DNA of 64,000 bases from an uncultured Pelagibacteraceae bacterium (GTDB lineage: Bacteria > Pseudomonadota > Alphaproteobacteria > Pelagibacterales > Pelagibacteraceae), in assembly GCA_902633585.1 (NCBI GenBank), contig CACPGZ010000001.1, positions 62,001 to 126,000 on the forward strand, written 5' to 3'. A program made the translations under genes and the position numbers. Below the pieces are notes generated by a model. It was given only the letters and a program-made list of their open reading frames with translations. It searched no databases and had not been told where the DNA came from. Positions 1 through 64,000 of the stretch are shown one piece after another (position 1 is the stretch's first letter; each line of letters starts with the position of its first letter).

Positions 1-1853
1 TTTTTGAAAAAAAAATTGAAGAAATTTTTAAGGACGATCAAAAAGTAAAGCTTAGATATCCTGAAAACTCCGCCAGTGGATTGAAGCAAATTATTAATAA
101 TTTTTCACAGTTTTTGTCACTCGTATCAATTAGTGCAATGTTAATTGCTGGAATTGGAATTTCTAATACTTTCTTATCTTTCATTAACCAAAACAATATG
201 TCTATAGCAGTAAGAAAGGCTGTTGGTTTTTATTCCGGAAATATTAAAAAACTTTATTATCTTCAGTTATTTATATTATTACTCATCATCAGCATTTGTG
301 CATATATAGCTAGTTTCGTTGCTGTACCTATTGCAAATAAATATTTATCTGATGGCATTGGATTAAAAATTTATCCAGCTATTTCTTATATTAACCTTAT
401 TAAAATATTTTTGATAGGTTTATTGGTATTAGTCATTTTTTCTATTCCAACTATTAGCTCGATTGATCAAGTTAAAGCATCAAATTTATTTCGAAATGTA
501 TTTCAAAATTTACAATTTTATTATTCAAAAAAATTAATTGTTTTAAGCATTTTTCTGCTATCAATCTTAATATTATTATTTACTTTTAGATCTGAAAATC
601 CTGGTTATAGCCTTAGTTATTTTGGAGCATTTTTTATTTGTTTGATTGTGTTTTTTTTACTATCAAAATTTATAATTTTTTCTCTTAAAAAATTTAAAAT
701 AAACTCAGGTATCTCTTTAAAATTATCTATAAAAAATATAACTCAAACAAAAAGTATTACACCTATTACAATTATGTCTCTTGGTTTAGGTGTTACTTTA
801 CTATTAACTTTAGCTCTAGTTGGAACAAACTTTCAAAGAGAAATAGCAAAGTCAATTCCTGATATTGCTCCAGATTATTTCTTTGTAGGTATTCAAAATG
901 AAGATAGAGAGAAATTTGAGAAAAATATTTTGTTAATGGATCCTGACGCAAATATTGAAATTGTACCAATGGTTTCTTCGGGCATTATCAAAATTAACGG
1001 TATAAATCCAAATACGTATATTAATAGTGATAATGATAGTTATTGGGTCATTGAAAGTGAAAGAAGATCATCGTGGTCAAAAAACGTACCTGAGGACAAT
1101 CTAATTGTAAAAGGTCAGTGGTGGGATTTATCTAAACCTAAAAAACTTCAAATATCGTTAGACGCAAAAGTAGCTAAAGATTTTAATATTAATCTGGGCG
1201 ATATATTTACTTTAAATATTTATGGCAGGGAAATAAATGGTGAAGTAGTTAATTTTAGAGAGGTTGATTACAGAGATCTTAACATAAATTTTGCAATGCT
1301 ATTTAATCCTGAGTTTGCAATGAAGATTCCACATGAGTACTTGGCAACTACAAAGTTTAAAAATTTAGACAAATTTAACGAAATAGAAATGCTTAAAGTT
1401 TTTCCAAGTTTATCAATGATAAAAATTGCAGATTATTTAAATAAAGTGACATCTATTTTAAATAAAGTTTTTATAGCTGTTATATTAATTTCAGCAGTAA
1501 CAATCGTTATTGGTTTAATAGTGATCTCGAGTGCAATAATTGTACAAGGAAAAATGAAAGAATATCAAAATTTAATTTTTAAAATTTTAGGATTTTCAAA
1601 AAAAGAAATTGTTTTTTCATCTTTAATTGAATTTTTAATCATTTTTAAATCAGTAATATTAATTGCAGTATTTTTTTCAGTTTTTGGCTCAAAATTTATT
1701 ATTGAAAATATATTTGAATTAGCATGGCAATTTGATTTTAAAGTTTTAATATACCTTTGTATTTCTATTGGATTAACTACATTAATTTTAATTTTATTAA
1801 CTAATTTAAAATATTTAAATCCTAAAGTTTACCCACTTATAAGAAATCAATAA
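1..1853 (+). CDS. FtsX-type ABC transporter permease (5' end outside window)
   Basis: The reading frame is open from the first complete codon at base 3, so the true start lies upstream; an internal TTG at 81 is not convincing. The visible 616 residues have the two-block FtsX/MacB-like layout: membrane segments near the beginning, a second membrane pair, a large extracytoplasmic region, and a C-terminal FtsX block with the typical repeated stretch around GFSKKEIVFSS followed by two more segments. The size suggests a YbbP-like permease, a membrane partner of a LolD/YbbA-type ATPase that would lie upstream. The family usually moves lipoproteins, lipids or drugs across the envelope; the substrate cannot be told here. 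Confidence 0.8.
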   Translation, partial: FEKKIEEIFKDDQKVKLRYPENSASGLKQIINNFSQFLSLVSISAMLIAGIGISNTFLSFINQNNMSIAVRKAVGFYSGNIKKLYYLQLFILLLIISICAYIASFVAVPIANKYLSDGIGLKIYPAISYINLIKIFLIGLLVLVIFSIPTISSIDQVKASNLFRNVFQNLQFYYSKKLIVLSIFLLSILILLFTFRSENPGYSLSYFGAFFICLIVFFLLSKFIIFSLKKFKINSGISLKLSIKNITQTKSITPITIMSLGLGVTLLLTLALVGTNFQREIAKSIPDIAPDYFFVGIQNEDREKFEKNILLMDPDANIEIVPMVSSGIIKINGINPNTYINSDNDSYWVIESERRSSWSKNVPEDNLIVKGQWWDLSKPKKLQISLDAKVAKDFNINLGDIFTLNIYGREINGEVVNFREVDYRDLNINFAMLFNPEFAMKIPHEYLATTKFKNLDKFNEIEMLKVFPSLSMIKIADYLNKVTSILNKVFIAVILISAVTIVIGLIVISSAIIVQGKMKEYQNLIFKILGFSKKEIVFSSLIEFLIIFKSVILIAVFFSVFGSKFIIENIFELAWQFDFKVLIYLCISIGLTTLILILLTNLKYLNPKVYPLIRNQ

Positions 1854-1916
1854 TCAAATCGCCTAAAATAAAGTAAAAATATAAATTTTTTATTTAACTG
1901 TAAATTAAATAACTTT

Positions 1917-2615
1917 TTATTTTTTTATAATTTCATACTCAAAATTTTGAGAATTTTCATTTACCTGTAGTAGCTTTGCACCATTTTTACTATGAAATTT
2001 TGTTGCCATTTCAGTGAGAGGAGAAAGTGTAACTAATCTATTTAGGTGATTTGATCTTTTAATTTTTTTAAATACTTCATTGACAATTAATTTTCCGCCC
2101 CCTTTTTTTTTAGACCAAACAGTGTATGCAATAGCAATTTGACCAACGTTTTGTCCTCGAAGAGTGCTTTGTAGATATGCATCTTGGCTAAATTTATCCA
2201 ATTCCTCAACATTCTTAGGAACTTTATTTGTAAAAGCAAAACACATAACTGCATGGATTTCTTTTTTATATTTTACGCCATAAATTTTTCTTCCATTACT
2301 TGTACGGAAAGATACATCTAATTCTGGTCTTACCGGGTCCTCAGCTGTATTACATTTTTTAAGCTCAACTAATTCTGCTCCCTTGATCCAACCAAAAAAA
2401 TTATCAATATTTTTATTAATTATCTGCTTATTTTTTCTCAATCTAGCTTTTATTCTAGGTTTAAATTTTTTAGTATTTTTAAATATTTTTTTTTCAAGAT
2501 ATTTGGCAGTTAATTGATCTTTTACATTTTTGAGTATATTGCCACTTTTTAGACTATTGTTATCCAAATATTTGGATGCTAATTTTTCTTTTACATTTTT
2601 AAATATTTCTTTCAT
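1917..2615 (-). CDS. GNAT-like acetyltransferase domain protein with duplicated N-terminal segment
   Basis: The protein has 232 residues. Two near-identical segments, IFKNVKEKLASKYLDNN and ILKNVKDQLTAKYLEKK, lie in the first 45 residues, followed by a very basic linker. The rest, from about residue 75, has a GNAT-like pattern: a beta strand AVMCFAF, then QIAIAYTVWSKKKGGGKLIV where a glycine-rich turn starts a helix as in acetyl-CoA binding, and a C-terminal strand containing KFHSKNGAKLL, typical of the GNAT end. I infer an acyl-CoA-dependent acetyltransferase of unknown substrate. Such proteins also occur in marine phages, but the neighbours here are chromosomal genes. The start at 2615 is the only Met before the duplicated segment. 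Confidence 0.6.
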   Translation of the reverse strand: MKEIFKNVKEKLASKYLDNNSLKSGNILKNVKDQLTAKYLEKKIFKNTKKFKPRIKARLRKNKQIINKNIDNFFGWIKGAELVELKKCNTAEDPVRPELDVSFRTSNGRKIYGVKYKKEIHAVMCFAFTNKVPKNVEELDKFSQDAYLQSTLRGQNVGQIAIAYTVWSKKKGGGKLIVNEVFKKIKRSNHLNRLVTLSPLTEMATKFHSKNGAKLLQVNENSQNFEYEIIKK

Positions 2616-2639
2616 ATTTAATCTCTCATTAGCAACTGA

Positions 2640-2804
2640 TTAAAAATACAATAAAGTAAAAACTGCTCCTAAAATTGCAACAATAATTATTGTAATAATG
2701 TAGTTTATTTTGATATTAAATTTCTCATAAACTAATTTATTTATTTTTTCCCAAAAAAGAACAATTAAGAAAACAATAATTGCTGGTATTATAAATTTAA
2801 TCAT
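2640..2804 (-). CDS. small membrane protein (54 residues)
   Basis: An ATG at 2804 opens a 54-residue frame ending at 2640. It encodes two hydrophobic helices, FIIPAIIVFLIVLFW at the start and IITIIIVAILGAVFTLLYF at the end, joined by a charged loop. It sits 11 bases after the upstream regulator's stop codon and 24 bases before the GNAT-like gene, all on the minus strand, so it fits within that transcript. No family is recognised. Its length, membrane pattern and neat fit between genes argue that it is real; no homology evidence is available. Confidence 0.55.
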   Translation of the reverse strand: MIKFIIPAIIVFLIVLFWEKINKLVYEKFNIKINYIITIIIVAILGAVFTLLYF

Positions 2805-2815
2805 AAAACTTTAAA

Positions 2816-4249
2816 TTAAGAATTTTTATCTCCGACGTATACTGAAACACCTCTAGAATTAATATCAACATCAAATTTTTTGTGTAATGGAGGAAAAGCT
2901 CTTTGAGAACAGTCTAATCTATCACATGTCCTACATGACACACCTATTGGTATTTCTGTAGATTTATCGTTAATGTTTAAATTTTCAGAGTAAATAAACT
3001 CTTTAGCGTATTTTGCTTCACATCCCAATCCTATAGATAAAATGCTTTTCGATTGTCCAAATCTTCCAATTCCTTTTTCAACTGTTCTAGCAATACATAC
3101 GTACTTTTCGCCATTAGACATTTTGCTTACTGCAGCTTGAATAACTCCAGGTCTAGTCAAAGCTGAATAAACGTTCCAACGTGGACAAGCACCGCCATAT
3201 CTTGGGATTTCTATTCCAGATAATGAAAATCTTTTAGAAATATTTCCAGCCATATCCACTCTTAAAAAATGAAACGGTATTCCTGGTAATTTTGGATCTT
3301 GTAAACAAGTTACTCTATGAGCTACTTGTTCAAAAGAAGTTGCAAAGGTGTTTTGCAATAATTCTAAATCATATTTTAATTTTTTACATTCCGCATGAAA
3401 TAATTTATAGGGCATTAGTATTGCCGCTCCACAGTAATTTAATAATGCAACTTTAGTTAATTTTTTAGATTCATCGGAAGGAAATTTGAATTTAGCTAAA
3501 TATTCCTCAATTTCTTTATCAGAACCTTCTTGAGCTATTTGGGCAGCTGCATGAAGTTTTTTTGTTTCCAGAGAACTATAGTCACTTAATAAAAGCTCTT
3601 TTTTATTTTTTCGATATATCTTAGAAAAAGGTTTTTTTTCCTCTGGAATAACATCTTTTACAGTTATGTCGTATTCTGATTTTAAATAATCACATAGAGA
3701 TATATATCTTGTTCGATTATTTTTTTGAACTTTTTCAAAAACTTTATTTGCAAAATCTTCTAACTTTGGAAAATAGTTTTTATGCTCTTGTAAAAAATCT
3801 GAAATAACTTCGCCTGGAAATGAATTTTTTCTGTTATCAACAATTTTACCAGATATTGTCTCAATTTTATTTATCATTTCGTGATCTTTCTTTTTTAAAA
3901 TATCTCCCAATCTTACTATTGCTCTGCCAATTTTAGGATTTGTACCAACAAGATCTTTAACTTCTGGGGCTAAAATATCTAAATCTTCAAACAATTTATC
4001 ATCAAGAATTTCTGACAAAGTATTTTCTAAATTAATGTCAGTTTTTGAGGTTAATTGAGAAAGCTCAATATTTAGCTTTTCACAAACTTTTAAAAGTAAA
4101 TCTCCATCTATTTTTCTTTTGCCACCCTCTATTAAGTTTAAATAACTGGGTGAAATATCTAAATCTTCAGCTAATTTGTTAGCTTGAAGACCTAATTGTC
4201 TTCGAAAAGCCTTGATTTTTGGTCCCAATTTTAAATCTAATTGACTCAT
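2816..4249 (-). CDS. XRE-family regulator with IrrE/ImmA-like and DUF2083 domains (RamB/ScfR type)
   Basis: Residues 9-64 form a Cro/CI-type helix-turn-helix (QANKLAEDLDISPSYLNLIE). The middle, roughly 175-330, matches the ImmA/IrrE-like region, and the C-terminal part carries a cysteine cluster (CRTCDRLDCSQRAFPP) typical of DUF2083. This architecture is that of RamB of Corynebacterium and ScfR-type regulators, which control acetate, propionate or glyoxylate-bypass genes in response to acyl-CoA. The gene is divergent from isocitrate lyase, a known RamB target in actinobacteria, and repeated TTTGTAAAT motifs fill the gap. I infer that it regulates itself and aceA. At 477 residues its length is normal for the family. 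Confidence 0.85.
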   Translation of the reverse strand: MSQLDLKLGPKIKAFRRQLGLQANKLAEDLDISPSYLNLIEGGKRKIDGDLLLKVCEKLNIELSQLTSKTDINLENTLSEILDDKLFEDLDILAPEVKDLVGTNPKIGRAIVRLGDILKKKDHEMINKIETISGKIVDNRKNSFPGEVISDFLQEHKNYFPKLEDFANKVFEKVQKNNRTRYISLCDYLKSEYDITVKDVIPEEKKPFSKIYRKNKKELLLSDYSSLETKKLHAAAQIAQEGSDKEIEEYLAKFKFPSDESKKLTKVALLNYCGAAILMPYKLFHAECKKLKYDLELLQNTFATSFEQVAHRVTCLQDPKLPGIPFHFLRVDMAGNISKRFSLSGIEIPRYGGACPRWNVYSALTRPGVIQAAVSKMSNGEKYVCIARTVEKGIGRFGQSKSILSIGLGCEAKYAKEFIYSENLNINDKSTEIPIGVSCRTCDRLDCSQRAFPPLHKKFDVDINSRGVSVYVGDKNS

Positions 4250-4257
4250 ATTTTCTA

Positions 4258-4348
4258 TTTGTAAATTTTGTAAATTTATTTTTACAAAATTTTTCTACGA
4301 TTTACAAGCTTTTTATACTTTTTAGTAGATTTTGTAAATTTTGTAAAT
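4258..4348. promoter_or_regulatory. operator array of TTTGTAAAT repeats between regulator and aceA
   Basis: The 9-base word TTTGTAAAT occurs as two head-to-tail pairs, at 4258-4275 and 4331-4348. Inverted copies lie at about 4280-4289 and 4300-4307. The pairs flank the middle of the divergent intergenic region. RamB-type proteins recognise TTTGC-containing half sites, so binding by the adjacent regulator is a reasonable inference, not shown. Confidence 0.6.
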
Positions 4349-4360
4349 TATAAGATTTAC

Positions 4361-4522
4361 ATGGACAAAAAATTAAAAAACACTGAAAACGAAGCTCAAA
4401 TCATCAGACATGAAGATCTAGCTAGACACAATAGCAGAGGGATCTACATGCGAGATGACCATTGTGACTGGGGTTCTAGTGGAATGAACGATTTATCTGA
4501 GACACTTACAGACTCAAACTAA
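4361..4522 (+). CDS. small acidic unknown protein upstream of aceA (53 residues)
   Basis: ATG at 4361 to TAA at 4522 gives 53 residues, hydrophilic and acidic at the C-terminus, with no membrane segment. The centre RHEDLARHNSRGIYMRDDH is rich in His, Arg and Asp and is followed by CDW. It begins 13 bases after the last operator repeat and ends 64 bases before isocitrate lyase, so it should be co-transcribed with aceA under the same regulator. I do not recognise a family. The non-repetitive composition, unlike the A/T-only spacers around it, suggests genuine coding. Confidence 0.55.
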   Translation: MDKKLKNTENEAQIIRHEDLARHNSRGIYMRDDHCDWGSSGMNDLSETLTDSN

Positions 4523-4586
4523 ATCTTATAACTTCTACTAAATTTCATTTTTTCAATAATAGCTTTTAAAACCAAAGGAAACGATA

Positions 4587-5864
4587 ATGAGTGCTGAAAA
4601 TGTCTCATACGAATTAAAAAGATTTGCGGGGATTAAAAGAGATTATACTCCAGAAGAAGTTGAAAGACTTAGAGGTTCTATTAAAATTGAATATTCAATT
4701 TGTAAACAACAATCCATAAAACTGTGGAAATTGTTAAATACTGAAAATTATGTAAATACTCTTGGGTCCCTGTCAGGTAACCATGCAGTCCAACATGCAA
4801 AAGCTGGTTTAAAAGCAATTTATTTAAGTGGTTGGCAGGTGGCTGCTGATGCTAACAGTGCAGGCGAAATGTATCCTGATCAATCTTTATATCCCTACGA
4901 TAGCGCTCCGAAATTAGTAGAGTCTATGAACAATGCATTAATTAGAGCTGATCAAATCCAACATATGGAATTAAAAGATGGCGATATGAAAAAAGAAAAA
5001 AGAATTGATTATATGCTTCCAATTATTGCTGATGGTGAGGCTGGTTTTGGTGGACCTCTAAACGTATTTGAGCTAGCAAAAAAATTTATAAAAGCAGGTG
5101 CTGCTGGCGTGCATTTTGAAGATCAGTTAGCAAGTGAAAAAAAATGCGGACATATGGGTGGGAAAGTATTAGTTCCAACAGGTACGATGATTAAAAACTT
5201 AAAAGCTGCTAGGTTAGCAGCTGATATTGCTGACGTTCCTTTAATTATTTTAGCCAGAACTGATGCTAATGCAGCAAAATTAATTACAAATGATTACGAT
5301 GAAAATGATAAACCCTTCTTAACTGGAGATAGGTCACCTGAGGGTTTTTATTATGTTAAAGCAGGTATAGATCAGGCAATTTCAAGAGGGCTCGCTTACG
5401 CGCCATATTCTGATTTAATTTGGTGTGAAACTGCAACACCGAATCTTGAAGAGGCAAAAAAATTTGCTGACGCAATCCATGAAAAATTTCCTGGAAAGCT
5501 TTTAGCTTATAATTGTTCTCCATCGTTTAATTGGAAAAAACATTTATCGGATGAGGAAATAGCGTCATTTCAACAAAAAATTAGCCAAATGGGTTATAAG
5601 TTTCAATTTATTACACTAGCAGGATTTCATACTCAAAATATTGCTATTTTTGAATTAGCAGAAAAATATAAAAAAGAAGGTATGGCTGCATACTCAAAAA
5701 TTCAACAACTAGAATTTGCTCGTGAAAAAGATGGCTATACTAGCGTAAAACATCAAAGAGAAGTTGGTACATCTTATTTTGATGCGGTGTCGAATACAAT
5801 AAGTAGCGGTAAAAGTTCAACTACAGCAATGGAAGGCTCAACAGAGTCTGAACAATTCCAATAA
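4587..5864 (+). CDS. aceA: isocitrate lyase
   Basis: It cleaves isocitrate to glyoxylate and succinate, the first step of the glyoxylate bypass in the cytoplasm. The signature KKCGHMGGK lies at residues 185-193, with catalytic Cys187. Upstream [10 protein letters not shown] (147-156) matches the metal and substrate-binding segment, and residue 425 is a normal end point for the family. An AAGGAAA stretch about 6 bases before ATG 4587 serves as ribosome binding site. It follows a 53-residue protein and the TTTGTAAAT operator array controlled, by inference, by the divergent RamB/ScfR-type regulator. No malate synthase gene lies in this window. Confidence 0.96.
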
Positions 5865-5916
5865 AAATAATTCCACTTATATATATTAATAAATAACTGA
5901 CCCAGAAATGGTTTAG

Positions 5917-6684
5917 TTAGGATTTAATATTATAACCTTTTTTCAATAATATTGATACAGCGATCACACATATCACTAAAAATGAGACCATGGAACCTAC
6001 ACTTATCCAAATATTAAAATCTGATATTCCATAAAATGAAAATCTTAAACCATCAATTAAATAAACTACTGGATTAAAGTAAGAAACAGTTTGCCAGAAT
6101 GGTGGCAACATATCCAGACTATATAAACTACCCCCTAAAAACACCATTGGAGTAATAACTAATGATGGGATGATTGACATTTGTTCGAAGTTTTTACTTA
6201 CAACGCCAATTAAGAAACCAAATAGAGCAAAAGTAAAAGAAACTAAAACCAATAAGAATATCATTAATGCTGGATGCTCAACGCTTACTTCAGCAAAAAA
6301 TGTAGCTGTGGTAAAAATAACAGCACCAACTATTAAAGTTTTAGTGGCCCCTGCTCCTACAAAAGCTAGAACTGTTTCGATTGTTGAAATAGGTGCTGCT
6401 AAAATCTCGTTAATAGTTCCATTAAATTTGGGAAAAAAGATTCCAAAAGAAGTGTTACTAATTGACTGAGTAAGTAGTGTAAGCATTAATAAACCTGGAA
6501 CAATGTATGAACCATAACTTACACCATCAATCTTTTGAATATATCCTCCAATTACTGATCCAAAAACTACAAAATATAATGATGTAGATATCACTGGTGA
6601 GAGAATAGATTGACCTACAGTCCTTAAAAATCTATTCATCTCATGAACGTATATGGCTTTAAAACCGTAATAATTAAATTTCAT
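5917..6684 (-). CDS. ABC-2 type transporter permease (YadH-like)
   Basis: A 255-residue integral membrane protein with six hydrophobic segments and the ABC-2 core, including the [19 protein letters not shown] region near residue 60 and the [17 protein letters not shown] loop near residue 180, both typical of YadH/NodJ-type exporter subunits. Its start overlaps the end of the ATPase gene by 11 bases, so the two are co-translated. The substrate is unknown; related pairs export polysaccharides, lipids or drugs. No dedicated periplasmic partner is nearby. Confidence 0.85.
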
Positions 6685-7609
6685 TATTTTCCTTAACTAA
6701 ATTAACAAATATTTTTTCTAAATTACTTTGCTCTGTTCTTAAATCTCTTAATTTTAAGCCAGTATCTTTTAAATCCTGCAATAAATTAGTTATGCCTGTT
6801 TGCTTCTCCTGTAAACTGTAAGTATAATTTAAATACATTTTATTATCTCCAATATCTAAATTATATTTTTCTAATGATTTTGGTATTTCGCTAATACTTT
6901 CTTGTAATTCAATTGTAAGTGTTTTTTGACCCATCTTTTTTAACAATTTTTTTTTTTCTTCAACAAGTATTATTTCGCCCTGATTGATTACACCAACCCT
7001 ATCTGCAATTGCTTCTGCTTCTTCAATATAATGAGTTGTTAAAATAATTGTCACTCCTGTTTTTCTTAATGTATCTACTACTTCCCACATTTCTTTTCTT
7101 AGTTCTACATCTACCCCTGCAGTAGGCTCATCTAAAAATAATATCTTTGGTTCATGAGATAAAGCTTTAGCAATTAAAACTCTCCTTTTCATTCCACCTG
7201 ACAACTGTCTTAATCTTTGATCTTTTTTATCCCATAAACTTAAATCTTTTAAAATTTTTTCTATGTGATCAGGTTTTGGGGATTTGCCGTATAAACCTCT
7301 TGAATACGATACAGTATCAAAAACTGTCTCGAAAGATTCTAAACTTAATTCTTGAGGTACCATTCCAATTCTAGATCTTGTCTCCCTATAATCTTTTATT
7401 ATATCAAAACCATCGACCATAACTGTGCCTGACGAGGGTGTAACAATACCACAAATAATACTTATTAAAGTTGTCTTTCCTGCACCATTCGGTCCAAGCA
7501 TTGCAAGAATTTCACCTTGTTTAACTTCAAGACTAATTTTCTTTAATGCATTAAAACCATTATCATAAACTTTGGAAAGACTATTAATTACTATTTGGTT
7601 AACTGACAT
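6674..7609 (-). CDS. ABC transporter ATP-binding protein (YadG-like)
   Basis: A 311-residue ATPase partner of the ABC-2 permease that follows it. Walker A GPNGAGKT is at residues 39-46, the C-loop LSGGM at 136-140 and Walker B ILFLDEP at 156-162, with the conserved His in [13 protein letters not shown]. The C-terminal 80 residues form the extra domain found in ABC-2 exporter ATPases and end in the usual [11 protein letters not shown]-type helix. ATP hydrolysis would drive export; substrate unknown. The gene starts 28 bases after the end of the thiV-like gene on the same strand. Confidence 0.9.
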
Positions 7610-7637
7610 AGTGTCAGATTTATAGACGTTAATTTTT

Positions 7638-9098
7638 CTAATGCAATCTACTAATATTAAAACCTTTTAGCTTTAAAACTAATAATGGTAAAAAAGTTGC
7701 AATTACAAAAGATAGAAATAATAATGACTGTGACACAATAGGTGTAAACAATTCTTTAGGTAAAAGAGTACCAACTAATAAACTTTTAGAGAAATCAGGA
7801 GCAGGAAACATCAAAAAACCTCCAATCAGTCCAATTATAATAGAAATATATGCATTTTTTTCTTTAATACTTTTATTATAAAAACTGTAAAAAACAGTAA
7901 GTACAAAAGCGCAACAGAATAAATCAGCAAGTAAAAATAAATATAAAATATCAAAACCTTTGGATGCAACTATAAAAGAAATAAAAGATAAAAATAAAAT
8001 TACATATTTAGATAAATTTAAATAATTTATTTTTTTATCTAGATTAAACGTTGCTTTACCATCTACAATAATTAAGCTTGATATAGCATTTACCAAAGTA
8101 TCTACAGTTGAGATGGTTAATGCCAAACCTAATATAATTACCACAACAGAAAGTAATTCTGTTTGATCTTTCAATAATAATGTAAAAAAACCAAGATCTG
8201 GTCTCGTAGTTGGATCTATCGAGAAAGCAACCATTCCTGAAAATCCCATGTAAAATACGATAGGTATAATTATAAAAAAAGATATAATTAAGCTATTGCT
8301 AAGAGTTTTAAAATTCTTTGCAGCATACACTCTTTGCCAATTACCCTGATGAAATAAATTTGTTGCTGCTACTGCAATAAAAAAAGTTAGACCAGCTGTA
8401 TAACTTGGTACATAAGAAGAGCTTAATAGTTGAGGATTTTTCTCTTTTATAAAATCAAAAGAAAATTCAGATCCTGTAAAAGAGCTTATGTAAGCTAGAG
8501 AAATTAACAAAAGAACTACAATAACAACCATCTGAATATTATCAGTAAATATTGACGCTCTTAAACCCCCATATAAAGTGTACGCAAGTGTGGACATAAG
8601 CACAATTAAAGCAGTTATCCAAAGCTCTGTACCTGAAATATAATTAATTAAAACAGCTACAGCAGTAACTTCAGCACATAGAAAGATAAACATATAAAAA
8701 ATTGTCATTAATAAAATTAATTTAAATAAACTTTTTCCAAACTTTTTACGCATAAACTCAATCAAAGAGGACCCTTTAGGGAAGTCTTTTCTAATTTTTT
8801 TTCCAAGATATATTAAAAAAAACATTGGAAAGGCAGTTCCAAGTGAATATCCTATAATAGCTCCTATTCCTCCCCATGTTGCTGCTGATGCTGGGCCAAA
8901 TAAAATCCAAGCTCCTAAAGCTGAAGCAGTTAAACTTGTTGTTAAAGAAAATAATCCAATTTTTCTATTTGCAGTTAAATAGTTGTTTAGACCTTGATAG
9001 TTTCTCGAGTTATATAGGCCTAAAAAAACAAACACCAAACTTATAATAATAATTAAAGTTAGTGACGTTGATTGGCTTAAAAAAAATGTTTTATCCAT
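7638..9098 (-). CDS. thiV: sodium:solute symporter under TPP riboswitch control, probable thiamine-precursor (HMP) transporter ThiV
   Basis: A 486-residue SSF-family symporter with about 13 membrane helices. The early [20 protein letters not shown] stretch and the [13 protein letters not shown] loop are typical of the family. Immediately upstream is a TPP riboswitch whose 3' end contains the ribosome binding site, so the transported solute is expected to be thiamine or a precursor. In SAR11, a symporter in this arrangement was named ThiV and proposed to import the pyrimidine moiety HMP. Substrate assignment is therefore inference from regulation plus published SAR11 work, not from the protein itself. 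Confidence 0.85.
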
Positions 9099-9103
9099 TT
9101 GTA

Positions 9104-9166
9104 TCCCTTTCTGAATTACCGGACAGGTTCTTAGGGTTTAATCTCAGTCTGTTAAGACACCCCTTT
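9104..9166 (-). promoter_or_regulatory. TPP (THI-box) riboswitch
   Basis: Read on the minus strand, the conserved blocks appear in order: GGGGTG (start of P2), ctgagattaaaccc (the CUGAGA core and ACCC), then gaacctgtccggtaat (the P4/P5 part) and the closing AGGGA. The closing GGGA ends 5 bases before the thiV ATG and is also the only plausible Shine-Dalgarno sequence, so TPP binding should block translation initiation rather than terminate transcription. The element starts 10 bases after the stop codon of the upstream small gene. Confidence 0.93.
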
Positions 9167-9175
9167 AAAATATAA

Positions 9176-9463
9176 TTATAGTTTATTATCCATAATTTCA
9201 ACCATACATTTGGTTGCATATTCTTTCCACTCAGCTGAATTTTTACCTTTTAGACTATTTAAATGATCACGATTATTTTGAATATTTTCTTTATGTTTAA
9301 TCTTATCTTTTTCATCTAAATTTGCTTCCATGGTTACTAAATTTGTCTCCATGGCTCTTATCCAGCTATTTCCTAGCTCAACACGCTTTTTATCATCTTT
9401 TTCATCGCAGATTTGTTTAAAAAAGTTAAAAATAACATCGTCTGTCTTTACTGAGTTATTCAT
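9176..9463 (-). CDS. hypothetical protein (95 residues)
   Basis: A soluble, highly charged 95-residue protein, predicted mostly helical (KDDKKRVELGNSWIRAMETN, KDKIKHKENIQNNRDHLNSL). No signal peptide, membrane segment or known motif is seen. It lies between a small membrane protein (10 bases upstream) and the TPP riboswitch of thiV, on the same strand. No function can be proposed. The start Met at 9463 is chosen because the neighbouring gene ends 10 bases before it. Confidence 0.65.
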   Translation of the reverse strand: MNNSVKTDDVIFNFFKQICDEKDDKKRVELGNSWIRAMETNLVTMEANLDEKDKIKHKENIQNNRDHLNSLKGKNSAEWKEYATKCMVEIMDNKL

Positions 9464-9473
9464 TGAAGGAATA

Positions 9474-9653
9474 TTATTTTTTAAAACAATTATTTACCAA
9501 AATTGCCATTAAAATCCACATCACAAAAACTTCACCATTTGTAAAAGAATAATCTGCTCCAGCAAAACCAGCAGCAAAATTTATTGCATAAATAATTATT
9601 GTTGAAATAACCAAACTTATGACAAGATTTACAAGCCCGCTTACATAATTCAT
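9474..9653 (-). CDS. small membrane protein (59 residues)
   Basis: ATG at 9653 opens 59 codons to TAA at 9474. The protein has two hydrophobic helices, GLVNLVISLVISTIIIYAI and GEVFVMWILMAILV, with the short loop GFAGADYSFTN between them. It lies 10 bases upstream of the 95-residue gene and is likely co-transcribed with it. No family is recognised, but the clean two-helix layout and the tight spacing support a real gene. Confidence 0.55.
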   Translation of the reverse strand: MNYVSGLVNLVISLVISTIIIYAINFAAGFAGADYSFTNGEVFVMWILMAILVNNCFKK

Positions 9654-9742
9654 AATTTTATCTTATCCAGAATTAACATTAATGCAAATTATATTTCTAT
9701 TATGACGTGAATTTTTATAAAACAGGATAATACAAACTAGTC

Positions 9743-9993
9743 GGGTTGTATTCAAGAAATATATTTTATTTAAATTCAAATTAATTACTTGAATACAACT
9801 TAACTAAAACTTATTCTTTTTTATACAAGGAGGTAGTTTCTATGAATAAAATGCCACCTGATACTTAGCTGGCTAGCTTTATATTTCATAAAAACGAAAA
9901 CAAAAAAAATAAAAGTCTAATTAGACTTGAGTGCCAAAAAGGCGACTAAGGGATGCTTTTTTGGTTGGACAACCAAAAAGCAAACCCTTCGTC
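9743..9993. other. gene-free region of stacked inverted repeats, possible structured RNA
   Basis: Between the small membrane protein and the cytochrome c gene there is a 350-base gap with no convincing gene. It contains, in order: a perfect 12-base inverted repeat (gttgtattcaag 9745-9756, cttgaatacaac 9788-9799); a perfect AAGGAGGT at 9827-9834 seven bases before an ATG that opens an 8-codon frame (9842-9868); a perfect 16-base palindrome AAGTCTAATTAGACTT (9913-9928); a short GCC-AAAAA-GGC hairpin (9933-9943); and a 50-base hairpin (9944-9993). The density of structure suggests an RNA gene or complex 3' region. I do not recognise a known RNA family; it is not tmRNA, RNase P or SRP RNA by their core motifs. 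Confidence 0.45.
9944..9993. terminator. very strong 50-base hairpin, possible terminator of the cytochrome c gene
   Basis: GACTAAGGG (9944-9952) pairs with CCCTTCGTC (9985-9993) with one mismatch. Inside it TGCTTTTTTGGTT (9954-9966) pairs with AACCAAAAAGCA (9971-9982) with one bulged T, closing on a four-base loop. It lies 10 bases beyond the stop codon of the minus-strand cytochrome gene. On that strand it is followed by gcctttttggc, a short T run, so it may terminate that transcript. Confidence 0.5.
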
Positions 9994-10003
9994 AATTTTA
10001 AAG

Positions 10004-10459
10004 TTAATGTGGCGCTCTAAATTTACTATGACAGGCTTTACAATTGCTCCACATCATTTGAGTTAAAGTAGCTCTAATATCATCAGAGTCCTCTATTAAG
10101 GATGTTAATTTGATCATATCATCTGATGATTTTGTCATTAAATCATTGAACTCTTTTTTATTTTCCCAGATCAAAGGTAAAGCCTCAGTTTTAAAACCCT
10201 CTTTTGAATTATCCGGAAAATATTCTATTAAGGTTTTGTAATTTTCACTCATTTTTATCATCAAAGATTTTGCCTTATCAAATTCTCCTTTACTAGCCAA
10301 AGCTTGTACTCTTTTTGCAGTGCTATAATTCTTGCTAAATAGGGCTTTTCTTCCTTTTATTATTTCCTCAACAGACATTTCGGAATTAACTGGAAGTGAC
10401 AATAATACGAAAATTAAAATGCAGAAAAAATATTTAATTACTTTTATAATAAATAACAT
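10004..10459 (-). CDS. class II cytochrome c (cytochrome c'/c-556 type), periplasmic
   Basis: A 151-residue protein with a signal peptide (about residues 1-26) and a single heme-attachment motif CKACH at residues 140-144, at the extreme C-terminus as in cytochromes c' and c-556. The body is predicted to be a four-helix bundle. It probably carries electrons in the periplasm. It diverges from a cytochrome b561 gene with start codons touching, suggesting that the two haem proteins are expressed together. Whether it is the gas-binding five-coordinate type or the six-coordinate c-556 type cannot be decided from the sequence alone. Confidence 0.88.
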   Translation of the reverse strand: MLFIIKVIKYFFCILIFVLLSLPVNSEMSVEEIIKGRKALFSKNYSTAKRVQALASKGEFDKAKSLMIKMSENYKTLIEYFPDNSKEGFKTEALPLIWENKKEFNDLMTKSSDDMIKLTSLIEDSDDIRATLTQMMWSNCKACHSKFRAPH

Positions 10460-10987
10460 ATGAAATTAAAGAATACCCTAACAGAATATGGAGCTATTTC
10501 CAGAATATTTCATTGGTTAAGTGCCACAGTATTAATAATTCAAATTCCTTTAGGTATGTATTTAGTAGACATGGATTTCAGTGAGAAAAGATTAACCACA
10601 GAAAATATTCACGTTACAGTCGGTATAAGTATATTTTACTTAACTTTACTAAGGCTTATTTATAAAACTTTTAATCCAACTCCAAACTTAAATAATAGTA
10701 TTTTTCCTGGTCAGAAAATAATTGCAAAATTAAATCATGTGTTTTTGTATATTTCAATTTTAATGATTACAATTTCAGGTGCTCTAAAAAAATTATATAA
10801 CGGTGAGGAGCTTAATATGTTTTTTTTTAATCTTGAAATTCAAGATAATTTTGATTTAGCAGAAATATTTTACGAAATCCACATACTAAGCAATTATACA
10901 CTTATCGCATTAATATCCTTACATATTTCTGCTGTTATAATTCATAAAATATTGTTTAAAGAAAATTTGCTTAAAAGAATTTTATAG
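10460..10987 (+). CDS. cytochrome b561 family membrane protein
   Basis: A 175-residue membrane protein starting with the family's typical opening YGAISRIFHWLSATVLIIQI. Haem-ligand histidines are visible in FHWL, ENIHVTVGIS and the last helix pair YEIHILSNYTLIALISLHIS. Four membrane helices are predicted. These proteins pass electrons between quinol and periplasmic acceptors, so a role with the divergent cytochrome c is plausible. Its ATG directly abuts the ATG of that gene, leaving no untranslated spacer. Its last six bases overlap the convergent methyltransferase gene. Confidence 0.88.
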   Translation: MKLKNTLTEYGAISRIFHWLSATVLIIQIPLGMYLVDMDFSEKRLTTENIHVTVGISIFYLTLLRLIYKTFNPTPNLNNSIFPGQKIIAKLNHVFLYISILMITISGALKKLYNGEELNMFFFNLEIQDNFDLAEIFYEIHILSNYTLIALISLHISAVIIHKILFKENLLKRIL

Positions 10988-11692
10988 AATAATACAATTT
11001 AATTTGTCTTTAAATTTTAATTTATTTTTATAACTATATTCAATTTCTTGAACACCTTGAGTAATTTGTTTTTTGGATAGAGGTATTAAAGTTGAAATAT
11101 ATCTATTTTTAACCATATCTAAGTATTTCTTTTTACTTATATTCACTTTAAAAATAAATCTTTTTAGAATTCTTTGAGGATATAAATTTGTAATAATCTT
11201 CAATATTTTTTTATCTCGCGTAAGAGATCTGTTAAGTTTAAGTTTCATTAATTTGAAAGTTGGAATTTCATTGTTTATCGTATCCAGAGTAAAAATTAAA
11301 ATTTTACCTTTTGTATCTAAAATTTTTTCTAATGATTTTAGTAATTTTTTTAATTTATTTAATTTTATTAAATGAATGGTTTGTTTAATCAAAATTAAAT
11401 CAAATTTTTGATTTTTTCTAAAAGAAAGATCTAAAATATTTGCTTTTTTAAAATTAATTCTTTTATCTCTATCCTTGTGATTTATAATATCTATGCCCAA
11501 AGGTTTGTATTTAAGTTTTAACCTTGAACTTAAAGAACCTAAAATTTTTCCTCTGCCACAACCAATATCTAAAATTTTAAAATTTGAATTAATATTAGTA
11601 TTTTTGATTAAAAAATCATTAAACGAATTAATATAACTTTGTGAAGATAACCAAGTTTTATTATCCCAATTTTTAATGACAGTTGATGCCAT
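10982..11692 (-). CDS. class I SAM-dependent methyltransferase, substrate unknown
   Basis: Motif I ILDIGCGRG is at residues 40-48, followed by an acidic strand end GIDI near 72 and a later FDLILIKQTIHLI, matching the Rossmann-like methyltransferase core. The protein has 236 residues and is very lysine-rich. There is no recognisable substrate domain. Its start overlaps the DUF4396 gene by 20 bases on the same strand, so the two are co-transcribed; that context gives no substrate. Confidence 0.8.
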   Translation of the reverse strand: MASTVIKNWDNKTWLSSQSYINSFNDFLIKNTNINSNFKILDIGCGRGKILGSLSSRLKLKYKPLGIDIINHKDRDKRINFKKANILDLSFRKNQKFDLILIKQTIHLIKLNKLKKLLKSLEKILDTKGKILIFTLDTINNEIPTFKLMKLKLNRSLTRDKKILKIITNLYPQRILKRFIFKVNISKKKYLDMVKNRYISTLIPLSKKQITQGVQEIEYSYKNKLKFKDKLNCIIL

Positions 11693-12110
11693 ATTTTTTT
11701 AACCTCCAGTAATTATATGGCCATGGTGTTAAAAAACCAACAATAAGCACCAGTGGTACTACCCACCACGTTAGTATCGCTCCACCAGTTAAAAAATAAT
11801 CTGTTAAATTCATAGTTACTTCCATACTAATCATAGAAATAAAGCTCATACCTAAAGCTGTTTTTAAGGCTTTATTAAATTCTAAATTTTGACGAATTAA
11901 AATAATCGTTTCAAGTATTATGCTTGTAATTAATCCATTAATTATTGCCAGTATCATAATGGATAAAACTGGGAACGGTATTTCGGTTAATTGAAAAAAT
12001 AAAATAGTTCCGAAGTCTCCAATTGAACATCCAAGTAAACACCAAGCAGTATTTTTAGCACTTTGTTTCCACGTATGTGAACAAGACCAATCAAATGTGG
12101 TGGATTCCAT
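11673..12110 (-). CDS. DUF4396 family membrane protein
   Basis: A 145-residue protein with four hydrophobic segments. The N-terminal SCSHTWKQSAKNTAWCLLGCSIGDFGTI stretch, with Cys and His just before the first helix and GD inside it, matches my recollection of DUF4396, as does the ending GFLTPWPYNYWRLKKYG. The family has no known function; the Cys/His cluster hints at metal or redox chemistry. It diverges by 22 bases from a persulfide-dioxygenase-like gene. Confidence 0.7.
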   Translation of the reverse strand: MESTTFDWSCSHTWKQSAKNTAWCLLGCSIGDFGTILFFQLTEIPFPVLSIMILAIINGLITSIILETIILIRQNLEFNKALKTALGMSFISMISMEVTMNLTDYFLTGGAILTWWVVPLVLIVGFLTPWPYNYWRLKKYGINCH

Positions 12111-12132
12111 TCTTATATGATAATGTCTAGTT

Positions 12133-12813
12133 ATGATTTTTAAACAACTATTTGATCAAAAATCTAGCACATACACATACTTAATTGCCTCATCTAAAGG
12201 AAGAGAAGCTTTAATAATTGATCCAGTTTTAGAAAACGTAAGTAATTACATAATTTTATTAAAAGAATTAGATTTAAGATTAGTAAAAGTAATTGACACA
12301 CATATACACGCTGATCATGTGACGGGTGCTTCAAAATTAAAAGATATTACGAAATGCTCCACAATAATGGGTGATCTTACTCCAGCAGATTCCGTTGAAA
12401 TTAAAGTGAAAGATGATGAATATATTAAATTAGAAAATTTAAAAATCAGAGCAATGTATACTCCGGGTCATACCTCGGATAGTTATAGTTTTTTGATGGA
12501 TAATTATCTTTTTTCCGGTGACACATTGCTTATAAATGGAACAGGTCGAACAGATTTTCAAAATGGAGATTCGAAAGACGCATACAACTCAATTTTTAAT
12601 AAACTGTTAAAACTTCCTGATGAAACTTTTTTATATCCTGCTCACGATTATAAGGGTGAAAAAGTAAGTACTATTGGTAAAGAAAAAAAACAAAATCCAA
12701 GGTTGCAGGTAAGTAGTGTAGATGAATATGTTGATTTAATGAACAATCTAAATTTAAAAAAACCTGACGAAATAGATTTTAATGTTGCAAAAAATATTAA
12801 TCTGGGTGCTTAG
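12133..12813 (+). CDS. ETHE1-like metallo-beta-lactamase fold persulfide (sulfur) dioxygenase
   Basis: The metal motif HIHADH is at residues 57-62, with further ligands His113 (PGHTSDS), Asp130 (FSGDTLL) and His171 (PAHDY). The GTGRTDFQ stretch at 136-143 is the hallmark of ETHE1/Blh-type enzymes, which oxidise glutathione persulfide to sulfite with one Fe(II). At 226 residues it is a single-domain version without a rhodanese part. It is convergent with a thioredoxin-like gene and divergent from a DUF4396 protein. Role in sulfide or thiol detoxification is inferred from the family; a glyoxalase II activity is less likely given the GRTDFQ motif. Confidence 0.85.
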   Translation: MIFKQLFDQKSSTYTYLIASSKGREALIIDPVLENVSNYIILLKELDLRLVKVIDTHIHADHVTGASKLKDITKCSTIMGDLTPADSVEIKVKDDEYIKLENLKIRAMYTPGHTSDSYSFLMDNYLFSGDTLLINGTGRTDFQNGDSKDAYNSIFNKLLKLPDETFLYPAHDYKGEKVSTIGKEKKQNPRLQVSSVDEYVDLMNNLNLKKPDEIDFNVAKNINLGA

Positions 12814-12814
12814 T

Positions 12815-13204
12815 TTAAATTGAAGCTTTTAATGCTTCGTAAATTAAATCTTTAGTTGTCTCACCAATGCTTCTATAAACTTCTTGATTGCCTTTAAAAA
12901 TTATTAACGTAGTTTGATATTGTACATCAAATAAATTAGATATTTCCTTTTTCGTAACGTCAAATGAAAAATATTCAATGTTATCAAATTTAATATCCAA
13001 CAATCCTCCTGTATTTTTTGCGTCCTGAAGAATTTTCATTTGACCAGCACATGATGGGCAATATTTTATCCAAGAACTGATTACTACAGTTTTTCCATCT
13101 GATTGAGCTTTATCAAACAACTCTTTCTTAAAGGTTGTCTCTTTTTCCATTGCATTAGCACTTAATGAAAATAAAAAGAAAATTGATATTAATATTTTTT
13201 TCAT
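12815..13204 (-). CDS. periplasmic thioredoxin-like protein
   Basis: A 129-residue protein with a signal peptide (about 1-18, ending SANA) and a thioredoxin-type redox motif CPSC at residues 49-52 within WIKYCPSC. The later strand YQTTLIIFKGNQEVYRSIG carries the position of the conserved proline as threonine, an unusual feature (Gln-Thr-Thr instead of a cis-proline motif). It is the last gene in the minus-strand run after azlCD (6 bases) and ends 1 base from the convergent ETHE1-like gene. It likely reduces or exchanges disulfides in the periplasm; the partner is unknown. Confidence 0.75.
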   Translation of the reverse strand: MKKILISIFFLFSLSANAMEKETTFKKELFDKAQSDGKTVVISSWIKYCPSCAGQMKILQDAKNTGGLLDIKFDNIEYFSFDVTKKEISNLFDVQYQTTLIIFKGNQEVYRSIGETTKDLIYEALKASI

Positions 13205-13210
13205 AATCTT

Positions 13211-13525
13211 TTATACCATAAAAATTAAAAACCAATAAGAAGCTAGCCCTGAGATAATTGTCGCAATAATATTTTGACTTACTATTCCAATTAACATTGC
13301 AATTATTGCTGCCATAATTTTTGGATTATTTTCTAATTGAAAATCCCCAGAATTGTCCAAAAAAATAGCAGGAAATATAATTGCAGGAAAAATTGCTGAG
13401 GGTACAAAAGAGAGAATTTCTCTTATTCTTTCATTGAACATTTCTTTCTTTAATAATGCTATCATTGAAAACCTTGTCAAAAAAGTTATCAAACCACAGC
13501 ACATAATTAATAGCCAATTACTCAT
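13211..13525 (-). CDS. azlD: AzlD family branched-chain amino acid transporter subunit
   Basis: A 104-residue protein with four hydrophobic segments and the family's GLITFLTRFSMIALL opening and FVPSAIFPAIIFPAIF segment. AzlD is the small partner of AzlC in exporters of branched-chain amino acids or analogues. The start overlaps the azlC stop by 8 bases, as usual for the pair. Confidence 0.85.
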   Translation of the reverse strand: MSNWLLIMCCGLITFLTRFSMIALLKKEMFNERIREILSFVPSAIFPAIIFPAIFLDNSGDFQLENNPKIMAAIIAMLIGIVSQNIIATIISGLASYWFLIFMV

Positions 13526-14213
13526 TATTTTTAACCAACTTAGTTAAAATTGCTGCAGTCAGTAAGGCAATAATTCCAGCAACAATAACATATGCTTTAT
13601 AAGGCACATAATTAAATCCAAACGTAGCAACTAGTCCTGAAATGATTATCACAATCACGTTAATTAACTTTCTAAAATCATTAACCAGTAATGCTAAAAA
13701 GGTTAATGGCACTGCAAAACTTAAACCAAGTTTTTCAGGAATAAAAGCTCCTAAAACAATCCCCAAAAAAGTGGTTGTCTGCCAAATAACCCAACAAGTA
13801 ATACCACCACCAAATAAATGGAAATATTTATTTTTATCTTTATTTTTTTTAAAATACTCATTTGATCTTGCAAAAGCTTGATCAACTAAGAAATATGAGA
13901 TTACAATTTTCCAAATAAGTTTTAAATCTGATAAATGCTCAGAAACAACAGCTCCATACAAAAGATGTCTTGAGTTTACTGCTCCAACTGAACTTATTAT
14001 GACTAAAGATGAGGCACCTCCTGAAAATAATTGAAGTAAAACAATTTGTGAAGCACCACCAAAGACTATTAAGGACATTCCCATTGTTTCTATTGGACTA
14101 AATCCAATATCGATTGAAAGAACCCCAAATATTAAACCAAATGGAACAACTGGTATCATCAGAGGGCTGACATCAAAAATCCCCTTTAAAAAAACTCTAT
14201 ATTTATTTTCCAT
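13518..14213 (-). CDS. azlC: AzlC family amino acid permease
   Basis: A 231-residue integral membrane protein. The N-terminal PLMIPVVPFGLIFGVLSIDIG and the following FGGASQIVLLQLF are diagnostic for AzlC. It forms the large subunit of an AzlCD exporter. The gene lies 15 bases after the iron ABC ATPase gene on the same strand and may be read from the Fur-controlled promoter; whether it has anything to do with iron is unknown. Confidence 0.88.
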   Translation of the reverse strand: MENKYRVFLKGIFDVSPLMIPVVPFGLIFGVLSIDIGFSPIETMGMSLIVFGGASQIVLLQLFSGGASSLVIISSVGAVNSRHLLYGAVVSEHLSDLKLIWKIVISYFLVDQAFARSNEYFKKNKDKNKYFHLFGGGITCWVIWQTTTFLGIVLGAFIPEKLGLSFAVPLTFLALLVNDFRKLINVIVIIISGLVATFGFNYVPYKAYVIVAGIIALLTAAILTKLVKNNE

Positions 14214-14228
14214 TTTAGAGAGTTTTTA

Positions 14229-15290
14229 TTAGAAGCAAACTATATGATCAATATGAATTGGTCTTTTAATACCAAATTTTTCATCAACCTCGTGTTGATG
14301 AATGTGGTGAGAATGTACAAAAACTGGGATAAGTGTATCACTTGGAGTTTTAAGAGTATAAATAAAATTAGTACCTCTAAATTTCCTATCGACTACCTCA
14401 AATTTTAAATTACTTTTATCGTCATGATGCAAATCTTCTGGCTGTACCAAAAGCTTTACTTTTGTACCTATCGGAAAAGTTTTTAAAAAATTACCAGTAA
14501 TCGTTCCAAGATCCTTACTCTCTAAACTTTTAGGGCTTGTTACTTCTGCTGGAATAAGAGTTCCTCTATTCAGAAAATTAACAACCTCAATAGAATTTGG
14601 TAAATGATAAACATTATATGGATCATCATATTGTTTAAGCTTTTGATTTAAAATAATTCCACATTTGGATCCCAAATAAAAAGCTTCATAAGAGTCATGG
14701 GTAACAATTATTGTAGTAATTTTTGAACTATTTAATATTTTCTTTAATTTTTCTTGTATTTCTTCCTTAAAACTTTGATCCACATTAGATAATGGTTCAT
14801 CTAACAATAATAAGTCAGGCTGAGTTACTAAAGATCTTGCAAGAGAAGCTCTTTGTGCTTCACCGGCACTAATTTCATGTGGATATTTATTTAATATTAA
14901 AGAAATATCTAATAACTCTATAATTTCTTGAAAGCTCACTTGATGATCTTTTTTACCTTTATTTCTTTCTGCACCTAATAGTATATTTTTTTTTACAGTG
15001 TAATGTGGAAATAAACTATTTTCTTGAAACGACAGAGATATATTTCTGTCCTCTGGCTCGAGATTTATTTTTTCTGAGGACAAAACATTTCCCTTTAATT
15101 CTATCGATCCTTTTTTAATTTTTTCTAAACCTGCAATTGTTCTTAAAATAGTAGTTTTTCCAATTCCTGAGGGGCCTAATAAGCAGATAACATCTCCCTC
15201 TTTTTCAATAGCAAAAGATACATTTGCTACTTTAGTCTTGCCTCCAACCTTAAAATCAACATTTTTAACCTCAAAAAAATTTTTACTCAT
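14229..15290 (-). CDS. iron(III) ABC transporter ATP-binding protein (FbpC/FutC-like)
   Basis: A 353-residue ATPase of the FbpC type. Walker A GPSGIGKTT is at residues 39-47 and Walker B LLLLDEP at 160-166. The C-loop is ISAGEAQ (140-146) rather than the usual LSGGQ. The C-terminal 130 residues form the regulatory/TOBE-like part. It overlaps the permease gene by 8 bases and belongs with the permease and the ferric-binding protein upstream. It energises Fe(III) uptake at the inner membrane. The altered C-loop is still compatible with activity, since other FbpC-type ATPases vary there. Confidence 0.88.
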   Translation of the reverse strand: MSKNFFEVKNVDFKVGGKTKVANVSFAIEKEGDVICLLGPSGIGKTTILRTIAGLEKIKKGSIELKGNVLSSEKINLEPEDRNISLSFQENSLFPHYTVKKNILLGAERNKGKKDHQVSFQEIIELLDISLILNKYPHEISAGEAQRASLARSLVTQPDLLLLDEPLSNVDQSFKEEIQEKLKKILNSSKITTIIVTHDSYEAFYLGSKCGIILNQKLKQYDDPYNVYHLPNSIEVVNFLNRGTLIPAEVTSPKSLESKDLGTITGNFLKTFPIGTKVKLLVQPEDLHHDDKSNLKFEVVDRKFRGTNFIYTLKTPSDTLIPVFVHSHHIHQHEVDEKFGIKRPIHIDHIVCF

Positions 15291-16908
15291 TCTTTTCTCT
15301 TAAAATATATTTTGAACTAATTATAATGAATAAAGACGCAATTAATATTAAAAACAATGAAGGTGCTGCAGCAGCTTCCAATAAGTCCTCAGATGCAGAG
15401 ATATACGCTGTGGTTGCAAAAGTTTCAAAATTAAAAGGTCTTAAAATTAAAGTAATGGGTAATTCTCTTATTATCTCTAGTGAGACCAAAATAATTACAA
15501 ATAAAAGAGAATTTCTCAAAAAAGGAACGTGAATATTCATGAATGTTTTTCTTTTAGAATAACCTAATAAGTAAGCACTCTCATCAACTGAAATATTAAT
15601 TTTTTCATATCCAGACTTTATTCCATTAAAAGCTAAAGAATAAAATCTTATAAAATAAACTAGTACTAAACCAAGAATAGAACCAATAAAAAATTTTTTA
15701 ATTGAAATAAATCCTAAAAATTTAATTATATTATTATCAAACCAAGCTATAAAAGTAATAAATGCTATAGCCAATATAACACCAGGAATAGCATAACCGG
15801 AAATTGATAGAGTTGATAAAAAATTTAAGGTTTTATTTTTAGAGACTCTATTTCCATAATTTGAAATTAAAGAAAATATAATTAAAACTAAACTAGATAA
15901 TAATACTAAATAAAGAGTATTTGATAAAAGTTCTACAATTTGTAGATCAAATAAATTTTCTGGAAATTTAAATGTCCAATATAACATCTGACTTAGTGGA
16001 AATAAAAAACTCAAGAATAATATAAAGAAACAAAAAATAAATGCTAAAAAAGATTTGCCTCCATTAAGTTTGGTTTTCTTTTTTTGTTTAAGCCCACCTC
16101 TGGCATTGAAGTGATACTTTGCCTTTTTTCTGGATAAATTTTCAATGATAAATAATGAAAATATGAACAAGAGCAAAAATGAGGATATTCTATTTGCAAA
16201 GGCTAAATCATCAAATGTTATCCATGAATTATATATACCAGTTGTAAGAGTATTTATTGAAAAAAAATCTACTGCTCCAAATTCTGCTAGAGTTTCCATT
16301 GCTACAAGAGATAGTCCTGCAATAATAGCTGGTCGCGCAGACGGTAATATAACTTTATAAAAAGATTTAAATTTTGAAAAACCAAGATTTTTTCCTAAAT
16401 CAATTAGGTTTTGTGATTGATATAAAAAAGAGGCCCTAGCCAATATATATACGTATGCATATAATGAAAAAGAAATTGATAATATTGCCCCAAACATTCC
16501 ATCAAATTTTGGAATGTTTTCATTATAATTTGAATCTCCAAATAAATTTTTAAGAATCGTAAAAGCTATACCATAATTTTCAAAGAAAGCTGTTAAAGAA
16601 TAAGCATATATATAGGGTGGTACTGCAAAAGACAAAATAAGGGCCCATTTAAAAAAATTACTTAATGGGAATTCATAAAAGGATACTAAATAGGCTGTGC
16701 CGGTACCAATCAAAAACGTAAAAATTAATACAAAAGATAATAAAATTAGTGAATTGGAAATATACTCTAATAAAAAAGTGTCTTTTAAGATTTGATAATA
16801 GTTAGATGTGTCTTCAAAAAAACTTGAAAACACTGTTAAAATGGGGATCAATACAATTAAAGAAATTATTAATGATGATAAAAACCAAATATTCAAATTT
16901 TTTAACAT
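15283..16908 (-). CDS. iron(III) ABC transporter permease (FbpB/FutB-like)
   Basis: A 541-residue fused permease with about 12 membrane helices and two EAA-type loops: SFYKVILPSARPAIIAG near residue 185, and the second in KTFMNIHVPFLRNSLLF near residue 460. That duplication is typical of FbpB/ThiP-type importers. Downstream ATPase overlap and the ferric-binding protein upstream define the Fe(III) system. ThiP-like thiamine uptake was considered but the binding protein has iron-ligand tyrosines. Confidence 0.88.
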   Translation of the reverse strand: MLKNLNIWFLSSLIISLIVLIPILTVFSSFFEDTSNYYQILKDTFLLEYISNSLILLSFVLIFTFLIGTGTAYLVSFYEFPLSNFFKWALILSFAVPPYIYAYSLTAFFENYGIAFTILKNLFGDSNYNENIPKFDGMFGAILSISFSLYAYVYILARASFLYQSQNLIDLGKNLGFSKFKSFYKVILPSARPAIIAGLSLVAMETLAEFGAVDFFSINTLTTGIYNSWITFDDLAFANRISSFLLLFIFSLFIIENLSRKKAKYHFNARGGLKQKKKTKLNGGKSFLAFIFCFFILFLSFLFPLSQMLYWTFKFPENLFDLQIVELLSNTLYLVLLSSLVLIIFSLISNYGNRVSKNKTLNFLSTLSISGYAIPGVILAIAFITFIAWFDNNIIKFLGFISIKKFFIGSILGLVLVYFIRFYSLAFNGIKSGYEKINISVDESAYLLGYSKRKTFMNIHVPFLRNSLLFVIILVSLEIIRELPITLILRPFNFETFATTAYISASEDLLEAAAAPSLFLILIASLFIIISSKYILREKNE

Positions 16909-16984
16909 GTCTGATTATATACTAATATATGATTTTTATGTGTCCACCACAAATCACCATTTACGATGGACACAATAAAGAAAA

Positions 16985-17134
16985 TTAAAAATCAAATACT
17001 TTAAGGAGATGCGGAACTTCCTTAGGTTCAATTTTATCAAGTTTCTTTTTATTTATTCTTTTATTAATTTTTTCACACTCCTGTTGACATGGTGAACATG
17101 CACTGGAAGACTTATTTAAATCAATATCAGACAT
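16985..17134 (-). CDS. 49-residue cysteine-containing protein inside the iron transporter operon
   Basis: ATG at 17134 to TAA at 16985 encodes 49 residues. A CxxCxxxC motif (CSPCQQEC, residues 13-20) is followed by a lysine-rich helix and ends with EVPHLLKVFDF. It sits 27 bases after the ferric-binding protein gene and 76 bases before the permease gene, all on the same strand, so it should be co-expressed under the Fur-type site. No family is recognised. Metal or Fe-S handling is a guess from the cysteines and the neighbours only. Confidence 0.6.
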   Translation of the reverse strand: MSDIDLNKSSSACSPCQQECEKINKRINKKKLDKIEPKEVPHLLKVFDF

Positions 17135-17161
17135 AAATTTTTTTTCTTCTTTCACTTATGC

Positions 17162-18199
17162 TTACTTCCAACCAGCAGCTGTCATTACTTCTAATGCAGC
17201 AGCTTGATTTTTTCCATAAGAAGCTAGTTTAGTTTTCATATCTTGTTGAAAATCTAATCCTAAGTTATTTACTACTAATGGACTTGGCGAAACACCATCA
17301 ATCATTGGAAACTCAAATGTGTTGTTAGTGAAGTGCTCTTGAGATTGTGGAGTTAATAAAAACTCTACAAGTTTAACAGCATTACCTTTATTTGGAGCTC
17401 CTTTGACTAAAGCTGCACAACTAACGTTCATGTGCGTTCCTCTTCCGTTTTGATTTGGAAAGAAAGCTTTTACTTTTTTAGCTGCTTCTTGTTGCTCTGC
17501 ACCTTTTTTACCAGATAACATTAGAGCTAAATAGTAAGTGTTAGCCACAGCAATATCAGCTTCCCCAGCAGCTACTGCCATAATCTGTGCTCTATCATTT
17601 CCTTTAGAGTCTCTAGCCATGTTGGCAACAACTCCTTTCGCCCATTCAGCTGTAGCTTTTTTTCCATTATTTTCAATTAATGAAGCCACAAGAGATTTAT
17701 TATATATATTGCTTGATTTTCTTATAACTAATCTCCCTTTCCATTTAGGATCAGCAAGACCTTCATAACTCATTCCAGATAATTCAGCACCAGTAACTCT
17801 TTCAGGTGAATAATAAATTATTCTAGCTCTTTTTGCTATTCCAACCCATTTACTTGTTCTAAAGCTTTTTGGAACAGCAGCTTTTATTGCTGCAGATGTT
17901 AAACCACCTTGAAGGTGACCTTTTGCATCCATGGCACCACATCTTCCAGCATCAGCAGTAATATAAAGATCCGCAGATGAGTCTGCACCCTCTTCAATTA
18001 TTCTTTTTTCTAATGCACCCGATTTTCCATTAATCAGATTAACTTTAATTCCAGTCATATTAGTGAACTTAGAATAAAGTTCAGCATCTGCTTTATAATG
18101 TCTTGCATTAAACACATTAACTTCATTAGCAATTGCAAATGAAGAAGAGATCAATGATAAGAATATAGTTATAATTGATATTTTTCTCATAATTTCCAT
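17162..18199 (-). CDS. periplasmic iron(III)-binding protein (FbpA/FutA-like)
   Basis: A 345-residue extracytoplasmic solute-binding protein with a signal peptide ending near residue 24 (SSFAIA). Candidate ferric ligands are His34/Tyr35 in ARHYKAD and the adjacent Tyr222/Tyr223 in ANTYYLALM, a hallmark of FbpA/FutA. It delivers Fe(III) to the fused permease and ATPase encoded downstream. The start could also be Met4, which gives a more usual signal peptide. A Fur-type palindrome lies 42 bases upstream of the start. Confidence 0.92.
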   Translation of the reverse strand: MEIMRKISIITIFLSLISSSFAIANEVNVFNARHYKADAELYSKFTNMTGIKVNLINGKSGALEKRIIEEGADSSADLYITADAGRCGAMDAKGHLQGGLTSAAIKAAVPKSFRTSKWVGIAKRARIIYYSPERVTGAELSGMSYEGLADPKWKGRLVIRKSSNIYNKSLVASLIENNGKKATAEWAKGVVANMARDSKGNDRAQIMAVAAGEADIAVANTYYLALMLSGKKGAEQQEAAKKVKAFFPNQNGRGTHMNVSCAALVKGAPNKGNAVKLVEFLLTPQSQEHFTNNTFEFPMIDGVSPSPLVVNNLGLDFQQDMKTKLASYGKNQAAALEVMTAAGWK

Positions 18200-18218
18200 T
18201 TCTTCCGCATAATTAATT

Positions 18219-18259
18219 ATTGATAATGAGTATTATTCGCATTGATAATGATTATCAAT
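18219..18259 (-). promoter_or_regulatory. Fur-type iron box upstream of the Fe(III) transporter
   Basis: The 19-base attgataatgattatcaat (18241-18259) is a perfect inverted repeat of ATTGATAA around TGA and closely resembles the classical Fur consensus. A second partial copy, attgataatgagtattatt, starts at 18219, so two overlapping dimers could bind. The sites lie 20-60 bases upstream of the ferric-binding protein start. Which metalloregulator acts (Fur, Mur or Irr) cannot be decided here. Confidence 0.8.
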
Positions 18260-18280
18260 CGCAAAGTTGCCGCAGACTAG

Positions 18281-19171
18281 TTATGATTTCCAATCACCTA
18301 TTTTGCTGAATAAAAAGTTTCTAAAAGCCTGCACTCTCGCTGTGTTTTTTAAGGACTGAGGATAAACAAAGTGAGCCTCTGTGATTGGTCCCTCTAATTT
18401 TGGTAAAACTTTAATAATTTTCGAGGTATTACTTACTAAATATTCGGGCAATGCTGCTAGGCCTACTCCAGACTCGACCGCCAACAAAAGTCCCATAACA
18501 CTATTAACCTTCATTACGGGCTTTCTTTTTTTTCCATCATGCATTCCTAATTTTAACGCCCATTCTGGATTGTAAACTGGGGATGGGGCTCCTCTTCCAA
18601 AGGATATAAATTTATGTTTATTAAGATCACTTAATGTTTTTGGCATACCATTTTTTTCTAGATATCTGTTAGACCCATATAAATAATACTTTAGATCTAT
18701 AAGTTTTTTTTGAATATAATTTAACTGTTTCGGTCTTCTCATGAAAATGCCAATATCAGCTTGTCGTGTGCTCAAGTCCAATTCTTTGTCTTCAAAAATC
18801 AATTCTATTTCAACCTCGGGATTCAATCGCATAAATTCCTCAATTCTTGGAGTTAACCAGTGAGTCCCAAAACTTCGAACTGTTGTGATTGTTAATTTTC
18901 CTGTGGGTTTATTTTTTTGATCGCCCAAGGAAGTTTCTACCTCCTTTAGTTTACTAATCACATCATGAGCAGTTTTAAATACGTATTCTCCGTTCTCTGT
19001 GAGTGTAAGTCCCCTCGCGTGTCTTTCAAATAATTGAACTTTTAAATCCTGTTCTAATGATTGAATTTGTCTACTTATAGCTGACTGACTAAGATTAAGA
19101 TTGATTGTGGCATTAGTAAAACTTCCTGCCTCCGCGACCGCATGAAATATCTTTAATTTATCCCAATCCAT
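18281..19171 (-). CDS. LysR family transcriptional regulator
   Basis: A 296-residue LysR protein. Residues 1-60 carry the helix-turn-helix (FTNATINLNLSQSAISRQIQ) beginning with the typical MDWDKLKIFHAVAEAGSF; residues about 90-290 form the periplasmic-binding-like effector domain. The start overlaps the stop of the AcuI-like gene by one base, making it the third gene of a folE-acuI-lysR run. The effector and targets are unknown. It points toward, but does not overlap, the Fur box of the iron operon. Confidence 0.92.
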   Translation of the reverse strand: MDWDKLKIFHAVAEAGSFTNATINLNLSQSAISRQIQSLEQDLKVQLFERHARGLTLTENGEYVFKTAHDVISKLKEVETSLGDQKNKPTGKLTITTVRSFGTHWLTPRIEEFMRLNPEVEIELIFEDKELDLSTRQADIGIFMRRPKQLNYIQKKLIDLKYYLYGSNRYLEKNGMPKTLSDLNKHKFISFGRGAPSPVYNPEWALKLGMHDGKKRKPVMKVNSVMGLLLAVESGVGLAALPEYLVSNTSKIIKVLPKLEGPITEAHFVYPQSLKNTARVQAFRNFLFSKIGDWKS

Positions 19172-20172
19172 TATTTGTTTAAGTCAACCAAAACTCTTCC
19201 AGAAATTTCGCCTTTTAAAATCTTTGGATAAGTGTCAATTAATTCCTCTAAGCTAACTGTCTGGATTGATTTTTCTAATAGACTAAAATCAATTAAATTG
19301 GCGGCTTCACCCCATATAAACTCTCTTCTTTTAATACTACAATTAGCAGAGTCCATACCCCACATTTTAATTCCTCTCAACATAAAAGGAATTACATTAG
19401 TGTTAAGTTCATTGGTACTTGCATTTCCACAAACTGCAATAATCCCGTTTGGATTTGTTTGAACTATTGCATTAGCTAATATTTTTCCACCAACTGTATC
19501 AACAACCCCATCCCATAAACCTTTATCAATAAGTTTAGGGTCTTTGTCAAATTCACTACGATTTATAACAGTTTTAGCACCTAATGATTTTAAATAATCT
19601 GCTTTAGAGTCTTTTCCAGTAACAGCAGTAACGTTGTAACCCATTTTATTCAATGCTATTACAGCAACACTACCCACACCTCCTGTGGCACCTGTTACCA
19701 AAACATTGTTAACTTTTTCGCCTAATAAAATTTCTTCTCTTGCTTTTATTGCAAATGCACTCATCAAAGATGTAAAACCAGCCGTTCCAAGTATCATTGC
19801 TTGTTTACTAGTTAAATTTTTTGGTTTTTTTACTAAAAATTCTCCATTTACTTTTGCAACTTGAGAGTATCCACCATAAAAAACTTCACCGACTCTAAAT
19901 CCAGTTAATATTACTTCATCATCCTGTTTAAATATAGGGTTTGCACTTTCTAAAACAGTTCCAGAAAAATCTATACCAGGAATATGTGGAAATTCTTTTA
20001 CTAATCTTCCACCATTTTTTAAAATCATCCCGTCTTTAAAATTAAGATCAGAGTAATCAACTTTAATTGTTACATCGCCGTGTTTTAAAAAGCTCTTATC
20101 TACAGTTTTTACTTCTCTTGTGAATTCTTCACCCTTTTGATCTAAAATTAATGCTTTAAAATGATCAGACAC
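19171..20172 (-). CDS. AcuI/YhdH-like quinone oxidoreductase, possible acrylyl-CoA reductase
   Basis: A 333-residue zinc-free medium-chain dehydrogenase of the YhdH/AcuI type: DYSDLNFKDGMILKNGG near residue 40, PHIPGIDFSGTV near 67 and the NADPH-binding VTGATGGVGSVA near 160. In marine bacteria AcuI reduces toxic acryloyl-CoA made from DMSP to propionyl-CoA. That role is plausible here, given other methyl-sulfur genes 9-14 kb away, but the protein alone does not settle the substrate. It follows folE after one base and overlaps the LysR gene by one base. Confidence 0.8.
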   Translation of the reverse strand: MSDHFKALILDQKGEEFTREVKTVDKSFLKHGDVTIKVDYSDLNFKDGMILKNGGRLVKEFPHIPGIDFSGTVLESANPIFKQDDEVILTGFRVGEVFYGGYSQVAKVNGEFLVKKPKNLTSKQAMILGTAGFTSLMSAFAIKAREEILLGEKVNNVLVTGATGGVGSVAVIALNKMGYNVTAVTGKDSKADYLKSLGAKTVINRSEFDKDPKLIDKGLWDGVVDTVGGKILANAIVQTNPNGIIAVCGNASTNELNTNVIPFMLRGIKMWGMDSANCSIKRREFIWGEAANLIDFSLLEKSIQTVSLEELIDTYPKILKGEISGRVLVDLNK

Positions 20173-20173
20173 T

Positions 20174-20788
20174 TTAATCTTTTGTGATGCTTATAAATCT
20201 TAAATATCTATTTTGATAACTTAAATCTTCCTTAAACTGACCTAAATAATAATTTGTAACTGTTGTAGCCTGTTCTTTCTTTATACCTCTCATCGTCATA
20301 CACTGATGAGTTGAATCAATAGTAACAGCCACACCCTTGGCATCCAAAGACTCCATCAAGGTATTCGCAATTTGCATAGTAAGTCTTTCTTGAGTTTGTA
20401 ATCTTTTGGAAAAAACTTCTACAACTCTAGCTAATTTGCTTAACCCCACTACCCTTTCTTTTGGTATGTAGGCTACATGAGCTTTTCCGATTATTGGTGC
20501 CATATGATGTTCACAATGACTTTGAACAGAAATATTTTTTTGTACAACCATGTCGTCATAACCATCAACATCTCCAAAAGTTTTATCTAGAATTTTTTTT
20601 GGATCTTCTTTATAGCCTTTAAAATACTCTTTGAAAGCCTTCACAACTCTTTTTGGAGTTTCTAAAAGTCCCTCCCTACTAGGGTCTTCACCCATCCAGG
20701 CTAAAATAGTTTTAAAAGCTTCTTCTGCTTCTTTATCAGAAATACTCTTAGAGTTTTCGTTATTATCTATATCTTTAACTAACTTCAT
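20174..20788 (-). CDS. folE: GTP cyclohydrolase I
   Basis: Converts GTP to 7,8-dihydroneopterin triphosphate, the first step to folate. Zinc ligands are present: Cys92, His95 (HCEHHMAPI) and Cys163 (HQCMTMRG). The GEDPSREGLLETPKRV stretch (33-48) and the STHQCMTMRGI stretch (159-169) are family signatures. Length 204 is normal. It is divergent from hisI by 76 bases and heads the folE-acuI-lysR run. Folate supply fits the many THF-dependent enzymes nearby, but tight functional linkage is only inferred. Confidence 0.95.
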   Translation of the reverse strand: MKLVKDIDNNENSKSISDKEAEEAFKTILAWMGEDPSREGLLETPKRVVKAFKEYFKGYKEDPKKILDKTFGDVDGYDDMVVQKNISVQSHCEHHMAPIIGKAHVAYIPKERVVGLSKLARVVEVFSKRLQTQERLTMQIANTLMESLDAKGVAVTIDSTHQCMTMRGIKKEQATTVTNYYLGQFKEDLSYQNRYLRFISITKD

Positions 20789-20864
20789 GTGAGGCTTTAT
20801 ACATATAAATGCACATTTTTAAAATATTTAATATATCTATATATATGCTACATAATTACCGTAT

Positions 20865-21332
20865 ATGTTCAAAAAAAGAGAAAATGTAGTTGAAATTGAA
20901 GAGGGAAAACTTCTTTCGCCAAAGTTTGATAATGATGGTTTAATACCTGTTATTACAATGTGTTATCAAACAAGAGAAGTGTTAATGCATGGCTATATGA
21001 ATGTTGAAGCATTAAAAAAAACAATTGAAACAAAAGAAGCTCATTACTACAGCAGATCAAGGCAATCTATCTGGCACAAAGGTAAAACAAGTGGTTTTAT
21101 TCAGAAAGTAACCGAAATCAAAATTGATGATGACCAAGATTCAATCTGGCTTACTGTTAATATTGGAAATGGAGCTAGCTGTCATGTTGGTTATCGATCT
21201 TGTTTTTATAGATCTATACCTCTTGGACCAATTGAAAATGGTAGAGAAGTTGAAATGAAATTCACTGAAAAAGAAAAAAAATTTGACCCAGAAAAAGTTT
21301 ATAAAGGTAAAACAAATCCAACTAAAATTTAA
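20865..21332 (+). CDS. hisI: phosphoribosyl-AMP cyclohydrolase
   Basis: Third step of histidine synthesis, hydrolysing phosphoribosyl-AMP. Conserved stretches are YMNVEALKKTIETKEAHYYS, SRQSIWHKGKTSG and SCHVGYRSCFYR, with Cys106 and Cys113. At the metal site the usual Asp-Cys-Asp reads Asp88-Asp89-Asp90, so the cysteine that supplies one zinc ligand in the studied enzyme is replaced by aspartate. The rest is canonical, and at 155 residues it lacks a fused HisE domain. It is followed after 7 bases by an oxygenase-like gene. Confidence 0.93.
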   Translation: MFKKRENVVEIEEGKLLSPKFDNDGLIPVITMCYQTREVLMHGYMNVEALKKTIETKEAHYYSRSRQSIWHKGKTSGFIQKVTEIKIDDDQDSIWLTVNIGNGASCHVGYRSCFYRSIPLGPIENGREVEMKFTEKEKKFDPEKVYKGKTNPTKI

Positions 21333-21339
21333 TATAACT

Positions 21340-21948
21340 ATGAGAGTCTTAAAACCTTTTGGCCCGAAAATTGCTGTAACTAAAATTCCTGTAAAAATTA
21401 TAAATTTAATTAATAAAGAAGTTGATCTTATAGTTAGTAACAAATCAAGATTAAAAAAAAGTGACTACTCAAAAAAGCTTGTTGGTCAAGTTAAACAAGA
21501 AATAAAGTTATCAAATTTATTTGTTAATAAATATCTTATTAAATTCATAGAGATGAATGTAAAAAATTATATAAAAAAAAGTACTAATAAAAATTTAAAA
21601 AAAATAAATTTAAAAAGTTTTTGGATAGTCAGACAATATAAAAATGAGTATAACCCAGTTCATTTTCATAGCGGTAACATCTCAGGTGTCGGTTATTTAA
21701 AGATTCCCAAAAATATTACAAAAGGTACAAAAAGACTTAAAACGAATGGAACAATAGATTTTATACATGGATCTAAATCTTTTTTAAGCAATAGTTTGTA
21801 TAACCATAATCCAAAAGTTGGGGATATGATTATATTTCCAAATTACTTAATGCATACTGCTTACCCTTTTAAAAGAGATGGTGAAAGAAGATCTTTTTCA
21901 TTTAATTTAGATATTGATAAAAAAACATTTGACGTTTTCAATGGATAA
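21340..21948 (+). CDS. 2-oxoglutarate/Fe(II) oxygenase-like protein
   Basis: The chosen start, ATG at 21340, lies 7 bases after hisI; the frame continues upstream inside hisI without a suitable start. The 202 residues contain NPVHFHSGNISGVGYL, where His-x-His marks the first iron ligands, and later MIIFPNYLMHTAYPF followed by RRSFSFNL, supplying the distal His and the arginine that binds 2-oxoglutarate. This matches the putative 2OG-Fe(II) oxygenases common in marine bacteria and their phages. Substrate unknown. The stop overlaps the next gene by 8 bases. Confidence 0.72.
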   Translation: MRVLKPFGPKIAVTKIPVKIINLINKEVDLIVSNKSRLKKSDYSKKLVGQVKQEIKLSNLFVNKYLIKFIEMNVKNYIKKSTNKNLKKINLKSFWIVRQYKNEYNPVHFHSGNISGVGYLKIPKNITKGTKRLKTNGTIDFIHGSKSFLSNSLYNHNPKVGDMIIFPNYLMHTAYPFKRDGERRSFSFNLDIDKKTFDVFNG

Positions 21949-22315
21949 AATTCAAAAAAATGTACTTGGAGAAAAATTAGAGCAATGTTCTTTAGATCCT
22001 TTAACTGGTTGGTATAGAGATGGTTGTTGTAATACTGATGAAAATGATCACGGATTACATACTGTTTGTGCAAGGGTTACAACAGAATTTTTAGAATGGT
22101 GCAAAGAGGCAGGAAATGATCTCATCACACCTCACCCAGAGTTCGGATTTCCTGGCTTAAAAGATGGAGATGGTTGGTGTGTTTGTGCAACTTGGTATGC
22201 AAGAGCGGTAGAAGCTGGAAAAGGTTGCCCAATTTTTTTAAAACGAACTCATGAAAATACATTGAAAGTTTTGCCAATCCAAACACTCAAAAAATATGCG
22301 ATAGATCTTTCATAA
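21941..22315 (+). CDS. DUF2237 family protein
   Basis: Starting at ATG 21941, the 124 residues match DUF2237 closely: LGEKLEQCSLDPLTGWYRDG, HTVCARVTTEFLEWCKEAGN, LITPHPEFGFPGLKDGDGWC and the C-terminal THENTL. Several cysteines are conserved (CS, CCN, VCA, WCVCA). The family is widespread in bacteria and has no known biochemical role. The gene overlaps the oxygenase-like gene by 8 bases and so is translated with it. The in-frame extension upstream of 21941 would lie inside that gene and is unlikely. Confidence 0.85.
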   Translation: MDKIQKNVLGEKLEQCSLDPLTGWYRDGCCNTDENDHGLHTVCARVTTEFLEWCKEAGNDLITPHPEFGFPGLKDGDGWCVCATWYARAVEAGKGCPIFLKRTHENTLKVLPIQTLKKYAIDLS

Positions 22316-22329
22316 ATAAAATTTAGATT

Positions 22330-22494
22330 ATGGACGAAAATATTCTATCAATTATTTATCTTTTGTTAGTAATTGCACTTGTATTTCCTGGCTTTTATTA
22401 TGCAAATAAAAATAAAAAAGTTTTCTTAAAAAATCTTATTATTTGGCTAGGTATTATTGGAATAGTGATTGTTTTTGTTAATTTTCTAAAATAA
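22330..22494 (+). CDS. small membrane protein (54 residues)
   Basis: ATG at 22330 gives 54 residues to TAA at 22494. Two hydrophobic helices (ILSIIYLLLVIALVFPGFYY and LIIWLGIIGIVIVFVNFL) flank a Lys/Asn-rich loop. It follows DUF2237 by 14 bases on the same strand and ends 4 bases before the convergent ETF-QO gene. No family is recognised with confidence; the tight packing supports a real gene. Confidence 0.55.
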   Translation: MDENILSIIYLLLVIALVFPGFYYANKNKKVFLKNLIIWLGIIGIVIVFVNFLK

Positions 22495-22498
22495 CTAA

Positions 22499-24118
22499 TT
22501 ACATATTTCCATACTTTGGTCCTCCACCTCCCTCAGGTGTAACCCAAACTATATTTTGAGAAGGTTCTTTAATATCGCAAGTTTTACAATGGATACAGTT
22601 CTGAGCGTTAATAACAAATTTGTTTATATTATTCTCTTTTTGAACCTCATAAACTCCTGCTGGACAATACCTTTGAGCTGGTTCGTCATATTTGTCAAGA
22701 GTATATTTTATTGGCAAATTTTTATCTTTTAGCTGTAAGTGCACTGGCTGATTATCCTCGTGGTTAGTTCCTGTCAAATAAATTGAGCTTGTTTTATCAA
22801 AAGTAATCACGTTATCAGGTTTTGGATAATCAATTTTTGGCATCTCATTTGCAGGTTTTAAAGTTTCATGATCAGAATGTTTATGTCTTAAAGTAAATGG
22901 AAGTTTTCCTCTAAATAAAATTTGATCAAATCCTGTAAAAATAATACCTAAAATTAGTCCCCAACTAAAACTAGGTTTTACATTTCTAGCTTGATACAAT
23001 TCTTTGTATAACCAACTTTTTTTAAACATTTCCTCGAATAATGATAAATCTTTTTTAGACTTGATGTGTTCATTAATAACTTCTGCAGCTATGATCCCAC
23101 TTTTCATAGCAGTATGGGATCCTTTTATTTTTGGCATATTTAAAGTTCCCGCATCACATCCAATAAGTAATGCTCCTGGCATAAACATTTTAGGTAAACT
23201 TTGAATACCTCCCTCAATTAAAGCTCTAGCGCCATAAGAGACTCTTTTTCCACCTTCTATAATTTTTTTTATTGACGGATGAGTTTTAAATCTTTGAAAT
23301 TCATCAAAAGGCGAAAGGTGAGGATTTTGATAATCTAAACCTATTACATATCCTAAAAACACTTGTTTGTTTTCAGCGTGATAAATAAAACTTCCACCGT
23401 ATGTATTATTATCTAAGGGCCAGCCAGCAGTATGCATCACTAATCCTTCCTCATGATTTTTTTCATCAATTTCCCAAATTTCTTTAAAGCCAATACCATA
23501 TTGCTGAGGATCTTTTCCTTCATTAAGATTAAACTTTTTAATCAACTGTTTACCTAAATGACCTCTACACCCTTCAGCAAAAACTGTAACTTTACCTATC
23601 AGCTCGATACCTGGCTCAAAGCTGTCTTTTTTATTACCTTGTTTATCAATACCCATATCTTGTGTAGCTACTCCTTTAACTGAGCCGTCATCATTATATA
23701 AAATTTCACTTGCTGGAAATCCTGGAAAAATTTCAACACCAAGACTTTCGGCTTGCTCTGCAAGCCATCTACATAAATTTGCAAGACTAATGATATAATT
23801 ACCATGATTTTTTTGAACTGAGGGGAGTAACCATGTTGGCCAACTTAAGGATTTTGATTTTCCTAAAAATAAGAATTTTTCTTTTGAAACTTTAGTTTTA
23901 ATTGGTGTATTTAAATCTTTCCAGTTAGGAATTAATTCATCAAGTGCTCTTGTTTCAAAAACATTACCACTTAAAATATGAGCTCCAATTTCAGATGCCT
24001 TCTCTAAAATACAAATATTTAAATTAGAATTTAATTGTTTTAATTTAATAGCAGTAGATAAGCCTGATGGTCCGCCACCAACAATAACTACATCATATTC
24101 CATTGACTCTCTGGACAT
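22499..24118 (-). CDS. etfD: electron transfer flavoprotein-ubiquinone oxidoreductase
   Basis: Passes electrons from reduced ETF to ubiquinone at the membrane. FAD-binding VIVGGGPSGLS lies at residues 11-21; the C-terminal CPAGVYEV and NAQNCIHCKTCDIK segments carry the four cysteines of the 4Fe-4S cluster, and the protein ends WVTPEGGGGPKYGNM as in the whole family. Length 539 is standard. It closes the run DMGDH-etfB-etfA-etfD, giving a complete path from dimethylglycine to quinone. Confidence 0.96.
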   Translation of the reverse strand: MSRESMEYDVVIVGGGPSGLSTAIKLKQLNSNLNICILEKASEIGAHILSGNVFETRALDELIPNWKDLNTPIKTKVSKEKFLFLGKSKSLSWPTWLLPSVQKNHGNYIISLANLCRWLAEQAESLGVEIFPGFPASEILYNDDGSVKGVATQDMGIDKQGNKKDSFEPGIELIGKVTVFAEGCRGHLGKQLIKKFNLNEGKDPQQYGIGFKEIWEIDEKNHEEGLVMHTAGWPLDNNTYGGSFIYHAENKQVFLGYVIGLDYQNPHLSPFDEFQRFKTHPSIKKIIEGGKRVSYGARALIEGGIQSLPKMFMPGALLIGCDAGTLNMPKIKGSHTAMKSGIIAAEVINEHIKSKKDLSLFEEMFKKSWLYKELYQARNVKPSFSWGLILGIIFTGFDQILFRGKLPFTLRHKHSDHETLKPANEMPKIDYPKPDNVITFDKTSSIYLTGTNHEDNQPVHLQLKDKNLPIKYTLDKYDEPAQRYCPAGVYEVQKENNINKFVINAQNCIHCKTCDIKEPSQNIVWVTPEGGGGPKYGNM

Positions 24119-24139
24119 ACCAATTTCTTACAGATTAAA

Positions 24140-25093
24140 TTATTTTTGTATAGTGTTTAATTTGTTCAATTCATCTAAGAATTGTGGAACCGCCTCAAAA
24201 AGGTCAGCCTCTAATCCATAATCAGCAACACTAAATATTGGTGCTTCACCATCTTTATTAATTGCAACAATTACCTTACTTTCTTTCATACCAGCCAAAT
24301 GTTGAATGGCTCCTGATATTCCTACAGCTATATATAAGTCTGGCACTACAACTTTTCCTGTTTGACCAACTTGATGGTCATTACCAATGTATCCAGCATC
24401 AACGGCTGCTCTTGAAGCACCAATCGCTGCGTTTAATTTATCAGCTAACGAAGTAATTAATTTAAAATTATCTCCACTTTGCATACCTCTTCCACCAGAA
24501 ACTACTACTCTAGCTGTACCTAGCTCTGGCCTATCGGACTTAATTTCCTCTCTTTTAACAAATTTTGTATTATTAAATTCTTCACCTGGTTCGACTTTTT
24601 CTATAGATGCTGATCCACCAGAACTTTCGCAGGGATCAAAAGAGGTAGGTCTTATAGTTACACATTTTTTTGCATCTTTGCTTTTTACAGTCGCAAATGC
24701 ATTTCCAGCATAAATAGGCCTCAAAAATGTATCTGGGGATATTACTTTAATAATATCGCTAACCTGTGAAGTATCTAATGAAGCAGCAATTCTTGGCATT
24801 AAATTTTTACCAAAAGTGTTTGCTGAACAAACAATATGTGAATAGCGCTCTGCTAATTTAATTATCACAGGAGCGAAATTTTCAGCAACAAAATTTTCAT
24901 AATGAGCTGCTTCTACTTGAATAACTTTTTTGACTAAAGGTAATTCTGATAATTTTTTTGCACTATCTCCACAGTTTTGACCAATTATTATTGCATGCAG
25001 ATCCTCTCCCATCTGTGCAGCTGCTGTAACTGCATTTAGCGTAAATGGTTTTAAATCTTGGTTGTTATGCTCTGCTATTAATAAAACTGACAT
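24140..25093 (-). CDS. etfA: electron transfer flavoprotein alpha subunit
   Basis: 317 residues. The C-terminal FAD-binding half is clear: VVVSGGRGMQSGDNF, GQTGKVVVPDLYIAVGISG and AINKDGEAPIFSVADYGL. It forms the ETF heterodimer with EtfB, collecting electrons from dehydrogenases such as the DMGDH encoded upstream and handing them to ETF-QO encoded downstream. Its start overlaps the etfB stop by one base; 21 bases separate it from etfD. Confidence 0.96.
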   Translation of the reverse strand: MSVLLIAEHNNQDLKPFTLNAVTAAAQMGEDLHAIIIGQNCGDSAKKLSELPLVKKVIQVEAAHYENFVAENFAPVIIKLAERYSHIVCSANTFGKNLMPRIAASLDTSQVSDIIKVISPDTFLRPIYAGNAFATVKSKDAKKCVTIRPTSFDPCESSGGSASIEKVEPGEEFNNTKFVKREEIKSDRPELGTARVVVSGGRGMQSGDNFKLITSLADKLNAAIGASRAAVDAGYIGNDHQVGQTGKVVVPDLYIAVGISGAIQHLAGMKESKVIVAINKDGEAPIFSVADYGLEADLFEAVPQFLDELNKLNTIQK

Positions 25094-25842
25094 TAAATAA
25101 CCTTTGCCTCATTTTTTAATTTTTGAACCAGCTCAGCAACACTGGAAACTTTTATTCCAGCTTTTCTCTTAGGTGGTTCTTCGATCTTAATATGCTCGAT
25201 TCTCGGTGAGGTATCTACTCCCAAATCTGACGCATTTATCTGATCAATTGGTTTTTTCTTTGCCTTCATAATGTTAGGTAAGGAAGCATATCTAGGTTCA
25301 TTTAATCTTAAGTCACACGTGACTATCGCTGGGATACCTATTTCTATTGTTTCAAGTCCTTCATCAATTTCCCTAGTTACTTCTAATTTTTTGTCTTTTA
25401 TTTCTATCTTAGATGCAAAAGTAGCTTGTGGCCAATTTAATAAAGCACTTAACATTTGACCTGTTTGATTACAATCATCATCAATAGCTTGTTTACCCAT
25501 AAAGACTAAATCGGGTTTTTCTTTTTCAACAATTTTCTGTAATAATTTTGAAACTGCTAAAGGTTCTAAAACTCCATCAGTTTTAATTAGGATCCCTTTG
25601 TCTGCACCAACTGCCAAAGCTTTACGGACTGTTTCTTGAGCTTTCTCTTCTCCAACACTTACTGCTATAACTTCTGTTGCTTTTCCAGCTTCTTTAATTT
25701 TTACTGCCTCCTCAATAGCGTTATCATCAGGTGGGTTGGTAGACATTTTAACGTTATCTGTGACTACTCCTGTCTTATCTTCTTTAACTCTAATTTGAAC
25801 GTTATAATCAATAACTCTTTTTACTGCGACTAAAATTTTCAT
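25093..25842 (-). CDS. etfB: electron transfer flavoprotein beta subunit
   Basis: 249 residues, starting [20 protein letters not shown] and containing [16 protein letters not shown] and [15 protein letters not shown], both family signatures that contribute to AMP binding and to the docking loop. It shares single-base overlaps with the dimethylglycine dehydrogenase gene upstream and with etfA downstream, so expression is coupled to the dehydrogenase it probably serves. Confidence 0.96.
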
Positions 25843-28274
25843 TAAGCTCTCAACAATTTATTTTCAGCATCGTATGGGCCTTCCTCTAAAATGGTAGCCT
25901 CATACAATTTTCCTAATATATCAACTTTAAGTTTTTCTCCGACATTAGCAAGATCAGGTTTTACCATTGCTAATGCTATTGATTTATCTAACCTAAATCC
26001 ATATTCACCACTTGTAGCTCTTCCTACAACTTTATCGTCTTTGTAGATAGGGTTGTTTCCCAAAACATCCGAGTCAGTTGTATTATGAACTTCTAATGTA
26101 ACTAATTTATTATCAAATCCTTTTTCTCTCCATTTATTTAATGCCTGAAGCCCTATAAAATTACCTTTATTAGGATGTATAAATCTATCCAAACCTGATT
26201 CATAAGGAGAATATTCAATAGATAATTCTGTACCCACTAATTTATAGGATTTTTCAAGCCTTAAACTATTCATTGCTCTTATCCCAAAAGGTTTTATTCC
26301 TAAATCTTTTCCTGCCTCCATTAATTTATCAAATATGTGGTTTTGATATTCAATTGGATGATGTAATTCCCATCCTAATTCACCAACAAAGTTTACTCTC
26401 ATAGCGTTAACAGGTGCATACCCAACATTGACGTTTTTTGCAGTTAACCACTTAAAATTTTCACCTGAAAAATCATCTGTAGAAACTTTCTGCATTAATT
26501 CTCTTGCCTTTGGACCTGCTACAACAAGCACGCCTTTACTGTTTGTTAAATCTTCAAATATAACTGAGCCATCGGTAGGCATCCATTTTTGGATCCAATC
26601 GTGGTCTAATCTTAAATTTGCACCTGCTGAGACAAGATAATATCTATTTTCAGCTTCCTTCATGATAGTAAATTCTGAATGAACTCCTCCTTTAGTATTA
26701 AGAGCATGGCACAAATTTATTCTACCAATTTTTTTTGGAAGTTTGTTTGCAACTAAATAATCTAAAAATTCCTCTGCTCTTGGACCTCTTATTCTACACT
26801 TTGCAAAAGCAGTCATATCTAAAAGACCGACATTTTCTTTTACATTTTCGCACTCTTTTTTAATCGCATCGAACCACTTAGATCTTCTAAAAGACCAATC
26901 ATCTTTCTGCTCCATACCATCAGTTGCAAAAAAGTTTGGTCTTTCCCAACCAAACTTTTGTCCAAACACTGCACCTAAATTTTTCATTCTTTCGTAACAT
27001 GGTGAAGTCCTTAAAGGTCTTGCTGCAGGTCTTTCCTCATCTGGATAATGGGTTATAAAGACATGACTGTAAGCCTCTTCATTTTTTGCTTTTAGATAAG
27101 ATTTAGTTGCGTAATTTCCATAACGTCTAGGTTCAACACCAAGCATGTCAATTGTTGGTTCTCCATCTATTATCCACTCTGCTAACTGCCATCCCGCGCC
27201 ACCAGCTGCAGTTATACCAAAGCTATGGCCCTCATTAATCCAAAAATTTTTTAATCCCCAAGCTGGCCCAACTATTGGATTTCCATCAGGGGTATAACAA
27301 ATTGCTCCATTGTAAACTTTTTTTACTCCTACTTCACCAAATGCAGGCACTCTATGTATTGCTCCTTCAATATGAGGTGCGAGTCTATCCAAATCTTCTT
27401 GAAATAATTCATACTCAGAATTTTTAGATGGCCCTTCAAGATAACAAGCGGGTGCACCATCTTCATATGGACCAAGTATTAATCCACCAGCCTCTTCTCT
27501 CATATACCATCTGCTATCACTATCTCTTAAAACACCCATCTCAGGGAGACCTTCTTTTTTTCTTTTTTGTATTTCAGGATGTGGTTCTGTGACAATGTAT
27601 TGATGTTCTACGGGTATAACTGGAATATCTAATCCTACCATTTCACCAGTTTGTCTCGCAAAATTACCCGAACAAGAAATAACATGTTCGCATTCAATTG
27701 AACCTTTATCTGTTTCAACAATCCATCCATCTTTATTTTGTTTCATTGATAAAACAGCAGTGTTTCTATAAATTTCGGCTCCTTTATTTCTTGCTCCTGT
27801 TGCCAAAGCTTGTGTTAAGTCAGCAGGTTGAATGTATCCATCTTCTGGATGTTGAATAGCTCCAACTAAATCATCAGTATGACATAAAGGCCAAATTTCT
27901 TTTACTTGTTGAGGTGTTAAAAATTTTACGTCTACCCCTATCGTTTTTGCCACTCCTGCGTATTGGTGATATTCATCCATTCTATCTTTGGTGCTTGCTA
28001 AACGAATATTTGAAACAACACTAAAACCAACATTTTTTCCAGTCTCTTCCTCTAACTTTTTATAGAGATTTACAGCGTATTTATGAAGCTGACCAACTGA
28101 ATAGCTCATATTAAAAAGTGGCAATAACCCCGCAGCGTGCCAAGTAGAACCTGAGGTAAGTTCTTTTCTCTCAATTAAAACAACATCAGACCATCCTTTT
28201 TTAGCTAGATGATAAAGAGCACTTACTCCAACAACTCCGCCACCTACGACAACTACTTTAGTTTTGGTTTTCAT
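25842..28274 (-). CDS. dimethylglycine/sarcosine dehydrogenase family protein (FAD domain fused to GcvT-like THF domain)
   Basis: 810 residues. The N-terminal half is a DAO-type flavoprotein: [20 protein letters not shown] and then STWHAAGLL, where His46 corresponds to the residue that binds FAD covalently in dimethylglycine and sarcosine dehydrogenases. The C-terminal half (about 430-810) is GcvT-like and would catch the released methyl group as methylene-THF, ending with the glycine-cleavage-T C-domain. Electrons go to ETF, encoded by the next two genes. The likely role is oxidation of dimethylglycine from glycine betaine; sarcosine is possible. Confidence 0.9.
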
Positions 28275-28328
28275 AATTTGATTCCTACTAAATTTTTATT
28301 CATTTCGAAACAAAATTGTATCGATAGT

Positions 28329-28802
28329 TCAAATTGAACTTCCCAGAGATACTGGACTTGATACCATGGTAGTTAGCCAACAGTCCTTCAGAGGTCCGTC
28401 CTCTGTATATTTTTCAACCTGCCAATTAAATTTATGATAGATTTTTTTATTATCTAATATAATAACTTCAAATTGTACCCAATTGTCGCCACCTCTTATT
28501 TCTGTAATAGTATGGCTTATGTGATTTATCATCATTTGATAATTATTACTTTTTATCATTCTTTTAAATTTATCTAAAGGACCTGTTGCTTTTTTATTAT
28601 TTGGATGGGCAAAATTCCATGTCTGCTCTATTCCGCTATCCTCAAATCCATCATTATTATTTTGCAAACCAAGCAATTGTATCTTAACAACCTCAGAAGG
28701 TTTTATATTACTGCTTGGCTTAAGTATTTCAGCTTTAGAAATTGAAATTGATATCAAAAATACAACAAAAAAATTAAATACTATTTGAATCTTTTTTAAC
28801 AT
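28329..28802 (-). CDS. secreted DUF4864-like protein
   Basis: 157 residues with a signal peptide (about 1-24, hydrophobic core FNFFVVFLISISIS). The remainder reads PSEVVKIQLLGLQNNNDG, then a Trp-rich TWNFAHPNNKK stretch and FKRMIKSNNYQMMINH, which resembles the NTF2-like DUF4864 family that I recall from proteobacteria and algae. No catalytic residues are evident. It lies 12 bases after the ferredoxin fusion gene and 54 bases before DMGDH, on the same strand. Function unknown; location suggests the periplasm. Confidence 0.65.
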   Translation of the reverse strand: MLKKIQIVFNFFVVFLISISISKAEILKPSSNIKPSEVVKIQLLGLQNNNDGFEDSGIEQTWNFAHPNNKKATGPLDKFKRMIKSNNYQMMINHISHTITEIRGGDNWVQFEVIILDNKKIYHKFNWQVEKYTEDGPLKDCWLTTMVSSPVSLGSSI

Positions 28803-28813
28803 CTGAATAAAAT

Positions 28814-29641
28814 TTAAATTTTCTGATCAAGACGTGGTTTCCAAAATGGTCGAAAAAGTTCAATCTTTGGACATCTATCCATCACAACTTTAAGTCCGGC
28901 TTCTTCTGCTAAACGGGCAGCCTCATGATTAATCACACCAATTTGTCCCCATAACACCTTGGCACCAATTGAAATTGCTTCCTCTGCCACACCATAAAGG
29001 TCCTCTGGTTTTCTGAAAACTTCAACCATATCAACTGGACGATCAATTGATGCAAGATTTGGATATACTTTTAAATTACGAATTTCATTGATTTCTGGTT
29101 TTGGGTTAACAGGTATCATGTCATATCCAGTTTCATGCAGCACTCTTAAAACACCATAGCTAAATTTCGTTTTATCAGGACTGGCTCCAACCATTGCGAT
29201 AGTCTTAACGGACTTTAAAATATCTCTTAAATATTCGTCGCTATAAGGTTTACTATGATCCATTAATCTATTTTTTTTTACTTCTTTTAGAGTTGCTATA
29301 TCAGCTTTTAGCTCATGTGGTGCAAGTGGGTCAAGGAAAGGATTACGATAAAGTTTATCATGACTTTCAACACCAATTTCAATTTCACAATCGGTTTTTG
29401 GTTTAGCAACACACAATACAACATAACCATCATTAATTTGTCGATTATTTAAAGCAACTTGAGAACGTTGATCTATTTCTCCTTTAATTAGTTTTGCAGC
29501 ACATGTTATGCAACCTCCATATTCACAACCATAAGGAAGATCTAGTCCTTGTGCACGCAATTCTTGAAGCAAAGGTTTTCTGCTAGACACCTTAAAAATT
29601 TTATTTTCGCGATTGATAATAGTAATTTTTTTTACAGCCAT
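28814..29641 (-). CDS. fusion of a 2Fe-2S ferredoxin and a CoA-binding (YccU-like) domain
   Basis: 275 residues in two domains. Residues 1-100 are a plant-type ferredoxin with Cys39, Cys44, Cys47 and Cys77 (CEYGGCITC). Residues 125-260 are a CoA-binding Rossmann domain: SVKTIAMVGASPDKTKFSYG, then VNPKP, VEVFRKPEDL and a terminal VVMDRCPKIE, as in YccU proteins. The start overlaps the methanethiol oxidase gene by 10 bases, coupling the two. I infer electron transfer or CoA-linked regulation in methanethiol metabolism, but no biochemistry is known to me for this fusion. Confidence 0.85.
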   Translation of the reverse strand: MAVKKITIINRENKIFKVSSRKPLLQELRAQGLDLPYGCEYGGCITCAAKLIKGEIDQRSQVALNNRQINDGYVVLCVAKPKTDCEIEIGVESHDKLYRNPFLDPLAPHELKADIATLKEVKKNRLMDHSKPYSDEYLRDILKSVKTIAMVGASPDKTKFSYGVLRVLHETGYDMIPVNPKPEINEIRNLKVYPNLASIDRPVDMVEVFRKPEDLYGVAEEAISIGAKVLWGQIGVINHEAARLAEEAGLKVVMDRCPKIELFRPFWKPRLDQKI

Positions 29642-31005
29642 ATATCACTTGTGCAGTCTCCACCCGGATATCTACTTTCATGACATCTGCTCGGACCATT
29701 AGGTTCTTCACCAAAGTTAACAATAAAATCTTTATTAATTTTCATACCACCATTTTTTACATCACAGTCAATCATGATCATAGCTCCACCTTGCGTTTTT
29801 ATATCAGGGTAAAATTGATTATCCCAAGTTGAAAATAATGAAGTGGTTACATACATCCTTTTGCCATCTAAAGATAGTTGGTACATTTGCGGACCACCTG
29901 CAATCTTAACGCCATTTATAAATGGTGCTTTTCCTAAAAGACCTCCAATCCACACTTGCCCTGTTAACTTAGGTTTATGGGGATCGGTAATATCATACTG
30001 TCTCATATCTCCATGAAGCCAATTGTTTAAGTAAAGATATTTATCATCCATTGAAACAAGGATTGCAGACATAACTCCCGGAATTGGAATAGGCCAATCA
30101 GGGTGAGGTTCATTCTCAATATCTATAATTTTTTCCCATTCCCATTTTCCATCTTTAGATTTCCAAAAATGAATAACATTTGAACTTAGCGCTGCACCAC
30201 AAAATCCATGAGAACTATTAGGATCATGTTTAAATTTTACTTCCAAAGGTATTAAACCATCCTCTCCAAGATACATCGTCTCAACTGGTTTTTTTTTTTT
30301 AAAATCCCAAATATGAAGTCTTCGTCCATATTTTAGGTGCCCTACTTCCTCAAGATCAAAACCTGGCATGAAGGTGTTAGGAGCTGCCCATTCTGAACTA
30401 ACCATAACATTGTGACGTGGCTGGTACCAAAAATCGTAGCTAAAAGGAATATCTCCCATTGAGTTTTCCCACCTTCCTACAATTTCAAAATCTTTATTCA
30501 AATGTAGATACCCTCCTGGGGCTTCGCCTTTGGCGTTGCCAAGAAAAGAAATAATTATTTCAGAGCCTAAACAGTGCACTGTATGAGGACCTGATAAGTT
30601 TGTTTTAGATTTTATTTCTGAACCTTTAATTACTTTATGAATTTTTGGAGCTAATGGATTAGACGCAGTATCAATTACGTGAATATTATTTGACCTGACA
30701 CCAGGTACTAATAAATATTTTCTACTCATCCCAGTGTCACCATGACATGAAGAACATGCGTTCCATCCCATATGATGCAATTCATCTCCAATTCCTGGCA
30801 TCTCTAGACGATGAATAACTTTTGAGTAAGTTGAACTGTTTGGGTCAACGTCAATAGTTGCAAGATAATCAGGTTTTTGAATTCCAGTTCCAGTGTAAAT
30901 TGCTATTGTATATAAAAGTTTTTCATTTGGTGCTTTAATTGCATCGGATGGACTAGCATATCCAGGTCCACAACAATTTTTATCAGTCACTTCAATATCG
31001 CTCAT
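29632..31005 (-). CDS. mtoX: methanethiol oxidase (SBP56/selenium-binding protein family)
   Basis: 457 residues of the SBP56 family: CCGPGYASPSDAIKAP at residues 11-26, then repeated beta-propeller-like blades with WNACSSCHGD near 95, HTVHCLGS, DFWYQPRHNVMVSSEW and YPGGDC at the end. Bacterial members characterised in Hyphomicrobium oxidise methanethiol to formaldehyde, H2S and H2O2. Methanethiol is produced from DMSP in the ocean. No obvious signal peptide is seen, so cytoplasmic location is likely, unlike the periplasmic Hyphomicrobium enzyme. It overlaps the ferredoxin fusion gene and lies 9 bases after the crotonase gene. Confidence 0.85.
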   Translation of the reverse strand: MSDIEVTDKNCCGPGYASPSDAIKAPNEKLLYTIAIYTGTGIQKPDYLATIDVDPNSSTYSKVIHRLEMPGIGDELHHMGWNACSSCHGDTGMSRKYLLVPGVRSNNIHVIDTASNPLAPKIHKVIKGSEIKSKTNLSGPHTVHCLGSEIIISFLGNAKGEAPGGYLHLNKDFEIVGRWENSMGDIPFSYDFWYQPRHNVMVSSEWAAPNTFMPGFDLEEVGHLKYGRRLHIWDFKKKKPVETMYLGEDGLIPLEVKFKHDPNSSHGFCGAALSSNVIHFWKSKDGKWEWEKIIDIENEPHPDWPIPIPGVMSAILVSMDDKYLYLNNWLHGDMRQYDITDPHKPKLTGQVWIGGLLGKAPFINGVKIAGGPQMYQLSLDGKRMYVTTSLFSTWDNQFYPDIKTQGGAMIMIDCDVKNGGMKINKDFIVNFGEEPNGPSRCHESRYPGGDCTSDIWL

Positions 31006-31014
31006 TATATAATT

Positions 31015-31788
31015 TTATTTATTTTTCCAAATCGGTTTTCTTTTTTCAAGAAAAGCTGAAATACCCTCTTTAGCGTCCATGGCCATCATATTTGTCGTCA
31101 TCACTTTACTTGTATAGGAATAAGCTTTTTTTAATGGCATTTCTAATTGTTTATAAAAAGCTTGTTTTCCGATTTTAATTGTAAGATTAGATTTTGTCGA
31201 AATTTTTTTTGCAATTTTTAAAACTTCGCTATTTAATTTTGACTTTGTAAAACAATCATTGATTAAACCAATTTCTTTTGCATAATTTGCTCTAATTGGT
31301 TCACCAGTAAGAAGCATTTTCATCATGTGTTTTTTACTAATCTTCCTACTTACAGCTACCATTGGTGTGCTGCAAAATAATCCTATATTAACTCCAGGTG
31401 TTGCAAAAATAGCATCATTAGTACTATAAGCTAAATCACAACTAGCAACTAATTGACAACCTGCAGCGTATGCTGCTCCATGAACCTTTGCAATAACAGG
31501 TTTTCTACCCTCGACTATTTGAAGCATTAACTTTGAGCATAGATTAAATAATTTATTGTATTTGTCTTTCTTCTTTAAATTTTTTACTTCTTTCAAGTTA
31601 TGGCCTGCACTAAATCCTTTTCCGGCACCCTCAAGAATTATTACTTTAACTTTTTTATCTTTATCTAATTTTTTGAAAGTAATTATTAAATCATTAAGAT
31701 TTTTGCTTGATAACGAGTTATATGTTTTTGGATCATTGATTATAACTATTGCTATATCTTTATTGTATTTAATGTTCCTAATATTCAT
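31015..31788 (-). CDS. ECHDC3-like crotonase family protein lacking both hydratase glutamates
   Basis: 257 residues with the crotonase fold: oxyanion-hole segments GKGFSAGHNLKE (57-68) and HGAAYAAGCQLVASCD (103-118). In enoyl-CoA hydratase two glutamates are catalytic; here the aligned positions are Gln112 and Gly132 (ATPGVNIGLFCSTP). This pattern matches ECHDC3-type proteins, whose reaction is unknown. It is therefore probably not a standard hydratase nor DmdD. It lies 6 bases after the nucleotidyltransferase gene and 9 bases before mtoX, on the same strand. Confidence 0.82.
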   Translation of the reverse strand: MNIRNIKYNKDIAIVIINDPKTYNSLSSKNLNDLIITFKKLDKDKKVKVIILEGAGKGFSAGHNLKEVKNLKKKDKYNKLFNLCSKLMLQIVEGRKPVIAKVHGAAYAAGCQLVASCDLAYSTNDAIFATPGVNIGLFCSTPMVAVSRKISKKHMMKMLLTGEPIRANYAKEIGLINDCFTKSKLNSEVLKIAKKISTKSNLTIKIGKQAFYKQLEMPLKKAYSYTSKVMTTNMMAMDAKEGISAFLEKRKPIWKNK

Positions 31789-31794
31789 TTGAAA

Positions 31795-32169
31795 TTATTT
31801 AAGCTTACCTTCTTCCCTCATTTTTGCTCTTATCTTCGTAGCTGAAATTTTCTGTATCTCTTCAGGTAAAATAATTTCCTCCATTTTGTAGCCAACACCT
31901 CTTCCGTAACAAATATTAGTTACATTAGGAACCAGCATAATTTGAAACCGTCCCTCAAATTCAGGATTTAGTCTATCTTGAATATTTTTTTTTACTGTCT
32001 CGAAATCAAATGGGTTATCGTCTACACCTTGAACATCTCTAATCTGTATACAAACTTGACCAGTTTTTTTAATAATCTCTTTGAATAGACTATAGTGACC
32101 ATCATGAAATGGTTGCCACCTTCCTAACATTTGAGCTGTTGGTTTTTTATTGTCCCATTTGTAAGACAT
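31795..32169 (-). CDS. small nucleotidyltransferase-like protein (HxGH family)
   Basis: 124 residues. LGRWQPFHDGH (15-25) supplies the HxGH motif of the nucleotidylyltransferase superfamily and ISATKIRAKM (108-117) supplies the ISxTxIR signature, so both ends of the active site are present. It probably transfers AMP or CMP to a phosphorylated substrate. Length is short compared with NadD or PPAT. The start overlaps the kinase stop, a one-base overlap, making an obligate pair. Substrate unknown; the neighbouring kinase suggests the two act in sequence. Confidence 0.78.
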   Translation of the reverse strand: MSYKWDNKKPTAQMLGRWQPFHDGHYSLFKEIIKKTGQVCIQIRDVQGVDDNPFDFETVKKNIQDRLNPEFEGRFQIMLVPNVTNICYGRGVGYKMEEIILPEEIQKISATKIRAKMREEGKLK

Positions 32170-32576
32170 TATTTAATTTCCTTAAATATTTTTGGTGCCC
32201 AATTTTTAGCATCTTGAGTGGTAACATGAAAGTTATACTTCTCAGGTTTTACAAACATTTTATTAGTGTCGTCAAATCTGCCTTCTTTTATTGTATCTAC
32301 CCATATAATAAAATCTGCTGGAAATAATGCTCTTGCTGCTGGTGTTGGACAAACAAAATCAGCAACAACGTGGTTACCTTGATTTTTATACTCTTGTGCT
32401 CTAATCCACATTCTTTTGGCTTGTCGAGTTCTCCCTTTAGCCGAGAAGTCCCAATCATTTGCCTCTTTTCTAACCTCATCAGCATTTAGCCATTTTGCTT
32501 TAAGTAAGGGAACTAGCTCTGAGGCCAAAGTTGTTTTACCAGAGCCTGGTAACCCCATGATTAATATAATCTTCAT
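32169..32576 (-). CDS. small P-loop kinase, adenylylsulfate-kinase-like
   Basis: 135 residues. Walker A GLPGSGKTT at 8-16 is followed by LNADEVRKEANDWDFS and RTRQAKRMWIRAQ, in the same order as in APS kinase, but the protein is about 60 residues shorter than usual CysC. It lacks a clear lid region, so the annotation as APS kinase is not safe. It starts the minus-strand run and diverges from the MTHFR-like gene over 106 bases. Together with the nucleotidyltransferase it might build an activated nucleotide-linked compound. Confidence 0.75.
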   Translation of the reverse strand: MKIILIMGLPGSGKTTLASELVPLLKAKWLNADEVRKEANDWDFSAKGRTRQAKRMWIRAQEYKNQGNHVVADFVCPTPAARALFPADFIIWVDTIKEGRFDDTNKMFVKPEKYNFHVTTQDAKNWAPKIFKEIK

Positions 32577-32682
32577 GACCTTAAATAATTAACAACCTGC
32601 TCAGTTTTAAGCAACAAATTTCATAGCGTCATTAAATAAAATTCTTTGACAGCTTTTTCAAAAAAGATAATGATCTAAAAAA

Positions 32683-33411
32683 ATGAATTTTTCTCTCGAA
32701 ATTAGCCCAACTACGGATCTTGATACAGTACCTTCAGTAAATGATATTTATATTACAATGCTTCCAGGAGGAGACTATAAAGATACAGCATACCAAGCAG
32801 TTGAGTTAGTAAAAAAAGGATTTAATCCTGTTCCACATTTTCCAGCTCGATCAATTCATAATGAGAAAGAACTCAAAGATTATATTACTAGATGTAAAGA
32901 TGGAGGAGTAAAACAGGTCTTAATAATTGGTGGAGGTAGAGAGCCTGTCGGCAAATTTGATAGCTCTTTTCAACTTTTAGAGACCGGTTATTTTGATAAT
33001 ATGACGATAGGAATTGCTGGACATCCTGAGGGGAGTCCTGATATATCCGATTTAAGTTTAGAAAAAGCTATGAAAGATAAAAAGCCTTATGCTGATTATA
33101 TAGTAACACAGTGGTTGTTAGATCCTCAGCCAATCATAAACTTTATTTCTAAACAAAGCGTACCAGTGCATGTGGGAATTACTGGACCTCTAAAAATATC
33201 AAGCTTAATTAAGTTTGCAAATATTGTTGGAGCAAAAAATTCCTTAAACTTTCTTAAATCTAATTTTACTAAGGCATTAGATTTATTGAAACCTAAAGAC
33301 CCTAATGATTTAATTGGGAAAGTTAAATCGCATACTGATTTCTTCCACATTTATACATTCGGCGGATTGAAGGAAACAAACAAGTGGTTGAAGGAGAATA
33401 GTTATGTCTAA
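32683..33411 (+). CDS. short methylenetetrahydrofolate reductase-like protein
   Basis: 242 residues, shorter than MetF (near 290). The first strand FSLEISPTTD contains Glu6 at the place of the catalytic acid of MetF, followed by FNPVPHFPARSI and QVLIIGGGREPVGKF, ADYIVTQWLLDP and GITGPLK, all MTHFR-like. It probably interconverts methyl- and methylene-THF, or is a variant acting with the adjacent GcvT-family enzyme, whose start overlaps its end by 8 bases. A role in oxidising methyl groups to feed C1 metabolism is inferred. Confidence 0.8.
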   Translation: MNFSLEISPTTDLDTVPSVNDIYITMLPGGDYKDTAYQAVELVKKGFNPVPHFPARSIHNEKELKDYITRCKDGGVKQVLIIGGGREPVGKFDSSFQLLETGYFDNMTIGIAGHPEGSPDISDLSLEKAMKDKKPYADYIVTQWLLDPQPIINFISKQSVPVHVGITGPLKISSLIKFANIVGAKNSLNFLKSNFTKALDLLKPKDPNDLIGKVKSHTDFFHIYTFGGLKETNKWLKENSYV

Positions 33412-34762
33412 AGAATTTGACTACACTAAATTAAAACATGCTACTTCAGTAGATCAATCAGATCGAAAAGTACCATACAATTTAAGACAAAGTGGGCCTA
33501 CTAAAGTTGAAATGTTAATCTCAACAAGAGTAAGAAAATCACCATATTGGCATCTATCGATGCAAGCAGGTTGTTGGAGAGCAACAGTTTACAATAGAAT
33601 ATATCATCCAAGAGGTTATGTGAAACCTGAAGATGGTGGTGCTATGGTTGAGTATGATGCAATTGTCAACCATGTAACTATGTGGAATGTTGCAGTTGAA
33701 AGACAAATCCAAGTAAAAGGTCCTGATGCAGAAAAATTTGTAGACTATGTGATAACTAGAGATGCAACTAAGATTTCTCCAATGAGAGCAAGATATGTAA
33801 TTTTATGTAATTCTTATGGAGGAGTCTTAAATGATCCAATACTTTTAAGAATTTCAAAAGATGAATTTTGGTTTTCTCTATCAGATTCAGATATAGGAAT
33901 GTATCTTCAAGGAGTTAATTCAGATGGTAGATTTAATTGCACTGTAGATGAGATAGATGCATGCCCTGTTCAAATTCAGGGACCTAAATCGAAAGCACTT
34001 ATGAAAGATTTATTAGGTGATCAGGTTGATTTAGAAAATATGCCGTTCTATGGTTTAGCAGAAGTTAAAGTTGAAGGAAGAAGTTGTGTTATTTCTCAAT
34101 CAGGGTTTTCGGGTGAGGCTGGTTACGAAATATATTTAAGGAATGCAACTTTATATGCTGATGAAATGTGGAATGCTGTTCTTAAAGCTGGTAAAAAACA
34201 CCAACTGATGGTTATTGCTCCAGCTCACCATAGAAGAATTCAAGCTGGGATTCTTTCTTGGGGTCAAGATATGGATCAACAGCACAACCCATTTCAGTGT
34301 AATTTAGGTTATCAAGTTTCTTTATCAGGAAAAGGTGAATGGAAAAAAACTTCTGATTATGTTGGAAAAAAAGCTCTTGAAAAAATGGGTGCTGAAATTA
34401 AAGCTGGAAAAAAACCATATAAGTTACAGTTGGTTGGTCTTGAGTTAGGAGGGAAACCTATAGATGATTATGCTCCAGATTTTTGGTTGATATCCAATAT
34501 AGATGGTGGTGATCCAGTTGGTTTTGTGACATCCCCTTGGTACCACCCAGAAAAAAAAACAAATATAGCTATGGGATATGTACCTTTTGATGGAACCTTA
34601 AATTCCAATGGTTTTCCGAAAGGTAAAATTGGAAAGAAATTTAAAGTTCATTTACCCGACAAATATTCGGATACCCCAGGTACACCTGTTAATGCTGTTA
34701 TAGTTGATATTCCATTTAAGGAATCTTACAATGCTAATACAAGAGAAGTGTCATCTGGTTAA
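33404..34762 (+). CDS. GcvT/DmdA-family tetrahydrofolate methyltransferase, substrate unknown
   Basis: 452 residues. The region 80-420 matches aminomethyltransferase and DmdA: WNVAVERQIQVKGPDAEKFV, RYVILCNSYGGVLNDPILLR, then QSGFSGEAGYEIYLRN, and a C-domain with GYVPFDG. It is longer than DmdA (about 370) because of an N-terminal extension of some 50 residues (STRVRKSPYWHLSMQAG). In the SAR11 clade DmdA demethylates DMSP; this looks like a related but separate subfamily. The substrate might be another methylated compound. It forms a two-gene unit with the MTHFR-like gene. Confidence 0.8.
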   Translation: MSKEFDYTKLKHATSVDQSDRKVPYNLRQSGPTKVEMLISTRVRKSPYWHLSMQAGCWRATVYNRIYHPRGYVKPEDGGAMVEYDAIVNHVTMWNVAVERQIQVKGPDAEKFVDYVITRDATKISPMRARYVILCNSYGGVLNDPILLRISKDEFWFSLSDSDIGMYLQGVNSDGRFNCTVDEIDACPVQIQGPKSKALMKDLLGDQVDLENMPFYGLAEVKVEGRSCVISQSGFSGEAGYEIYLRNATLYADEMWNAVLKAGKKHQLMVIAPAHHRRIQAGILSWGQDMDQQHNPFQCNLGYQVSLSGKGEWKKTSDYVGKKALEKMGAEIKAGKKPYKLQLVGLELGGKPIDDYAPDFWLISNIDGGDPVGFVTSPWYHPEKKTNIAMGYVPFDGTLNSNGFPKGKIGKKFKVHLPDKYSDTPGTPVNAVIVDIPFKESYNANTREVSSG

Positions 34763-34772
34763 TTATTTTCTG

Positions 34773-34790
34773 GGGGAGTTTAATCTCCCC
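34773..34790 (+). terminator. GC-rich hairpin after the GcvT-family gene
   Basis: GGGGAG and CTCCCC (34773-34778, 34785-34790) are perfect six-base partners around a six-base loop, just 10 bases after the stop codon. Only a short TTAAATT follows, so termination may be partial or the stem may protect the 3' end. Confidence 0.55.
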
Positions 34791-34802
34791 TTAAATTCAT
34801 AA

Positions 34803-34907
34803 ATGGAAAAAAGTTTCATTATTGCAGTTTGCATTTTTATCGCTATTGCATTATTACTAATTCCATTAATTGTTTCTTACATAGATCAAAAAAATAAAAA
34901 AAAATAA
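34803..34907 (+). CDS. 34-residue membrane peptide
   Basis: ATG at 34803 to TAA at 34907 encodes a single hydrophobic helix (FIIAVCIFIAIALLLIPLIV) with a basic tail ending in KNKKK. The stop is immediately followed by the ATG of the YIP1-family gene, so the frames are consecutive with no spacer. That arrangement suggests translational coupling and a real gene. Function unknown. Confidence 0.45.
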   Translation: MEKSFIIAVCIFIAIALLLIPLIVSYIDQKNKKK

Positions 34908-35450
34908 ATGTTTGCTGAATTTTTAAATATAATTTTTAAATCTATTAAATTGGATAAAACGCTTTATAGCGATAGCAAAAATTTTGGTGAAGCAGCAATA
35001 TATTTTGCCGGTTTGATAATGATATTAGATGGTGTAGCAGGAGCAATTGCTGCCAATACAGTGGTAAAAACAGCTATAGGGATGTCTGGTCTCACAGCAA
35101 TTTTGACATGGTTTATTTGGACAATTTTTATTTATGTGATTGGTGTAAAATTATTTCCAGATAAACAAACAAAAGTACCTTTTAAAAAAGTTTTAGTAGC
35201 AGTGGGTTTTGCTCATGCTCCAGGATTAATAAGGTTTTTTGCGTTAACTCCTGAATTAATGATACCAATCATTTTCCTTACTCAGTTTTGGATTTTTGCA
35301 AGTTTAATTATTGCTACAAAACAAATTTTAAATTTAAAATCTAACTTAAAATCCTTTGGAATAATATTTTTATCTTTTTTAATTATAGCTTTCTTATCAA
35401 TATCTTTTGTTATGAGCAGAATGAACGCTTTACCAATAAATAATATTTAA
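34908..35450 (+). CDS. YIP1 family integral membrane protein
   Basis: 180 residues with five predicted membrane helices. The pattern of an N-terminal soluble stretch, then FGEAAIYFAGLIMILDGVAGA, the VGFAHAPGLIRFFALTPEL motif and a final helix pair matches bacterial YIP1-family proteins. Their function is unknown; some associate with membrane trafficking or envelope homeostasis. The gene follows the 34-residue membrane peptide directly and ends 4 bases into the convergent small zinc-ribbon-like gene. Confidence 0.75.
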   Translation: MFAEFLNIIFKSIKLDKTLYSDSKNFGEAAIYFAGLIMILDGVAGAIAANTVVKTAIGMSGLTAILTWFIWTIFIYVIGVKLFPDKQTKVPFKKVLVAVGFAHAPGLIRFFALTPELMIPIIFLTQFWIFASLIIATKQILNLKSNLKSFGIIFLSFLIIAFLSISFVMSRMNALPINNI

Positions 35451-35617
35451 ATTGGAAAGATCGTTTTGGAAACTCTACATGATTTGCAAATTTTAAATCC
35501 GGTCAAAATTAAATTTTGAGTAACACTTTCATCAGTTTTTTTACATTCATCACAAATTTCATTTAAGTCATCAATATTTCTATTATATTGATTTTGAATT
35601 TTATCCTCTTCAGCCAT
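35447..35617 (-). CDS. small protein with two CxxC motifs (zinc-ribbon-like)
   Basis: ATG at 35617 to TAA at 35447 encodes 56 residues. Two cysteine pairs, CDEC near residue 22 and CKSC near residue 44, are 18 residues apart and could bind one zinc ion. The N-terminal region is acidic. It is convergent with, and overlaps by 4 bases, the YIP1-family gene. No family identified; the pairs support a folded mini-protein. Confidence 0.55.
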   Translation of the reverse strand: MAEEDKIQNQYNRNIDDLNEICDECKKTDESVTQNLILTGFKICKSCRVSKTIFPI

Positions 35618-35790
35618 TATCAGTTTAAGCTATTCCAGTTGAAACTTTTTTTTAAACTTTCTATATTGTAAATAACAATATTAAACATCATGAACTTTTA
35701 TTATCAAAACATATCAATATATATTTGAAATTCTATTAATTTATTGAAATTTAAAGAATTTTTTGAAATAAAGTTTAAATAAATTAATTA

Positions 35791-36282
35791 ATGAATAAAA
35801 AAAAAAATCTAAAAGTTTCTATTGTTATGGGAAGTCAATCAGACTTTAAAACAATGAAATTGACAAAACAAATTTTAAAAAAACTGAAGGTTCCCATAGA
35901 AATAAGAATAATTTCGGCACATAGAACGCCCATGAGAATGTATAAATATGCATCTGAAGTTGAAAAAAATAATATTGGCGTAATAATTGCTGGTGCTGGT
36001 GGTTCTGCTCATTTACCAGGGATGATTGCAGCTTTAACTCAAATACCAGTATTAGGTGTACCTATCGAAAGCAAAAAACTTAGAGGTTTGGATAGTCTAT
36101 TATCTATTGTGCAGATGCCTAAAGGAATTCCTGTAGGGACTTTAGCAATAGGAGAAGATGGAGCAATAAATGCCGCTATCCTAGCTGCATCAATTATATC
36201 TAATAATGATCCAGTTGTTAAGTCTAAACTTAAGAGTTGGAGAATTTCTCAAACAAAATCAATTAAAAAAAATCCAAAATAA
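35791..36282 (+). CDS. purE: 5-(carboxyamino)imidazole ribonucleotide mutase
   Basis: 163 residues. SIVMGSQSDFKTMKLT at the start, ISAHRTPMRMYKYA and AGAGGSAHLPGMIAALT are the class I PurE signatures, including the His in SAHRTP. It converts N5-CAIR to CAIR in purine synthesis. purK follows after 4 bases. The 173 bases upstream are A/T-rich and hold the promoter, but no clear boxes are visible. Confidence 0.96.
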   Translation: MNKKKNLKVSIVMGSQSDFKTMKLTKQILKKLKVPIEIRIISAHRTPMRMYKYASEVEKNNIGVIIAGAGGSAHLPGMIAALTQIPVLGVPIESKKLRGLDSLLSIVQMPKGIPVGTLAIGEDGAINAAILAASIISNNDPVVKSKLKSWRISQTKSIKKNPK

Positions 36283-36286
36283 TTTA

Positions 36287-37333
36287 ATGCCTGAAGTTAG
36301 ATTAGGAATTCTTGGTGGTGGACAATTAGGTAGTATGTTATCCGTTGCTGCTAAAAAATTAAATATTAGAACTATAATCTATTCTGATGATCAAGATTCG
36401 CCTGCACAAAATTTTTGTGATGAATTTATATTTGGTGATTACAAGGATAAAAATAAGATTGATGAATTTACGAATAAGGTAAATATAGTTACATATGAAT
36501 TTGAAAATATTCCTTATGAAACTTTGAATAAAATAAATAAATCAAAAACTGTTAACCCAAAACCATCTATAAACAGATTGATACAACATCGTTTGGCTGA
36601 AAAAGATTTTGTTAATAAATTAAATATTAGAACAACAAGATATGTTAGTATAGAAAAAAAATCTGATTTAGACTCACTTAATGATTTTTTGCCAGGAATT
36701 TTAAAAACAACAACTATGGGTTATGACGGAAAAGGTCAGTATTCTATAAAATCATTAAATGAATTAAATGAATTGAATATAGATTTTTCAAAAGAATATA
36801 TTCTTGAAAAATTGGTCAAGTTAAAAAGAGAAATTTCTGTAATAATTACAAGATTTGAGAATAACAGGTATGAAATTTACGAAGCAATAGAAAATATTCA
36901 TGAAAACCAAATTTTAAAAAAATCTAAAATTCCCGCAGATATAAATGATAAATTAATTGAACAATCTAGAGAATGGAGTAAACGAATTTCTGAGGAATTG
37001 AAATACATTGGTACACTTTGTGTGGAATTTTTTATTGATAGAAATGATAATCTTTATGTAAATGAAATTGCACCTAGAGTTCATAATTCTGGACATTTAA
37101 CTATTAATGCATTCAATATTAGTCAGTTTGAAAATCATATAAGAGCAGTTTGTTCTTTAGAACAAATTCCTTTAAAAAAATTACACAATGCAGAAATGAT
37201 AAACCTTATAGGTAATCAAATTATACCTTATAGGCAAAATGTTAACCTAAATGATAATGAGTTTTTTTTTGATTATCTTAAAAAAGAAATTAAAGATAAA
37301 AGAAAAATGGGACATTTAACTAAGATTTTTTAA
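36287..37333 (+). CDS. purK: 5-(carboxyamino)imidazole ribonucleotide synthase
   Basis: ATP-grasp enzyme making N5-CAIR, partner of PurE. The start is taken at ATG 36287, which gives the usual opening LGILGGGQLGSML near residue 6 and lies 4 bases after purE; the frame is open further upstream only inside purE. Later motifs KTTTMGYDGKGQ, EKLVKLKREISV and NEIAPRVHNSGHLT are typical. Length 348 is normal. The stop overlaps the start of the GNAT gene. Confidence 0.95.
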   Translation: MPEVRLGILGGGQLGSMLSVAAKKLNIRTIIYSDDQDSPAQNFCDEFIFGDYKDKNKIDEFTNKVNIVTYEFENIPYETLNKINKSKTVNPKPSINRLIQHRLAEKDFVNKLNIRTTRYVSIEKKSDLDSLNDFLPGILKTTTMGYDGKGQYSIKSLNELNELNIDFSKEYILEKLVKLKREISVIITRFENNRYEIYEAIENIHENQILKKSKIPADINDKLIEQSREWSKRISEELKYIGTLCVEFFIDRNDNLYVNEIAPRVHNSGHLTINAFNISQFENHIRAVCSLEQIPLKKLHNAEMINLIGNQIIPYRQNVNLNDNEFFFDYLKKEIKDKRKMGHLTKIF

Positions 37334-37800
37334 TGTTTAAAATAATTAAGGGAAATTTTGAAAATTTGGAGGTAAATGAACTCTTAAAAAAACATTTTAT
37401 TGAGCTTAAAGCAGCCTCCCCTGAGGGAAGTGCACATGTTTTGGATATTGAAGGTTTAAAAGTACCATCCATCAAGTTTTGGAGTTTATGGGATGATGAT
37501 AAATTAATAGGTTGTGGTGCTCTTAAAATTCTAGAAATGGACCATGGTGAATTTAAATCTATAAGATTACATGATGATTTCAGGAATAAAGGAAATGGAA
37601 TTAAACTCATAAGTCATTTGTTTGATGAAGCTAAGAAATTAGGTATCAAACGGATTAGTATAGAAACTGGAGCCGGAGTATTCTTTAAACCAGCAAGAAG
37701 ATTATTTGATTTATGCGGATTTAAGCCATGTAAACCATTTGCTCAATATAAAGAGGATAAAAATTCAATTTATCTATCAATGCTAATAAACAACACTTAA
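37333..37800 (+). CDS. GNAT family N-acetyltransferase
   Basis: 155 residues. The acetyl-CoA loop DDFRNKGNGIKLISHL corresponds to motif A, followed by the ISIETG strand and a final FDLCGFKPCKPFAQY segment. It resembles YjgM/YncA-type acetyltransferases of unknown substrate. It overlaps purK by one base, so it is co-transcribed with purEK. Its first residues look like the usual first strand FKIIKGNFENLEV, supporting this start. Confidence 0.85.
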   Translation: MFKIIKGNFENLEVNELLKKHFIELKAASPEGSAHVLDIEGLKVPSIKFWSLWDDDKLIGCGALKILEMDHGEFKSIRLHDDFRNKGNGIKLISHLFDEAKKLGIKRISIETGAGVFFKPARRLFDLCGFKPCKPFAQYKEDKNSIYLSMLINNT

Positions 37801-37830
37801 AATTAAATATTCCCTTAACAATCTATTTTG

Positions 37831-37857
37831 TTGACAAAACTGATTAAATTATAAAGA
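37831..37857 (+). promoter_or_regulatory. possible promoter of the cold-shock gene
   Basis: A perfect TTGACA (37831-37836) is followed after 15 bases by TAAAGA (37852-37857), with TATAAA overlapping at 37850. The spacing is shorter than ideal. The leader that follows has the inverted repeat attactt/aagtaat (37866-37885), which may fold in cold. Confidence 0.35.
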
Positions 37858-37918
37858 AAGTCGTAATTACTTAATTATAAGTAATAAATTAATAAACAAT
37901 AAAGTAAGAAGAAAAAAT

Positions 37919-38125
37919 ATGAGTCTACAAGGAAAAGTAAAATGGTTCAATCCAACCAAAGGTTTTGGTTTTATTGAAAGAGAAGATAAAGAAAAAGATG
38001 TGTTTGTACATGTTTCGGCTGTAAGAGATGCTGGTATGAACGGTTTAGATGAGGGTCAAGCTTTGACTTTCGATGTTGAAGATGGTCCTAAAGGTCCTTC
38101 AGCAGTTAACTTAAAAACTGCATAA
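37919..38125 (+). CDS. cspA: cold-shock domain protein
   Basis: 68 residues, single cold-shock domain. RNP1 KGFGFIE and RNP2 VFVHVSAV are intact. It binds single-stranded RNA/DNA and melts structure, and in other bacteria counters cold. A possible TTGACA promoter lies 80 bases upstream and an inverted-repeat terminator follows. As a standalone unit between unrelated genes, it is likely strongly expressed. Confidence 0.95.
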
Positions 38126-38142
38126 TTTTCATTATATAGATT

Positions 38143-38204
38143 ATTGGCTATAAGATTTACAATTTGATTATATTTGTATATTTGTAGCCAATAAAAAAAT
38201 TTTT
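38143..38204 (+). terminator. terminator-like inverted repeat after cspA
   Basis: attggcta (38143-38150) and tagccaat (38185-38192) are perfect partners with a 34-base loop that contains a further TACAA/TTGTA pairing. It is followed by a run of seven A and then TTTTT. The stem sits 18 bases after the stop codon of cspA. Confidence 0.55.
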
Positions 38205-38225
38205 AATCGATATAACTAAATTAAA

Positions 38226-38972
38226 ATGATTGGGATTTTAGGTGGCATGGGCACACAAGCTGGCCTAGATTTTTGTAATAAACTTGCAATTCTTTATAGA
38301 GGAAAAATTGATCAAGAATATCCTTTGTTTCTTCTTTTCAACAAATCAGATATTCCTGGAAGACCAGAATCAATAGGTGTTCAAACTAAAAATTTATCTA
38401 ATCGAAAAAAAAATAAAAAAATTCAAAAAAAATATTCATCGGTATTAAAAAGTTTATTGTACGGATGTGGTATACTTAAAAAAAGTAAATGCAAGTTTAT
38501 CGTTATTCCATGTAATACGGCACATTTTTGGTATGATGATTTAAAAGAAAAAATAAAATTACCAATTATCAATATGCCAAAAGAGGTATTCATTCATACA
38601 CAAAAAAAATGTAAAAAAAATTCATCGATTGGATTGCTGGCAACAGAGGGAACTTTGAATACAGGTGTTTATAATAAATTTTTCGATAAAAAATATAATC
38701 TTATTTTTCCAAATATAACCTTACAAAGAAAATCTGTTAATAAAGCAATAAAATTTGTCAAAATGGGAAATGTAAAAGCTGCCAGTAAAATTATAAAACC
38801 GGCCGTAAATTATTTAATCAAAAAAAAATGTAAAAAAATAATTTTGGGTTGTACTGAATTACCAATAGCTATATTCGCATTTAAATCATTTGAAAAAGTC
38901 AAGACTTCAAAAATTTTTTTAGATCCAAATTTGATATTAGCGAATGCGGCAATGAAAAAATATCATAAATAA
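38226..38972 (+). CDS. aspartate/glutamate racemase family protein
   Basis: 248 residues. The two catalytic cysteines are present: Cys96 in IPCNTAH and Cys209 in LGCTELP, with the GGMGTQAGLDF glycine-rich opening at residues 6-16. This is the PLP-independent aspartate racemase pattern rather than MurI. D-aspartate or another D-amino acid would be the product. It overlaps the next gene by one base. Confidence 0.88.
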   Translation: MIGILGGMGTQAGLDFCNKLAILYRGKIDQEYPLFLLFNKSDIPGRPESIGVQTKNLSNRKKNKKIQKKYSSVLKSLLYGCGILKKSKCKFIVIPCNTAHFWYDDLKEKIKLPIINMPKEVFIHTQKKCKKNSSIGLLATEGTLNTGVYNKFFDKKYNLIFPNITLQRKSVNKAIKFVKMGNVKAASKIIKPAVNYLIKKKCKKIILGCTELPIAIFAFKSFEKVKTSKIFLDPNLILANAAMKKYHK

Positions 38973-39388
38973 TGAAATCTAAAGATAAACCATATATTTT
39001 ATATGTGGCTGAAAAGATATATCTAGAAGTATCAAAAATTAAAAAAAAAAATAATGGCTTTTCCAATATAGATGCAATAAATGAGTTTATCGGATCAGAA
39101 ACTTATAAAGAAGTGAGTAGTGGTAAATTTCACGATAATTGGTTTAAAAAATTAAATAAAAAAAATCAAAATATTCCTGAAGAGACAATGAAATTACTTA
39201 GAATACAACGAGAAATAATGATTAAACAATTAATCCAATACCCAGAACTTTATTACACTAAAAGTCATTTTCCCCTAAAAATTTCTCAACGCGCGTTCGA
39301 TCATTTATGGAGAATATGTGAAAGTTACGAACTGTGGTGTAAAGAAATGGACCAAAAAAAATTAATTCTTTTGAATCTCACTGATTAA
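38972..39388 (+). CDS. hypothetical protein (138 residues)
   Basis: A soluble, basic protein with segments ISQRAFDHLWRICESYELWC and IPEETMKLLRIQREIMIKQL, predicted helical. No known motif or signal peptide is seen. Its start shares one base with the aspartate racemase stop, so it is translated from the same message, and it ends 11 bases into the convergent secreted protein gene. No function can be assigned. Confidence 0.7.
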   Translation: MKSKDKPYILYVAEKIYLEVSKIKKKNNGFSNIDAINEFIGSETYKEVSSGKFHDNWFKKLNKKNQNIPEETMKLLRIQREIMIKQLIQYPELYYTKSHFPLKISQRAFDHLWRICESYELWCKEMDQKKLILLNLTD

Positions 39389-39776
39389 ATTTTTGTTGTA
39401 TTAGCTTTTCATGAGTTAGTTTAACTCTTTTTTCAACTATTAGTTTAAAATCTTTAATTATTTTTGTTTCGTTATTTTGATCAACTAATTTCTGGTGAAC
39501 TATTTTTACTCTTTTTTCAATTAAATCATTAAAATCATTGTTAATACGCCTTTGTTCATTATTTTTAGATACTTCTTCTGTAATGTAGCTAAGAGAACTT
39601 TTGCCAGTTTTTTTTTTAAATTCACTATCGAAGACTAATTGAGCAGTAGCTTTAACCAAATTCCCTGAAGTGGCTGCTGTGATTGTAGGACCCAACACAG
39701 CCTGTAAAGGGATGAAACCCGTCAAAAATAAAAAAGACGTAAGAAAAAAACTAAGTTTTAATAATTTTAAAATCAC
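39378..39776 (-). CDS. secreted or lipid-anchor-free exported protein with tandem EKRVK repeat
   Basis: 132 residues with a signal peptide (hydrophobic core FFLTSFLFLTGFIPLQAV). The C-terminal 60 residues hold two similar units, IEKRVKIVHQKLVDQ and VEKRVKLTHEKLIQQ, 28 residues apart, predicted to form a helix with a repeated surface. The middle contains a Gly/Thr-rich GPTITAATSGNLVKATAQL. No family is recognised. It overlaps the convergent hypothetical protein by 11 bases. Location likely the periplasm or outer membrane. Confidence 0.65.
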   Translation of the reverse strand: MILKLLKLSFFLTSFLFLTGFIPLQAVLGPTITAATSGNLVKATAQLVFDSEFKKKTGKSSLSYITEEVSKNNEQRRINNDFNDLIEKRVKIVHQKLVDQNNETKIIKDFKLIVEKRVKLTHEKLIQQKFNQ

Positions 39777-39889
39777 GATTTAAAGTTATTTGATTTGATC
39801 AGAAGCTACAATTAATAAATTGTCCAAAATAAGCTTTAATATTAATAGATTATTGTGGTAATTCATCATATTTTACCTCATTTTTTAAT

Positions 39890-40738
39890 ATGATCAAAAT
39901 TTTTCCTTTTATTTTTATCATACTTTGGTCATCTGCATTTATAACTACAAAACCAATAATTGATAATAGCGATCCATTTGCAGCATTAGCTTTTCGTTTT
40001 TTTTTTGTAGCAGTTGGATTTTTATTATTCTCAATTTATTCAAATTATTCAATTATAGTAAAAAGAAAAAACTTAATTGAGTCAGTCTTGAGTGGTATTC
40101 TTTTTCATGGATTATATTTAGGCGGAGTTTTTTTTTCGATTTCTATTGGTATGCCTACAGGTATTGCAGCGTTAATTGTAACTCTTCAACCAATCTTAAC
40201 AAATATCCTTAGTGGTCCAATCTTAAATGAAAAGGTAACTTTTAAACAATGGATTGGGGTTTCGCTTGGATTTTTAGGAGCTACACTTGTTTTAGGGTTA
40301 GATTTAGGATCAACAATTCCATTGCTAGGATTGATTGCTACAATAATAGCATTAATTTCAATAACGGCATCAACAATTTGGCAAAAAAAATTAAGTAATA
40401 ATTTACCTTTGTCAGTAAGTAATTTTTATCAAGCTGTAGGAGGCTGTTTTTTTCATATCTTTATAGTCATATTTTTTGCCAAACCATACATAGCCTTCAC
40501 AAAAACGTTTTTTTTCGCAATGGGTCATCAAATATTTCTTGTATCTTTTGGTGCTTTTACAATTTTGATGTTTTTAATCAAGAAAAATTCTGCAAGCAAG
40601 ACTGTTTCAATATTTTTTTTAATACCAACTACAGCTGCTCTTATGGCTTGGTTTTTTTTAAATGAAAATTTAACAAATTTAGATATTATGGGTTTTTTAA
40701 TAACTTCTATAGGTGTTTATATTGCTACAAGAGATTAA
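39890..40738 (+). CDS. EamA/DMT family transporter
   Basis: 282 residues, ten predicted membrane helices in two EamA repeats: ILWSSAFITTKPIIDNSDPFA at the start, FLGATLVLGLDLG in the middle and FFLNENLTNLDIMGFLITSIG at the end. These are drug/metabolite exporters such as RhtA; the substrate is unknown. ATG 39890 has no strong Shine-Dalgarno. It precedes fhs by 52 bases. Confidence 0.9.
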   Translation: MIKIFPFIFIILWSSAFITTKPIIDNSDPFAALAFRFFFVAVGFLLFSIYSNYSIIVKRKNLIESVLSGILFHGLYLGGVFFSISIGMPTGIAALIVTLQPILTNILSGPILNEKVTFKQWIGVSLGFLGATLVLGLDLGSTIPLLGLIATIIALISITASTIWQKKLSNNLPLSVSNFYQAVGGCFFHIFIVIFFAKPYIAFTKTFFFAMGHQIFLVSFGAFTILMFLIKKNSASKTVSIFFLIPTTAALMAWFFLNENLTNLDIMGFLITSIGVYIATRD

Positions 40739-40790
40739 AAATGTTTATATAATCGTTAGTCACAAATTATATAATTCGAAATAAAGTAAC

Positions 40791-42476
40791 ATGTCAAAAA
40801 TAAAATCAGATATAGAAATAGCTCGAAAAGCTAAAATGAAACCAATCGGTAAAATTTTAAATAAAATGAACGTTCCAGATAAAAGCAGCGCATTTAGTCC
40901 CATGGGTAGGCATATTGCAAAAATAAACTTTGAGTTTTTAGACAAGCTTAAGAACAAAAAAGATGGTCATTTAATTTTAGTTACCGCAATAACCCCTACA
41001 CCAGCTGGCGAGGGAAAGACAACTACTTCTGTTGGTTTAAGTGATGGTTTAAATAAAATTGGAAAAAAATCGACTGTTTGTCTCAGGGAGCCAAGTCTTG
41101 GTCCATCTTTTGGAATGAAGGGTGGTGCTGCCGGGGGAGGATATGCGCAGGTTGTACCTATGGAACAAATAAACTTACACTTCACAGGTGATTTTCACGC
41201 TATTACCTCTGCACATAATTTACTTTCAGCTATCATTGATAATCATATTTATTGGGGAAATAAACTGAATATAGATGAAAATAAGATTGTTTGGAAACGT
41301 GTAATGGACATGAATGATCGTGCATTAAGGTTTATTGATATTAATACAAGTGGTGTAGCTAAAGATTTTAAAAGAACTGATGGTTTTGATATTACAGTTG
41401 CATCTGAAGTAATGGCAATTTTTTGCCTCTCTAATAACTTAAAAGATTTGGAGAAAAAAATTGGTAATATAACTTTCGCATATAATAAAGATGGGGAACC
41501 TCTATATGCAAGAGATCTTAAAGCTCATGGTCCCATGACGGTTTTACTAAAAGAGGCTATTAGACCAAATGTAACTCAAAGTTTAGAAAATAACCCAGCA
41601 ATTATACATGGTGGTCCATTTGCGAATATTGCGCATGGATGCAACTCAGTTATTGCGACTAAAGCAGCTTTAAAATTATCTGATTATGTTGTTACAGAGG
41701 CAGGTTTCGGTGCGGATTTAGGTGCTGAAAAATTTTTTAATATCAAATGTAGAAAATCAGGTTTAGTCCCAAGTTGTGTCGTAATCGTTGCGACTGTAAG
41801 AGCTTTAAAAATGCATGGTGGTGTTGAGAAAGAGGCTTTAAGAAAAGAAGACATCAATGCCTTAAAAAAAGGTTTGGTAAACTTAGACAGGCATATATCT
41901 AATATAAAAAAATTTGGTTTAGAGCCTATTGTAGCAATTAATCATTTTGCACTTGATACATCTAAAGAAGTAAAGACTGTTTTAAATTTTTGTAAAGAAA
42001 AAAAGGTTGATGTAAGCGAATGTAAACATTGGGCACTGGGGGGAAGTGGTGCAAAAGATCTTGCAAAAAAAGTTGTGAAAATCTGTAAGAAAAAGAAGAA
42101 AAAATTTAATTTCCTATATGAAGAAAATTTGAAATTATGGGACAAAATTGAGTTAATAGCCAAAAATATTTACAAAGCAGAAAAAATAACTGCAAGTGAT
42201 GATGTAAAGGAACAACTCAGAAAGTTTGAAAATAATGGCCACGGAAAACTTCCAGTTTGTATTGCAAAAACTCAATATAGTTTTTCTACTGATCCAAAAC
42301 TCAAGGGCGCTCCATCAAACCATGAAATACCAATTAGAGAAGTAAGATTATCATCAGGAGCAGAGTTCGTAGTTGTTGTCTGTGGATCAATAATGACAAT
42401 GCCTGGGTTGCCAAAAGTACCTGCAGCTGACAGCATTAAATTAAATAAAAAAGGCGAGATCGAAGGATTATTTTAA
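40791..42476 (+). CDS. fhs: formate-tetrahydrofolate ligase
   Basis: 561 residues. Makes 10-formyl-THF from formate, THF and ATP. The nucleotide loop [14 protein letters not shown] is at residues 70-83; [25 protein letters not shown] and the late [19 protein letters not shown] are family signatures. In SAR11 C1 metabolism this enzyme can work in reverse to yield ATP from methylene-THF oxidation, a role inferred from published models. The stop overlaps the convergent amidotransferase by 4 bases. Confidence 0.97.
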
Positions 42477-43255
42477 TCTAATTTTATTAGCCAATTTTTA
42501 AGCTCTAGCATTCTATTTTCTTTGTTAGTTAAAGAAATTTCTTTTTTAATAAATGATATATGCTTTTCAACATCATTCTCATTTTTAAATACTTTTCTAT
42601 ATTCTATTAATTTTTTTTTTCTAAATTCAATTAAACTTATCATTTTTTCGTAAGTTATTTCAGGATGATATTGTAGACCCCAAACCTTTGTATTATTTAT
42701 TTCAAAATATAAGCTTTGTATTTTGTTTATTTTGTTTGATGCTAAACAAATAGCTTTTTCTGGTAGTTTAACTACTTCATCGAAATTAAATGCTGGAGAA
42801 TTAAATTTTTTTTCTTTATTAATATAAAGAGGATGCTCAAGACCATGTCTGTTGATTTCAATCTCTTCAGCTATGCCAATATGAGGATTAGCAGCTTTTC
42901 TAACCTGCCCTCCCGCAGCTGTAACTGCTACTTGCATACCCCAACAAATAGCCAGGATATTTTTCACTTTATTTTGACAATTTTTCATGAATTGGATTTG
43001 TTTTCTAATTTCAGGAGTATCGTTATAGATATTCAAACTACTTCCTCCCCAGATCAACCCATCATATTTTTGTAGATTTTCATTAAAATTTTGAATATCC
43101 ACATCTGAAGATGGATTTACTACATCTAGTTCTAAATCATTAGTTAGATACGATAAACTATCTTTTAAACTTTCGGTATGTGTTTGAATACCTGCATTGG
43201 AAAAGTTTTTATTTTCTTCCTTTAAGTTTCCTTCAACAATTAATATTTTTTTCAT
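42473..43255 (-). CDS. class I glutamine amidotransferase family protein (GMP-synthase-like)
   Basis: 260 residues. Nucleophile Cys104 is in LAICWGMQ, and the His-Glu pair is in WGLQYHPEI near residue 197. There is no synthetase domain, so it belongs to the stand-alone GuaA-like amidotransferases (e.g. YfeJ type) that hydrolyse gamma-glutamyl or related amides. Substrate unknown. It is divergent from the amino acid ABC transporter operon by 197 bases, which hold that operon's promoter. Confidence 0.85.
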
Positions 43256-43452
43256 AAAATTTAAGTTTTACTTATTTTTGCATAATCTTTAAAATAAGTT
43301 AATTGTACAATCTCAAGTTGTTTATTTGATTTAATAATAGTTAAAAAATAAAGAAAATTTATTTGAAAGATTACTTATTGAAGTATCCAAAGTCATGTGA
43401 TTAGATCATATCAAATAAGAATGATTAACATAGCAAAAACGAGGGAGGAATT

Positions 43453-44793
43453 ATGTTAGCAAGAATGTTTAAAAAGCTAACTTCTACTCTTACGGTAGTT
43501 GTAGCTTTATTTTCTTCAATCGCTTTACCTCAAACTGTATTTGGTGCTGAAACTCAATATTTTCCAGTAGCAAGTAGCCGTGTTGGACCTTACTCAGCAA
43601 TGGGAACTGGTTATTACGGAGCTCAAATTGATTACATGAATTACGTCAACATGACAGGTGGAGTCAATGGAGTTATGCTTACTTGGCAAGAGTGTGAAAC
43701 TGAGTATAACGCAGTAAAAACAGTTGAGTGTTATCAGCGACTTTTAGAAAAAGATGGTCAAAGAATAGTTGTGTTTGATACTTTAGGAACACCAGGAGCA
43801 TATGCAGTAATTAATCGTATGGCAAAAGACAATGTTGTTTTAGCTCAATACGGTTACGGAAGAACTGACGGTGCTGACGGAAGAGTATGGCCTTGGGTAT
43901 TTAATGCTGCAAGTCACTACTGGTCACAGATAGCTGTTAAATTAAAATTTATGGCACAGATCGAGGGCGGAATTGATAAGATGAAAGGTAAAAAAATCGT
44001 TCACTTACACATTGACTCTGCTTACGGTAGAGAGCCATTACCAGCAATGAGAAAAATTTGTAATGACTGGGGAGTTGAGTTGATTGAAATATCAATCCCA
44101 CCTCCAGGTCTTGAACAACAATCTCAGTGGCTGCAAATCAGAAAAGAAAAACCTGATTGGGTTACTTTCTGGGGAGCAGGTTCTGGAATGAATTCAACAG
44201 CAATGACTAATGCTGCTAGAATAAATTTCCCAAGAGATAGAATGATGTATGTAACTTTCGGTGCTGCCGAAGAGGACATGTATCCGGCAGGTGATGCAGC
44301 TAAGGGAACTTACGCTGTAGCAAATGCTTTGCCTGGAGAATATCCTTTGGTTAAAGCAATCAAAGATAAAGTATATGGTTCAGGTAAAGGAAACTTAGCG
44401 GATCCAAATAGGATTGGTTCAGTTTACTGGAACAGAGGACTAGGTGCTGCTGTAATGTGGATTGAGGGCTTAAGAAATGCTCAAAAAATGCACAACAAAG
44501 TTGGTAAGGCAGTTACTGGTGCTGAGTTCAGAGATGGTTACGAAGCTATCAACATGAATGAAGCAAGAATGAAAGAGTTAGGTGTTGACGGAATGTTAGC
44601 TCCATTCTCTATTTCTTGTGCGAACCATGAAGGTGCTGGTAAGTTTGCTGTAATGCAGTGGGATGGAACTAAATTCAATCAGGTAACTGGTTGGGAAGCT
44701 CCAGGCGATCCTGCATTTATTAGAGGTCTTGTAGAGGCGTCTGCAGCTAAATTTGCTAAAGAGAACAACATTACACCAAAAAAATGTGGTTAA
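43453..44793 (+). CDS. branched-chain-type amino acid ABC transporter substrate-binding protein
   Basis: 446 residues. The signal peptide (about 1-31, ending VFGAE) is followed by a type I periplasmic-binding fold: YFPVASSRVGPYSAMGTGYY, TWQECETEYNAVKTVECYQR and later SVYWNRGLGAAVMW. Four cysteines (CETEY, VECYQR, CANHEG, KKCG) could form disulfides. Ribosome binding site GGAGG lies 4 bases before ATG 43453. It captures an amino acid or related compound for the LivFGHM-type transporter encoded downstream. The ligand cannot be read from the sequence; length is longer than LivK (near 370). Confidence 0.9.
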   Translation: MLARMFKKLTSTLTVVVALFSSIALPQTVFGAETQYFPVASSRVGPYSAMGTGYYGAQIDYMNYVNMTGGVNGVMLTWQECETEYNAVKTVECYQRLLEKDGQRIVVFDTLGTPGAYAVINRMAKDNVVLAQYGYGRTDGADGRVWPWVFNAASHYWSQIAVKLKFMAQIEGGIDKMKGKKIVHLHIDSAYGREPLPAMRKICNDWGVELIEISIPPPGLEQQSQWLQIRKEKPDWVTFWGAGSGMNSTAMTNAARINFPRDRMMYVTFGAAEEDMYPAGDAAKGTYAVANALPGEYPLVKAIKDKVYGSGKGNLADPNRIGSVYWNRGLGAAVMWIEGLRNAQKMHNKVGKAVTGAEFRDGYEAINMNEARMKELGVDGMLAPFSISCANHEGAGKFAVMQWDGTKFNQVTGWEAPGDPAFIRGLVEASAAKFAKENNITPKKCG

Positions 44794-44822
44794 TTAATTT
44801 AGAGATAAATTAATACTAATCT

Positions 44823-44867
44823 GAGGGGGTGTTTAAATAATTTAATTATTTAAACTCCCCCTTTAAA
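44823..44867 (+). terminator. long hairpin between binding-protein and transporter genes
   Basis: AGGGGG pairs with CCCCCT and, inside, GTTTAAATAA (44831-44840) pairs with TTATTTAAAC; the loop is about five bases. The stem begins 30 bases after the binding-protein stop. TTT and then AAATAA follow. It may attenuate transcription or protect the upstream message, so that the binding protein is made in excess. Confidence 0.7.
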
Positions 44868-44898
44868 TAAAATTTAATTTAATATAAAAGAAAGCTTA

Positions 44899-45714
44899 AT
44901 GAGTAACAGTTCAGCAAATATTCTAGACATAAAAAATATTGAGGTCAGATATGATGATGTTATTTTAGCTTTACACGATGTATCTTTGAAAGTTCCTAAA
45001 GGAAAAGTAGTTGCATTATTAGGAGCAAACGGAGCAGGAAAAAGTACTACATTAAAAGCAGTTTCAACTATGTTAGCTTCAGAAAGAGGCAAGGTTACAA
45101 ATGGTTCAATTGAATATGATGGAAACTCAATAAATAAACAAACTCCTTCGCAAATGGTTGGGCTCGGAATGGTCCAAGTATTAGAAGGTAGAAGATGTTT
45201 TGGTCATCTTACTGTAGAGGAAAATATAATTTCAGGAGCATACTCAAGAAAATTATCTAAAAGTGATATTAATCAAGAATTAGAGAAAATTTATACTTAT
45301 TTTATAAGACTAAAAGAAAGAAGAAAAAGTCAAGCAGCATTCACTTCAGGTGGAGAGCAACAAATGATAGCGGTTGCAAGAGCTATGATGGCTAAACCAA
45401 AAATGTTATTATTGGATGAGCCAACAATGGGTCTAGCACCTCAGTTAGTTGCTGAGATTTTTAACATTGTAAAAGAATTAAACACAAAAGAGGGTGTTAG
45501 TATTTTACTTGCTGAGCAAAACACTAACGTCGCACTAAAAAATTCAGATTATGGCTATATTATTGAGACTGGTAGAGTTATGCTAGATGGTACTGCGCAA
45601 AGTTTGTTAAATGACGATAAAGTGAAAGAATTATATTTAGGAATTTCAAAGAAAGGTAGAAAAAATTTTAGAGATGTTCTTAAAGAAGAAAGTTTAAAAA
45701 AAAGAAGTAATTAA
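44899..45714 (+). CDS. livF: amino acid ABC transporter ATP-binding protein (LivF-like)
   Basis: 271 residues. Walker A GANGAGKST is at 42-50, the C-loop SGGEQQ follows FT near residue 153, and Walker B LLLLDEPTMGLAP near 170. The GMVQVLEGRRCFGHLTV stretch is typical of LivF. Gene order (LivF before LivG) is reversed from E. coli but common in this group. It powers uptake together with LivG and two permeases. The leader includes the downstream part of the attenuator-like hairpin. Confidence 0.93.
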   Translation: MSNSSANILDIKNIEVRYDDVILALHDVSLKVPKGKVVALLGANGAGKSTTLKAVSTMLASERGKVTNGSIEYDGNSINKQTPSQMVGLGMVQVLEGRRCFGHLTVEENIISGAYSRKLSKSDINQELEKIYTYFIRLKERRKSQAAFTSGGEQQMIAVARAMMAKPKMLLLDEPTMGLAPQLVAEIFNIVKELNTKEGVSILLAEQNTNVALKNSDYGYIIETGRVMLDGTAQSLLNDDKVKELYLGISKKGRKNFRDVLKEESLKKRSN

Positions 45715-45716
45715 AG

Positions 45717-46511
45717 ATGGAATACGAAAGAAAATTTAAGATAGGAGAACCAATATTAGAGGTAAATAACATATCTCTCTCTTTTGGTGGTGTTAAGGCA
45801 ATAACTGACACTTCTTTCAATGTACTTGAGCACGAAGTTAGAGCAATAATTGGACCTAATGGAGCTGGAAAAAGCTCAATGTTAAATTGTATTAATGGAA
45901 TTTATAAGCCTCAACAAGGAACCGTTTCTTTTAAAGGAAAACAAATACCTGATATTACTCCAAATATTATGGCACAAATGGGTTTATCTAGAACTTTCCA
46001 AAACTTAGCTCTTTTTAAAAGAATGTCAGTTTTAGACAACATTTTAGTTGGCAGGAAACTTCATACAAAAACAAATTTTCTTGAGGTCGCTTTACAACTT
46101 CCTAAAGTAAAAAAAGAAGAAAAATTAAACAGGGATAGATCAGAGGAAATAATTAGTTTTTTAGAAATTGAAAATATTAAAGATACACCAGTTGGAAAAC
46201 TTCCTTATGGACTACAAAAAAAAGTTGAGTTAGGTCGAGCTCTTGCAACAGACTCTTCAATAATTTTATTAGACGAGCCAATGGCAGGAATGAACGTTGA
46301 AGAAAAAAGAGATATGTGTAGATTTATTTTAAAAGTAAATGATGAACTTGGTACTACCATGGTTCTTATTGAGCATGATATGGGAGTAGTTATGGATATA
46401 TCAGACAGAGTGGTTGTACTTGATTATGGCAAAGTTATTGGCGATGGAACACCAGATGAAATAATGGCAAATCAAAAAGTTATAGACGCTTATTTAGGAG
46501 TAGAACACTAG
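45717..46511 (+). CDS. livG: amino acid ABC transporter ATP-binding protein (LivG-like)
   Basis: 264 residues. LivG signatures are present: GPNGAGKSSMLNCINGIYKP, SRTFQNLALFKRMSVLDNIL, the unusual C-loop YGLQKKVELGRAL and DEPMAGMNVEEK. It pairs with LivF to form the ATPase dimer. Two bases separate it from livF and 9 from the first permease gene, all in one operon. Confidence 0.94.
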   Translation: MEYERKFKIGEPILEVNNISLSFGGVKAITDTSFNVLEHEVRAIIGPNGAGKSSMLNCINGIYKPQQGTVSFKGKQIPDITPNIMAQMGLSRTFQNLALFKRMSVLDNILVGRKLHTKTNFLEVALQLPKVKKEEKLNRDRSEEIISFLEIENIKDTPVGKLPYGLQKKVELGRALATDSSIILLDEPMAGMNVEEKRDMCRFILKVNDELGTTMVLIEHDMGVVMDISDRVVVLDYGKVIGDGTPDEIMANQKVIDAYLGVEH

Positions 46512-46520
46512 GATAAACAT

Positions 46521-47429
46521 ATGGTTGATGAATTATTATTTTTCATGGAAGTTGTAGTTGGCGGTTTGCTTGCTGGTACGATGTACTCTCTAGTCGCTTT
46601 AGGATTCGTTCTAATTTTTAAAGCCTCAGCTACGTTTAACTTCTCACAAGGGGCTATGGTTTTCTTCTCAGTGCTTGCCTTTTGTGGTTTCATGCAAGAT
46701 TTTAATATACCTTTTGTACTTGCATTTATTTTGGCTGCTCTTTTGATGGTAGTGGTTGGTTTATGTACTGAAAGATTAGTTTTAAGACCTCTGATGAATG
46801 CTAGCGAAGACACAGTACTAATGGCTACAATCGGTCTAGGGTATGTTTTAGAAGGACTTGCTCAAGCAGCATGGGGAGTAGAAGTAAGAAGACTAGATTT
46901 GGGTATTGGAGACTTTCCAGTACCGTGGATCGCTGATAATTTAAAACTATTTATTAGTGCGCTTGATATTTTTGCAGGATTAGTGGCAGCTTTAATGATT
47001 ATTGGTTTATTCCTTTTATTCAAATTTACAAAAATTGGTCTCGGTTTAAGAGCTGTAGCAGATGATGCGGGTGCTGCTAGTTCAATAGGTATACCTTTAA
47101 AACATATTATGTTATTAGTTTGGTCAGCTGCCGGAGTTGTAGCTTTAGTCGCTGGGTGTATGTGGGGTGCAAGAGCTGGTGTTCAATTTGCTTTAGTTGA
47201 TTTAGCATTAAAAGCTTTACCAGTCTTAATTATAGGTGGTTTCTCGTCTATTCCAGGTGCAATTGTAGGTGGCTTAATTATTGGTGCAACAGAAAAAGTA
47301 TTAGAAGTTTATATTGGACCATTTTTTGGAGGAGCAATTGAGGGATGGGCTCCTTACGTATTAGCAATATTCTTTTTATTATATAGACCAGAAGGTTTAT
47401 TTGGAGAAAAAATCATTAGGAGAGTTTAA
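46521..47429 (+). CDS. livH: amino acid ABC transporter permease (LivH-like)
   Basis: 302 residues with about eight membrane helices, starting VVGGLLAGTMYSLVALGFVL and containing the family stretch RAVADDAGAASSIGIPLKHI and IGGFSSIPGAIVGGLIIGATEK. It forms half of the membrane channel with the LivM-like protein encoded next, 3 bases later. Confidence 0.94.
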   Translation: MVDELLFFMEVVVGGLLAGTMYSLVALGFVLIFKASATFNFSQGAMVFFSVLAFCGFMQDFNIPFVLAFILAALLMVVVGLCTERLVLRPLMNASEDTVLMATIGLGYVLEGLAQAAWGVEVRRLDLGIGDFPVPWIADNLKLFISALDIFAGLVAALMIIGLFLLFKFTKIGLGLRAVADDAGAASSIGIPLKHIMLLVWSAAGVVALVAGCMWGARAGVQFALVDLALKALPVLIIGGFSSIPGAIVGGLIIGATEKVLEVYIGPFFGGAIEGWAPYVLAIFFLLYRPEGLFGEKIIRRV

Positions 47430-47432
47430 TTT

Positions 47433-48503
47433 ATGAAACCAGTTTTTATGACTTACACAAAAAAAGACCTAATTAACTTAGCTGTTTGTATGGTTCTAAG
47501 TGTATTAGTAATACCAACATTTATTACAACAGAATATTGGTACACCTCCATATTAATTCCTTGGCTTTGCTTAGCCTTAGCTACAATTGGACAACAAGTT
47601 GTTATGGGTTATACAGGACAATTAGCTTTGGGAGCAGCTGGCTTTATGGCTGCTGGTGCTTTTGCAATGTTTAACCTTATTTTGCGAGTGCCTGACCTTG
47701 GTTTTGTAGGCTCACTAATAGTGTCAGGTTTGATTGCAGCAGCTTTTGGAATTTTGTTTGGTCTACCAAGTTTAAAAGTAAGAGGAATTTATCTGATGGT
47801 GGCAACTCTAGCTTCACAGTTTTTTATCATATGGATGATCGATAAATTTGGTTGGTTTAAAAACTACGACTCATCAGGAATTATTACTGCCCAAGACATA
47901 GTCATCTTAGGAAAACCATTTACGACTCCATTAGCGATGTATTTTGTATGTTTAGCTGTTACAACAGTTTTAACTTTATTGGCTATGAACATGGCGAGAG
48001 GAAGTACGGGCAGGAATTGGATGGCAGTTAGAGATATGGATATCGCTGCAGAGTCTATGGGAGTTTCATTATTAAAAACCAAAGTCCAGGCATTTGCTAT
48101 CAGTGCGTTTTATTGTGGAGTAGCTGGTGCTCTTTTTGCATTTTGTTATCTTAAATCTCTTGAGCCAGTCGCTTTTGATATTAAATTATCTTTTAAAATA
48201 TTATTTATGTGTATCTTAGGTGGACTTGGCACAATAAATGGTGCTTTTATTGGAGCAGCTTTCATCTTACTTTTTCCAGTTCTTTTGAACTCTGTAGGAA
48301 ACAATGTATTTCACGGAGCTATTGATGCTACAATTATTTCATCAATTGAACAGGTAATATTTGGTGGTTTAATGATTATATTTATGATTTACGAACCTTT
48401 AGGGATGGCCAAGTTATGGGAAAATATAAAACAAAAAATAAGTTTGAAGTTCCAATCCTCGAATGTCAAAGATTTGAAATCTTCTTTAAGTAAAAAATCT
48501 TAA
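47433..48503 (+). CDS. livM: amino acid ABC transporter permease (LivM-like)
   Basis: 356 residues, about ten membrane helices. The signatures GQLALGAAGFMAAGAFAMF, the cytoplasmic RDMDIAAESMGVSLLKTK loop and ILGGLGTINGAFIGAAFILL are LivM-like. It completes the five-gene transporter. The tail ends in a serine/lysine-rich stretch. Substrate remains undetermined. Confidence 0.94.
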   Translation: MKPVFMTYTKKDLINLAVCMVLSVLVIPTFITTEYWYTSILIPWLCLALATIGQQVVMGYTGQLALGAAGFMAAGAFAMFNLILRVPDLGFVGSLIVSGLIAAAFGILFGLPSLKVRGIYLMVATLASQFFIIWMIDKFGWFKNYDSSGIITAQDIVILGKPFTTPLAMYFVCLAVTTVLTLLAMNMARGSTGRNWMAVRDMDIAAESMGVSLLKTKVQAFAISAFYCGVAGALFAFCYLKSLEPVAFDIKLSFKILFMCILGGLGTINGAFIGAAFILLFPVLLNSVGNNVFHGAIDATIISSIEQVIFGGLMIIFMIYEPLGMAKLWENIKQKISLKFQSSNVKDLKSSLSKKS

Positions 48504-48506
48504 TTA

Positions 48507-48590
48507 GTGGATAAAAAAAAACTAATCATTGCACTTTTAATAGGTATTATAATTGGATTTCTAGTAGAAAATAACTTCTTAGTTTTTTAA
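48507..48590 (+). CDS. possible 27-residue membrane peptide with GTG start
   Basis: GTG at 48507 opens 27 codons to TAA at 48590, 3 bases after livM. The peptide has a basic start (DKKK) and one hydrophobic helix (LIIALLIGIIIGFLV). It ends 5 bases before the convergent gpsA-like gene. Given its size and start codon it may be chance; a membrane microprotein at the end of a transporter operon is possible. Confidence 0.35.
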   Translation: MDKKKLIIALLIGIIIGFLVENNFLVF

Positions 48591-48595
48591 AAAAA

Positions 48596-49546
48596 TTAAA
48601 TTTTTTTGTTATGTATGATTGTTTTTAACATATGATACATCAAAGGAATTCTTTTTTTATCAATTTTTCTTAAGATATATGGAGCGATTTCTCTAGCCAG
48701 TTGCTCGCCCTCAACAGTATCTTTGGGCATAAACTTTTTTTTTGCTACTGCAAATGTAAAACCTTTACCAAGAAAGTCTCCCATTTTACTGTTTCTTCCA
48801 CCAATAGCACTTACGTACAAATCACCAATACCTGCAAGCCCTAATATTGTTGACACGTCTCCTTTAAAATATTTGATCAAAAATTTCATCTCATTCGCAC
48901 TTTTTTGAAATAAATCTGATCTAGTGTTTAAATTTTGACCTGAACCAATGATCATTGCGTATATATTCTTAATTGCTGAACAGATTTCAATACCAATAAT
49001 ATCTCTTGAAAATTCAGTTAAATAATACTTAGTAGATATAAGTTTTCCAATCCATTTGGCTATTTTTATATTTTTATTAGCAACAACTACACTTGTCTTA
49101 TTTTTATTTGCTAATTCTTTGGCTAAACAGGGCCCTTTTAATACTGATACATTTGCTGCACGATAATTATTTTTTAATAAATCTGAAATTGTTAAAATCT
49201 TTTTCTTTTTTTTATCAAACTTTAATCCTTTAGTGAGAACCAACAAAGGGGTTTTAATATTTAAATCTTTTAATTCTTTTCCAATAAAATCTATGCCTGC
49301 AAGACTTAGGGCAATTACTATTAAGTCAAATCTTTTCTTGAATATTTTTTTTGAATAATTTATAAATTTTAATTTTTTTGGAAGATTAATTTTTAAAGAG
49401 GGATGGAACTTTTTCTTTGAGTTAAGATTTTTAATAAAAATTTTATTATATGGTTCTGTGATAGTAACAAGATTATTGTTTTCTAAACAGGGAATTGAGA
49501 ACGCAGAGCCCATAGCTCCACCACCAATAATTAATATTTTACCCAT
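48596..49546 (-). CDS. gpsA: NAD(P)-dependent glycerol-3-phosphate dehydrogenase family protein
   Basis: 316 residues. Rossmann motif GGGAMG is at residues 8-13, then LTKGLKF, VLKGPCLAKELANK and GIEICSAIKNIYAMIIGSG with the catalytic lysine, plus GLAGIGDLYVSAIGGRNSKMG. It reduces DHAP to glycerol-3-phosphate for phospholipid synthesis. The sequence is rather divergent and lysine-rich, so a related dehydrogenase cannot be fully excluded. It is convergent with the amino acid transporter operon. Confidence 0.83.
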   Translation of the reverse strand: MGKILIIGGGAMGSAFSIPCLENNNLVTITEPYNKIFIKNLNSKKKFHPSLKINLPKKLKFINYSKKIFKKRFDLIVIALSLAGIDFIGKELKDLNIKTPLLVLTKGLKFDKKKKKILTISDLLKNNYRAANVSVLKGPCLAKELANKNKTSVVVANKNIKIAKWIGKLISTKYYLTEFSRDIIGIEICSAIKNIYAMIIGSGQNLNTRSDLFQKSANEMKFLIKYFKGDVSTILGLAGIGDLYVSAIGGRNSKMGDFLGKGFTFAVAKKKFMPKDTVEGEQLAREIAPYILRKIDKKRIPLMYHMLKTIIHNKKI

Positions 49547-49679
49547 ATAGTTTTATTAAATTTTAAAGTTATAAAAATTTCAACTATTACTTGAATGAAG
49601 CTTAACATAGAATTTCTAAATATAAAATTACTTATAATTTATATTAATATAGCTTTATTTATAGTTTGAATATAAAAAA

Positions 49680-49699
49680 AATTATCGTTAATGATAATT
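49680..49699. repeat. inverted repeat upstream of the DpaL-like gene
   Basis: aattatc and gataatt are perfect seven-base partners around gttaat (49680-49699), 23 bases before the start codon at 49723. It may be an operator; no regulator gene is adjacent, and the surrounding spacer is A/T-rich, so chance is possible. Confidence 0.35.
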
Positions 49700-49722
49700 C
49701 AATTTTAGCTTAAAAATTTAAA

Positions 49723-50844
49723 ATGCAAAACCGTAAATTTAAATACTCTAAATTTTTGTTAAATAAGAATTATAATTTTAATAGAGACTATGTTCTAAAA
49801 TATTTACCATCAAAATTTTTAATTGATGCTTATAAAAGTATATCAAAATGGAAAGGCTATCGTCCTACCCCTTTGTTAAATTTAAGTAAATTAAATAAAG
49901 ATTTAATGCTCAATAATATATTTTACAAGGACGAGTCAAAAAGATTTAATTTAAAATCTTTCAAGGCTTTAGGGGGTGCATATGCTGTGGAAAAAATCTC
50001 AAAAAAAAAAAATAAAATTACTGTCTCATCAGCAACAGCTGGAAATCATGGAAGATCAGTGGCCTGGGGGGCAAAAAAATTAAAATTAAAATGTAAAATT
50101 TTTGTCAGTCAACATGTAAGTAAAACAAGGGTAGATGAGATAGAAAAATTTGGTGCTGAGGTGATAAGAGTTAAAGGAAATTATGAAGACTCTTTAAGAA
50201 AATGCCAGAAATTATCAAAAAAAAATAATTGGAGTATCATACAGGATGTTTCAACAAAAAATTATAGATATATTCCCCAACTTACTATGGCAGGTTATTC
50301 TATTCTAATTAGGGAAGTCTCTAAACAAACTAATCAATATATCACTCATATATTTCTTCAAGCTGGTGTAGGAGGATTAGCTGCTGGTTTAGTGGCTGGA
50401 GTAGCAAAATACTTTAAGAGAATTCCTAAAATTATAGTTGTAGAACCAGATAGAGCTGATTGTGTACTCCAAAGTATAAAAGATAAAAAATTAAAAAAAA
50501 TAAAAATTAAAAAAGAAAGTATTATGGGCGGAATGTCATGTAATGAGATGTCTCTTGTACCATGGCAGATATTAAAAAAAGCAACAAATTGTTGTGTTTC
50601 GATTTCTGATAATAATGTAGCAAGAACAGTAGCTAAATTAAGAGATAAAAAATTTAGCAAAGCTTCGATAATAGGTGGTGAGTGCGCCACGCCTGGAATT
50701 ATTGCTTTAATTGGAATATGTAATAATAAAAAAACCAGGAAATTGATCAATCTTAATCAAAATTCAAATGTATTAGTAATAGGATGCGAAGGAAATGCAG
50801 ATGTCAAACTTTACAAACAACTGCTATCTAAGGGAAGAAGATAA
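49723..50844 (+). CDS. diaminopropionate ammonia-lyase-like PLP enzyme
   Basis: 373 residues of the fold-type II PLP group. Lys81 in KSFKALGGAYAVEK binds the cofactor; ATAGNHGRSVAWGA and LQAGVGGLAAGLVAG bind phosphate, and GCEGNADVKLY ends the protein. These are typical for DpaL, which degrades 2,3-diaminopropionate to pyruvate and ammonia. The inverted repeat upstream may control it. The photolyase gene follows after 9 bases on the same strand. Confidence 0.82.
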   Translation: MQNRKFKYSKFLLNKNYNFNRDYVLKYLPSKFLIDAYKSISKWKGYRPTPLLNLSKLNKDLMLNNIFYKDESKRFNLKSFKALGGAYAVEKISKKKNKITVSSATAGNHGRSVAWGAKKLKLKCKIFVSQHVSKTRVDEIEKFGAEVIRVKGNYEDSLRKCQKLSKKNNWSIIQDVSTKNYRYIPQLTMAGYSILIREVSKQTNQYITHIFLQAGVGGLAAGLVAGVAKYFKRIPKIIVVEPDRADCVLQSIKDKKLKKIKIKKESIMGGMSCNEMSLVPWQILKKATNCCVSISDNNVARTVAKLRDKKFSKASIIGGECATPGIIALIGICNNKKTRKLINLNQNSNVLVIGCEGNADVKLYKQLLSKGRR

Positions 50845-50853
50845 AAAATTTAT

Positions 50854-52275
50854 ATGACAAAAAATGCTATTACGTGGATAAGAGAGGACTTTAGAATTGA
50901 AAATAACCCTGCTCTATCTTACGCAACTCAAAATCATGAGAATGTACTCGCTCTCTTCATTTATAACAAAAATGATTTTGATAACAAAAGAGAGGCCCAA
51001 AAATGGTGGCTTTCAAAATCTCTTGAAACATTTAGATCTGAATTATCTAGATACAAAGTAAATCTTGAGATACTAGCGGGAGATGAGCTTGACGTATTTT
51101 CAAAAATTAAAAAAAGAGACGATTTTTCAGTATATTGGAATAAAATTTACGAGCCTGACGTAATTGCAAAAGGAAAAAAAATTAGAGACACTTTCCTTAA
51201 AAATGAAATTCAATTTAAATATTTCAAAGGTAATATTTTAAATGAATTTCAAGAAATTACTAAGAACGACGGGACACCTTTTAAAGTATTTACTCCTTTC
51301 TGGAGAAATGCAGAACAAAAATATTTGGGCCTACCACCAAGTAAAAATTATATTGTTAAGAAAAAAAATAAAATGATTTCCTTTTTTAAAAAGTGCATTG
51401 AGCCAAAAAATATTTTACCAAAAGAAAACTGGTATAAAAAATTTGAGGATTATTGGAAAGTTTCAGAAAACGACTCAAAAAAAATCCTAAACAATCTTAT
51501 CGATAATAAAATTAAAGAATACGGGGTTGCAAGAGACTACCCTTCTATTGAGGGTACTTCTAGATTATCTCCTTACATAAAACACGGACAAATACATGTA
51601 AGCACTATTTGGGAAAAATGTAATGATACTAAATCTAAAGGTATTGGTTATAGAAAGTATGTTAATGAATTAGGTTGGCGCGAGTTCTCCCACAGCTTGA
51701 TTAATTATTTTCCTGAATTCCTAAAAGGTAATTACAGAAAAGAATTTGATAAATTCCCGTGGGTAAAAAATGAAAAGTTTTTAAAAGCTTGGAAATCGGG
51801 AATGACTGGTTATCCGATTGTTGATGCTGGAATGAGAGAATTATATGAAACAGGTTGGATGCATAACAGAATAAGGATGGTGGTTGGTTCTTTTTTAGTT
51901 AAACATCTAAGAATTAATTGGACTGAGGGTGAAAAACATTTTAGGAATTGTTTACTTGATTTTAATAAAGCCAATAATGTAGCTCAGTGGCAATGGGTTG
52001 CGGGTTGCGGAGCGGATGCAGCTCCTTATTTCAGAATTTTTAATCCTATTCTTCAAGGTGAAAAATTTGATAAAGAAGGAAAATACGTAAAAAAATGGGT
52101 ACCAGAATTAAACAAAGTTCCACAAAAATTTATTCATAAACCCTGGGAAATGGAAGTGAAGTATCAACAAGCAATAAATACAATCATAGGTAAAGATTAT
52201 CCAAATCCAATAGTAATACATGAAGAGGCTAGAGCATCAGCATTAAAAGCTTTTCAGAGTTTAAAAAAAAATTAA
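50854..52275 (+). CDS. phrB: deoxyribodipyrimidine photolyase
   Basis: 473 residues. Repairs UV-induced cyclobutane pyrimidine dimers using light. The N-terminal antenna domain opens ITWIREDFRIENNPALSYA and the FAD-binding C-terminal domain has the invariant ETGWMHNRIRMVVGSFLVKH, WQWVAGCGADAAPYFRIFNP with the tryptophan pair. Class I CPD type is more likely than cryptochrome because the full repair-pocket stretch is kept. It suits a surface-ocean organism. Confidence 0.95.
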   Translation: MTKNAITWIREDFRIENNPALSYATQNHENVLALFIYNKNDFDNKREAQKWWLSKSLETFRSELSRYKVNLEILAGDELDVFSKIKKRDDFSVYWNKIYEPDVIAKGKKIRDTFLKNEIQFKYFKGNILNEFQEITKNDGTPFKVFTPFWRNAEQKYLGLPPSKNYIVKKKNKMISFFKKCIEPKNILPKENWYKKFEDYWKVSENDSKKILNNLIDNKIKEYGVARDYPSIEGTSRLSPYIKHGQIHVSTIWEKCNDTKSKGIGYRKYVNELGWREFSHSLINYFPEFLKGNYRKEFDKFPWVKNEKFLKAWKSGMTGYPIVDAGMRELYETGWMHNRIRMVVGSFLVKHLRINWTEGEKHFRNCLLDFNKANNVAQWQWVAGCGADAAPYFRIFNPILQGEKFDKEGKYVKKWVPELNKVPQKFIHKPWEMEVKYQQAINTIIGKDYPNPIVIHEEARASALKAFQSLKKN

Positions 52276-52694
52276 ATTTCTCCTAAAAAATGATGAATTA
52301 TTGTTCTCTTCTGCGGGCTTAATCTGTGCTCAAATAAATATATACCTTGCCAGGTTCCAAGTAATAATACTCCATTTTCAACACTAAGAGAAATTTGATT
52401 ATTTGTTAAACTAGATTTTATGTGTGCAGGCATATCGTCTTTTCCCTCAGTTGTATGGACATATAACTTGTTATCCATCGGTGCCAGTTTGTTAAAATAA
52501 TTTATCAAGTCGGTTTGAACATCTGGATCCGCATTTTCTTGAATGATTAAAGAAGCGCTAGTGTGTTGAATGCTTAAATTAAGAATACCATTTTTAAACT
52601 TATTTGTTTTTATCCAATTGATTGTTTGATCAGTAAATTCATATAACTTTTGTCCATCAGTATTAATTTTAAAGTTATTGAATTTTTGTATCAT
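52272..52694 (-). CDS. yjbQ: YjbQ/UPF0047 family protein
   Basis: 140 residues. GILNLSIQHTSASLIIQENADPDVQTDL is the family's core, followed by HIKSSLTNNQISLSVENG and the final GTWQGIYLFEHR. Members have weak secondary thiamine-phosphate synthase activity, so a link to thiamine is possible but not shown. It is the last gene of the minus-strand run from csaA and overlaps the zapE gene by 4 bases. Confidence 0.9.
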   Translation of the reverse strand: MIQKFNNFKINTDGQKLYEFTDQTINWIKTNKFKNGILNLSIQHTSASLIIQENADPDVQTDLINYFNKLAPMDNKLYVHTTEGKDDMPAHIKSSLTNNQISLSVENGVLLLGTWQGIYLFEHRLSPQKRTIIHHFLGEI

Positions 52695-53752
52695 AAATTA
52701 AAGTTTGAAGATGTTAATTCGTAAAGACGACTGATTGTACGTTTAAATGGCTCTTTTAATGATTTAGACGAGGTCAATTTATCTAAATTTTTTTCTGCAG
52801 TGACAGCAATTGGTATTTTCTTATCATAAAGTATGTCAATTAATGTAATAAAACGGTGTTGTTGATTAGAATTTATATCATCAAACTTTGGTATTTGATC
52901 AATAACCATAAATTTGGAAACTTTAACTATTTCAAGATAATCCTCAGCGCCTAAATTTTTGTCACATAATTCCTCAAACGTAAATCTAACAACCCCCTCA
53001 TAAAATTCTTTAATTAGAAATTCTCTTCCTTTAATATTAAGACTTTGAGAAACTTTTTTTTTATCTTTTGAAATAATCCTGAAAAATTTATTCATCTTAA
53101 AATTATTTTCTTGGTTTAACGGAGAGAAATATCTATCATTTTGATTTTCCTTTGATTTTCTATAATCATCTTCAATAACAAGCTTATGTTCATATGTCTT
53201 TTTTTTCATAATAACAATAAAAGGTTTGAATTGATCTCTTTGGAGACCATCTTTATACAATTCAGAAATCGCTATGTTAGAGGTGATAATAATCTTTATA
53301 TTCTCACTGAATATTTTATCAAATAATTTACCTAGTATCATAGCATCTACAATATTAGTCACTTGAAACTCATCAAAATAAATTAAAGAAACTTTTGATT
53401 TAAGATTTTTAACAAATAAATTGATAATATTTTCTTCTCCCTTATTTTTATTTTCATGAACAAAATTATGAAAATTTAACATAAACTCATTAAAGTGAAA
53501 TCTGAGTTTTTTTTCGGAGATAAGATCATAAAAAAAATCTAAAATCATTGTTTTTCCAACACCTACACCTCCATGAAGATAAAATCCCTTTTTATGATTT
53601 TCTTTTTTAAAAAAACTAAAAATTGATGAATGAAAATTTTTATTATAAAAATCTTCAAGTATTTGTATTGTTTTTATTTGATTTAGATTGATTTCTAAAT
53701 TTTTTGAATTACAAAATAATTTAAATTTTTCCTCAAGAGTTTTGGACATCAA
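52691..53752 (-). CDS. zapE: AFG1-like ATPase, cell division protein ZapE
   Basis: 353 residues. Walker A GGVGVGKT is at 61-68, Walker B LIYFDEFQV near 135 and the GREFLIKEFYEG region follows. ZapE interacts with the Z ring in E. coli; the mitochondrial relative AFG1 helps clear respiratory subunits. The start overlaps the cupin-like gene by 4 bases. The second Met (residue 2) is an equally plausible start. Confidence 0.9.
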   Translation of the reverse strand: MMSKTLEEKFKLFCNSKNLEINLNQIKTIQILEDFYNKNFHSSIFSFFKKENHKKGFYLHGGVGVGKTMILDFFYDLISEKKLRFHFNEFMLNFHNFVHENKNKGEENIINLFVKNLKSKVSLIYFDEFQVTNIVDAMILGKLFDKIFSENIKIIITSNIAISELYKDGLQRDQFKPFIVIMKKKTYEHKLVIEDDYRKSKENQNDRYFSPLNQENNFKMNKFFRIISKDKKKVSQSLNIKGREFLIKEFYEGVVRFTFEELCDKNLGAEDYLEIVKVSKFMVIDQIPKFDDINSNQQHRFITLIDILYDKKIPIAVTAEKNLDKLTSSKSLKEPFKRTISRLYELTSSNFNL

Positions 53753-54180
53753 TTTTTTTTTGATTTAAAATCAATACCATATTCTGATCTTGGACCCTTC
53801 CTTAATCCAAATGGACCGGCAATAAAAATAGTCATTGGTCTGGTTCCAGGTTTTAAATCAACTCTGTGATGTGTATTGGCAGATCTAAATCCTATATAAC
53901 CAGGTCTTCTCCAAAATTTTCCTTTCTTGGTTGTTTCCCAATAACCGCCTCTTATAACAATTGTAATGTAGGGAAAAAGATGATTGTGCACTCCATCACC
54001 ATGATCATCAGCTAACATTTCATGAATAAGTATATTAAATGGAAACCATTTTGGTCTATGTCTAAAGACAAGATAATATCTATTCATCCAAGGTTTTGCT
54101 AAATCAAATCTGGGGTGTGAAGGTCCTCTATCTAGAACAACTTTTTTTCTACCTAACTTATCTAATAGTTTTAAAAACAT
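53749..54180 (-). CDS. cupin-like protein
   Basis: 143 residues. HEMLADDHGDGVHNHLFPYI contains a His-rich cupin motif, with later NTHHRVDLKPGTRPMTIFI. A metal site is likely. The N-terminal half is basic and contains PWMNRYYLVFRHR. The exact family is not recognised. It sits between bamB and zapE with four-base overlaps on both sides, so it is co-translated with them. Confidence 0.7.
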   Translation of the reverse strand: MFLKLLDKLGRKKVVLDRGPSHPRFDLAKPWMNRYYLVFRHRPKWFPFNILIHEMLADDHGDGVHNHLFPYITIVIRGGYWETTKKGKFWRRPGYIGFRSANTHHRVDLKPGTRPMTIFIAGPFGLRKGPRSEYGIDFKSKKN

Positions 54181-55481
54181 TAATTTAATTTAATTATAGC
54201 ATTATCTTTTGCTAAATATAGATTTCGGTTTGAAACAAAGGGTCGTGAAATTTTATCCCTATCAATTTTTAATGCTGAAATAGTTTTACCAGATTTTGTA
54301 TCGATCACTAATAATTTTCCTACATTTGTAGATAAATATATATTTTTTAAGCCGACAATAAATCCTGTGGGGAAAATTTCTTTTCTTTTTTTCGGATTAA
54401 AATTACTAAATACATCCGTAACTTTAATAATATTTCCTGTAATTTTATCTATCACAATTAAATAGCCCTCTAGGGAAACTGTAATTATGAAATTATCGAT
54501 TACAGTAGGTCTCAAATTCGAATTTACACTATTCGTCCAATTAAAACTGCCTGCTTTAATATCAATAGAAAAAAATTGGTTTTTATTGTTCGAAATAAAT
54601 AAGTTTTTTTTATCAGTTATAATATCTGATGTTTCTAATGAAAAAGCAGACTCATATAATAAATTGTTTTGTGTAGGTAGTTGCCAAATTACTTCCCCGT
54701 CGTTTATTCGCACTGCGCTTATGTCTCCTAAAGAATTATTAAAATAAATCACATCTTCAACAATTACCATTGATAATTTTTTTTGCGATCTTATTAGTGC
54801 TGGTTCTGTTCGAAAATTCCAAATTTCCTCTCCATTTTTTATAGAATAACATCTAAGTGTATTAGTAAAATCAATTAAAAAAAAACGATCGTTATAAATC
54901 TTTATTTGCGAATTGAATGGAGCTGAATTATTTTTAGACCAAACTAAATCTCCAGTTTCTAAATTTAACATATAATATTTTGACAAATTATCTGCAACTA
55001 TTAAAAATGTTTTGTTGTTTGCAAATTGTAAGATCGGATTAGATTTTTTCTCTGACTTTGTATAATAATTTTTTTTCCACATTAATTTAGATTGTTTATC
55101 AAATTGTAAAACTGTACCTTTGTCATTAAAAAAAATTATATTATCATTATTAAATGATATAATTGGTTCTGATTGGTAAAAGTTTTTAATTTTTGAAAAT
55201 TTATATTTTAATGATTTTTTTAGAGATCCATCAAAGTTGACTTTTCCATCATTATTGGTAAATTTTTTTGATAAGTTATTTTTTGTAAAACCTTTACTTA
55301 GATTCAAATTTATATTGATATTTAATTCTTTACTTAAAGCTGTTGGATCATCAAAAATTTTCTCAAACTTCGGTTCCTCTATTTCTTTAATAGTTTCTGA
55401 AGTCCAAAATTTTGAATTTTTGTTTAAAGAACAACCTGAGAAAAAAATAATAATTAGTAATAATTGTAAAATTTTAATCAC
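54180..55481 (-). CDS. bamB: outer membrane assembly lipoprotein BamB-like
   Basis: 433 residues. A lipoprotein signal peptide ends in the lipobox FFSGC with Cys17. The mature protein has repeated PQQ-type beta-propeller blades: QFDKQSKLMWKKN, LETGDLVWSKNN, IKNGEEIWNFRTEP and RINDGEVIWQLPT. BamB belongs to the BAM complex that folds outer membrane proteins. It overlaps the YfgM-like gene by 8 bases, the same pairing as in E. coli. Confidence 0.9.
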   Translation of the reverse strand: MIKILQLLLIIIFFSGCSLNKNSKFWTSETIKEIEEPKFEKIFDDPTALSKELNININLNLSKGFTKNNLSKKFTNNDGKVNFDGSLKKSLKYKFSKIKNFYQSEPIISFNNDNIIFFNDKGTVLQFDKQSKLMWKKNYYTKSEKKSNPILQFANNKTFLIVADNLSKYYMLNLETGDLVWSKNNSAPFNSQIKIYNDRFFLIDFTNTLRCYSIKNGEEIWNFRTEPALIRSQKKLSMVIVEDVIYFNNSLGDISAVRINDGEVIWQLPTQNNLLYESAFSLETSDIITDKKNLFISNNKNQFFSIDIKAGSFNWTNSVNSNLRPTVIDNFIITVSLEGYLIVIDKITGNIIKVTDVFSNFNPKKRKEIFPTGFIVGLKNIYLSTNVGKLLVIDTKSGKTISALKIDRDKISRPFVSNRNLYLAKDNAIIKLN

Positions 55482-56118
55482 TTAAATCTCGATTAAGTCT
55501 TTTTCGAGCCTCTAATTGAATTTCTTGATTAGCATTTTCTAAATTTAAGATTTGATTAAAAAATTCTTTTGATTTCTGCATTTCATTTTTTGAATAAAAA
55601 AATTCTGCCATTAGGTATAAAGCGTGAGATTTCCAAACACTTTCGGATTTTATTAAAGGATTTAAAATATTTAAAAGATCACCTTCATTACTATCATTCG
55701 CATTATAAAGTGCTTTTTTATAAATATTTAAATTTTTTATCTCTTTATCTAATGAAGTTTCATTAATAATAACATTAAACAAATTATTAATTGTGTTTCT
55801 TTCACTAATTAATTCATTATCTATTATGAAATATAAAGATAGTGGCGAATAAGTTGAATTTTTTTTATTAATTATTTTTATTAAATCTTTAGCTGTTTTT
55901 TCCTTATTATTCTTTGAATAATTAATCGTTATTGAATTAAAAGAGTCTGAAATCTTTACTTTTTTATTATCCTGATATTCACCAAAAGCAAAATAGCTAA
56001 TTAAAAGTATTACAACAACAATTAGTCCTGAAATTATTTTTTTTTTATTATGGACAAGGAAGTTTTTTATTTTCTCGTTCCTTGTGTTTGTATTTATTAT
56101 TGATATATCCTCATCCAT
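55474..56118 (-). CDS. YfgM-like membrane protein with TPR-type periplasmic domain
   Basis: 214 residues. A cytoplasmic N-terminus is followed by one membrane helix (IISGLIVVVILLISYFAF, about 29-46), and then by helix pairs typical of YfgM, ending SKNEMQKSKEFFNQILNLEN. YfgM ties the SecYEG translocon to periplasmic chaperones. It sits directly before bamB (overlap of 8 bases), as in many proteobacteria, and 2 bases after acnA. Confidence 0.82.
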   Translation of the reverse strand: MDEDISIINTNTRNEKIKNFLVHNKKKIISGLIVVVILLISYFAFGEYQDNKKVKISDSFNSITINYSKNNKEKTAKDLIKIINKKNSTYSPLSLYFIIDNELISERNTINNLFNVIINETSLDKEIKNLNIYKKALYNANDSNEGDLLNILNPLIKSESVWKSHALYLMAEFFYSKNEMQKSKEFFNQILNLENANQEIQLEARKRLNRDLSD

Positions 56119-56120
56119 AC

Positions 56121-58790
56121 CTAAATCATATTTCTTAAAACATATTGAAGTATTCCGCCATTTTTATAATACTCCAATTCATTTTTTGTATCAATTCTAC
56201 ATAAAGTATCTATTATTTTAATATCACCAGAAGCATATTTTATCTCAACTTTCACTTTATCAGATGGTTTAATTCCTTTTTCAATATCTACTACACTAAT
56301 CAATTCAGATCCTAACAAGTTCAGATTTTTTCTATTCATATTTTCTGTAAATTGTAATGGTAATATTCCCATCCCAATTAAATTAGACCTATGTATTCTC
56401 TCAAAGCTCTCTGCAATTACTACCTTAACACCTAGTAATTTAGTCCCTTTTGCAGCCCAATCACGAGAAGAGCCCGTACCATATTCCTTGCCACCAATTA
56501 CAACTAAATCTGTTCCTCTTTTTTTATACTCCACTACTGCATCATAAACTGACATAACTTTTTCCTCAGGATATAATTTTGTGAAACCACCTTCAGTTCC
56601 TGGAGCCATTTCATTTTTAATCCTTATATTCGCAAATGTGCCTCTCATCATCACCTCATGATTTCCACGTCTTGAACCATATGAGTTATAATCCTTAGGA
56701 AGAATTTGATAATTCATAAAATATTCTCCCGTTGGACTATCTTTTTGAATATTTCCAGCTGGAGAAATATGATCGGTAGTAACCATGTCTCCCAATATTA
56801 ATAATGGTCTTGCGTTTTTGATTTCCTTAAAACCCTCTGGCTCATCACTAAGATTTTCAAAAAACGGAGGTTTTTTTACATAAGTAGAATTTTCATCCCA
56901 ATTATAAATACTGCTCTTTTCTGTTTTAATTTCTTGCCATTGTTTTGGCCCCTCTGAAACATTTGAATATCTTTTAACAAACATATCTGCGTTAAGAGAA
57001 TTCTCTAAAGTACTCTCTATTTCTTTGTTTGATGGCCAGATATCTTTTAAAAATACATCTTTATCATTTTTATCTTTACCGAATGAATCTTTGAATAAAT
57101 CAAATTCCATGTGACCTGCAATCGCATATGCTACTACAAGTGGAGGGGAGGCTAAATAATTTGCTTTAATGTGGGGTGAAATTCTTCCTTCAAAGTTTCT
57201 ATTACCTGATAAAACTGATACTGCATATAAGTTTTCTTTTTGAATAGCATCAACTATATTTTCTGCTAACGGACCTGAATTACCGATGCAAGTTGTACAA
57301 CCATAACCAACTAAATTAAATCCTAATTGATCTAAATAAATATTTAAACCCGCTTTCTCTAAATAATCAGTAACCACTTTTGATCCGGGAGCTAAAGATG
57401 TTTTAACCCATGGTTTAACATTTAATCCTAACTCAACAGCTTTTTTTGCAAGTAGTCCAGCCCCAATAAGAACATTAGGATTAGAAGTGTTAGTACATGA
57501 TGTAATTGCTGCAATTAATATTGAACCATCCTTAATTTCATAATCTGTATCTTTTACCTTAGAAATTTTATAATCATTTTTATTTGTTGCTTCTTTAAAT
57601 ACCTTTTTAAAATTACTTGATGCCTCGGTTAAAACAACTTTATCTTGTGGTCTTTTGGGGCCTGATATAGTTGGAACTACAGTTGACATATCCAATGAAA
57701 TCTTATCACTAAATTCAATTTCATTGCTTGCCCAAAGACCTTGTTCTTTTGCATATTTTTCTACTATTTTGACAGTTTCTATATCTCTTCCAGAAAATTT
57801 TAAATATTTTAAAGTTTCTTCATCTATAGGGAAAAAACCACAAGTAGCACCATATTCAGGAGCCATATTAGCAATCGTTGCCCTATCTGCTAAAGTTAAA
57901 TTTTTTAATCCTTCACCATAAAATTCAACAAATTTTCCAACTACTCCTTTGTCTCTGAGCATTTTAACAATTGTTAAAACTAAGTCTGTTGCAGTTGTGC
58001 CCTCTGGCATTTTTTTGGTTACTTGGAACCCGATAACTTCAGGGATTAACATTGAGATAGGTTGTCCAAGCATACCTGCCTCAGCTTCAATTCCACCAAC
58101 ACCCCATCCTAAAACTGATAAACCATTGACCATTGTTGTATGACTATCTGTTCCAACAAGAGTATCGGGGAATAAATATTTTTCCCCTCTATAATCTTCT
58201 GACCAAACTACTTTTGATAAATATTCTAAATTAACCTGGTGACAGATACCAGTTCCTGGAGGAACTATTCTAAAATTGTTAAAAGCGCTTTGACCCCATT
58301 TTAAAAAAGAATATCTTTCACCATTTCTTTTAAATTCAATATCTACATTTTTCTCAAATGAATCTTTTTTAGCTGATTGATCAACTTGAACTGAATGATC
58401 AATAACTAAATCAACTGCTGACAAGGGATTAATTGTATTTGGATCTTTATTTTTCTCTTTTACAGCTTCTCTCATTGCAGCTAAATCTGCCACTGCCGGT
58501 ATTCCGGTATAATCTTGGAGTAAAACCCTGGCTGGTCTATAAGCAATTTCAGTTTTTGATTTTTTGGTGTCAAGCCATTTTTGGATTGCTTCTATTTGAT
58601 TTTTACTAACTGACACATCATCTTCATATCTAAGTAGATTCTCTAATAAAACTTTTATCGATTTTGGTAATTTTGAAATACCTTCTAAACCATTTAACTC
58701 AGCTTTTTTTAGTGAGTAATATTTAAAATTTTTTCCATTAATCTCAAGGTCAGACAATGATTTGTAAGAATTTTTATTTCCTGGTTTCAT
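56121..58790 (-). CDS. acnA: aconitate hydratase A
   Basis: 889 residues. Interconverts citrate and isocitrate in the TCA cycle. The 4Fe-4S ligands are Cys432 (ITSCTNTSNP), Cys498 and Cys501 (GCTTCIGNSG). The C-terminal domain holds GKEYGTGSSRDWAAKGTKLLG. The isocitrate made here is the substrate of isocitrate lyase at 4.6 kb. The gene is cotranscribed with lysE upstream (3 bases) and yfgM downstream (2 bases). Confidence 0.97.
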   Translation of the reverse strand: MKPGNKNSYKSLSDLEINGKNFKYYSLKKAELNGLEGISKLPKSIKVLLENLLRYEDDVSVSKNQIEAIQKWLDTKKSKTEIAYRPARVLLQDYTGIPAVADLAAMREAVKEKNKDPNTINPLSAVDLVIDHSVQVDQSAKKDSFEKNVDIEFKRNGERYSFLKWGQSAFNNFRIVPPGTGICHQVNLEYLSKVVWSEDYRGEKYLFPDTLVGTDSHTTMVNGLSVLGWGVGGIEAEAGMLGQPISMLIPEVIGFQVTKKMPEGTTATDLVLTIVKMLRDKGVVGKFVEFYGEGLKNLTLADRATIANMAPEYGATCGFFPIDEETLKYLKFSGRDIETVKIVEKYAKEQGLWASNEIEFSDKISLDMSTVVPTISGPKRPQDKVVLTEASSNFKKVFKEATNKNDYKISKVKDTDYEIKDGSILIAAITSCTNTSNPNVLIGAGLLAKKAVELGLNVKPWVKTSLAPGSKVVTDYLEKAGLNIYLDQLGFNLVGYGCTTCIGNSGPLAENIVDAIQKENLYAVSVLSGNRNFEGRISPHIKANYLASPPLVVAYAIAGHMEFDLFKDSFGKDKNDKDVFLKDIWPSNKEIESTLENSLNADMFVKRYSNVSEGPKQWQEIKTEKSSIYNWDENSTYVKKPPFFENLSDEPEGFKEIKNARPLLILGDMVTTDHISPAGNIQKDSPTGEYFMNYQILPKDYNSYGSRRGNHEVMMRGTFANIRIKNEMAPGTEGGFTKLYPEEKVMSVYDAVVEYKKRGTDLVVIGGKEYGTGSSRDWAAKGTKLLGVKVVIAESFERIHRSNLIGMGILPLQFTENMNRKNLNLLGSELISVVDIEKGIKPSDKVKVEIKYASGDIKIIDTLCRIDTKNELEYYKNGGILQYVLRNMI

Positions 58791-58793
58791 ATT

Positions 58794-59384
58794 TTATATA
58801 TAAAATGTAATTATGCTCAAAAGAAGAAGCCCTGACATAACATAATTAAAGTATTTAATAAATTTCTCATTTGTCGCAAATTTCCTAAGGTATTTACCCA
58901 CCAAAGTCCAGAAAGTGATACTTGATAAGGATACGATAAAAGCAAAGAGGACAACTTGAGTCGCGTAATTTAAATAATTTTCTCCGTATTCAACATATGT
59001 CGATACTATGATTATTGCTATCAAAACACCCTTTGGATTTAAAAATTGAAAAATAAAAGTATCTAAAAAAGATATAGGATTTTTGTTTTTTTTTTTAGTA
59101 GAAGACTTTGAGAAACTAATTTTATAAGCTAAATAAATCAAGAATATACTTCCCAAATATTTTAGTACAGTTTGAATAATAGGAAACAATTTAAAAATAT
59201 TAACTAAACCAATAGTTAGCGCAAATACAACTGAAGTAAATCCAAGACTAACTCCAAAAATATGTGGAACAGTTTTTTTAATTCCAAAGTTAAAACCTGA
59301 ATATGATGCAACTATGTTGTTTGGACCAGGCGTGTAGGCAGCTACTATCCAAAATAATGCCATAGATAAAAATTCTGGATGCAT
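58794..59384 (-). CDS. LysE family amino acid exporter
   Basis: 196 residues with six predicted membrane helices. The characteristic N-terminal FWIVAAYTPGPNNIVASYSG and the FLNPKGVLIAIIIVSTYVEY loop are RhtB/LysE-like. It exports amino acids or analogues. It lies 2 bases after the csaA gene and 3 bases before acnA, so the three are cotranscribed. Confidence 0.88.
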   Translation of the reverse strand: MHPEFLSMALFWIVAAYTPGPNNIVASYSGFNFGIKKTVPHIFGVSLGFTSVVFALTIGLVNIFKLFPIIQTVLKYLGSIFLIYLAYKISFSKSSTKKKNKNPISFLDTFIFQFLNPKGVLIAIIIVSTYVEYGENYLNYATQVVLFAFIVSLSSITFWTLVGKYLRKFATNEKFIKYFNYVMSGLLLLSIITFYI

Positions 59385-59386
59385 AT

Positions 59387-59728
59387 TTAAGCTATAGGCA
59401 AACCATTCTCTGCTTTTTGAGATGGATGGACTAATGTAACTTTACCCTCAACGTCAATAGAGCCTAAAAGTAAAAACTGTGATTTAACACCAGCTATATT
59501 TTTCTCTGGAAAATTACAAACACCAATAACTTGTTTCCCAACTAAGTTTTCCTCATTATAAAAATGTGTTATTTGAGCTGAAGATGTCTTGACACCAATA
59601 TCTTTGCCAAAGTCAACCTCTACTACTAAAGATGGTTTTTTAGCTTTTTCATTTTTTTTGACCGTTAATACAGTTCCAAGTCTAATATCTATTTTTTCAA
59701 ATTGATCGTAGGTTATTTGTGGTTTCAT
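59387..59728 (-). CDS. csaA: CsaA-like tRNA-binding domain protein
   Basis: 113 residues, OB-fold. FEKIDIRLGTVLTVKKNEK, KTSSAQITHFYNEENLVGKQ and GVCNFPEKNIAGVKSQFLLLG are characteristic for CsaA, an export-related chaperone in Bacillus with tRNA-binding. It starts a minus-strand operon that includes lysE and acnA and diverges from argE over 26 bases, so the two promoters overlap. Confidence 0.9.
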   Translation of the reverse strand: MKPQITYDQFEKIDIRLGTVLTVKKNEKAKKPSLVVEVDFGKDIGVKTSSAQITHFYNEENLVGKQVIGVCNFPEKNIAGVKSQFLLLGSIDVEGKVTLVHPSQKAENGLPIA

Positions 59729-59754
59729 AATAATAATGTATAATTGATTTAATT

Positions 59755-60933
59755 ATGGGTATTGATAACAATTTATATGAAAAATCAATAAAGATATTAA
59801 CGGATCTAATATCTTTTCAAACTATTTCTGGAAGCGATAATACTAAATTAATAGATTATTGTGAAAAAATCTTAAATAATCTTGGTATAGAAACATTTAA
59901 AGTTTTTGATGATGAAAAAAAACGAGTTAATTTATTTGGGACTTTAAAAGCAAAAAAATCTAATGGAAAAAAACCAATTATCTTGTCTGGCCATACTGAT
60001 GTGGTTCCAGTTTCAAAAGGTTGGTCGACAGATCCCTTCAAAGCAACAATAATAGATAAAAAATTATACGGCAGAGGGTCTTGTGATATGAAAGGATTTA
60101 TCGCATGCACTCTGGCTTATGCTCCAATTCTTACTCAAAATAATTTAAATCGTGATTTTCATTTTTGCTACACTTTTGATGAAGAGACGGCATGTATAGG
60201 TGCTCCGCTACTGATTAAAGAAATGAAAAAAAGAAATATCAAAAATGGAATATGTATAGTTGGTGAACCAACTCAAATGAAAATTATTGATGCTCATAAA
60301 GGTATGAATGAGTATACTACATATTTTGGAGGTCTTGCGGGACATAGTTCAAAACCTCATGAGGGCGTTAATGCAATCGAATATGCATCAAGATATATAA
60401 ACAAACTATTAGAGATTAGAAAAGAACTAATTAAACGTGCTCCAGAAAATTGCATATTTGATCCTCCTCACTCAACTCTATCTGTAGGAGGTATATCGGG
60501 TGGAATTGCACACAATGTAATAGCAGATAAGTGTCAAGTTGAATGGGAAACTAGACCAGTTAATAAGTCAGATGGTGATTTTGTAACTAAAGAAATTGAA
60601 AAATTTACAAATGAGGAACTTTTGCATGACATGAAGAAAATTTTCCCAAAATCTTACATCAAAAAAGAGATTATTGGTGAAGTTATCGGCTTTGAAAAAA
60701 TTGATGCCTCTGAAGCATGTGAATTTGTTGCGTCAATAACAGGTGATAACTCAAGACAAGTTGTGTCTTTCGGAACAGAAGCTGGTTTATTTCAAGAAGT
60801 GGGTATAAGCACAGTCGTATGCGGACCTGGTTCAATTGAACAGGCACATAAAATTGACGAGTTTATTGAACTAGATGAATTAAAAAAATGTTTAAATTTT
60901 CTAGAAGGTATTAAAGATAGATCAATAAATTAA
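59755..60933 (+). CDS. argE: acetylornithine deacetylase
   Basis: 392 residues of the M20 peptidase-like group. Metal ligands His80, Asp111 (GRGSCDMKG) and Glu143-Glu144 (DEETACIGAP) are present, with Asp82 in HTDVVP. It hydrolyses N-acetylornithine to ornithine in arginine synthesis; related ArgE/DapE members could use other N-acyl substrates. It ends 4 bases into the convergent aldehyde dehydrogenase gene. Confidence 0.9.
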   Translation: MGIDNNLYEKSIKILTDLISFQTISGSDNTKLIDYCEKILNNLGIETFKVFDDEKKRVNLFGTLKAKKSNGKKPIILSGHTDVVPVSKGWSTDPFKATIIDKKLYGRGSCDMKGFIACTLAYAPILTQNNLNRDFHFCYTFDEETACIGAPLLIKEMKKRNIKNGICIVGEPTQMKIIDAHKGMNEYTTYFGGLAGHSSKPHEGVNAIEYASRYINKLLEIRKELIKRAPENCIFDPPHSTLSVGGISGGIAHNVIADKCQVEWETRPVNKSDGDFVTKEIEKFTNEELLHDMKKIFPKSYIKKEIIGEVIGFEKIDASEACEFVASITGDNSRQVVSFGTEAGLFQEVGISTVVCGPGSIEQAHKIDEFIELDELKKCLNFLEGIKDRSIN

Positions 60934-62363
60934 TTCCAACCACCTACTGATTTGACCTCTAAAAATTCTTGAAGACCATGTTCACCTGCTTCTCTTCCAA
61001 TTCCTGAATGTTTAAAGCCACCAAATGGAGTGTCAATAGCAATTCCAGCTCCGTTTACATCAACCATTCCAGATCTTAATTTTTTGGCAACTCTTTTTGC
61101 TTTTTCTTGATCTTTAGTTTGAATGTAATTTGTTAAACCATAAGGAGTATCGTTAGCTATTTTTATAGCTTCGTCTTCAGTTTCAAACGGGATTACAGAC
61201 AAAACAGGTCCAAAAATTTCAGTTCTAGCAATTTCCATTTTATTATTTACGTCAATAAATACTGTTGGTTTTACATAATATCCTTTTTCAAGACCATCGG
61301 GTTTTCCTAGGCCCCCAGCTATTAGTTTAGCGCCCTCATCGATACCCTTTTGAATTAAAGTTTGTATCTTATTAAATTGTATTTTTGAAACTACTGGACC
61401 GATATGTTCTCCTTCTTTATTTGGATCACCCACCTTCATTTCCTCAGAAAATTTTTTTAATTTTTCAACTGCTTGATTATAATTAGATTTTTCAATAAGC
61501 ATTCTTGTTGGCGCATTACAAGATTGACCAGAATTTTTAAAACATCTTAAAGCACCCCATTCAATAGCACTTGGATCTGCGTCTCTAAAGATAATATTAG
61601 CTCCTTTACCACCTAATTCTAAACTCACTCTTTTAAAATCACTTGCAGCATTTTGTGAAATTAATGCTCCAGCTCTTGTAGAGCCTGTAAAAGAAATCAT
61701 GTCAATGTCAGGATGCCTTGTTAATGCTTCTCCGGTCGTAGAACCATCGCCATTGACCAAATTAAAAACTCCTGGAGGAAAATTAGTTTCATCAATTAAT
61801 TCAGCTAAAATCATCGATGACAACGGCGCAAGTTCAGATGGTTTCAAAACCATAGTACATCCAGATGCTATCGCGGGTATAACCTTCAAGCACACTTGAT
61901 TCATTGGCCAATTCCAAGGCGTAATTAATGCACAAACTCCTTTAGGTTCATAAATAAGTCTTTGATTTGGAGCATGATCACCTAAAGGTTTTTCAAATTC
62001 AAAATTTTTCAAATGTCTAATGAAAGACTTTATATGTGCCGCGCCAGTGCCTGCCTGAAGCTTGGTGGCAAAATCCTTAGGAGCACCCATTTCTAAAGTA
62101 ATTGCTTTTGCAATATCTGCCCATCTTTTTTTATAATTTTCGTACAGTTTTTCTAATAACTTTATTCTTTCTTCTTTCAAAGAAAAAGCCCAGGTCTCAT
62201 AAGCTTTTTTAGCTGAACTTACAGCATGATCTACATCTTCTTTATTACCTAAAGTTATGACAGCACTATTTTCCTCTGTTGCAGGATTAATAACTTTAAT
62301 CTCCTGTGTGCTTTGAGGCTCTTGCCATTTGCCATCAATGTAAAAATTTTTTTTATTTTCCAT
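60930..62363 (-). CDS. aldehyde dehydrogenase family protein
   Basis: 477 residues. Active-site Cys282 is in GQSCNAPTRML, Glu249 in LELGGKGAN, and the amide Asn151 in PWNWP. It oxidises an aldehyde to the acid with NAD(P)+. Its substrate is unknown; the upstream agmatinase-family gene (17 bases) suggests a guanidino or amino aldehyde such as 4-aminobutanal derivatives. Confidence 0.93.
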   Translation of the reverse strand: MENKKNFYIDGKWQEPQSTQEIKVINPATEENSAVITLGNKEDVDHAVSSAKKAYETWAFSLKEERIKLLEKLYENYKKRWADIAKAITLEMGAPKDFATKLQAGTGAAHIKSFIRHLKNFEFEKPLGDHAPNQRLIYEPKGVCALITPWNWPMNQVCLKVIPAIASGCTMVLKPSELAPLSSMILAELIDETNFPPGVFNLVNGDGSTTGEALTRHPDIDMISFTGSTRAGALISQNAASDFKRVSLELGGKGANIIFRDADPSAIEWGALRCFKNSGQSCNAPTRMLIEKSNYNQAVEKLKKFSEEMKVGDPNKEGEHIGPVVSKIQFNKIQTLIQKGIDEGAKLIAGGLGKPDGLEKGYYVKPTVFIDVNNKMEIARTEIFGPVLSVIPFETEDEAIKIANDTPYGLTNYIQTKDQEKAKRVAKKLRSGMVDVNGAGIAIDTPFGGFKHSGIGREAGEHGLQEFLEVKSVGGWN

Positions 62364-62379
62364 AAAATCAGAGTCTTAA

Positions 62380-63339
62380 TTATTTTTTTGCAAATAAATT
62401 TGTCAATTCATATACTATAGTTGCAGCAGCAAGAGAAGTAACTTCAGCATGATCATATGCTGGAGAAACTTCAACTACATCGGCAGACACTAAATTTAAT
62501 CCTGACAAGCCTCTTAGAACATTAACCATTTCTCTTGAGGTCATTCCAGCAATTTCTGGAGTACCTGTGCCAGGTGCAAAAGCAGGATCCAATACATCAA
62601 TATCTATAGACAAGTATAAAGGATTATTTCCTACCCTTTTTTTAATTCTTTCAGAAATTTTGTCTGTACCCTGCGTTTGGAATTCATCACAATGAATTAT
62701 TTTAAATCCAAAACTTTCGTCATTTTTTAAATCCTCTCTGCTATATAATGGACCTCTTATACCTATATGCATAGAGGCATCATCTAAAAATAAATTTTCC
62801 TCTCTCGCTCTTCTAAAGGGTGTGCCATGAGTATAAGGTGCGCCAAAATATGTATCCCAAGTATCCAGATGAGCATCAAAATGAACTAAAGCCACCGGAC
62901 CATTGTTAATTTTGTTTACAGCCTTTAACAATGGAAATGCAATTGTGTGGTCACCACCTAAACTTATAATGCCTCCAACTTTATTTAGTAATTCCTCGGC
63001 TCCTGTTTCAATCTGTTTGATTGCTTCTTCTATATTAAAAGGATTGCAAGTAATATCCCCTGCATCAGCAACTTGTTGTACTTTAAAAGGTTCAACATCA
63101 TAATTAGGATGATAATTTGTTCTTAAGTGTCGTGAGGCTTGTCTAATACTCTGAGGTCCAAATCTTGCACCTGGTCTATAACTTGTGCCCGCATCAAATG
63201 GAATACCAACAATTGCAACATCACAACTTTCAACGTCTCTTAACTCAGGTAATCTTGCAAAGGTTGAGGGTCCAGCAAATCTGGGTACTTTTGTACCACT
63301 TACAGGTTGGATTGGATCTTTATTTCCCTTTTTTTTCAC
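62380..63339 (-). CDS. speB: agmatinase/ureohydrolase family protein
   Basis: 319 residues. Binuclear Mn ligands are His131 (GGDHT), Asp155, His157 and Asp159 (HFDAHLD), Asp246 and Asp248 (SIDIDVLDP). The opening RFAGPSTFARLPEL and YRPGARFGP fit agmatinase, though guanidinobutyrase or guanidine hydrolase members look alike. It releases urea from a guanidino compound. The aldehyde dehydrogenase gene follows; no start alternative is close. Confidence 0.85.
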   Translation of the reverse strand: MKKKGNKDPIQPVSGTKVPRFAGPSTFARLPELRDVESCDVAIVGIPFDAGTSYRPGARFGPQSIRQASRHLRTNYHPNYDVEPFKVQQVADAGDITCNPFNIEEAIKQIETGAEELLNKVGGIISLGGDHTIAFPLLKAVNKINNGPVALVHFDAHLDTWDTYFGAPYTHGTPFRRAREENLFLDDASMHIGIRGPLYSREDLKNDESFGFKIIHCDEFQTQGTDKISERIKKRVGNNPLYLSIDIDVLDPAFAPGTGTPEIAGMTSREMVNVLRGLSGLNLVSADVVEVSPAYDHAEVTSLAAATIVYELTNLFAKK

Positions 63340-63380
63340 AGTAAAACTGTATCACATTCATCTAAATTGGAATATCTTCT

Positions 63381-64000
63381 ATGTGTAAATTTATGAGATT
63401 AATTATATTGATTATACTTTCTTCATTTATTTCTTCTCAAATCTACGCAGATACAATTTACAATCTAATTAAAATTCCAAATTTAGAAATTTATGACATC
63501 AAAACTCCAAATAAGCTAAGGTACTTTTATGCCAAAAGACCTTTCACATTAGGGATCGATAATAATATTAACTGTTACAATTCAAAAAAAGAAATAATTG
63601 ATGAAAAATACAAGATAATTCAAAAAAATCTAAACAGGTATAGTCAAAATTTTTTAAAAAAAATAAATCTTAAATATATTGTTTTATGTGAGGATTTATC
63701 AATTTCAAACACAAATACTGCTGGGATACCAGATCATCTCATGAAAACTCTTATATTAGATATCAAGTTTAATGAGAAATATTTTGAACGTGTAATTCAC
63801 CACGAAGTTTTTCATATTATAAACGATACTTTTAAAGAATTTTTTAATGAGGAAGTTTGGTCAAATTTTAATGTGAATGAATTTAAATATGCTGAATGTT
63901 CCACTTGTACTGATAAGCTTGGTCTAGATACATACATAAATACTAAAGGTTTTTTTTCTGAATATTCACAATCTACTGCATCAGAGGATATGGCTGAGGT
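63381..64000 (+). CDS. putative secreted zinc metallopeptidase (3' end outside window)
   Basis: An open frame from ATG 63381 (alternative ATG 63393) runs off the window end. Signal peptide LIILIILSSFISSQIYA is followed by a mature protein with the zincin motif HHEVFH near residue 137, and a Ser-Glu-Asp-Met-Ala-Glu stretch at the end of the visible part which could supply the third ligand. This matches a bacterial family of putative zinc metallopeptidases of unknown substrate. Its start codon is 41 bases from the divergent agmatinase gene. Confidence 0.72.
   Translation, partial: MCKFMRLIILIILSSFISSQIYADTIYNLIKIPNLEIYDIKTPNKLRYFYAKRPFTLGIDNNINCYNSKKEIIDEKYKIIQKNLNRYSQNFLKKINLKYIVLCEDLSISNTNTAGIPDHLMKTLILDIKFNEKYFERVIHHEVFHIINDTFKEFFNEEVWSNFNVNEFKYAECSTCTDKLGLDTYINTKGFFSEYSQSTASEDMAE

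Follow-up and report, generated by a model that had tools for sequence, protein, structure and literature searches.

A conserved three-gene unit in marine bacteria encodes an SBP56 protein, a plant-type ferredoxin and a YccU-like protein and is predicted to act in methanethiol oxidation

The stretch of DNA analyzed here (64,000 nucleotides, hereafter the window) comes from a 0.9 Mb genome that is 66% complete and whose nearest relatives are Pelagibacteraceae. Its minus strand carries a gene for an SBP56 protein followed by an open reading frame (ORF) of 275 amino acids (28814-29641) that is uninterrupted in the assembly. The features at this site are as follows.

28329..28802, minus strand: small protein, downstream neighbor, with a weak DUF4864 match (E 0.0004; 21.1 bits, below the cut-off of 27.1)
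28814..29263, minus strand: YccU-like CoA-binding-type protein, 149 aa from its own ATG (CoA_binding_2); encoded on its own in almost all relatives
29270..29641, minus strand: ferredoxin part, ORF residues 1-124 (Fer2); likewise encoded on its own in almost all relatives
29271..29279, minus strand: homopolymer uniting both reading frames, nine A on the coding strand (a T-run on the forward strand); ten A and a stop in the relative L027, by alignment
29632..29641, minus strand: overlap of the SBP56 gene end with the ferredoxin start, exactly 10 bases by coordinates
29632..31005, minus strand: SBP56 protein, 457 aa, predicted cluster-1 methanethiol-oxidase type (Pfam SBP56, 674 bits; signal peptide not evident by eye)
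31015..31788, minus strand: enoyl-CoA hydratase, upstream neighbor (NCBIfam PRK08139, 352 bits vs 313); conserved in position in SAR11 whether the three genes are present or absent

For comparison, we fetched the best 80, ranked by score, of at least 573 relatives confirmed in a genome-contig scan with the ferredoxin-CoA query (L002-L081), leaving the window's own DNA (L001) out of all relative counts. Both domains that the initial annotation assigned to the 275-residue ORF are present: Pfam Fer2 matches residues 8-81 (E 2e-13) and CoA_binding_2 matches residues 145-260 (E 1.3e-36; 126 bits against a curated cut-off of 22.8). Cys39, Cys44, Cys47 and Cys77 have the spacing of plant-type ferredoxins and are cysteine in 80/80 fetched relatives, with no motif filter applied. 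By its Fer2 match and these four cysteines, the first part is a plant-type [2Fe-2S] ferredoxin with predicted cluster and redox activity; against TIGR02008 it scores 72.5 bits, under that model's cut-off of 81.15. Cys85 was dropped as a functional residue, being cysteine in only 72/80 relatives.

The second part is a YccU-like, CoA-binding-type protein by domain and motifs, with putative CoA binding; G152, A153, S154, N179, P180 and Cys257 are kept in all 80 relatives, and its best solved relative is 2duw (E 4.4e-35). Because the aligned solved YccU-type proteins also have cysteine at the position of Cys257, this residue gives no special sign of sulfur chemistry. While it shares one domain across its whole length with YccU/CoA_binding_2 proteins such as 2duw, PH1109 and TT1466, the protein differs from them in forming its own subfamily, which has a fixed KFSYG and RCPKIELFRPFWKP signature and is tied to SBP56 and ferredoxin. 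Our literature search on the function of YccU or CoA_binding_2 proteins gave nothing useful. One genome holds a second copy of the CoA protein (L152:8713-9162; 66% identical, with an NRCPKIEL motif and an altered tail) behind a gene that by eye resembles a PAS histidine kinase.

Although the two domains are joined in a single ORF in this assembly, as initially annotated, their union does not hold up as a biological feature. The ferredoxin and CoA parts are separate, adjacent ORFs in 79/80 fetched relatives (78 by script, plus L017, which escaped the script's motif and was read individually), the sole fused case being Mesorhizobium LHD-90 (L009). Across the fetched loci, the CoA gene occupies all three frames relative to the ferredoxin gene with short gaps or overlaps, and of the 79 loci in which a script located the CoA frame, 43 have a Shine-Dalgarno-like AAGGA or GGAGG no more than 20 bases from the first ATG of that frame, a loose pattern counted with no control. 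In Phaeobacter the genes are likewise split, with a TAA stop and then a new ATG. A search of 41 genomes of the same genus (own included) found both parts at ≥70% identity in 7 of the 40 others, separate each time; these matches are partly not independent, since at least three of the seven are contigs of fetched loci (G010, G013 and G039 being the contigs of L048, L038 and L037), and G011 and G027 have one part cut by a contig end. Phage records matching the window ORF (284) each matched a single domain, none over 80% of the query. With just one fused case in 80 and all same-genus matches separate, a fusion as conserved architecture was ruled out.

The nearest relative, L027, is 92.3% identical to the window over 13,002 aligned columns. 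Its A-run is one A longer, which brings a TAG into frame and splits the genes. This A is the sole uncompensated coding indel between the two sequences over 13 kb, the remaining indels being balanced pairs or intergenic (both by eye from the indel list). The window ORF most likely represents two genes that are merged here because one homopolymer A is absent, an absence arising either from a sequencing or amplification error or from a strain-specific frameshift; a single homopolymer base is able to create an apparent fusion. AlphaFold models of the ORF (33 alignment rows; five models, mean pLDDT 70-83) contain two folded domains with a pTM of 0.53, and the linker (113-124) and tail (267-275) fall under pLDDT 50. 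The low pTM and disordered linker give no support to a rigid two-domain protein and, with the genes normally separate, leave unsupported the initial proposal of a fused protein that works as a single carrier or sensor.

In our judgment, it is quite unlikely that this strain makes a genuine, working fusion protein, or that slippage on the A-run yields fused and split products side by side. In favor of such a reading, the assembly leaves the ORF open, L009 is a second fused case, and the tail preceding the CoA start differs in length between loci and so tolerates change. In 39 loci, a one-base slip on the A-run would unite the frames, a number that reflects the frame offset and gives no independent support; beyond it, we found no evidence of programmed slippage on the A-run. 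Against this reading, a close relative is split by one homopolymer base, the A-run is absent there in most GC-rich relatives, and the model has no fixed domain arrangement. We regard it as very likely that the ORF corresponds to two separate genes that belong to a three-gene unit.

All 79 evaluable fetched loci have the SBP56 gene upstream and in the same orientation (L031 is cut by a contig end, and the gap to SBP56 in L071 is ~0.3 kb). Since a set drawn with the ferredoxin-CoA query is biased, we sampled a second time by SBP56, which gave matches in 21/289 class genomes and 40/348 phylum genomes (35/40 over the cut-off), with some genomes in both sets and the weakest matches excluded from the fetched loci. 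Ten loci (own included), with SBP56 63-95% identical to that of Phaeobacter, make up clade A; ferredoxin is adjacent in 10/10 (after ~0.26 kb and at 46% identity in L098) and the CoA gene in 9/10. Neither gene was found beside SBP56 in any of the 38 other loci, namely 31 of clade B (39-43% identity) and 7 MtoX-like (26-28%, two being tandem copies in one genome), within flanks of ~1.5 kb or less at contig ends, ruling out either gene as a general SBP56 partner. The CoA subfamily of the unit (E ≤ 1e-40) occurs in 5/289 class genomes, all five (own included) with clade-A SBP56 and ferredoxin; G055, which has ferredoxin only, is absent from the five. The CoA gene touches or nearly touches the ferredoxin gene.

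The initially noted 10-base overlap is exact in the window, and the linkage of both domains to SBP56 was borne out in the fetched loci and in 5/5 CoA-subfamily genomes of the unbiased class sample. The initial annotation would have counted occurrence of the fusion without mtoX, or loss of the CoA site, against itself; as far as tested, SBP56 was present in 79/79 loci and the CoA motifs in 80/80. Taken together, comparative sequence evidence indicates that SBP56, a [2Fe-2S] ferredoxin and a YccU-like protein are encoded by a real, widely conserved three-gene unit in marine bacteria, with occurrences in SAR11, SAR116 and roseobacters.

In a 54-row tree, the group with both ferredoxin and CoA genes (27 rows) corresponds to one change with support of 100/99, and its sister (99/99) is Paracoccus seriniphilus, which has the ferredoxin but not the CoA gene. 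The program flagged the node uniting clade B and the MtoX group as a possible long-branch effect, and no conclusion depends on it. By this topology, the CoA gene was joined once, onto an older SBP56-ferredoxin pair. Among plasmid SBP56 genes at ≥49% identity (n=11), an intact ferredoxin gene lies directly downstream in six (Phaeobacter, Paracoccus, Halocatena, Haladaptatus, N. aibiense and N. occultus), four of them haloarchaeal; a ferredoxin remnant stands beside SBP56 in N. gelatinilyticum, and tblastn found no ferredoxin in the remaining four (Rubrobacter, Haloterrigena, N. salinisoli and N. bangense). The SBP56-ferredoxin pair is thus found in both Bacteria and Archaea, without being a fixed arrangement outside the ferredoxin-CoA clade. 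On the Natronorubrum aibiense plasmid, SBP56 and ferredoxin are followed by a Pyr_redox_2 FAD reductase, presumably of a kind that typically passes electrons to ferredoxins; this is the only case of such a reductase beside the ferredoxin. In Paracoccus, a copper chaperone gene (PpoB2/DUF2182) adjoins ferredoxin.

The SAR11 site is syntenic (window 25842-32576, L155-L163), with enoyl-CoA hydratase, the unit, the DUF4864-like gene, DMGDH and Etf genes (EtfBA). In nine regions of the same genus without the unit, a YccU-like gene at 34-41% follows the hydratase at the same site, and eight of the nine reach the DUF4864-like gene and DMGDH; these regions were chosen for their YccU-like match, and the absence of SBP56 applies to the regions rather than to whole genomes. 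In L036-L054, a generic YccU-like gene comes after the CoA gene of the unit. Because SAR11 regions without the unit keep another YccU-like gene there, an exclusive tie between the CoA-type protein and the oxidase is weakened, and CoA-type proteins at this site may serve other enzymes. Further upstream, at 31795-32576 (minus strand), lie overlapping genes for a 124-aa cytidylyltransferase-like and a 135-aa kinase-like protein, which are conserved beside the hydratase in SAR11. At 32683-34762 (plus strand), the window encodes a short MTHFR-like protein and a GcvT-family protein resembling DMSP demethylase (233 of 410 bits); the latter may demethylate a different methyl compound.

On plasmid pP30_b of Phaeobacter inhibens (L082, record 57826-65856), the unit is followed by genes for a rhodanese, an MBL protein with a sub-cut-off match to the Blh dioxygenase model (367 of 625), an enoyl-CoA hydratase, an acyl-CoA synthetase and a DmdA-like GcvT protein (377 of 410 bits for DMSP demethylase, below cut-off). 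Since this plasmid is conjugative by PLSDB typing, the pathway may be transferable. Such neighbors recur, with weak matches included and counted anywhere in the locus, in 49 loci (L082, 42 of L004-L081 picked for diversity, and L083-L088): hydratase and IclR in 16 each, GcvT and rhodanese in 11 each, acyl-CoA synthetase in 10 and MBL in 4. In a metatranscriptome, a protein with a CoA-binding domain (2517702558) and another described as selenium-binding (2517702560) are reported with similar expression ratios (0.42 and 0.47), both higher in MBARI-C16 (PMC10203303); going by their gene numbers, two apart, they may be this unit with ferredoxin between them.

The SBP56 protein matches its Pfam family over residues 11-457 (E 1.2e-202, 674 bits against a cut-off of 34), and its nearest solved structure is 2ece (E 4.9e-127). 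The label mtoX in the initial annotation fits at the level of this family but is otherwise loose, as the protein reaches 162.3 bits against the 650 required by the NCBIfam MtoX equivalog. Its motifs GWNACS, HTVHC and GGDC, matching the cluster-1 forms GWNACS, HTV(I)HC and GGDC(S/T), contain Cys84, Cys145 and Cys451; among the fetched relatives covered at each position, cysteine stands there in 78, 78 and 79, respectively. Activity of human SELENBP1 is reported to need HH, HxxH, Asp and Glu residues, with Cys141 dispensable, and to yield H2S and H2O2 (PMC10362175); the matching residues, assigned by motif, are invariant in 78/78 covered relatives.

Among cluster-1 methanethiol oxidases of Rhodobacteraceae (PMC10936201), RdMTO has C82, C143 and C448 and RlMTO has C76, C140 and C456. 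All three cysteine motifs are shared with the window protein, whose spacing (61/306) is within one residue of that of RdMTO (61/305), suggesting that RdMTO belongs to the same SBP56 clade; the spacing of RlMTO is common to most clade-B SBP56 proteins. When made in E. coli, RdMTO and RlMTO reportedly consumed 44 and 111 uM methanethiol, gave a larger signal for HSSH than for H2S and no H2O2, and carried Cys-S-S-CH3 on the third cysteine, with a published net reaction of CH3SH + O2 -> HCHO + S0 + H2O (PMC10936201). The human SELENBP1 data, with H2S and H2O2 as products and no need for Cys141, are at odds with this sulfane-sulfur scheme (PMC10362175). We consider it probable that the window SBP56 protein is a methanethiol oxidase, with activity predicted from sequence, and it appears to be of the cytosolic, copper-type "cluster 1". 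The examined parts of PMC10936201 mention no ferredoxin or operon, whereas here ferredoxin and CoA-type genes complete a unit. The MtoX operon of Hyphomicrobium and Ruegeria, as reported, includes SCO1/senC and mauG (PMC5739008); it has the SBP56 family in common with the present unit, and an IclR regulator adjoins the gene in many roseobacters here too. In contrast with Hyphomicrobium-type MtoX, the window protein is without an evident signal peptide, scores far under the MtoX cut-off and has other partners: SCO1 and MauG gave no match in its own genome (66% complete) or among adjoining genes.

The open-access literature that we searched describes no ferredoxin or CoA partner of SBP56 or methanethiol oxidase, in keeping with the initial statement that neither domain is part of known methanethiol oxidase systems, and the three-gene unit is a methanethiol-oxidase operon variant that we did not find described there. 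DMSP is reported to induce mtoX in R. pomeroyi (PMC9769926), SELENBP1/mtoX is predicted in SAR116 (PMC12262181), and the groups that carry the unit (SAR11, SAR116 and roseobacters) are tied to ocean DMSP sulfur. The products of methanethiol oxidase are disputed between H2S plus H2O2 (PMC10362175) and sulfane sulfur (PMC10936201), and the fate of electrons and sulfur is unsettled. A ferredoxin belonging to one enzyme clade, in Proteobacteria and some haloarchaea, and a once-joined CoA-type protein put names to missing components, which can be supplied in a simple assay.

We think it somewhat probable that the three-gene unit, methanethiol oxidation and a redox role of ferredoxin hold jointly. 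As in its studied relatives, SBP56 would make formaldehyde and sulfane sulfur via Cys-S-S-CH3 and Cys-S-SH on the GGDC cysteine, and ferredoxin would donate electrons to SBP56. We give this donor role an even chance, because ferredoxin constantly accompanies a single clade, one archaeon encodes a FAD reductase directly behind it, and an enzyme persulfide would need to be discharged. Ferredoxin might then reduce the persulfide on the enzyme, or sulfur handed over by it, to sulfide for assimilation; reduction of the persulfide is a tentative proposal, made by analogy with FDX2, which is reported to reduce a protein persulfide on ISCU (PMC6687725). The CoA protein might take up or relay sulfur through bound CoA and/or Cys257, and we regard such a relay as doubtful; per- and polysulfides are reported substrates of CoA-using reductases (PMC6026696). 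The likeness to FDX2-ISCU and to CoA-disulfide/persulfide reductases lies only in the proposed chemistry, with ferredoxin electrons going to a persulfide and CoA as thiol helper; the proteins are different and no homology is claimed. At its furthest, the unit would be a self-contained methanethiol desulfurization module in which the oxidase persulfide passes to the CoA protein (as CoA or cysteine persulfide) and is reduced to sulfide by ferredoxin, a ferredoxin-driven, CoA-assisted persulfide reductase not yet described; we hold this to be improbable. If true, SAR11 and roseobacters would draw on the sulfur of methanethiol with no release of free polysulfide or H2O2. Reductive sulfur release would be useful because Ruegeria reportedly draws nearly all cell sulfur from DMSP via a sulfide pool (PMC7157515). 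The partners are unnecessary for turnover, as cluster-1 enzymes alone consume methanethiol in E. coli (PMC10936201).

Other roles for the two partners overlap with one another, and their probabilities do not sum to one. A serious possibility, short of even, is that the CoA-type protein serves CoA-thioester steps of DMSP breakdown (enoyl-CoA hydratase, acyl-CoA synthetase) and merely travels with the oxidase. The YccU-like gene behind the hydratase in the nine SAR11 regions favors this, as do the hydratase (16/49) and synthetase (10/49) genes around the unit, weak matches included, but the subfamily is found only with SBP56 and ferredoxin (5/289 genomes) and its gene touches or nearly touches that of ferredoxin. 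Ferredoxin could instead feed the SBP56 copper site for O2 activation in a monooxygenase-like reaction that forms no H2O2, with the CoA protein as an accessory. That ferredoxin tracks a single oxidase clade, that the N. aibiense reductase follows it, that the copper-site residues are invariant and that H2O2 was not seen with the studied enzymes (PMC10936201) all agree with this role; we still judge it unlikely, as those enzymes work alone and their published net reaction requires no outside electrons (PMC10936201).

Electrons might also flow the other way, with ferredoxin as the acceptor that keeps the electrons of methanethiol oxidation for the cell rather than for O2. The constant SBP56-ferredoxin pairing is compatible with this scheme, but we rate it as very improbable: the reductase in N. 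aibiense is presumably of a type that commonly feeds ferredoxins. The studied enzymes, moreover, use O2 (PMC10936201). Nothing was found in favor of the CoA-linked methylthio intermediate proposed in the initial annotation.

Clade-B SBP56 genes come with a distinct partner, a ~210-aa protein that is hydrophobic by eye, carries conserved HG.NP.MGW and AHGA motifs and has no Pfam match. It adjoins SBP56 in 32/33 examined loci (L087:6400-7026, L088:6463-7119 and 30/31 of the clade-B loci within L104-L145) and may move a metal.
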